A DNA stretch of 32,640 nt, taken from contig JAGFND010000014.1 of assembly GCA_021409285.1 (NCBI GenBank), positions 1-32,640 on the forward strand, read 5' to 3'. The translations under genes were made by a program, and so were the position numbers. The notes beneath the pieces were generated by a model, which was not told where the DNA came from, did not search any database, and was given only the letters and a program-made list of their open reading frames with translations. How positions within the stretch are numbered: the stretch's first letter is position 1; the number at the start of each line of letters is the position of its first letter. Positions 1 to 32,640 of the stretch are shown here, piece after piece. This DNA is from Candidatus Methanoperedens sp. (GTDB lineage: Archaea; Halobacteriota; Methanosarcinia; Methanosarcinales; Methanoperedenaceae).

Positions 1-77
1 ACAGTTACTGTAGCGTTTGCTGTCCCCAATACAGAAAATAGTAGAACAAAGATCGCTAATTTATTTATCCACCTCAT
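1..77 (-). CDS. 5' end of a secreted protein (signal peptide only)
   Basis: The minus strand from the ATG at 77 reads MRWINKLAIFVLLFSVLGTA followed by NATVT, then runs off the window. This is a textbook Sec signal peptide: two basic residues, a hydrophobic core of about 12 residues, and an Ala-X-Ala-like cleavage site (TANA). The mature protein is outside the window, so its function cannot be told. The ATG at 82 is excluded because it is followed at once by a stop. The upstream 200 bp are AT-rich and contain a repeated octamer, annotated separately. Confidence 0.6.
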   Translation of the reverse strand, partial: MRWINKLAIFVLLFSVLGTANATVT

Positions 78-132
78 TTCATATGATGGCGTTTTTGAAC
101 TTTTGAATTTAGAATCCATGTTTCAATGAAAG

Positions 133-278
133 TATGAACACGCATATGAAAAATATGTTCATATTCATTGCTGAATTATCAATTATAATAAACGCATGCA
201 TTAGCCAATGTTTTTAAATAATAATGAGACAGTCACATGCCTACATCAATCGCCACAGAGATTCATATTATGTTCATA
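133..278. promoter_or_regulatory. Repeated octamer TGTTCATA upstream of the secreted-protein gene
   Basis: TATGAACA at 133-140 and its exact reverse complement TGTTCATA at 156-163 form an inverted repeat with a 15-nt spacer. A third copy, TGTTCATA, lies at 271-278 inside the near-palindrome TTATGTTCATAA. An AT-rich stretch at 181-193 could be the TATA box of the minus-strand gene starting at 77, which would put the inverted repeat near its transcription start. That would suit an operator, but this is inference from position only. Confidence 0.3.
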
Positions 279-293
279 AAACTCTGGAATTGA

Positions 294-389
294 GCTATAG
301 ACAAATCCGATGACATCATCTTTGACCCAGCGTGTGGCTCAGGCGGTATGTTCGTCCAGAGTGCGGGTTCGTGGGAAACCGCAAGTTAG
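294..389 (+). pseudogene. Fragment of type I restriction-modification methyltransferase (HsdM)
   Basis: The frame from 294 to the TAG at 387-389 contains DDIIFDPACGSGGMFVQSAG. This is the SAM-binding motif I region of HsdM-type N6-adenine methylases (DPACGSGG is diagnostic). Only about 31 codons remain. There is a stop just upstream at 291-293 and one just after, and neither the catalytic NPPF motif nor any other HsdM block is present. It is a dead fragment, followed directly by similar debris of HsdR and a helicase. Confidence 0.7.
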
Positions 390-409
390 AAACCTCAAGC
401 GTTGTAGTC

Positions 410-520
410 CTCGTACCCCGCCTTCGTGCCGCGCTTATGTGCCTGAATCCCGACCTACCCTCAGAACTATTGAGCTTGCCATCGAAGACTCAAAAAAGGA
501 AAACTGGTTCTTATTTGGCG
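410..520 (+). pseudogene. Frameshifted fragment resembling the N-terminus of a type I restriction HsdR subunit
   Basis: One frame, from 410, reads RLRAALMCLNPDLPSE. The neighbouring frame continues with TIELAIEDSKKENWF. Joined by a single frameshift near 455-466 they give the pattern LRxAL..LNPxLPxEAIExAI typical of HsdR N-terminal regions. No start, nuclease motif or helicase motif follows. The match is recalled from family knowledge and has not been aligned. Its place right after the HsdM fragment supports a decayed type I restriction locus. Confidence 0.5.
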
Positions 521-536
521 AAAGCGCCGGCAATCG

Positions 537-650
537 AGGGCTGCTGTAAAGCACAACCCTGAAACTCCACCGCTCCTCTCCATGAAACACACCCCCCCAC
601 AACTGATCCTCGCAGGCGCAGGCAAGACCACGACCATCACCGCGGTTCTG
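537..650 (+). pseudogene. Fragment resembling the Walker A region of a UvrD-like helicase
   Basis: Codons from 537 read RAAVKHNPETPPLL and, after a few residues, LILAGAGKTTTITAVL. UvrD/Rep helicases begin with a Q-motif (QRxAV.h...PLLV) followed by AGAGSGKT. Here the Walker A lacks two residues (AGAG-KTT), so the ATP site would be broken. The frame has no start codon and no downstream helicase motifs. It may belong to the same defunct defence island as the HsdM and HsdR pieces. Confidence 0.4.
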
Positions 651-719
651 ATATATTTATATTCTTTGATACTTGTTGTCGATATCATTCGCGATCTTAT
701 CAGCTATTTCATGACATTC

Positions 720-1208
720 TTATCCCAAATCACTGGTATCTCGTGATACTATTTTATACTTCTTTGGTTTTGTGCCTTCTAAGGTAATTATTTTGTTCTT
801 TCCAATCATGTTATAGATGTCGTGATAGGCATTGTCAATAATTTTTTTTCTTTCGTAACCTTCTTTCTCAAACAGGTCGCCTATGTCAGTAATGACGAAC
901 TCTTCTGGCAGATCAGTTAACTCCTTATTCTGCCTTTCCGATGGATTTGGTATGCTTTTAGTCTCAGGTTTTGTTTTCAAGAACTTTGTTATTTTCTCAG
1001 GTTTTAATCTCACATACTTTTGTTTCCTGGGTGGTTTAATTTCCTCATTCAAAAGTTCAACTTTTGGAGTTTCCACTTTCAAGACTTGGAAATTGTCAAA
1101 GAATTTCTCAACAAGCTCCTGATTTGCTCCTTCCGTTTTCGGAATAAGTTCAAACACAATACCACTTTCCTCATCTGTTACTTTGAATCCTAAAGATTTT
1201 ATTTTCAT
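720..1208 (-). CDS. Hypothetical protein, 162 aa, possible C-terminal winged-helix region
   Basis: The function is not recognised. The protein begins MKIKSLGFKVTDEE, has a Pro/Lys-rich middle (roughly residues 58-95) that looks like a flexible linker, and ends with a more structured part (roughly 100-158). The pattern there, helix-helix-helix followed by a hairpin (NKIITLEGTKPKKYKIV), could be a winged-helix domain. No membrane segment or signal peptide is present. The ATG at 1208 is preceded by AGAGAGA, a weak ribosome site. The same frame stays open and protein-like for 20 codons beyond the TAA at 720-722, so the C-terminus may have been shortened by a nonsense mutation. It lies in an accessory patch with decayed genes. 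Confidence 0.55.
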   Translation of the reverse strand: MKIKSLGFKVTDEESGIVFELIPKTEGANQELVEKFFDNFQVLKVETPKVELLNEEIKPPRKQKYVRLKPEKITKFLKTKPETKSIPNPSERQNKELTDLPEEFVITDIGDLFEKEGYERKKIIDNAYHDIYNMIGKNKIITLEGTKPKKYKIVSRDTSDLG

Positions 1209-1272
1209 TATATCTCTCTAAGCTTTCACTGTTTTAAATAATTTTCTGTCTCTATTCGTTTATGTATAGCGT

Positions 1273-1515
1273 TTATTGTAAATTTTGTTCTCCTAAAGAA
1301 GGATAGCATCCCAAATCTTCCAGCACCATCCTTGTTGCCTCCCCCAAATTGGAGGTGTTATCTTTTCTTGGTTCAGGTGTCGGAAAATATCGTGAAAATT
1401 GTATTACTGTTTCTGGAGGTTGTGCAAGTCTTGGAATTTGAGTTTGTGGAATAGGTATTGGAAAAGGTTGACCATGTTTTGGTATTTCTATCGGGGTGAA
1501 TGCCGTAAAAAGGTT
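1273..1515 (-). pseudogene. Headless proline-rich ORF remnant
   Basis: A minus-strand frame open from a stop at 1516-1518 to a TAA at 1273-1275 encodes about 80 residues with strong protein character: IPKHGQPFPIPIPQTQIPRL, then FSRYFPTPEPRKDN and a helical tail EATRMVLEDLGCYPSLGEQ. There is no ATG, GTG or TTG near its beginning, so it looks like the C-terminal part of a gene that lost its 5' end. The family is not recognised. The regulator gene at 1605 starts divergently just beyond it. Confidence 0.35.
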
Positions 1516-1604
1516 TTATAACCTGCAAGCATATTATAATATAGTTATGAATAAATTCCCACATTGTAATAAGTGGTTTAAGAAAGTTACTAACCGTGAT
1601 ATCA

Positions 1605-2162
1605 ATGTTCCTTCCAACGCCTGATGATATGAAAAAAATGCGGCTTGAACTGGGACTTACCCAGCACGAGCTTGCGTTACGCGCAGGAGTAAGCCAGCCC
1701 CTGATTGCGCGCATCGAATCTGGTGATGTGGATCCGAGACTTTCAACATTGCATAAGATATTAAACGCCTTTGATGCTGCAAGGAAAGAAATGATCGTTG
1801 TGAGGAACATCATGCATTCTCCTATTATACATACATGTTCTGATAATTCGATCGAGGAAGCGGCAAGAATAATGGAAGACCATGGTTTTTCCCAGGTGCC
1901 AGTCATTGATAATGGAGTTCCCGTCGGGAGCATTTCCACAGACCAGATCGTTAGCTCGATGACCGACCATGATGTAAAAAAAGTATCCCAGATCAAAGTG
2001 CGCAGTATTATGGGCGATTCTTTCCCGACCGTATCTCCCACGACCGATGCAAATACGGTCTCACGGATACTTGAAAAACACCCTGCAGTTCTTGTTCTTG
2101 ATACCGGAAAAGCCATAGGCATGGTAACAAAACATGATATAATGAAGATGTTACGCAAATAG
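1605..2162 (+). CDS. Transcriptional regulator with XRE-type HTH and two CBS domains
   Basis: This is an archaeal cytosolic DNA-binding regulator. An N-terminal Cro/C1-type helix-turn-helix spans about residues 8-60; the motif LGLTQHELALRAGVSQPLIA with the following RIESG is characteristic. Two tandem CBS domains follow (about 64-118 and 123-184: MHSPIIHTCSDNSIEEAARI, then VRSIMGDSFPTVSPTTDANT). CBS pairs usually bind adenine nucleotides or SAM, so it probably senses energy or cofactor state; the ligand is unknown. The ATG at 1605 (MFLPTP...) is preferred over the in-frame GTG at 1596, because GTGAT at 1596-1600 can serve as ribosome site. A TATA-like ATTATAATATAG lies at about 1532-1543. It converges on the flavodoxin gene with a 27-bp gap. 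The target genes are unknown. Confidence 0.9.
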   Translation: MFLPTPDDMKKMRLELGLTQHELALRAGVSQPLIARIESGDVDPRLSTLHKILNAFDAARKEMIVVRNIMHSPIIHTCSDNSIEEAARIMEDHGFSQVPVIDNGVPVGSISTDQIVSSMTDHDVKKVSQIKVRSIMGDSFPTVSPTTDANTVSRILEKHPAVLVLDTGKAIGMVTKHDIMKMLRK

Positions 2163-2189
2163 CATAATAATTCCAGTTTGTCGCAAACT

Positions 2190-2666
2190 TTACGCTACAA
2201 TATATTTGGATTTGATCTTGGTCACCGCATCTGCAAGTTTTTCTCCCATTTCAATAGCCTTTACCTTGTCTGCTTCTCCTGGCATGCCTTTAATAGCCAT
2301 GCCCGGTTTGATCCAGTGAGGATTCAATACACCCACAATTTTATCTAATGATACAAGTGCAGCGTCCTGCCCGCCCTGACCTGTGGTAAAAAGTAATACG
2401 GGTTTGCCGCTCAATTTATCTTTTACAGGAGAGAGTTTCTCAAAGAGAATTCTGAGCTCTCCCTCCATATACATAGAAGCAGAATGTGTGCCAAAAGCAT
2501 AGCCATTAGCTGAAACCGCATCTTCTGGCGTGACATCTCTTGCCCTCTTCAAGTCAACTGATACACCTTCCACTTTTCTGATTCCCTCTGCGATTACCTG
2601 CGCAAGTTTTTCGGTACTCTCTGTTCCAGATTCATAAGTTATTAGGATTTTATTGTTATTAGCCAC
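2190..2666 (-). CDS. Flavodoxin-family protein
   Basis: This is a short-chain flavodoxin fold of 158 residues, expected to bind FMN and carry electrons in the cytosol. The phosphate-binding loop YESGTESTEKLA is at residues 11-22. The central LLFTTGQGGQD and the strand YAFGTHSASMYMEGEL fit the FMN-contacting loops. The GTG at 2666 is chosen because GGAGATGATC precedes it at good spacing; an ATG 22 codons upstream (2732) would add residues with no flavodoxin similarity. It stands alone between the convergent HTH-CBS gene and aspA, so its redox partner cannot be inferred. It could also be an NAD(P)H-dependent FMN reductase-like member. Confidence 0.85.
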   Translation of the reverse strand: MANNNKILITYESGTESTEKLAQVIAEGIRKVEGVSVDLKRARDVTPEDAVSANGYAFGTHSASMYMEGELRILFEKLSPVKDKLSGKPVLLFTTGQGGQDAALVSLDKIVGVLNPHWIKPGMAIKGMPGEADKVKAIEMGEKLADAVTKIKSKYIVA

Positions 2667-2760
2667 ACGATCATCTCCTGTGATGATTGTGTCTATAGAT
2701 GCACAGGAACTATAAACACATTTTCTTATCATCCAGCATACGAATAAAAACAGTATCCAT

Positions 2761-4194
2761 TCAGATCGGATCTTTCCTGTATTTCCTTATCTCCTCAATC
2801 ACTCTCTTATCGATAACATCCGGCTCGGTCATTTTCCGGGTGTCAAGTATTTCGTCCAAATACTTCTCAGGAATGATATCTTTTTCAAGAAGTACGTGTT
2901 TCAGCGGTTTATTTTCAGAAAGCGCAACCTTCACAAGTTCTGCCACGTTCTGATAGCCGATATAGGGATTAAGAACCGTCGCAAGGCAGTGGCTGATGTC
3001 AAGAAGTTCCGTGCATCTTTTCTCATCAACAACGATCCCTTTGATGCAATCCTCCCGCAGCATCCTGATGGTATTTGTCAAAAGATCAATATTCCATAGA
3101 AGATCGTAAGCAATGAGCGGCGTCATCACGTTGAGTTCAAGCTGGCCTGCTTCGGCAGCAAGGGATATCGCGTGGTCATTCCCTATGACCTGGAAACAAA
3201 CCATGTTCACGGCTTCAGGGATCGATGGATTGATCTTTCCCGGCATTATCGAGGAGCCAGGTTCAACCTCGGGCAGTATTATCTCTGAAATACCTGCTTT
3301 CGGACCTGAATTGAGAAGGCGAAGATCATTTGATATTTTATTGAGTTCGATAGCTAAAATTCGTAACGCATTTGACATATCCATAAAACTGGCCATGCTC
3401 CATGAGAGCGTGATGCTGTCCCCCTGATAGAATTCAAAGCCTGTCAAAGCATTAAGTTCAGTTATTATCATCTTCTTAAAATCCGGGTGGGTATTGATAC
3501 CTGTCCCGATCGCTGTTCCTCCGATACCCAACTCAAGCATCCCTTTCTTTGCAGTTTCGATCCTATCAATGCATTTTGAGAGAGACGCGCCATAGCCCCT
3601 GAATACCTGGCTGACACGTATAGGCACTGCATCTTCAAGATGTGTCCTTCCGACTTTGATCACGCTTTCGTATTCGTTAGCTTTATCCTCAAAAGCAGTA
3701 ACAATATCCTCTATCTGTCTGACAAGTGGAGGCAAAGTCAAAAGAACACTTAGCCTGATGGATGTAGGGATGACATCATTACTGGACTGCGCCATATTAA
3801 CGTGGTTGTTCGGGTGGATGATATGATAATCGCCCGGATTCCCACCCAGTCTTTTTATCGCGACATTGGCAATGACTTCGTTGGTGTTCATGTTGAATGG
3901 TGTCCCCGCTCCCGCCTGGAACACGTCAAGGATGAACTGATCCCGATATTCTCCCTCGATTATCCCGGAAGCCGCCGATACTATCGCATTTCCGATATTA
4001 CTATCAAGCAAGCCGAGTTTCATATTGGCAATGGCAGCCGCTTTTTTTATAAGTGCGATCGAGCTTATGAATTCATGTTTTGCCCTGATCCCACTAATCT
4101 GGAAATTACGTGAGGCACGCGTTGTGAAGGCTCCATAAAGCATATTTTCCGGTACTTCTATTTCACCGAGGCTGTCTTTTTCAATTCTTGTCAT
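2761..4194 (-). CDS. aspA: Aspartate ammonia-lyase
   Basis: Catalyses reversible deamination of L-aspartate to fumarate and ammonia in the cytosol; family members form homotetramers. The fumarase/aspartase superfamily signature GSSIMPGKINP carries the catalytic serine loop. Other blocks are present in order: the early TRIEKDSLGEIEVP, then AGAGTPFNMNTNEVIAN, HPNNHVNMAQSSND, VGRTHLEDAVP and AAEAGQLELNVM. GTRIEKD-type N-termini and TPFNMNTNEV favour aspartase over class II fumarase, although activity cannot be proved from sequence. The ATG at 4194 is preferred over a TTG five codons upstream (4209). Length (477 aa) is normal. It appears monocistronic, ending 94 bp from the flavodoxin start. Confidence 0.88.
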   Translation of the reverse strand: MTRIEKDSLGEIEVPENMLYGAFTTRASRNFQISGIRAKHEFISSIALIKKAAAIANMKLGLLDSNIGNAIVSAASGIIEGEYRDQFILDVFQAGAGTPFNMNTNEVIANVAIKRLGGNPGDYHIIHPNNHVNMAQSSNDVIPTSIRLSVLLTLPPLVRQIEDIVTAFEDKANEYESVIKVGRTHLEDAVPIRVSQVFRGYGASLSKCIDRIETAKKGMLELGIGGTAIGTGINTHPDFKKMIITELNALTGFEFYQGDSITLSWSMASFMDMSNALRILAIELNKISNDLRLLNSGPKAGISEIILPEVEPGSSIMPGKINPSIPEAVNMVCFQVIGNDHAISLAAEAGQLELNVMTPLIAYDLLWNIDLLTNTIRMLREDCIKGIVVDEKRCTELLDISHCLATVLNPYIGYQNVAELVKVALSENKPLKHVLLEKDIIPEKYLDEILDTRKMTEPDVIDKRVIEEIRKYRKDPI

Positions 4195-4294
4195 TTCGAT
4201 CAAGTTCAATATTTTTCTCTTGATTCATAGATTTTATGTTATGATCTTCTGACCTGCTCCCGAAAGAAAGCCGGTTTACAGCAACAGTCATTGA

Positions 4295-4405
4295 TTAGTG
4301 TTAGATTACGACACTAAAGATGACCCTAATATTTTTGTAGCCAGCCAGAAAATACGGTTCGTTTGCTCCCCCAGTTCACGTTATTGCTTACTACGAACAA
4401 CGTGA
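4295..4405. other. Two stem-loops in the aspA-pcn gap
   Basis: Within the 229-bp gap 4195-4423 there are two exact inverted repeats. TTAGTGT at 4295-4301 pairs with ACACTAA at 4311-4317 (9-nt loop). TCACGTT at 4376-4382 pairs with AACGTGA at 4399-4405 (16-nt loop). The second begins 19 nt beyond the PCNA stop and could shape or protect the 3' end of its mRNA. Neither is followed by a clear T-run, so they are not called terminators. No gene is seen in this gap. Confidence 0.3.
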
Positions 4406-4423
4406 GAAGATTGCCCCTTCCCT

Positions 4424-5161
4424 TTATTCGGTTTCAACCCTGGGCGCCAGCATATAGCTGACTTCTCCATGCCCCTCTGCGATCTTGAATCTGATCTTGA
4501 GAGGATAATCTTTCCCCAGTTCAAGTGTGACTTCACTGGCCTTTCCCAGGATCTTGCTGATATCCGAGAGATAGTCAAGAGAGAACAGGGATTTTGCCTC
4601 ACCAGGCTTTATATCGATCAACTGGTCTTTTGTCATTTGAAGGCGAACATTATCCGTATCCCCTTCAGCTTCCATAAAAAAAATATCCCCATTGACACCC
4701 ATGTGCATGTAATCGCTTATCTTTTCTGCGGCCTTAACCGCCCTTTTCAGGTCTTCCCCCCGGATAACCACACGCACAGGCAGATCAAGAGATGGGACTT
4801 TCGGTTCTTTTCTGATAGAAGAGGGATCAAGCAGGGACATTGTATAAGAGAGACCGCGCATTTTTACAATGAGTTTATGGGCAGTTTCATCAAGCTCAAG
4901 TTCAATCTCATCATCCTTATCAGCCATTTCCATGATATCATTCAATTTCGTAAGATCAATACCAAGGTCTCCCTCGGTTGCTTCAAAAGAACTGAATGCA
5001 TCTTTTGCAAGATCAAAACTTACCATGGCGACAGTCGCAGGATCAACGGCTCTCACTGATATTCCTTCCGGGGTAAGTTTGAATTTAGCTTCTTCTACCA
5101 GCGTGGATATCGATTCGATCGAATCTTTTAATTTTTCTGCGCCAATTACTGCCTTAAACAT
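4424..5161 (-). CDS. pcn: DNA polymerase sliding clamp (PCNA)
   Basis: Homotrimeric ring clamp that tethers DNA polymerase, FEN1, ligase and RFC to DNA. The 245 residues match the archaeal norm. It opens MFKAVIGAEKLKDSIESIST, the conserved first strand and helix, and carries ISVRAVDPATVAMVSFDL, the interdomain-side LDLPVRVVIRGEDLKRAVKA, and the typical acidic/glycine end EGHGEVSYMLAPRVE. The ATG at 5161 is set by GAGGAGG immediately upstream; the longer frame to 5191 adds ten unrelated residues. It is divergent from a Cys-rich protein gene with an 86-bp promoter gap containing a TATA-like CTTTATAAT. Confidence 0.96.
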   Translation of the reverse strand: MFKAVIGAEKLKDSIESISTLVEEAKFKLTPEGISVRAVDPATVAMVSFDLAKDAFSSFEATEGDLGIDLTKLNDIMEMADKDDEIELELDETAHKLIVKMRGLSYTMSLLDPSSIRKEPKVPSLDLPVRVVIRGEDLKRAVKAAEKISDYMHMGVNGDIFFMEAEGDTDNVRLQMTKDQLIDIKPGEAKSLFSLDYLSDISKILGKASEVTLELGKDYPLKIRFKIAEGHGEVSYMLAPRVETE

Positions 5162-5247
5162 CTTAAGCCTCCTCGATACTTTATAATTCAAGATATTAAT
5201 AAGTCATTCTATGTATTTTATTGTTTGGACAAAGTATTCAGAATAAT

Positions 5248-5856
5248 ATGAAAGAAAAGATAAAACATCTGGAAAAGGAGCTTGAAGCAGCGTCAATGAT
5301 AGATGAAAGCTTCCTTTCTCATGAAATAAGAGCCGTGGGCTTCAAATGCACGAGATGCGCCAGATGCTGCACATCGGATCATGGGGATAACATTGTTGCG
5401 GTATTCCCGTTCGAGATCAGAAAGATTTGTGAAAATACAGGAATAAAAGCAGAGGACATAGTCATCCCCACGCCTTCTTTGGATAAGGACAAAGAGGGAA
5501 ACATACATACATTTGAATGGGTGATCCGGAATGATGGGGATTGCATTTTCCTTAAGAACAGTTTATGCAAAATATATGAGTGGAGGCCTTATATCTGCAA
5601 GACATATCCTTTTTATCTACAAGAAGGAAACCTGATGATATCTGAATGCGATGGGATTGGAGAGCCGATCAGTCTTGAAGAAAGCCAGAAGCTCGCCGCA
5701 ATGCTTAAAGAAAGATATATCACTGAGATAAAGGAGTCTATCTTGCTCTTTCAGAAGTTCAGGGGATTCAGGCCAGGGGGCAAAGGGATATGTGTTCATG
5801 ACAGCGAGGGAGAGCACTGGATCAAAATCGAACCGGGAACTATAATCGGGAATTAG
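5248..5856 (+). CDS. YkgJ-like cysteine cluster protein
   Basis: A putative metal- or Fe-S-binding protein of the YkgJ (zinc- or iron-chelating) family, whose biochemical role is not established. The cluster FKCTRCARCCTSDHGD (Cys at 34, 37, 40 and 41 from the ATG at 5248) is the family hallmark. It is followed by CIFLKNSLCKIYEWRPYICK, the second cysteine group with the RPxxC motif, and a later SECDGIG. The N-terminus (MKEKIKHLEKELEAAS) is a predicted helix. A TTG at 5221 would extend the protein nine residues, but ATG is preferred. The 3' end overlaps the convergent HAD gene by 17 bp. Confidence 0.8.
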   Translation: MKEKIKHLEKELEAASMIDESFLSHEIRAVGFKCTRCARCCTSDHGDNIVAVFPFEIRKICENTGIKAEDIVIPTPSLDKDKEGNIHTFEWVIRNDGDCIFLKNSLCKIYEWRPYICKTYPFYLQEGNLMISECDGIGEPISLEESQKLAAMLKERYITEIKESILLFQKFRGFRPGGKGICVHDSEGEHWIKIEPGTIIGN

Positions 5857-6652
5857 CGATCTTCTCAACGATCCCTATAACCTCACTGATGTCTTTAATA
5901 ACAATATCAGCCTCCTCGCAAAGTAATGGCGGGCACTTTCCTGTCTGCTGTATCGAGAGCACACTTAGATCAGCAGCGCGGAAAGCAAGAATGTCGTTGA
6001 TGCCATCCCCGACCATGATCACTTTATCGTATTGCTGCTTCACATTCTTCACGATCTCTTCTTTTTTTTTCGGTGTTGAGATCTCATAAACGCTTTTAAG
6101 CGGCAAGCAGACAGACTCAGCAAGAGGCCTCAGGTTCCGCATGCTATCTCCAGAAGCGATATAAACGCCGATATTTTTTTCAAGGAGGGTCTTTATCACA
6201 GAGCAGGAATTCGAATAAACCCTTCCACCGGTACAAACCACATATGGAATGCTCTTTGTATCCACGTCGATTATCAATCCCACGCCCATATAAAAAATAT
6301 CTTTGCATTTTTTCTTGACAGAGACCATAACATCCTGAAGATCCTTCATGGTTGCCCTTTTGTCATTTTCAACGGCTGACAGACCCGATACCTTATCAAT
6401 ATTGGATCTTGAACATCCGACTTCAAGATCTATATTGAATTTTTTTATGAAATCAGAAATAAGCAAATCTGATGGGCAGTTGACAAGCTTATTTGAATCA
6501 ACCTGCATAACAAGGATAGCGCAGTATGGTTTTTTACCTACAAGCTGGGTTGATACCACATCATTAAGATATTCTCCGGTCTTTATTTTTTTCGCCACGC
6601 GATACATACGAAGCAAAGTTCCAGCGCTGTCAAATACTACAGCTATATTCAT
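5840..6652 (-). CDS. HAD-superfamily phosphatase, P-type-ATPase-like soluble type
   Basis: A soluble member of the HAD hydrolase superfamily (270 aa). Motif I VVFDSAGT has the nucleophile Asp8 and, unlike classical phosphatases, no Asp two residues later, as in P-type ATPases. Motif II is IASGDS (Ser168), the motif III lysine lies in STPKKKEE (about 195-198), and motif IV is GDGINDILAF (215-224), the P-type-ATPase version. An insert at about residues 30-130 forms a cap. No membrane segments are present, so it is not a transporter. Such archaeal proteins are usually annotated as HAD-IC or 'soluble P-type ATPase'; the substrate is unknown. Confidence 0.82.
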   Translation of the reverse strand: MNIAVVFDSAGTLLRMYRVAKKIKTGEYLNDVVSTQLVGKKPYCAILVMQVDSNKLVNCPSDLLISDFIKKFNIDLEVGCSRSNIDKVSGLSAVENDKRATMKDLQDVMVSVKKKCKDIFYMGVGLIIDVDTKSIPYVVCTGGRVYSNSCSVIKTLLEKNIGVYIASGDSMRNLRPLAESVCLPLKSVYEISTPKKKEEIVKNVKQQYDKVIMVGDGINDILAFRAADLSVLSIQQTGKCPPLLCEEADIVIKDISEVIGIVEKIANSRL

Positions 6653-6770
6653 AACTCACAAACAGTCAATATGATAATTATAGTTTATCAAGAAATGCGG
6701 TTATAGAAAGGTTCATATCATTAAAAACATAATATTCATGACCTTAAAGTGTCAGGAGGCGAACAAGCTC

Positions 6771-6833
6771 ATGTCCAATAAAGAGAAAAAGAAACCCAAG
6801 GAAAATCCAAAGCCTGCGCCCAAGAAAAAATAG
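6771..6833 (+). CDS. Tiny Lys/Pro-rich protein, 20 aa
   Basis: ATG at 6771 to TAG at 6831-6833 encodes MSNKEKKKPKENPKPAPKKK, eleven of whose 20 residues are lysine or arginine-like basic. A strong ribosome site AGGAGGCGA lies at 6754-6762, an AT-rich promoter-like stretch lies upstream (6719-6734), and a long poly-T terminator follows 10 nt after the stop. All three parts of an expression unit are therefore in place. An in-frame ATG at 6738 would give 31 residues but would place the ribosome site inside the gene. The function is unknown; a very basic disordered peptide could bind nucleic acid or the ribosome. Confidence 0.55.
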   Translation: MSNKEKKKPKENPKPAPKKK

Positions 6834-6842
6834 TTCAAATTG

Positions 6843-6863
6843 TTTTTTTTTTCATTTTTTTTT
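6843..6863 (+). terminator. Poly-T archaeal terminator
   Basis: Ten T, then CA, then nine T on the + strand, 10 nt after the stop of the 20-codon gene. Archaeal RNA polymerase terminates at such T-runs without a hairpin. Confidence 0.6.
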
Positions 6864-6910
6864 CTCTAATCATTTCATGCGAGGTGAAAGAAAACATTTA
6901 AATTGATATG

Positions 6911-7318
6911 TCAACCAGCGATCACCTGTAGATAGAAGGTTTTCAGTGGTTCCACATCTTTTTCCCAGGGACGGTGATAGACCAGTTTTAGTGGTACCTG
7001 TCCTTCATTGACTACTTCAAAGCGCAGAATTTGCATTCCACCTGCACCTATCAAACTGGATTCGGGCTGGAACTCTGTTTCCCCTACCTTGCGCATGAGA
7101 TTTGCATCAAGTCCGGATACTTCCCACCTGTAACCTGTGGTTGGATTTCCTTCCAATGAAATGACAAGTATCTGGCCCTTATTGAGTTTTATCTGGCTTC
7201 CGTTATCTCCAATGCCCACTTTAACTTCTGAGTTACCGCTTTGCATAATATTTATAGCAATTCCGACAATAATTATCCCCGCAATTATTGCAGTCAGGGT
7301 GAAGATATTCTTATTCAT
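6911..7318 (-). CDS. Chagasin-like (MEROPS I42) cysteine peptidase inhibitor, membrane-anchored
   Basis: A 135-residue protein with an N-terminal hydrophobic segment (about 5-25) that acts as a signal peptide or membrane anchor, followed by an Ig-like I42 domain facing outward. The three inhibitory loops of chagasin are all visible: NPTTGYRW (58-65), [10 protein letters not shown] (91-100) and RPWEK (116-120). The family tightly inhibits papain-type cysteine peptidases; in prokaryotes its natural target is mostly unknown. Its ATG overlaps the dph2 stop by 4 nt (ATGA), so translation is coupled to dph2, with which it has no obvious functional link. Confidence 0.85.
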
Positions 7319-8286
7319 TCAACTATCTCATCCATTTCCAGCGCATCCCAATCTCTCTCCCCCAGAACCACCTCGAACTCCTGAGGAGTAAGTACTGGTG
7401 CAGCATATCTCCCGGCATCATCGATCGTGATCCTCGGGCATGCCGTATTTACATAAGCATCGGCCTTTAATGCAAGCAGCTGATCAGGCGTAACAATGTC
7501 TATCTGGATAATGAACGCCTTTTTTCCATGTTTTTTTGCCAGTTCCTTCAGTCCCATTGCCAGTTCCATCCTGTTCTGTCCACTTTTAGTGGAAACGATT
7601 ATCCCGAAAACCGATGCGTCCATCGATTTTGCTATATATCCGCCACGCTTGCGCAGGAACCTCTCTGGATCGATATCTACTGCCTCGTTCAAGTACGGGT
7701 CGGCTGCTACCACTTTCTTTTTAGTTGCGATAACGATACCGAGAGGGTGAAAAACACCGCTCCCAATATATAGTATCTCCTCGCAATCAATACGTGCAGC
7801 CGTAAAATTGCATCCGAGCACCTGACCTGGATAAATAGTTCTTTTGTCCCCTTTCCCTATGACACATTTTTTCCCATTTTCTTCCAGGAAATGGCAGGCG
7901 TGATTCAGTTTATGACCATGCTGGACTGTGGTAATAAGACCGATCGTCCTTTCTTTCAATAAAGGAAGAGCTTTCCTGACCGCAGGTATGATATTAATAT
8001 TTGAACGCCCTTCAATAAAAACAACATTATCATGTATACCCATCTCTGTATGTCCGAAATGAAAAAGAACATCAACATCCTTTGCTAAAATTGTATCTAT
8101 ATCGCATGCCCCGAAGCATGGATTTCCAGAAATAATGACACATGCATGCGTTTTTTCTTCAATTCCCTGTGCAATATTTATGGCCCGGCGTTTCATGCCT
8201 TCCGGGAACTGTAGTCCGACTGTCTTGCAGTCTCTGTCTTTTATTGTTTTGTACACTCGTTCAAGATCAAGATCGAATTGCATCAT
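7315..8286 (-). CDS. dph2: Diphthamide synthase Dph2 (2-(3-amino-3-carboxypropyl)histidine synthase)
   Basis: A radical enzyme that uses a [4Fe-4S] cluster and SAM to transfer the 3-amino-3-carboxypropyl group to the histidine of elongation factor 2, the first step of diphthamide synthesis. The three cluster cysteines, one per domain, are visible: Cys57 (GNPCFGACD), Cys159 (LGCNF) and Cys283 (NTACPRI), at spacings matching archaeal Dph2. The length of 323 aa is typical. It starts inside the stop of the upstream methyltransferase gene (ATGA overlap) and ends inside the start of the chagasin gene, so the three genes form a coupled operon. Confidence 0.94.
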
Positions 8287-8930
8287 AATTTCCTTGCAAT
8301 GATATATGCCTCTTTTCTGCGGGATTCCATGATCTCGATGATCTCAAGACCAAGCGAAGACATCTTCCCAAGTATAGGCTCCCTATCTGTTTCTTTGGTC
8401 ATTTTTACAACCTGGAGCAGCATCCCACCGTGTTTTAATGAAGGAAGCACATTCCCAAGAGCTTTTAATGAAGCCAGAGGATCAGCTGTAATATCAATAA
8501 GCAAGCAATCGGTTTTTTCCGGTTCAAAAGGCATTGAGAATACATCGCCGAATTCTACAGTAATGTTATCATACTCATGTGCGATCTTTCCAAGTTCTGA
8601 TCGGAAATTGTGGCTGAACTCGATACCGTGGACATGCAATGCGATCTCTGCGGCATACATCAGAAAACCACCTGCGCTTGAACCGATATCAAGCACACTG
8701 TCTCCAGGTTTTATCAGGTTCACTTTTTCCTGGATATCTTTGAGTTTCCAGTATCCTGCAGGTCTATCGAGACCTTCTTTCAGTTCTATATTATCCGAAT
8801 ATTCAACATCATGAGATGGTTTAAGTATCACATTTCCATTAACTTTGACGTGCCCCTGCATAATAGCCCGTTTTGCCCTCCCGCGTGAGGCGAGATTCCC
8901 GATTTCGACAATATAAGAGTCAAGTCTCAT
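8283..8930 (-). CDS. S4-domain FtsJ/TlyA-like RNA methyltransferase
   Basis: Probable rRNA 2'-O-methyltransferase. An N-terminal S4 RNA-binding domain (about 1-45: [20 protein letters not shown]) is followed by an FtsJ-type Rossmann fold with SAM motif [14 protein letters not shown]. The K-D-K-E catalytic set of FtsJ enzymes can be placed at Lys62 (YWKLKD), Asp146 (LLIDITAD), Lys176 (LQVVKMT) and Glu207 (RRKEAY). The architecture matches TlyA-like haemolysin-annotated methyltransferases. The ATG at 8930 with GGTG upstream is preferred over the ATG at 8948. First gene of the operon with dph2 and the chagasin-like gene. Confidence 0.88.
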
Positions 8931-8989
8931 AAAACACCAGTGCTGCATGTGAACTTCCAGAAATAACCATTATTTCAATTCCCTACCAA

Positions 8990-9008
8990 TATCCCAAAGA
9001 CTGGGATA
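8990..9008. other. Short hairpin upstream of the methyltransferase operon
   Basis: TATCCCA (8990-8996) and TGGGATA (9002-9008) form a perfect 7-bp stem with a 5-nt loop. It lies between the 53-codon gene and the methyltransferase operon on the minus strand. No T-run follows, so it may be a leader structure or chance. Confidence 0.25.
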
Positions 9009-9077
9009 AGATCATACCATGTCGTCGTGGAATAATCCCGGCAATCTCCCCTATTATTCCTTTTGTTTTGGTTTCTT

Positions 9078-9239
9078 TCATTTTTGCCATTCGAATGGTT
9101 CTACAGGACCTTTCTCTTTGTTATATTCTAAAAAATCTTCATTGGTTAGAGGATACCACTCATCATATGGATACCGTCTGAAATATTGAGCTATACTTTC
9201 ACCAATTTTTCTAATTTCCTCATAACAAGAATTGACCAT
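9078..9239 (-). CDS. Small hypothetical protein, 53 aa
   Basis: ATG at 9239 to TGA at 9078-9080 encodes an acidic, aromatic-rich protein beginning MVNSCYEEIRKIGESIAQYF, then RRYPYDEWYPLTNEDFLEY and a VEPFEWQK end. The composition (many Tyr, Trp, Glu) is that of a real folded or partner-binding peptide rather than random sequence. No domain is recognised and there is no membrane segment. AT-rich, TATA-like sequence (ATTAATTAAAC and nearby) lies upstream at about 9270-9285. It stands alone between the hairpin at 8990 and the + strand small ORFs. Confidence 0.45.
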   Translation of the reverse strand: MVNSCYEEIRKIGESIAQYFRRYPYDEWYPLTNEDFLEYNKEKGPVEPFEWQK

Positions 9240-9411
9240 TTCTCAAATTGATGCTATACAATATATTTAACATTAATTAAACCTTTCCAGTCTTACACTT
9301 TTTAAAATAATTGTGAAATAATAACTTAATGGTACTATTTAAAAAAATAATTTAGGTGCAAGGCTATTGACAGCAATAAGTATTTATGGTTTAGGAGAAT
9401 AGATTGATTGA

Positions 9412-9564
9412 ATGACCCCTCATCCTGAGTTCGAACGAATTGAGAATGATCTAAAATCTGAAAAACTAAATCAAATTCTGAGAGTTTTGTTTATATTTTC
9501 ATTGATTATTATTTTCGTATATGGGGTACCCATGGTTCTTGATTATCAGTATGGTAATGTTTAG
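9412..9564 (+). CDS. Small single-membrane-segment protein, 50 aa (possibly frameshifted)
   Basis: ATG at 9412 to TAG at 9562-9564. The first 22 residues are charged (MTPHPEFERIENDLKSEKLN), followed by a membrane helix (about 23-42, LRVLFIFSLIIIFVYGVP). A GGAG lies about 15 nt upstream and a TATA-like AGTATTTATGG at about 9378-9388. A second hydrophobic ORF in another frame starts inside this gene, so the original product may have been a two-helix hairpin now split by a frameshift. The family is unknown. Confidence 0.45.
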   Translation: MTPHPEFERIENDLKSEKLNQILRVLFIFSLIIIFVYGVPMVLDYQYGNV

Positions 9565-9631
9565 AAGTACCGTTCTGGCGGGAACAGGCATTATTTTCGC
9601 CAATTTCCTTTTTAATGAACACCACAGGTGA
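9557..9631 (+). CDS. Second hydrophobic mini-ORF overlapping the 50-aa membrane protein, 24 aa
   Basis: ATG at 9557 to TGA at 9629-9631 encodes MFRSTVLAGTGIIFANFLF followed by NEHHR: one short hydrophobic helix and a charged end. It overlaps the stop of the preceding ORF by 8 nt. It may be a translationally coupled mini-gene, or the second transmembrane helix of the same protein moved out of frame by an indel. The 3' end lies 8 bp from the convergent LeuC/HacA gene. Confidence 0.3.
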   Translation: MFRSTVLAGTGIIFANFLFNEHHR

Positions 9632-9639
9632 CGGAAGGC

Positions 9640-10908
9640 TCAAACCTTCCTCGGATCCGTTATCTCCCCATATATTGCACTCGCTGCTGCCGTTGCCGGA
9701 GATGATAGATATACAAAGGCATCAGGACTTCCCTGTCTTCCTTTGAAATTCCTGTTCGATGTGGAAAGGCCTACTTCACCTTTCCCAAGGAGACCGAATG
9801 ACCCGCCCATGCAGGGTCCGCAGCATGGTGATTCCACGATCGCACCCGCTTCCATGAACTGTTCCACATAACCGGCGCGGAGAATCTTCATATATTCAGT
9901 ATGCGAAGCAGGAATGATAAGAAGACGAACTCCCTTTGCCACTTTTTCGCCATTCATTATCTTTGCCACGATCTCAATATCCTCAAAGCGACCGTTCGTG
10001 CATGAACCCACGAATACCTGGTTGATCTTTGTTCCCTCAATCTCTTCGACTGATTTTACATTATCCACGTTATGAGGACATGCCACCTGAGGCGGCAGAT
10101 CGCTTACATCATATTCCTTTGTCTCGATAATTACTGCATCATCATCGCTCTTCCACTGCGGATCAAGTCTGAAATGAGGTATCCGTTCTTTGAGATATTT
10201 TTCTGTAATTCTGTCCGCTTCCACGATGCCGGCTTTCCCGCCCATTTCTATTGCCATATTACACATGCTCATGCGTCCGGAGATATCCATATTCCTGACT
10301 GTTGCACCGCTGAATTCTACAGTCTTATATCTTGCACCTTCAACGCCTACATCGCCTATGAGATGAAGAATGACATCTTTGGGGTAAACTCGATCCGGGA
10401 GCTTCCCATCGACCTTGAACATCAAAGTCTCGGGGACTTTGAACCACAGCTTTCCGGTTGCAAACACAAAGGCCATGTCAGTGCTGCCGATACCTGTTGA
10501 AAAAGCACCCAGCGCCCCATAAGCACAGGTGTGGGAATCTGAACCAACGATCAGGTCTCCAGGTCTAACATGCCCCTTTTCTGGCATCACCTGATGGCAG
10601 ACACCCTCGAAAACGTCATAATTAAGAATGCCCTGACCAGATGCGAACTCACGGAGCATTATGTGGTTCGCGGCTGCGTTCAGTGAATCCGCAGGCACCT
10701 GATGGTCAAAGAGAATTACTATTTTTTCAGGATCCCATACTTTCTGTTTCTTCTTTTCTTTTACTATTTCCCTGAATCCCTCTACTGCAAGCGGCCCTGT
10801 GATATCATGGGTCATTGCGCCATCTATATTTGCAAGGACAAAATCTCCAGCTTTTACTTTCTTACCAGATGCTTTTGAGAATATCTTTTCTGAAACCGTT
10901 TGAGGCAT
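9640..10908 (-). CDS. 3-isopropylmalate/homoaconitate dehydratase large subunit (LeuC/HacA type)
   Basis: Large [4Fe-4S] subunit of an aconitase-superfamily dehydratase, 422 aa, the archaeal length. Cluster ligands are Cys303 (VGSCTNGR), Cys363 and Cys366 (PCCGPCMGG). The active-site block [20 protein letters not shown] and DHQVPADS are typical. Archaea use such enzymes for leucine synthesis (isopropylmalate isomerase) or for homoaconitase in coenzyme B synthesis; the small subunit's loop decides the substrate, and no small-subunit gene is present next to it. The gene is 26 bp downstream of gyrA on the same strand, with a 16-bp perfect palindrome in the gap. Subfamily is therefore left open. 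Confidence 0.88.
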
Positions 10909-10913
10909 AGATC

Positions 10914-10929
10914 TTCATGATATCATGAA
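10914..10929. promoter_or_regulatory. 16-bp perfect palindrome upstream of the LeuC/HacA gene
   Basis: TTCATGATATCATGAA is its own reverse complement. It fills most of the 26-bp gyrA to LeuC/HacA gap and ends 5 bp before the start codon. It could be a repressor site or reduce translation by hairpin formation; it also sits just past the gyrA stop. Confidence 0.35.
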
Positions 10930-10934
10930 ATTAT

Positions 10935-13445
10935 TTAATCTTTTGGCACGGTCTGGTTAAGATCGGAAATTATTTTCTCTTCCGCAGTTTCCCCCTCCTT
11001 CGCAAGTGTGGCCACACCCACGACCCTGTCCTTTTCCCCAACGTTCATTATCTTGACACCCTGTGTATTCCTTCCCTGGATGCGTATCCCACTCGCAGGG
11101 ACGCGGATGATGATACCATTTGAAGTCGTGACCATAATCTCTTCATCCTCACGGACAGTCCTGATATCTACAACATTGCCGTTCCTGACATTGACATCGA
11201 TGGTGATCACGCCCTGCCCTCCGCGGTTGCTGGTGCGGTATTCATCAAATACTGTGCGCTTTCCGAAACCGTTCTCGGTCACTGTCAGAAGTGTCGCACC
11301 TTCCTCAACAACTGCCATGCTAACGACTTCATCTTCGCCCACAAGCTTTACTCCTCTTACGCCGTATGCGCTGCGCCCCATATCCCTCACGTCATTCTCG
11401 TTGAACCTGATGGCCTTTCCATGTTTTGTTCCTATGACCATTTCCTTTGTCCCATCCGTGAGCTTAACAGACACAAGTTTATCCCCTTCATCAAGTGAAA
11501 TAGCAATTATCCCTGTCTTCCTGGGATTAGAGAAATCGGTAAGCTGCGTCTTCTTAGCTGTGCCTTTCCTTGTTACCATCAAAAGATAGTGCTTCTCATC
11601 AAACTTACTGATAGGTATATATGCATTGATCTTTTCATCCTGCTCAAGTTGCAGAAGGTTGACTATGGCCGTGCCCCGCGCCTGTCTCCCCGCTTCTGGT
11701 ATCCCATACACTTTCAGCCAGTAAACCTTGCCTTTGTCTGTGAAGAACAGGAGGTAATCGTGAGTATTGCCGATAAAGAGATCACTTACGAAATCCTCTT
11801 CCTTGGTTTCCATCCCCATGACACCTTTTCCTCCGCGGCGCTGCTGTTTGTATGCATCCACTGCAATGCGTTTGATGTAGCCGCTGTTAGTGATCGTAAT
11901 GACATCGTCTTCTTTCGGGATCAAGTCTTCGGTGACAAGATCACCAGTACTTTCAATAATCTCGGTCCGCCTCTTATCAGCAAATCGTGACTTGAGGTCT
12001 GCAAGTTCTTCTTTTATAACCGCAAGTATTTTTGTTTCGCTTGCCAGGAGTTCTTTGAGCCATGTTATTGTCTTTTGGAGCTCACCGTACTCAGTATCGA
12101 TCTTCTCGCGCTCAAGACCGGTGAGCCTCTGAAGCCTCATGTCCAGGATAGCTTTTGCCTGCTCAATGCTGAGACTGAACTTTGCGACAAGACCATCGCG
12201 TGCTTCATCAGGTGTCTTTGAAGCCCTTATAAGCTTGATCACTTCATCGATATGGTCAAGTGCGATTATCAAACCTTCGAGTATATGGGCTCTTGCTTGC
12301 GCCTTCTTTAGCTCGAACTGGCTTCTTCGAATGATGACCTGCTTCCTGTGGGAAATATACTGGACAATTATTTCTTTTAATGGAAGAACCATTGGCTGCC
12401 CATCGACAAGAGCGAGGTTTATAACTCCAAAAGTGGTTTCAAGCTGTGTGTGCGAATACAGCTGGTTCAAAATAATGTTCGCCTGAGACTGTCTTGATAT
12501 CTCAATGACAATTCTGATGCCATCTTTATCTGATTCATCGCGAAGATCGGTTATTCCTGCAATTTTTTTGTCCCTGACAAGACCTGCAATATCTTCGATC
12601 AATTTTGCCTTATTTACCTGGTAAGGGATCTCATTAACAATGATTGTTTCCTTATTCTTTACTTCCTCTATTATTGCCCGGGCGCGCATCTTTACCGATC
12701 CGCGGCCTGACCTATACGCATCCTGAATTCCCTGTCGTCCGTATATGAATCCAGCTGTGGGAAAATCAGGCCCTTTAACTGCGGTCATGAGTTCTTTCCA
12801 TTCGACTCCGGGATTGTCGATGACCATATTGATTCCATCAATAACTTCCCCCAGATTGTGGGGCGGCATGTTGGTCGCCATGCCCACAGCGATCCCTGTA
12901 GAACCGTTGATGAGCAGGTTCGGGAGCTTGCATGGAAGAACCGAGGGCTCTTTTAATGAATCATCGTAATTGGGGACAAAATCTACTGTTTCTTTATCGA
13001 TGTCCCCAAGGATCTCATCAGATATTTTTCCAAGACGAACCTCGGTATATCGCATCGCAGCAGCTGAATCCCCATCAATACTTCCAAAATTTCCTTGTCC
13101 GTCTATCAAAGGATACCGCAAAGAAAACTCCTGTACCATCCTTACGCAAGAATCGTAAACAGCGATATCACCGTGCGGGTGGTACTTACCAAGAACGTCT
13201 CCCACGATCCTTGCTGATTTCTTATATGGCTTATCGTGTGTCATCCCCTGCTCGTTCATCGCATACAGGATGCGCCTGTGCACAGGTTTCAGGCCGTCCC
13301 TGACATCAGGGAGGGCGCGCCCTACGATGACACTCATGGCATAATCGATGTATGAACGTTTCATTTCATCTTCTATGTTTACGGGGGTGATTTTTTCAGT
13401 TACATGACTTTTCTGTTCTGGTTCGGATGATTCTGGTTCTGGCAT
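10935..13445 (-). CDS. gyrA: DNA gyrase subunit A
   Basis: Breakage-reunion subunit of gyrase; with GyrB it introduces negative supercoils. The 836 residues cover the whole family. The winged-helix catalytic domain carries the active Tyr133 in [12 protein letters not shown] coiled-coil region is followed by the C-terminal beta-pinwheel with the GyrA box QQRRGGKG at 534-541, which is diagnostic of gyrase rather than topoisomerase IV. The position equivalent to E. coli Ser83 is Ile94 ([10 protein letters not shown]). The ATG follows a TATA box by about 23 bp without a ribosome site, so the mRNA is probably leaderless. The gene lies downstream of gyrB on the same strand but separated by a 1.5-kb island. 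Confidence 0.97.
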
Positions 13446-13460
13446 GAGTTTCAGCTCGAA

Positions 13461-13474
13461 TAAATATATATTAA
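13461..13474 (-). promoter_or_regulatory. gyrA promoter (TATA box)
   Basis: On the minus strand TTAATATATATTTA lies about 23 bp before the gyrA ATG at 13445, with no purine-rich ribosome site between. The spacing predicts a start of transcription at or next to the ATG. gyrA would then be transcribed from its own promoter as well as, or instead of, from gyrB. Confidence 0.45.
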
Positions 13475-13534
13475 TTTTTAATTAATTTTGAAACAATTTC
13501 TAAAACTTTTTTACTATGATTAATGCTAACCTGA

Positions 13535-13854
13535 CTAAGCCATCTTTGTGCTTTTTGCATCATAAATTTCGATTCCTTCTTCCACAATTGTCATAATGAA
13601 ATCCCTTTTATCTTTATTCATTGCTTCGAATTCTAAAGGAGAATATAACAGAGGTTCAAGATTAACATAAGGTCAATATCGCTGCCTTCATGCGCTTCTC
13701 CTCTTGCATATTTGAGATACTTTTCAGCAGCTTGCTGGCTATGAAAACATATTGTATCGGTAGGTGGAAGCGGCATAGTAAGAATATAATCCCCAGCTAC
13801 CAGATCATTGTTTCCTTTACTAAACCATCGCTTTGCTACATCTTTATTATCCAT
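13535..13854 (-). pseudogene. Broken HEPN toxin gene fused to the remains of a nucleotidyltransferase
   Basis: From the ATG at 13854 the protein begins as a HEPN domain (KRWFSKGNNDLVAGDYIL, then CFHSQQAAEKYLKY). At about residue 50 it switches abruptly to ARGEAHEGSDIDL, the catalytic loop of a nucleotidyltransferase. The frame ends early at 13633. A neighbouring frame continues with a typical nucleotidyltransferase C-terminus (LEPLLYSPLEFEAMNKDKRD, then FIMTIVEEGIEIYDAKS) to a TAG at 13535-13537. So the locus appears to be a deletion fusion of two genes plus a frameshift. It lacks the RX4-6H catalytic motif of HEPN RNases, so it should be inactive. Its start overlaps the end of the intact MNT gene by 8 nt. 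Confidence 0.7.
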
Positions 13855-14164
13855 AGATTACTTTTCCTTTTCTTATGATGGAAGTGATAAACGCCACAGA
13901 GGCATCTTTCCATTTCTCCACTTCTTGCGGAGTATAAACAATTATATCTTCAGGGATATTGATATCTCGAACCAGTTTTCTAATTCTTGTCACTCGACTA
14001 TGCATCGATTCATCCGATGGCATTATCACCAATAAATCCAGATCGCTATCCTTTGTTGGAGTTCCATAGGCATATGATCCAAAAAGTATTATCTTTTCAG
14101 GATGGACTGCGCTGACGATGCGGTCTTTGATTTCCTGGATGACTCCTTCTGTTATTGGCTGCAT
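13847..14164 (-). CDS. Minimal nucleotidyltransferase (MNT), antitoxin-type
   Basis: A 105-residue polymerase-beta-fold nucleotidyltransferase. The catalytic signature FGSYAYGTPTKDSDLDLLV has Gly29-Ser30 and metal-binding Asp41 and Asp43. In MNT-HEPN pairs this protein modifies (AMPylates or similar) the HEPN RNase to silence it. The gene overlaps the following HEPN pseudogene by 8 nt, the usual arrangement of the pair, but the toxin partner is broken. It may therefore survive as an orphan, act on another HEPN protein, or be under decay. It begins 7 bp after the TPR gene. Confidence 0.85.
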   Translation of the reverse strand: MQPITEGVIQEIKDRIVSAVHPEKIILFGSYAYGTPTKDSDLDLLVIMPSDESMHSRVTRIRKLVRDINIPEDIIVYTPQEVEKWKDASVAFITSIIRKGKVIYG

Positions 14165-14171
14165 AATTATT

Positions 14172-14888
14172 TCATGATCTTATTTGCTTTAGAACTCCTA
14201 AACTGCGGGTTGCTAGTTTCTTATTAAACCATGCATCGATATGCGAAGGGTCATTCTCAATAACCTTCTCGTAACACTTTATCGCTCCTTCATAATTATT
14301 CAAACTATGTAAAGCGAGCCCTTTGCCATACCACGCATAAAAATAATCAGGATCGATCTCAAGCGCCTTTTCGCAGCATTTTATCACGTCGTCATATTTT
14401 TCCTGATAATATGACGCAAGCCCTTTGCAGTACCATGCATCTGCATGCTCCGGATACAATTGAATTGCGGTATCGTAACATTTAATCGCTTCATCAAACC
14501 TGTCCTGGATTTGGAGCATCTGTCCCCTGTTATACCAAATAAACCATGTATAAGCGCCATCCGGTTCAATTTTGATTTCCTTTATAAAGCACTGCGCTGC
14601 TTCTTCAAACCGATCAAGACCGCGAAGCGCAAATCCCTTCCAGCGCCATGCTTTAGCATGCCCGGGATTCATCTGCAAAACCCTGTCATAGGATGCTAAC
14701 GCTTCATTCAATTTATTCAAGTTATGAAGTGCGCGTCCTTTATTGAACAGCGCATCAACATTTTTTGGCTCAAGCTTTAATATCCTGTCAAAATATTCTA
14801 TTGCTTTGTTATATTTTTTCAAATTACTGAGGGCAAGACCTTCTATTATCCATTTATCCGGATTCTTTCTTTTTGCTGATGATTTCAT
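14172..14888 (-). CDS. Tetratricopeptide repeat protein
   Basis: Six or so tandem TPR units fill most of the 238 residues, each about 34 long, with the consensus W..KG.AL..L..Y.EAI.CYD.AL...P (for example ALFNKGRALHNLNKLNEALA and AWYGKGLALHSLNNYEGAIK). The third to fourth repeats carry a few extra residues. No signal peptide, membrane segment or second domain is present, so it is probably a cytosolic protein-binding scaffold. Partners are unknown. It lies 39 bp downstream of gyrB and directly before the MNT gene, so it may belong to the inserted island rather than to gyrase. Confidence 0.85.
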   Translation of the reverse strand: MKSSAKRKNPDKWIIEGLALSNLKKYNKAIEYFDRILKLEPKNVDALFNKGRALHNLNKLNEALASYDRVLQMNPGHAKAWRWKGFALRGLDRFEEAAQCFIKEIKIEPDGAYTWFIWYNRGQMLQIQDRFDEAIKCYDTAIQLYPEHADAWYCKGLASYYQEKYDDVIKCCEKALEIDPDYFYAWYGKGLALHSLNNYEGAIKCYEKVIENDPSHIDAWFNKKLATRSLGVLKQIRS

Positions 14889-14927
14889 AAATATTATCCC
14901 AATTTTTTCATAATTCTCGGATGCCTC

Positions 14928-18146
<3,219 letters not shown>

Positions 18147-18171
18147 TTACCTTTTCAAAACATTCTCCGGA

Positions 18172-18184
18172 TTAAAATATAAAA
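18172..18184 (-). promoter_or_regulatory. Putative gyrB promoter
   Basis: The minus strand reads TTTTATATTTTAA about 35 bp before the gyrB ATG, leaving a short leader that contains AAAAGGT. It is one of several TATA-like stretches in the 315-bp divergent gap 18141-18455, which holds no visible gene. Confidence 0.4.
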
Positions 18185-18420
18185 GTGTATTATTTTTGTT
18201 ATATCTTTTTATAAACCTTGCAGTTTGAAACTACATTTATTGCCTTCGGCCTTTTATATCCTTCGCACCTTAAATGTGCTCATGGTTTATATATCTTATC
18301 ACTTCAACGCACATCGATTTCATGTTCTTTGTATAATTAAATAAATTTCATTATATTTAAAAATATTTTGATAATATCGATGCCATTGAATGTCCATAAA
18401 GATCCTGAAGCAAAACGTTT

Positions 18421-18433
18421 CATATATAAATAA
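18421..18433 (+). promoter_or_regulatory. Promoter of the nucleotide-sugar operon
   Basis: CATATATAAATAA lies about 25-30 bp before the ATG of the UDP-glucose dehydrogenase gene, so transcription would start within a few bases of the ATG. The leader would be nearly absent. It is the nearest TATA box to the operon. Confidence 0.5.
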
Positions 18434-18455
18434 GGCCAGCTATTAAAAAGAAAAT

Positions 18456-19739
18456 ATGAATATCTCAGTAATCGGGACAGGATATGTCGGAACTGTCAGC
18501 GCAGCATGTTTTGCTGAACTTGGTCACAAAGTCATATGTGTAGACATTGATCGATCAAAAATAGACCAGATAAATGCAGGCATCCCTCCAATATATGAAG
18601 AAGGTCTTTCAGAGCTATTAAAGAAGCATGCCGGCAAGAACCTCAGCGCGACATCGGATTATGATTTTGCCCTGATGAACTCTGAAGTCTCTTTAATCAG
18701 TGTGGGAACCCCATCTGACCCGGATGGCAACATCGACCTTGGTATCGTAAGGGCGGCAAGCACAAGTCTTGGGGCAGCGCTCAAGAATAAAAATGGTTAT
18801 CATGTTTTTGTAGTAAAGAGCACCGTAGTACCGGAAACAACCGAAAAAGTCGTTCTCCCCATCATAGAAAAAAATTCAGGTAAACATCAGGGAGATTTCG
18901 GGATAGCCATGAATCCAGAATTCTTACGCGAAGGAAAAGCTGTTTATGATTTTATGCATCCTGACAAGATAGTCGTGGGTTCGATGGATAAAAGATCAGG
19001 TGATATTGTTGCTTCACTTTACAGGGGTCTTGAATGCGAAATAACACGGACAAACCCGCGCACTGCTGAGATGATAAAATACGCAAATAATGCATTCCTT
19101 GCGACCAAGATATCCTTCTCGAACGAGATAGGAAACATATGCAAGGAACTTGGGATTGATACCTACGAAGTAATGAAAGCTGTTGGGAAAGATTTCAGGA
19201 TAGGCCCTAATTTTCTGAATGCTGGCGCAGGATTCGGAGGCTCGTGTTTCCCGAAAGACGTGAAAGCACTTATTGGAAAAGCAAAAGAGATCGGATATGA
19301 ACCTATTTTGCTCAAATCCGTGATCATGGTAAATGAAGGTCAACCTGGAAGAATGGTGTGGTTGCTAAAAAGCAGGATCGGGACTTTGAAAGGCAAAAAA
19401 ATCACAGTGCTTGGGCTTGCTTTCAAGAATGATACGGATGATATAAGAGAATCCAGAGCTATACCTGTGATAAAAGAACTACTTGATAATGGCGCGATAG
19501 TTTCAGCTTATGATCCTATGGCGAACGAGAATATGAGAAAGATCTTTAAGAGGGTGGAATACCATTCATCTGCCGAAGATGCACTGCGAGGTTCTGATGC
19601 CTGTCTTGTCATGACAGAATGGGATGAGTTCAAATCGCTTGAGAGTGAATTCGATGTCATGAAAAACAAGCTTTTAATAGATGGGCGTCATATGCTTACC
19701 CCGAAGAGAGATATTGAATACATTGGCCTGTGCTGGTAG
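18456..19739 (+). CDS. UDP-glucose 6-dehydrogenase
   Basis: Oxidises UDP-glucose to UDP-glucuronate with two NAD+ in the cytosol. It opens with the Rossmann motif ISVIGTGYVGTVSAACFAEL. The central domain has the family's KSTVVPET and NPEFLREG. The catalytic Cys264 lies in AGFGGSCFPKD, and the C-terminal UDP-binding domain has LGLAFKNDTDDIRES. Length of 427 aa is usual. UDP-glucose is preferred as substrate over GDP-mannose or UDP-GlcNAc because the last gene of the operon looks like UDP-glucuronate decarboxylase, but the three dehydrogenases are hard to separate by eye. First gene of a four-gene + strand operon. Confidence 0.88.
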   Translation: MNISVIGTGYVGTVSAACFAELGHKVICVDIDRSKIDQINAGIPPIYEEGLSELLKKHAGKNLSATSDYDFALMNSEVSLISVGTPSDPDGNIDLGIVRAASTSLGAALKNKNGYHVFVVKSTVVPETTEKVVLPIIEKNSGKHQGDFGIAMNPEFLREGKAVYDFMHPDKIVVGSMDKRSGDIVASLYRGLECEITRTNPRTAEMIKYANNAFLATKISFSNEIGNICKELGIDTYEVMKAVGKDFRIGPNFLNAGAGFGGSCFPKDVKALIGKAKEIGYEPILLKSVIMVNEGQPGRMVWLLKSRIGTLKGKKITVLGLAFKNDTDDIRESRAIPVIKELLDNGAIVSAYDPMANENMRKIFKRVEYHSSAEDALRGSDACLVMTEWDEFKSLESEFDVMKNKLLIDGRHMLTPKRDIEYIGLCW

Positions 19740-19782
19740 TATTATGCAGCCGTTCTGATTATCCAAAAAGGATAGAAATATA

Positions 19783-21168
19783 ATGGGAGATGAAAAAATA
19801 AAATCAATAATCCTTGCAGGAGGTTCAGGCACACGCCTCTGGCCGCTTTCTCGTGAACAATTTCCAAAGCAGTTCCTCAAACTTGGAAAGACCTCGTTAT
19901 TCCAGGAAACTTTTTTGCGATGTCTTCTTGTATCAGACATCCCTGAGATTTTCGTGGTGACGAACGAATCACAAAAGTTTTTTGTTTCAGGACAAATTGA
20001 AGAACTTGGATACGATATCCCTGAAGAAAACATACTGATAGAGCCTCTTGGAAAAAATACGCTCCCAGCAATATGTTTTGGCATGAAAATGATCCAGGAA
20101 TGTTTTGGCAAATCCACAGTGGGTGTGTTCTCATCAGATCATGTACTTGACAAAAGCGCCATGGGTACGATCATGGGGGGTGAACAATTGGCTTCTGAGT
20201 ACCTGACAATTTTCGGAATAGTGCCAAAATCCCCGCATACAGGTTATGGCTACATTAAACCCGCAGAGGTGATCGGAGTCGGCTTCAGGGTATCGGAATT
20301 CCGTGAAAAACCTGCCCTTGTTGAAGCGAAAAGATATGTGAAAGAAGGGTGTCTCTGGAACAGCGGGATGTTCCTGTTTGACACTGAAGTATTCTTTTCC
20401 GAACTAAAGAGGCATGCACCGGGGATTTTTGAAGCGTTTGGATCATCAGAGAATATGAATGATGTTTATGGCAGTATTCCAGCGATCTCTATTGATTATG
20501 GAATAATAGAAAAATCCAGGCGTGTCGCAGTAGTCCGACTGAATGAAAAATGGAGCGACCTTGGAAACTTTGATGCAATGTACGATGAGCTTGGAAAAGA
20601 TGCGTCTTTGAACGCTGTTTATGGTTGCGATGATGCCCTTATCAATTCTGAGGGGAACCTTATTTACTCAAAACCAAAAAAAATTGTTTCTCTAATAGAT
20701 GTGAAAGATATGGTCGTGGTTGACACTCCTGATGCGCTGCTCGTGTGCCCCAGAAGCAGCAGTCAGAAAGTGAAAGATGTTGTCATATCTCTTAAAGACA
20801 TGAAAGACGAGCGCGCTTATATTCATGAGACGGTTTACAGGCCATGGGGCTCATATACAATCCTTGAGAGCTCGGAGCGACATAAGATCAAAAATATAAT
20901 GGTCATGCCAGAGAAAAGATTGAGCCTGCAACTTCATCACCATAGAAGTGAACACTGGGTCGTTGTAAAAGGTATGGCCAGCGTGCAGATAAACGGTGAA
21001 GAGTTCTTTTTGCGGCCTGGGGAGAGTACATATATTGAAGGAGGCGTTAAACATCGTCTTTCTAATCCCGGGCGTATACCTCTTGAGATCATTGAAGTCC
21101 AGCTCGGGGATAGTGTAGACGAAGAAGACATTGTGCGGTTCGATGATGAATACGGGCGGATGAAATAA
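19783..21168 (+). CDS. Bifunctional mannose-1-phosphate guanylyltransferase / mannose-6-phosphate isomerase
   Basis: Makes GDP-mannose from GTP and mannose-1-P and, through a second domain, interconverts fructose-6-P and mannose-6-P. The N-terminal pyrophosphorylase signature LAGGSGTRLWPLSREQFPKQ is at 11-30, followed by FREKPALVEA, LWNSGMFLF and WSDLGNFDAMY. The C-terminal cupin (type II PMI) begins at about 350 with YRPWGSY, has metal-binding LHHHRSEHW (384-392) and GGVKHRLSN. The length (461 aa) is normal for the ManC/AlgA type. AAGGAT lies before the ATG. The gap to the preceding gene is 43 bp and to the next 1 bp. Confidence 0.92.
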   Translation: MGDEKIKSIILAGGSGTRLWPLSREQFPKQFLKLGKTSLFQETFLRCLLVSDIPEIFVVTNESQKFFVSGQIEELGYDIPEENILIEPLGKNTLPAICFGMKMIQECFGKSTVGVFSSDHVLDKSAMGTIMGGEQLASEYLTIFGIVPKSPHTGYGYIKPAEVIGVGFRVSEFREKPALVEAKRYVKEGCLWNSGMFLFDTEVFFSELKRHAPGIFEAFGSSENMNDVYGSIPAISIDYGIIEKSRRVAVVRLNEKWSDLGNFDAMYDELGKDASLNAVYGCDDALINSEGNLIYSKPKKIVSLIDVKDMVVVDTPDALLVCPRSSSQKVKDVVISLKDMKDERAYIHETVYRPWGSYTILESSERHKIKNIMVMPEKRLSLQLHHHRSEHWVVVKGMASVQINGEEFFLRPGESTYIEGGVKHRLSNPGRIPLEIIEVQLGDSVDEEDIVRFDDEYGRMK

Positions 21169-21169
21169 T

Positions 21170-22174
21170 ATGAAAGTAGTTATACCGGCGGCAGGGGCAG
21201 GAAAAAGGCTCTTTCCACATACATATACCAAACCAAAGCCCATGGTTTATATCGCCGGAAAGCCCATAATCGGCCATATACTTGACAGGATGAAAGATAT
21301 GCATCCGGAAGAGATTATAATGGTGGTGGGGTATAAAAAAGAGCAGATAATGTCATATGTTGACAATAATTATTCTGATATTTTCAGGCTCCGATATGTT
21401 TACCAGGATGAGCAACTTGGTCTTGGCCACTCGATCTACATTGCAAAAGATGTGATCGGGGATTCTGAATTCATGATAGCTCTAGGGGATATGATATTCA
21501 AGGCCGGTTATTCGGAGTTTTACCGGCATTATTCAGATAATGGCGAATGCGCTGCTTCAATAGGTGTGAGGGAAGTAGATGAGCCGAAAAAATACGGCAT
21601 TGTTGAACTTGAAGGTAAATCCATAATAAGACTTGAAGAAAAACCCTCGCATCCGAGATCAAACCTTGGGATTGCCGGTGTGTATTTCATAAAGGAAACG
21701 CCCGTCCTGTTGTCGGTACTTGAAGAAATGATAAAAAAAGAGATCCATACACGGGGAGAATACCAGCTTACTGATGCATTGCAGAAGATGGTGGAGAAAG
21801 GATATCGCCTGAAAACGTTTCCAGTATCTAGCTGGTACGATTGCGGGCATTCCGAATCACTTCTTGAAACAAATCGCGTATTGCTGGATGAGAAAGAGGA
21901 TATCGATCATGTCTATGAGATCAAGGATTCAGTAATAATACAACCGGTCGCTATCGGGGATAATGTCTCTATTATCAATTCGGTGGTTGGACCGCATACG
22001 TCTATTGCAAGTGATTCATACATCGAAAATAGTATAATATCAGATAGCGTAATAGGCTCACGTTCTCATATATCAAAGGTAAATCTGCAAAAGTCAATAG
22101 TCGGAGACGATGCCACCGTGCATGGAAAACATAATTCCCTCAATATTGGGGACTCATCAATAATAGAATTCTAA
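21170..22174 (+). CDS. Sugar-1-phosphate nucleotidyltransferase (glucose-1-phosphate type)
   Basis: Transfers a nucleotidyl group to a sugar-1-phosphate. The N-terminal domain has the signature [20 protein letters not shown], then [12 protein letters not shown], the metal Asp in ALGDMIF, and [18 protein letters not shown]. From about residue 240 a left-handed beta-helix of hexapeptide-like turns ([20 protein letters not shown]) forms the C-terminal domain. Homologs are annotated as glucose-1-P thymidylyltransferase (long RmlA type), but the operon needs UDP-glucose for its dehydrogenase, so a uridylyltransferase role is equally possible. The start codon follows the previous stop by one base, so translation is coupled. 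Confidence 0.85.
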
Positions 22175-22181
22175 AGGAAAC

Positions 22182-23111
22182 ATGAAAACAATAGTAACAG
22201 GAGGCGCTGGATTTCTGGGATCACATCTTTGTGATCTTTTGCTTGCACGGGATCATGAAGTTATCTGTGTTGATAACCTTATCACGGGTAATGAAAGGAA
22301 CATCTCTCACATAGGATCAGATAGATTCAAATTTATTAAGCACGATATTTCAAAACCGCTTTACATTAAAGGAAAAGTGGATTTCATATATCATCTTGCA
22401 AGTCCGGCCAGTCCTATTGATTACCAGGAATTTCCGATCCAGACACTGAAAGTTGGAGCACTGGGAACCCATAATATGCTTGGTCTTGCTAAAGAGAAAA
22501 ATGCGCGATTTTTCCTTGCATCAACATCCGAGATCTATGGAGACCCTCTCGTAAATCCTCAACCAGAAGAGTACTGGGGGAATGTGAACCCGATAGGTCC
22601 TCGCGGGGTATACGACGAGGCAAAACGGTTCGCTGAAGCCATCACAATGGCATATAATCGATATCATAGAGTGGATACGAGGATAATCCGGATCTTTAAT
22701 ACTTATGGCCCCAGGATGTGCCCTAATGATGGTCGTGTAGTGCCGAATTTCATAGGACAGGCTCTGCGCGGTGAAGATATTACTGTATATGGTGATGGGT
22801 CACAAACAAGAAGCTTTTGCTATGTCAGTGATGAGGTAGAAGGGATATACCGGTTGATGATGTCAGATTACACTCTGCCCATGAATATTGGTAATCCCGA
22901 GGAGCATACGATACTTGAGTTCGCAAAAATAATAGTCAGGATCACAGGAACCAGGTCAAAGATCGCCTTCCAGAACCTGCCTGTTGACGATCCGAAGCAG
23001 CGAAGACCGGATATTACAAAAGCACGGAATATTCTTGGCTGGGAACCAAAGGTCTCACTTGAGCATGGGTTGAAAGAAACAATAAAATATTTTAAATGTA
23101 TGGTAGAATAA
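22182..23111 (+). CDS. UDP-glucuronate decarboxylase (UDP-xylose synthase)
   Basis: Extended short-chain dehydrogenase that converts UDP-glucuronate to UDP-xylose with enzyme-bound NAD+. The Rossmann motif is [14 protein letters not shown]. The diagnostic UXS string is [20 protein letters not shown], then [20 protein letters not shown] and [15 protein letters not shown], with catalytic Tyr144 and Lys148. [16 protein letters not shown] and [13 protein letters not shown] complete the pattern. These are closer to UXS than to generic UDP-glucose 4-epimerases. Length of 309 aa is typical. AAAGGAA precedes the ATG seven bases after the previous stop. It ends the operon. Confidence 0.9.
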
Positions 23112-23154
23112 TCTCTCATTCTCGTATGGCATCCCTCATATTTATTCCGAAAAT

Positions 23155-23357
23155 CTACACGATACCGCATGCTGCCCATGTGTTCAGAGCCCATCCAAGA
23201 ACAAAGAAAATGGGTAATACCTCACCAAAATGATAACCCCAGAGTCCACTTATGGCTCCAAGAATTGCAAATGCAGCATAGACTCCGATCATCTCTTTTG
23301 TAATTATTGCAGTGTATCCTTCAAATTGAAAAAATGCAGCAAGAGCAAGAGGAGATT
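23155..23357 (-). pseudogene. Headless membrane-protein remnant
   Basis: Between a TGA at 23358-23360 and a TAG at 23155-23157 the minus strand encodes about 67 residues with two hydrophobic helices: KEMIGVYAAFAILGAISGLW followed by GYHFGEVLPIFFVLGWALN and TWAACGIV. It reads as the C-terminus of a multi-pass membrane protein, but the frame has no start before an internal ATG near the first helix. The family is not recognised. It lies in the 420-bp stretch 23112-23530 between two operons, which holds only debris. Confidence 0.4.
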
Positions 23358-23389
23358 TTCAGAGAAAAAGCATTGAAAGACGGGAAGAT

Positions 23390-23530
23390 ATGGAAAAGCT
23401 GAGGTTAATTGCAGATGATGCGGGAAAAGCACTTGAAATGACTGATGATAGAAACCTCACTTCACAAACCTATCATGAAATGTTTAGATCGATGCTGTGT
23501 ATCAAGTCTGTGCAGAGATCAGAGTCGACC
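23390..23530 (+). other. Short protein-like open frame of uncertain status
   Basis: The frame from the ATG at 23390 encodes MEKLRLIADDAGKALEMTDD and RNLTSQTYHEMFRSMLCIKS, a plausible helical peptide, before it enters the antisense of porB. GGGAAG lies just upstream. If translated to its stop (23674) it would overlap porB by more than 140 bp, so it is more likely a gene fragment truncated by whatever joined this region to the por operon. Confidence 0.25.
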
Positions 23531-24403
23531 TCACTCCAGCCCAAAATGCTTCACATTCCAGTCCGCAATCGCCTGGATCTTTTTTATTTCCCCGGTTCCG
23601 CCCTCCATGGCGAAAAGATGCTTGAAACGCCCCTGTATCTTCAGATATTCCTCCACAGGCTTTCTGTTCTTTAATTTCCGGACATTCGTTACAACACCGT
23701 TCTCCATCTCATACATTGGCCACAAAGCTGTTTCAACTGCCAGTTTTCCAACTTCAATGGTCTTGGAACCGTCGAATTTCCATCCGGTGCAGCATGGTGC
23801 ATGAACATGCACGTAAGTCGGTCCTTTTATTTCAGCTGCTTTTTTTACTTTTTTCATCATATCCGGTGCATATGACACGGATGCTGTCGCAACGTATGGT
23901 GATCCATGAGCTGCAATTATCGCAGGCATGTTCTTTTTATGCAACGGATTCCCAAATGATACCTTACCCGCGGGACTTGTCGTTGTACTTGCATACAGGG
24001 GAGTAGCTCCACTTCGCTGCACACCTGTATTCATGTATGCCTCATTATCCACGCAGATGTATGTGATATCATGACCGCGTTCAAATGCACCTGAGATCGC
24101 CTGAAGACCGATATCCAGCGTGGCACCATCCCCTCCGATGGCGATTATTTTAGTATTGTTCTTTTTGCCAAGCGCTTTGAACGCTGCTTCCACGCCCGAA
24201 GCTACAGCTGCTGCGTTCTCAAAGAGCGAATGTATCCATGGAACGCCCCATGCCGATTCAGGATACGGGGTAGTGAACACTTCAAGACAGCCTGTGGGGC
24301 TCACAACGATACAATCCTCACCCAGGGCGTCAAGCACGAATTTTCCTGCGAGGGCATCGCAGCACCCTGCACATCCTCTATGACCGGGTTTAAGAAGGCT
24401 CAT
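23531..24403 (-). CDS. porB: Pyruvate:ferredoxin oxidoreductase subunit beta
   Basis: TPP-binding subunit of the enzyme that interconverts pyruvate and acetyl-CoA plus CO2 with reduced ferredoxin, supplying pyruvate for biosynthesis. The TPP/Mg motif [11 protein letters not shown] (GDG at 91-93) ends with [10 protein letters not shown] (Asn120). The first cluster cysteines are in [10 protein letters not shown] (11, 14) and later [20 protein letters not shown] is typical of pyruvate rather than oxoglutarate enzymes. Length is 290 aa. It overlaps the porA stop by 4 nt and is the last gene of the operon. Confidence 0.94.
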
Positions 24404-25587
24404 GCCAGATCCTCCCGCAGGTCTGCAAATTCGCTTTCGATGAATATTCCTTTTTCAACTAACTTTGCTTTATTTATGATCTTGATTATCATATTAACAG
24501 GAATATCTCTTCCTCCATGTCCCATCATGAATCCTATTACAGGGACACGATTATCCGAATTATATAGACATGCTTTGACCTCTGTGCACAGTGCCCCTTC
24601 ATTCTTTCCAAGGGAGATATTCTTATCAATCGTAATGATGACTTTTGCCTTATTCAGAGCTTTTCGGATAGCATCTGCAGGAAATGGCCTGAAAGACCTG
24701 ATCTTAAGAAGTCCGACTGATTCTCCTTCACTTCGAAGGATATCAATAGTATCCTTAATAGTACCTATGACCGAACCCATGGCCATTATTACGATCTCAG
24801 CATCATCAAGTGCATAGCTGTCGATCAGCCCCCCATAATATCTTCCGAACCTGTCACTGAATTCATTTGCGATCTCTTCTATTTTTATTAGAGCCGTTTC
24901 CATTGCTTTTTCCTGTTTATATCTGAACTCCGTATATGTGCTCGGATCGGCAAACGCCCCGAATGACATGGGATTTTTTGGATCAAGAATGAACTCTGGA
25001 TCATATGAAGGCAGGAATTCATCAGTCAGATCCTGCTCAAGCAAAATGACAGGTTCATAAACATGCGATAGAATGAAGCCATCCATACATGACATAGAAG
25101 GCAATAAAACGTCTTCATCTTCTGAGAGCTTATAGATCTGCGGGACCATATCCGCAGATTCCTGGACATCTTCAGCATAAAGCTGTATCCAGCCGGTATC
25201 TCTCTGGGAGATGGAATCCTGCTGGTCGTTCCAGATATTGATCGGCGCAGAGAGCGCCCTGTTCACGACGGTCATTACAATAGGAAGTCTCATACCGGCA
25301 GCGTTGAAAAGCGCTTCATGCATGAGTGCAAGACCCTGTGATGTGGTTGATGAATATGTTCGAGCACCTGAGGCGCTTGCACCTATCAATGCCGAGATCG
25401 CTGAGAACTCGGATTCCACGTTCATATACTCACAGTTCATCTCGCCATCGGCCACAAACTGGGACAGATCCTCCACGATATGGGTCTGCGGGGTTATCGG
25501 GTATGCTGATATCACATTGGGCCTGCATACTTTTACAGCATAAGCTACCGCATAAGAGCCCTCTACTACCACCATTCTTTGTCTCAT
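24400..25587 (-). CDS. porA: Pyruvate:ferredoxin oxidoreductase subunit alpha
   Basis: Catalytic partner of PorB. It has the core-domain string [20 protein letters not shown], then [20 protein letters not shown] and [20 protein letters not shown], which binds the pyrimidine side of TPP. The linker to domain II follows EPVILLEQD. The ATG at 25587 ([10 protein letters not shown]) is chosen because GGAGGG precedes it and it overlaps the porD stop by 4 nt, as at the other junctions; the longer frame to 25626 adds 13 unrelated residues. The length of 395 aa is usual for archaeal PorA. Confidence 0.94.
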
Positions 25588-25844
25588 TTTCCCTCCAGTA
25601 CCATCATTATTCCTTTTTTGGGGCATTCATTCGCGCAGATACCGCATCCTTTACAGTAATCATAGTCCGGCTCAAAGAAGCCATTCTCAAGCTTATAAAC
25701 CACTCCTTCCGGACAGTATATCGCGCATATTCCGCATTTGCTGCATAGCTTATGATCAAAAACCGGCATAAATGAACGCCATGATCCGGTCTTATTGGCC
25801 CGCGTGCTGCCAGGTTTTACCACTGTCTTTATGACAAGTTTCAT
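25584..25844 (-). CDS. porD: Pyruvate:ferredoxin oxidoreductase subunit delta (2x[4Fe-4S] ferredoxin)
   Basis: Electron-transfer subunit of 86 residues. Two classic clusters are complete: CSKCGICAIYCP (Cys 34, 37, 40, 44) and CKGCGICANECP (64, 67, 70, 74). It passes electrons from the TPP site to external ferredoxin. Both ends overlap the neighbouring por genes by 4 nt. Confidence 0.95.
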   Translation of the reverse strand: MKLVIKTVVKPGSTRANKTGSWRSFMPVFDHKLCSKCGICAIYCPEGVVYKLENGFFEPDYDYCKGCGICANECPKKGIMMVLEGK

Positions 25845-26386
25845 CTCTGGGCCTCCATGAGATCATAGGCAACTCTTATTGCAGCTGCGTTCTTCTCTCC
25901 CACCTTTCCGGGGAACCGCTCCATGACTGCATCTATTATTGATTCAGGTTTGATAAGACCAGAAATTCCGGCAAAAGCACCCACAAGGGTGGTGTTCACA
26001 ATAGGTTTTCCAATTACATCGATCGCTATTTTTGTAGCGTCAAGCGTCTTGACCCTGGCTTTGGTATTAAGATTAAATGATGACGGGCTTTTTTCAGTAT
26101 TTATTAGAATGATCCCGTCAGGTTTTGTCCCGGCAGCGATGTTAACAACATCGACCAGGGTCGCATCCTGCACTATCACATAATCAGGTTCATATATCTG
26201 GCTGCGAAGTCGAATGGGTTTATCGTCCAGTCGCACAAAAGCCATTACAGGAGCACCTCTTCTTTCAACTCCAAATGCTGGAAAAGCCTGACTGTATTTT
26301 CCATCATCAAAAGCCGCTACTGCTAAAAGTTCAGCCGCGGTCACAGAACCCTGTCCTCCGCGACCATGTATTCGTATTTCCTTCAT
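25841..26386 (-). CDS. porC: Pyruvate:ferredoxin oxidoreductase subunit gamma
   Basis: The gamma subunit (181 aa) of the oxidoreductase, with the characteristic IRIHGRGGQGSVTAAELLAV at the start, then AFPAFGVERRGAPV and a late NTTLVGAFAGISGLI. It contacts CoA and the alpha-beta core in the fused bacterial enzymes. First gene of the operon; the order C-D-A-B and 4-nt overlaps indicate tight co-translation. A TATA box lies about 30 bp upstream. Confidence 0.94.
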   Translation of the reverse strand: MKEIRIHGRGGQGSVTAAELLAVAAFDDGKYSQAFPAFGVERRGAPVMAFVRLDDKPIRLRSQIYEPDYVIVQDATLVDVVNIAAGTKPDGIILINTEKSPSSFNLNTKARVKTLDATKIAIDVIGKPIVNTTLVGAFAGISGLIKPESIIDAVMERFPGKVGEKNAAAIRVAYDLMEAQR

Positions 26387-26410
26387 TTTTTTTTACTCCG
26401 AGAATAACAG

Positions 26411-26430
26411 AATATATATATATTATTTTT
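26411..26430 (-). promoter_or_regulatory. por operon promoter
   Basis: An uninterrupted A/T tract reading AATAATATATATATATATT on the minus strand lies 25-45 bp before the porC ATG and is a strong archaeal TATA element. Confidence 0.55.
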
Positions 26431-26545
26431 AAATAATCAATCGTGATGAATGCATCTGACAATTTCATTATCGTATTTATTCTTTGTGGAGTACCGTTAA
26501 ATTTTTTAAGCTCCAGTGTATTAGAGCATGAAAGGAGATGATTCA

Positions 26546-27037
26546 ATGTCAAAAAAAATTATATTGTTAATATTCGTTATATCAGTTCTTTTTATATCTG
26601 GATGCGTTGATAAAAATACAGGCTTGCCTCAGACAGCTGACTCTGAACTCATTCCACAGATAAATCTGCCTGAAGGCTTTTCTTACATAGGCCTCCATGA
26701 AACCTCAGTGGATATTAGCGGCTCATCAGAGAAAGCTCTGGAGGGTAGTTATAGATATAATGGGGATGACATCTATGTACAGACAATCAGAAGCAACGAC
26801 ACTGCATCGCTTATTCAGAAATATAAAGATATTTATAAAGATGCCAATTACAATCCATTCGAGGAAGTCTCATTTAACGGGCATAAAGCTACTCAGATCA
26901 AATTTTATGTGACTGACTATCGCGGTCAACAGCCGCGTTATACGCTAATATGGGCCGCAAAAGAACATATGATAATTGTTGGTTCATTATCGGATAATAA
27001 AACCGTGATGACTCTGGCAATAGCAACACGTTATTAA
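26546..27037 (+). CDS. Putative membrane lipoprotein, 163 aa
   Basis: MSKKIILLIFVISVLFISGC is a lipoprotein signal with lipobox FISGC (Cys20), so the mature protein should be tethered to the outer face of the membrane. The rest is a small domain with alternating strands and helices (INLPEGFSYIGLHETSVD, YRYNGDDIYVQTI, HKATQIKFYVTDY, EHMIIVGSLSDNKTVM). It is similar in feel to archaeal lipoproteins of unknown role; no enzymatic motif is visible. The ATG at 26546 is fixed by GGAGATGATT upstream, so the in-frame ATG at 26528 is rejected. It converges on queE with a 4-bp overlap. Confidence 0.75.
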   Translation: MSKKIILLIFVISVLFISGCVDKNTGLPQTADSELIPQINLPEGFSYIGLHETSVDISGSSEKALEGSYRYNGDDIYVQTIRSNDTASLIQKYKDIYKDANYNPFEEVSFNGHKATQIKFYVTDYRGQQPRYTLIWAAKEHMIIVGSLSDNKTVMTLAIATRY

Positions 27038-27762
27038 AGAATGCCGATCATTTTGTGCGTTTGGGGGATGGAACGCACATATTTCAATTTTTCAGCTGCA
27101 AAATCCATGAGTCCAAGAAGCAGAATTGGAGCCACTTTTCTTTTCTGAGTGACAGGTTGAAGTATAAGAGGAATATCCCTGTCTATCGAAGCGATACCTT
27201 CAACTGCCATCGATATCGATTCTTTGGTAGTTTCGGGAAGGACTATTATTTTCACAAAAGTCTCAGCAGTCTCGTTGAAAATGGAGATCGTCTCAAGCTC
27301 ATTTTTCAGCAATTCGCTGTAATGATCCGTTGAGTTATGTTCAGGCAATTTGATATCGCATGAGGCTATTGCAATTTTGTCTTTTAATTCCCTCGCTTTT
27401 TCAGGAAATCCTGAGTTCGTTTCAAGGTATAATGGAAATTCAAGATCAAGTGACCTAATAAAATCTGCATGGATGAGCGGTTCCCCGCCTGTGAAACTGA
27501 TATGCTTTGTAGAAGGAGACCATAAACTCCTTATCAAGTCTTCAAGATCTTCCCCTCTGACAGGATTAGCGATATCATAGAAATCATTTTTTCCAGGTGT
27601 TCTCTCTATCCTGCATTGGCCCCCTGCAATCCTGCTATTGGGGGTGTCACAATATGCGCAATGAAGCTGGCACTTAAAAAATCTTACAAATATCTGTCGC
27701 ACTCCAACATAAGGACCCTCTCCCTGTATCGAATTAAATATCTCATCTATATGTGCATACAT
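27034..27762 (-). CDS. queE: 7-carboxy-7-deazaguanine synthase (QueE)
   Basis: Radical SAM enzyme that makes 7-carboxy-7-deazaguanine from carboxytetrahydropterin; in archaea this feeds archaeosine (position 15 of tRNA). The cluster motif is KCQLHCAYCDTP, Cys31-x3-Cys35-x2-Cys38. The early EIFNSIQGEGPYVGVRQIFV is diagnostic of QueE. SFTGGEPLIH is the SAM-binding GGE motif and SCDIKLPEH a later one. The length of 242 aa is usual. It lies 18 bp after ftsZ at the end of the operon. Confidence 0.93.
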   Translation of the reverse strand: MYAHIDEIFNSIQGEGPYVGVRQIFVRFFKCQLHCAYCDTPNSRIAGGQCRIERTPGKNDFYDIANPVRGEDLEDLIRSLWSPSTKHISFTGGEPLIHADFIRSLDLEFPLYLETNSGFPEKARELKDKIAIASCDIKLPEHNSTDHYSELLKNELETISIFNETAETFVKIIVLPETTKESISMAVEGIASIDRDIPLILQPVTQKRKVAPILLLGLMDFAAEKLKYVRSIPQTHKMIGIL

Positions 27763-27780
27763 TAAAAATTGAAATAATAT

Positions 27781-28872
27781 CTATCTGACGAAATCTATTC
27801 CATATCTTGCTGTCGAAATATTTGCCTTCGAATTTTTCCCGAGTATCTGAGGAGATTTGACGCCTGTAACAACGATCATGGTGCGGATAATATGCTCAAG
27901 TTCCGGATCTACCATCGCACCCCAGATCAGCCTTGCCTTTGGATCTATTCGGGTGTAAAGCTCGTTCACTACGCTTTCGGCTTCTGAGATCGTCATGTCC
28001 GGGCCGCCAACGACATTCACGAGGGCACCTGTTGCACCTGAAACATCAACATCGAGCAAGGGGCTGCGAAGCGCTTTCTGAATGGATTCTATGGCTTTGT
28101 TCTCGCCTTCGGCTTCACCAAGACCGATCATAGCAACACCGGATTTTTGCATAATAACCCTGATATCAGCAAAATCAAGATTCACAAGACCGGGTTTGGT
28201 GATAAGCTCGGTGATACCTTTAACTGCTCGCATGAGCACCTCATCGCATACCTTAAACGCAGCCTGAAGTGGTAGATGCGGAACTACCTCCAGCAATTTA
28301 TCATTGGGGACAACGATTACAGTATCTACCACATCGCGAAGCCGCTCAAGTCCTGCTTCGGCATTTTCCATACGGATCCCGCCTTCAACAGAGAACGGAA
28401 GAGTCACGACAGCTATGGACAGCGCTCCGGCATCGCGTGCAATTTCGGCAACTACTGGCGCTGAACCTGTGCCTGTTCCGCCGCCAAGACCACATGTGAT
28501 AAATACCATATCTGCATTTCCGACCGCCTTCTCGATCTGTGCTTTTGACTCCTGTGCAGCATCCTGGCCTATCTGTGGAATGCTTCCTGCACCAAGACCC
28601 CTTGTTCTGCTTCTACCAATGAGGATTTTCTTTCTGACCTTAATATTTAGGAGATGCTGGGCATCTGTATTTAAAGCATACAATTCAGCGCCAAATATTC
28701 CTTCCTCTGACATCCTCTGGATTGTATTCGAACCTGAACCTCCGCATCCTATTACAGAAATGTTCGTCTTTAGTTCCTGCAATATTGAAAGAAGTTCCTC
28801 ATCCGTTTCACCGACAATGGGAATCTTAGATTCACCAGCTCTTGAAATTGCCTCAGTTATTATTGATTCCAT
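27781..28872 (-). CDS. ftsZ: Cell division protein FtsZ (FtsZ1 type)
   Basis: Tubulin-like GTPase that forms the division ring. The GTP-binding signature [17 protein letters not shown] holds GGGTGTG at 130-136. [18 protein letters not shown] and [11 protein letters not shown] are the other nucleotide contacts, and [14 protein letters not shown] is the T7 synergy loop. The N-terminus [10 protein letters not shown] and the conserved KTNISV resemble haloarchaeal FtsZ1 as recalled; the short C-terminus YGIDFVR fits. In archaea with two FtsZs, FtsZ1 organises the division site and FtsZ2 constricts. It follows the dtdA fragment by 10 bp and a PRC-barrel gene further upstream. Confidence 0.95.
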
Positions 28873-28882
28873 TTATTATCCC

Positions 28883-29122
28883 TCAATCACAACTCAATCG
28901 TATGATTCTTTTATTAGTTTCATATACCATTTCTGGATTTATAGTTTTTCCATCTTGATATAAAAGTGGCTCACCTATTACAAAAATTCGAAGATCCCTG
29001 TATTCAAAGATCGAATATTTATTATCCGGAACGTGCTCCCATTTTCTGAGAGCCAGGAGGTTCTTCTTTATATTCTGGCTGGCCCTGTCCTGAGTTGAAC
29101 AAATTATTGTGTTCAAACTCAA
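28883..29122 (-). pseudogene. dtdA: Truncated D-aminoacyl-tRNA deacylase (DtdA), N-terminal piece
   Basis: 79 residues from a TTG start. The sequence TIICSTQDRASQNIKKNLLA followed by LRKWEH and, near residue 57, LLYQDG matches the N-terminal region of archaeal DtdA (GEK1 family), which hydrolyses D-aminoacyl-tRNAs. Full DtdA is over 250 residues and next carries a block around FASRH and HxTGN; none of it is present. After QDG the sequence (KTINPEMVYETNKRII) departs and stops 10 bp before ftsZ. It overlaps the PRC-barrel stop by 4 nt. Either a deletion remnant or a reduced stand-alone protein. Confidence 0.65.
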
Positions 29123-29382
29123 TCAAAATCGTTACCAGTTACCATCTTTTTATCTACGATGGCGTAATCCTTTGCCGCCCTTACAGCCTCAAACGGTATC
29201 ATTACGTAATTATCCTGTGTTTTATATTTTGATGTATCCACAGTGGGGCCAGGTTTGACCAGTAGATATAATAAAGCTCCGCTTTGCATGTCCATAACAA
29301 CATTGCTGGCAAATCCCAATTCAGATCCGTCAGTAAGCATTACCCTTTTGTTTGCTAAAGTTTTTGCGAGTATTTTTGCCAT
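29119..29382 (-). CDS. PRC-barrel domain protein, 87 aa
   Basis: A single PRC-barrel domain: KRVMLTDGSELGFASNVVMD is the strand-turn typical of the family, followed by LLYLLVKPGP and VMIPFEAVRAAKDYAIVDKK. Stand-alone PRC-barrel proteins of this size (CdpB) were recently shown to be part of the haloarchaeal division machinery with SepF and FtsZ. Its position two genes before ftsZ1 in the same operon supports a similar role here, but this is inference. It lies 21 bp after cdc48 and overlaps the dtdA fragment. Confidence 0.85.
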   Translation of the reverse strand: MAKILAKTLANKRVMLTDGSELGFASNVVMDMQSGALLYLLVKPGPTVDTSKYKTQDNYVMIPFEAVRAAKDYAIVDKKMVTGNDFD

Positions 29383-29403
29383 AGTAATCCCTTGAGCCTT
29401 TTT

Positions 29404-31617
29404 TTATCTATAACCTATATAAGACTTCTGTTCCTGTTTTGTTCCACCTTTGAATTGCTCCTGCAGCTTCTCATAATATTCAACCATGTCTTCCACAAGA
29501 GCGGGTCTGACCTTCTTCAGAGCTGCACGAAAGTGGCTCATTTCAGTTTTCTTTATTTCGAAATCTTCTCGCAGAGCGAGCATCACAGCCTCCCTGCATA
29601 GTGATTCGATATCTGAACCAACATAATTTTCAGTAAGATCTGCGAGTTCTTCAATATTCACATCATCTGAACGTGGGATGTTTTTGAGATGGATATTAAA
29701 TATCTCGATCCTTCCAGCTCTTCCTGGAGGTCCAACAAATATCAACCTGTCAAATCTTCCTGATCGGATAAGTGCAGGATCAATTATTTCAGGTCTATTT
29801 GTCGCAGCGATCACTACAACGTTTTTCAGTATCTCAATACCATCAAGTTCCGTAAGCAATTGATTGACAACACGTTCGGATGCTTTTGTACCAAAATCCA
29901 TTCCCCTGATAGGAGCTATGGCATCAAGTTCATCAAGGAAAAGAATGCACGGTGCCACCTGTCGAGATTTCTTGAAAACTTCCCGGATCGCCTTTTCAGA
30001 TTCTCCCACCCATTTGGATAAGAGTTGAGGCCCCCTTATACTAATGAAATTAGCTGAGCTCTCATTCGCTGCGGCCTTGGCAAGAAGAGTTTTTCCAGTT
30101 CCAGGCGGACCATAGAGCAAAATACCTTTTGGCGGACGGATTCCCATTTTCAAGAACTTTTCCGGATTGTTGATAGGCCATTCAACAGATTCGATAAGTT
30201 CCTGTTTTGCCTCATCAAGTCCACCAACTTCATTCCATAAGATCTTGGGAATCTCAACAAGCACTTCCCTCATCGCAGATGGTTCGATATCTTTCAGAGC
30301 GTCCTCAAAATCATTAGCCGTAACCTGCATGCTATTAAGTATCTCACGTGGCACTTCCTCATCCAACTTGATCTTTGGTAGATATCTTCTCAGGGCTTTC
30401 ATTGCAGATTCTCGGGCAAGGGCACAGATATCCGCCCCTACGAAACCATGTGTCTTTTCAGCGATCTCCTCAAGGTTAACATCTTTTGATAACGGCATGC
30501 CACGTGTATGTATCTGAAATATCTCTAATCTCTCCCTTCTATCAGGAACACCGATTTCTATCTCGCGGTCGAACCTTCCGGGCCTGCGAAGCGCCGGATC
30601 GATCGCATCAATGCGATTTGTTGCACCTATCACAACAACCTGGCCTCTTTCTTCAAGGCCATCCATCATGGTAAGCAGCTGAGCGACAACCCTTCGTTCC
30701 ACTTCACCTGTCACTTCTTCTCGCTTGGGAGCGATCGAATCCAGTTCATCTATAAACATAATAGAAGGAGCTTCCTTGTTCGCCTGTTCAAAGAGTTCAC
30801 GAAGCCTCTGTTCGCTTTCACCGTAATACTTGCTCATTATCTCTGGCCCCGCGATCGAGAAAAAGTTGGCCCCTGATTCATTTGCCACTGCTCTTGCTAT
30901 CAGGGTTTTTCCGGTTCCTGGAGGGCCGTACATCAGAACACCTTTTGGAGAATCAATACCCAATTTCTCAAATACCTCAGGATGCTTCATGGGAAGTTCG
31001 ATCATCTCACGAAGACGCTGGATCTCATCTGTGAGACCGCCAATATCTTCATATGTGATCCCTGTACCTGTGACATCGAGCACGACAGGTTTTTCTCTGA
31101 GTTTTATCTCTGTCGCTTCAGTGATCATAATTATTCCTTCAGGTTCAGCCTCGATAGCTACAAGAGGAATGGTCTGGCCGGTTACCACACGTCCAAGGAA
31201 TGGATGCGCCATTGTGCTCATTACCGGGATTATATCGCCTTTGACCACAGGACGTTTCATTATCTGCCGCTTAACCATGTCCTCAGCATCTCCTCCAAAC
31301 TGGATGGATGTGCCTTCAGGAGGCGCGAGCACGACTTTTTCGGCCATTTTGACATCAGCTTTAGTTATTGTCACATGGTCTCCTATTCCAGCACCCGTAT
31401 TCTGACGGATGAAACCGTCAATGCGTATGATATTCTGGTCCCAGTCTATGCGATCCGCACGCCAGACCTTGGCGGATGTCCGCCTTTTTCCTTTTATATC
31501 AACGATATCACCTGGAGTAAGCTGCAATATCATCAACGTGTGCGGGTCAAGACGCGCTATTCCTCTGCCTGAATCGTTCGGATATGCTTTTGCAACATTA
31601 AGCTGTATCTCGTCCAT
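29404..31617 (-). CDS. CDC48/VAT family AAA ATPase
   Basis: Hexameric double-ring unfoldase that extracts and unfolds proteins for the 20S proteasome. The 737 residues comprise an N-terminal substrate domain (1-185: double-psi barrel start [20 protein letters not shown]) and two AAA modules. D1 has GPPGTGKT 231-238 and IDELD 289-293; D2 has GPPGTGKT 503-510 and LDELD 561-565. The second-region motifs [20 protein letters not shown] and [20 protein letters not shown] are intact. The C-terminus YIGYR is close to, but not exactly, the HbYX proteasome-docking motif. Probably the first gene of the ftsZ operon. Confidence 0.95.
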
Positions 31618-31667
31618 TGTTAAATCCCCTCAGATACTTTCAATAGTCAATCATGCATGAATTTATT

Positions 31668-32309
31668 TCAGTCTCTAAATTGCATCTCATAGATAAAACT
31701 GTTTGCCATTCCAAGATATTTCTCAACGCTTTCTTCCGGGATATTCAGTTCATTCAAGAACATGTCAAGCAATGCAATGTTCAATCCACCTCCGAACGAT
31801 CTGAATAGAAATCCGGCATTTTCGAGGTCTTTTTCTGATCCTAAAAATAATTTGTATGAAATATGCAATTCCAGGGGAGAAATAAATAATGTCTTATCAT
31901 CAAATATTGCCTTTTTTCGATACTTCATTGAATATCTGTCAAGTTCAGTTTTCACGAACTTTATTACGAAATTTGGTATCTGATGGCCCTTTTTTACTAT
32001 CCCGATCTCATGATGGTTCTTCATGTATCCATTATACGCGTCAATGGGATCACTTGTATTGATACATTCATAAGATCTTTCTAATTCCAGCCAGAATTTC
32101 AGGAATTTTTCAAATGTGATATTCTCGATCAGTATATCGATATCATCTGTGATCCTATTTTGTCTGAAAAGAATATCGATATATCCTGAAAAAATCACAT
32201 ACTTGATATTGTGGTTCTTGAGCATTCCAACAAAATCAAGAACTGGATTATCAGGGACTGAAGATTCCCTGTTAAATATTATTTCGTTATCTTTGAATTC
32301 TACTTCCAT
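31668..32309 (-). CDS. Nucleotidyltransferase-fold protein, hypothetical
   Basis: 213 residues. About residues 35-62 (IKYVIFSGYIDILFRQNRIT followed by DDIDILIE) fit the polymerase-beta nucleotidyltransferase pattern, in which DxD binds metal. The usual GG/GS before the first helix is reduced to FSGY, so activity is uncertain. The later SPLELHISYKLFLGSEKDLE is like the C-terminal helix of AbiEii/DUF1814-type proteins ('fix the child locus'). It may be a stand-alone relative of such enzymes. It lies 50 bp upstream of cdc48 with the same strand; no partner gene is seen. Confidence 0.55.
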   Translation of the reverse strand: MEVEFKDNEIIFNRESSVPDNPVLDFVGMLKNHNIKYVIFSGYIDILFRQNRITDDIDILIENITFEKFLKFWLELERSYECINTSDPIDAYNGYMKNHHEIGIVKKGHQIPNFVIKFVKTELDRYSMKYRKKAIFDDKTLFISPLELHISYKLFLGSEKDLENAGFLFRSFGGGLNIALLDMFLNELNIPEESVEKYLGMANSFIYEMQFRD

Positions 32310-32340
32310 AACAATACAAATGTTTGGTTTTTATCGATTA

Positions 32341-32640
32341 TCAGGCAGTTTTCCTTCTGACCTTCTCCACTTCCTTTAATATCGTGTCGATCCCGCCTCT
32401 TACAAGTGCTTCGAACTTTTCACCTCGCACGCAAGCCCTGTTCAGGTTCTCACCGAGTTCAAGTGGAAGAGCAATGTCCACCCAGTTGTCGCGTACCCTG
32501 TGAAGAAAAGGTATCTGGAGAAACTCACGTGCTTTTTCGTTCGCTTTCACAGCAGTCTCGTTATCCTTGAATTTGACGGGCACATGCAGAGTAAGAGATG
32601 TGATCTTCCCTTCTTTATCTTTTGGCGTGTAGAGCCTTAC
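32341..32640 (-). CDS. Hypothetical protein, C-terminal 99 residues (cut by window end)
   Basis: The minus-strand frame is open to the last base (VRLYTPKDKEGKITSLTLHV then PVKFKDNETAVKANEKAREF) and stops at 32341-32343. The internal GTG near 32583 is not the true start because the reading frame is clearly protein-like before it. The visible part is soluble and mixed alpha/beta; no family is recognised. It ends 31 bp before the nucleotidyltransferase-like gene. Confidence 0.6.
   Translation of the reverse strand, partial: VRLYTPKDKEGKITSLTLHVPVKFKDNETAVKANEKAREFLQIPFLHRVRDNWVDIALPLELGENLNRACVRGEKFEALVRGGIDTILKEVEKVRRKTA

Follow-up and report, generated by a model that had tools for sequence, protein, structure and literature searches.

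The PRC-barrel gene at 29119-29382 of the window, a stretch of 32,640 nucleotides from one contig of Candidatus Methanoperedens sp., is a CdpB2 orthologue located in a cdc48-cdpB2-(dtdA)-ftsZ1-queE cluster, and its product probably acts together with CdpB1, SepF, and FtsZ in cell division. In Haloferax, the action of CdpB2 with SepF and FtsZ is established. A first-pass annotation had proposed the gene as a candidate division partner beside ftsZ1, with a gene in between to which it was described as translationally coupled. The linkage to ftsZ1 and the clustering with CdpB proteins hold, whereas the middle gene and the coupling do not. The features of the cluster are as follows:

29404..31617, (-) strand: cdc48, CDC48/VAT-type AAA ATPase, predicted first gene of the operon (TIGR01243, 1051.6 bits)
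29119..29382, (-) strand: cdpB2, 87-aa stand-alone PRC-barrel protein of the CdpB2 type (open reading frame, PF05239, relatives, PDB, tree, Foldseek)
28883..29122, (-) strand: dtdA vestige, head of ~57 aa joined in frame to a tail of ~23 aa of D-aminoacyl-tRNA deacylase, not intact (tblastn, translations, NF003073, alignment)
28950..28954, (-) strand: dtdA deletion joint, a single GATGG, as against one GATGG at each end of the missing ~1.1 kb in relatives (DNA alignment, translations)
27781..28872, (-) strand: ftsZ1, 363 aa, served by a ribosome-binding site of its own (GAGGGAT) at the vestige end (TIGR00065, PF00091/PF12327)
27034..27762, (-) strand: queE-like radical SAM gene, with which the conserved cluster ends, at the same place in relatives (PF04055, weak QueE models)

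Assignment of the PRC-Barrel Gene to the CdpB2 Type

The 87-codon open reading frame begins with ATG, and its product matches the PRC-barrel domain PF05239 with an E-value of 7e-9 and 36 bits, the curated cut-off being 21. Since this match spans residues 4-77 of 87, the protein consists of a stand-alone PRC-barrel domain. A search of relatives yielded orthologues with conserved sequence in 59 of 60 genomes, at identities of 74-85% within the genus and of 41-62% across family and order. That the sequence has been kept in nearly all of these relatives implies a real gene and not a chance reading frame, and the stand-alone 87-residue PRC-barrel protein described in the first-pass annotation is thereby confirmed. 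Two variants were seen among the orthologues: the gene of genome G010 (L032:1114-1419) contains an internal 15-residue tandem repeat (ELGFASNVVIDTQSG), either real or an effect of the assembly, and in two genomes of family f2 a further copy lies next to the first (L058:6127-7505; L073:7285-8599).

The genome encodes a second PRC-barrel protein on contig C192, between gltX and thg1. In the PDB, the best matches of the window protein were the second half of 8QZO (E 1e-15) and 8ONW_H (E 2e-13), and the C192 protein matched the first half of 8QZO as well as chains A and D of 8ONW. The same two entries, titled as the A. fulgidus PRC1-PRC2 heterodimer (8ONW) and the CdpB1-CdpB2 heterodimer (8QZO), headed a Foldseek search with an AlphaFold2 model of the window protein (mean pLDDT 75.6), with 39-40% identity to the CdpB2-type chains compared to 20% for the other chains. 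To our knowledge, a CdpB1-CdpB2 heterodimer has been solved for A. fulgidus only. Foldseek E-values were 1e-8 for CdpB chains, but 2e-4 or worse for photosynthetic H subunits and 3e-3 for RimM, which rules out an origin from these RNA-related or photosynthetic PRC proteins. A clustering with such families, considered in the first-pass annotation, was found neither in the PDB comparison nor in the tree or the Foldseek search, all of which point to CdpB chains instead.

A maximum-likelihood tree of 86 PRC domains, including both archaeal PRC types, separated the two types with 100/98 support, with one A. fulgidus chain nested in each; within each type it resolves poorly, PRC domains being short. 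The window protein grouped with the A. fulgidus CdpB2-type chain (8ONW/8QZO) and with a Haloferax gene adjacent to that of aIF5B. Next to this Haloferax gene are one for IF-2/aIF5B and one for a PIN-domain protein, and the Haloferax gene of the other type lies between genes for a 733-aa LudB and a TrkA/DHH protein. The genus Haloferax was confirmed by named loci, and the HVO numbers were deduced from neighbors in other Haloferax species: HVO_1963 is aIF5B (PMC3828320), HVO_1964 a PRC-barrel protein (PMC10927574), HVO_1692 the 733-aa LudB (PMC8305020), and HVO_1691 a PRC protein (PMC8406309). From these neighbor genes, it follows that the window gene is the orthologue of HVO_1964 and the C192 gene that of HVO_1691. 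HVO_1691 is taken as CdpB1 and HVO_1964 as CdpB2, the two proteins described in 2024 by Nussbaum et al. and by Zhao et al. (both cited in PMC12186497).

Tree, PDB comparison, and Haloferax neighbors, which go beyond a mere domain match, thus assign the window gene to CdpB2 and the C192 gene to the CdpB1 type. Tree and neighbors likewise rule out a CdpB1 identity for the window protein: it shares its domain with CdpB1 (HVO_1691 type), the other half of the solved heterodimer, yet stands outside the separate CdpB1 clade. Similar to the window protein, CdpB2 of Haloferax volcanii (HVO_1964 type) and its A. fulgidus orthologue are stand-alone PRC barrels of ~80-90 aa, belong to the same clade, adopt the same fold, and occur in genomes alongside a CdpB1 type, SepF, FtsZ1, and FtsZ2. 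They differ from it in two respects. Haloferax cdpB2 adjoins the aIF5B and PIN-domain genes instead of lying in a cdc48-dtdA-ftsZ1 operon, and the window protein has a short acidic tail behind the barrel (TGSDFD/TGNDFD, 29119-29139), which is kept in the genus but missing from the orthologues of other families.

FtsZ1 and Further Division Proteins

The product of 27781-28872 matches TIGR00065 with an E-value of 2e-132 and is one of five FtsZ-family proteins of the genome (PF12327 matches). It is the best match to the FtsZ present in 148 of 148 genomes of the phylum. An ftsZ2 gene is located on contig C23, 3′ of a cdrS-like ribbon-helix-helix (RHH) gene, corresponding to the cdrS-ftsZ2 arrangement of Haloferax (PMC8406309). 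Because FtsZ2 is encoded elsewhere with cdrS, because the window protein is the best match to the universal FtsZ, and because dtdA lies beside this ftsZ in many genomes, we take it as FtsZ1, in agreement with the first-pass annotation. The three remaining FtsZ-family genes are found on contigs C203, C5, and C112 (L035, L036, L037). As SepF is encoded on contig C224, the genome contains all partners, namely a CdpB1 type (C192), SepF, FtsZ1, and FtsZ2.

By analogy with the known systems, CdpB2 would pair with the CdpB1-type protein from C192 as a heterodimer, in which CdpB1 would contact the membrane anchor SepF. The CdpB1/2 assembly may then bring SepF and FtsZ into line in a single division ring, as published for Haloferax, and co-transcription from a shared operon would keep the production of CdpB2 and FtsZ1 coordinated. 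PRC-barrel proteins have been described to form a tripartite complex with SepF, and FtsZ, SepF, and PRC proteins are conserved in most euryarchaea (PMC10936438). The first-pass annotation had regarded the linkage as extending the CdpB connection to a methanogen-related lineage. While the linkage is indeed family-wide, it occurs in a single family, and the wider extension has already been published (PMC10936438).

Gene Order and Its Conservation

The five reading frames from cdc48 to queE lie on one strand. They are separated by gaps of 21, 10, and 18 nt, the first of them between the end of cdc48 and cdpB2, and the only exception is a 4-nt overlap of cdpB2 and the vestige at 29119-29122. In relatives, cdc48 has a conserved upstream box and a TGAGGGGA leader. 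The cluster can therefore be described as cdc48-cdpB2-dtdA-ftsZ1-queE, a predicted operon beginning at cdc48, the gene that the operon of the first-pass annotation had left out.

This order was found in all three genera of the own family and nowhere else among the genomes sampled. PRC gene, dtdA, and ftsZ1 share one contig in 31 genomes of the family, so that the expected synteny is conserved and not unique to the window genome. Within the genus, ftsZ1 follows the PRC gene in 28 of 30 genomes (the own genome and all others that yielded the PRC gene; ftsZ1 was scored within the fetched stretch), and in the other two the stretch ends before ftsZ1. The other two genera, represented by three genomes, have the same gene order; in genus g2, ~2.2 kb separate cdc48 and the PRC gene. 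Outside the family, none of 64 further genomes of the phylum with both genes on one contig had a PRC gene within 10 kb of ftsZ1, the closest distance being 13.9 kb. A PRC-ftsZ1 adjacency as a general archaeal feature is thus ruled out and, being confined to family f1, the adjacency represents no general functional signature.

The commoner neighbor of cdpB2 is not ftsZ1 but cdc48, which lies directly upstream in 14 of the 30 families sampled. For its part, dtdA immediately precedes ftsZ1 at 12 of 20 ftsZ1 loci, drawn from about nine families. In the ancestor of the own family, these two older pairs, cdc48-cdpB2 and dtdA-ftsZ1, were joined. The latter pair fits the report that ftsZ1 mostly occurs with translation genes (PMC8178401), as dtdA serves tRNA proofreading; compared to that pattern, cdc48-cdpB2 is added here on the other side.

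The frequency of the cdc48 pairing, set against an ftsZ1 neighborhood in one family only, would also suit CdpB2 being chiefly a partner of Cdc48, as adaptor or client, with the proximity of ftsZ1 an incidental outcome of a neutral rearrangement of the old cdc48-cdpB2 unit in this family. A synteny of Cdc48 and PRC genes in archaea, i.e., the same neighbor pair, has already been noted and was linked to RNA processing, with no connection to ftsZ1 described in the passage concerned (PMC10470531). Nevertheless, the division role of CdpB2 is proven in Haloferax, where cdc48 is not adjacent. In Haloferax, moreover, the genes bound in their upstream regions by the division regulator CdrS include ftsZ1, cdc48d, proteasome genes, and HVO_1691 (PMC8406309), which suggests a single functional set and not an either/or. 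We therefore regard a predominant role beside Cdc48 as rather unlikely and a division role of CdpB2 with CdpB1, SepF, and FtsZ as the better account of the gene.

Cdc48 itself varies among relatives. In some, the lid of the first AAA domain carries, after IHTRGMP, an in-frame and partly coiled-coil-like insert estimated very roughly at 100-200 aa (L064:4183-6699, L067:8402-11116, L072:7399-10185). Window Cdc48 does not contain it, meaning that its presence varies within one genus. The position of this insert is, in our view, reminiscent of the ClpB middle domain. In another group of relatives, a different insert of ~85 aa occupies the equivalent place in the second AAA lid (L029:2-1354), and split matches point to it in L016, L028, L030, and L031 as well.

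A dtdA Vestige Between cdpB2 and ftsZ1

Between cdpB2 and ftsZ1 lies a 79-codon reading frame with a TTG start (28883-29122), the first 54 residues of which weakly match D-aminoacyl-tRNA deacylase in NCBIfam (NF003073). Comparison by tblastn and with the translations of relatives revealed that residues 5-58 correspond to the DtdA start and the final ~23 residues to the DtdA end, each part being 74% identical to DtdA of a relative, whereas ~380 middle residues are missing through an in-frame deletion of ~1.1 kb. Most relatives have a dtdA of ~460 aa at the same place. When the own genome was searched with a full DtdA of a relative, two pieces overlapping at 28949-28954 were found, but no displaced middle part; one weak match of 40 residues on contig C245 falls within a different frame of 313 aa. 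A relocation of the missing segment to another contig is thereby ruled out. The single GATGG at the joint, compared to a GATGG at both ends of the segment in relatives, fits a deletion between short direct repeats.

At the start of dtdA, further sequence has been lost. In an alignment with relatives, the PRC stop is separated there from the dtdA start by ~28-50 nt, in which a GAAGGCAGTG box is conserved. This box, which looks like a ribosome-binding site of dtdA, is gone in the window genome together with a few leader codons. Since the spacer has been deleted, the stop/start overlap of cdpB2 and vestige is a by-product of decay, recent and not ancestral, and the proposed translational coupling cannot be upheld. 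The PRC gene does stand two reading frames before ftsZ1, as had been stated, but the intervening one consists of the joined ends of dtdA and not of a gene. In line with this, the window genome has no match to PF04414, present in 57 of 60 relatives, and hence no complete DtdA catalytic domain, nor does it contain a PF02580 domain. Judged from its sequence, 28883-29122 is a dtdA remnant and not a separate gene, and a gene for a tRNA proofreading enzyme was lost recently beside a division gene. In the course of this loss, dtdA was deprived of its catalytic body, with the reading frame kept up to the ftsZ1 ribosome-binding site.

An assembly artifact, with an intact dtdA between cdpB2 and ftsZ1 in the real genome, appears improbable. 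It would suit a draft genome of 246 contigs in which no other D-Tyr-tRNA deacylase was found, as well as the presence of dtdA in nearly all relatives. However, this would require the further loss ahead of the dtdA start to be an error too; no other contig carries the missing part, and dtdA is independently damaged in genomes G029 and G002. That the frame, still open after the deletion and similar to DtdA in its head, is translated into a functional microprotein of 79 aa between CdpB2 and FtsZ1 is highly doubtful, as it consists of the joined dtdA ends, has lost ribosome-binding box and leader codons, occurs in this form in no relative, and owes its similarity to the recency of the loss, dN/dS being uninformative because dS is saturated.

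Damage to the dtdA gene next to ftsZ1 recurs within the genus (L029:1690-2340, L006, L004), with the end on the ftsZ1 side retained. In G029, several deletions have left a still in-frame gene of 216 aa; in G002, the gene is truncated to 280 aa; in G006, it has a frameshift close to the 3′ end.

Implications for Archaeal Cell Division

As its parts are already known (CdpB2 in Haloferax and in most euryarchaea), the cluster represents a new arrangement of known parts. Two features are new as far as the literature search shows, namely that the two gene pairs have become joined in this family and that dtdA is broken. With the vestige recognized, a spurious gene is removed from between cdpB2 and ftsZ1. 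For a lineage on which no division studies were found in the literature searched, the cluster provides genomic support that CdpB2 and FtsZ1 belong together. It is also conceivable, albeit improbable at present, that cdc48, cdpB2, and ftsZ1 form one working unit, in which CdpB2 would serve Cdc48 as an adaptor or be its substrate, and Cdc48 would unfold or remodel the CdpB/SepF/FtsZ ring. If this were true, the cdc48-cdpB2 pair would be an ancient trace of ATP-driven divisome turnover in archaea. Through the widespread but unstudied pairing of the two genes, it would become possible to test directly whether the Cdc48 unfoldase takes part in archaeal division.
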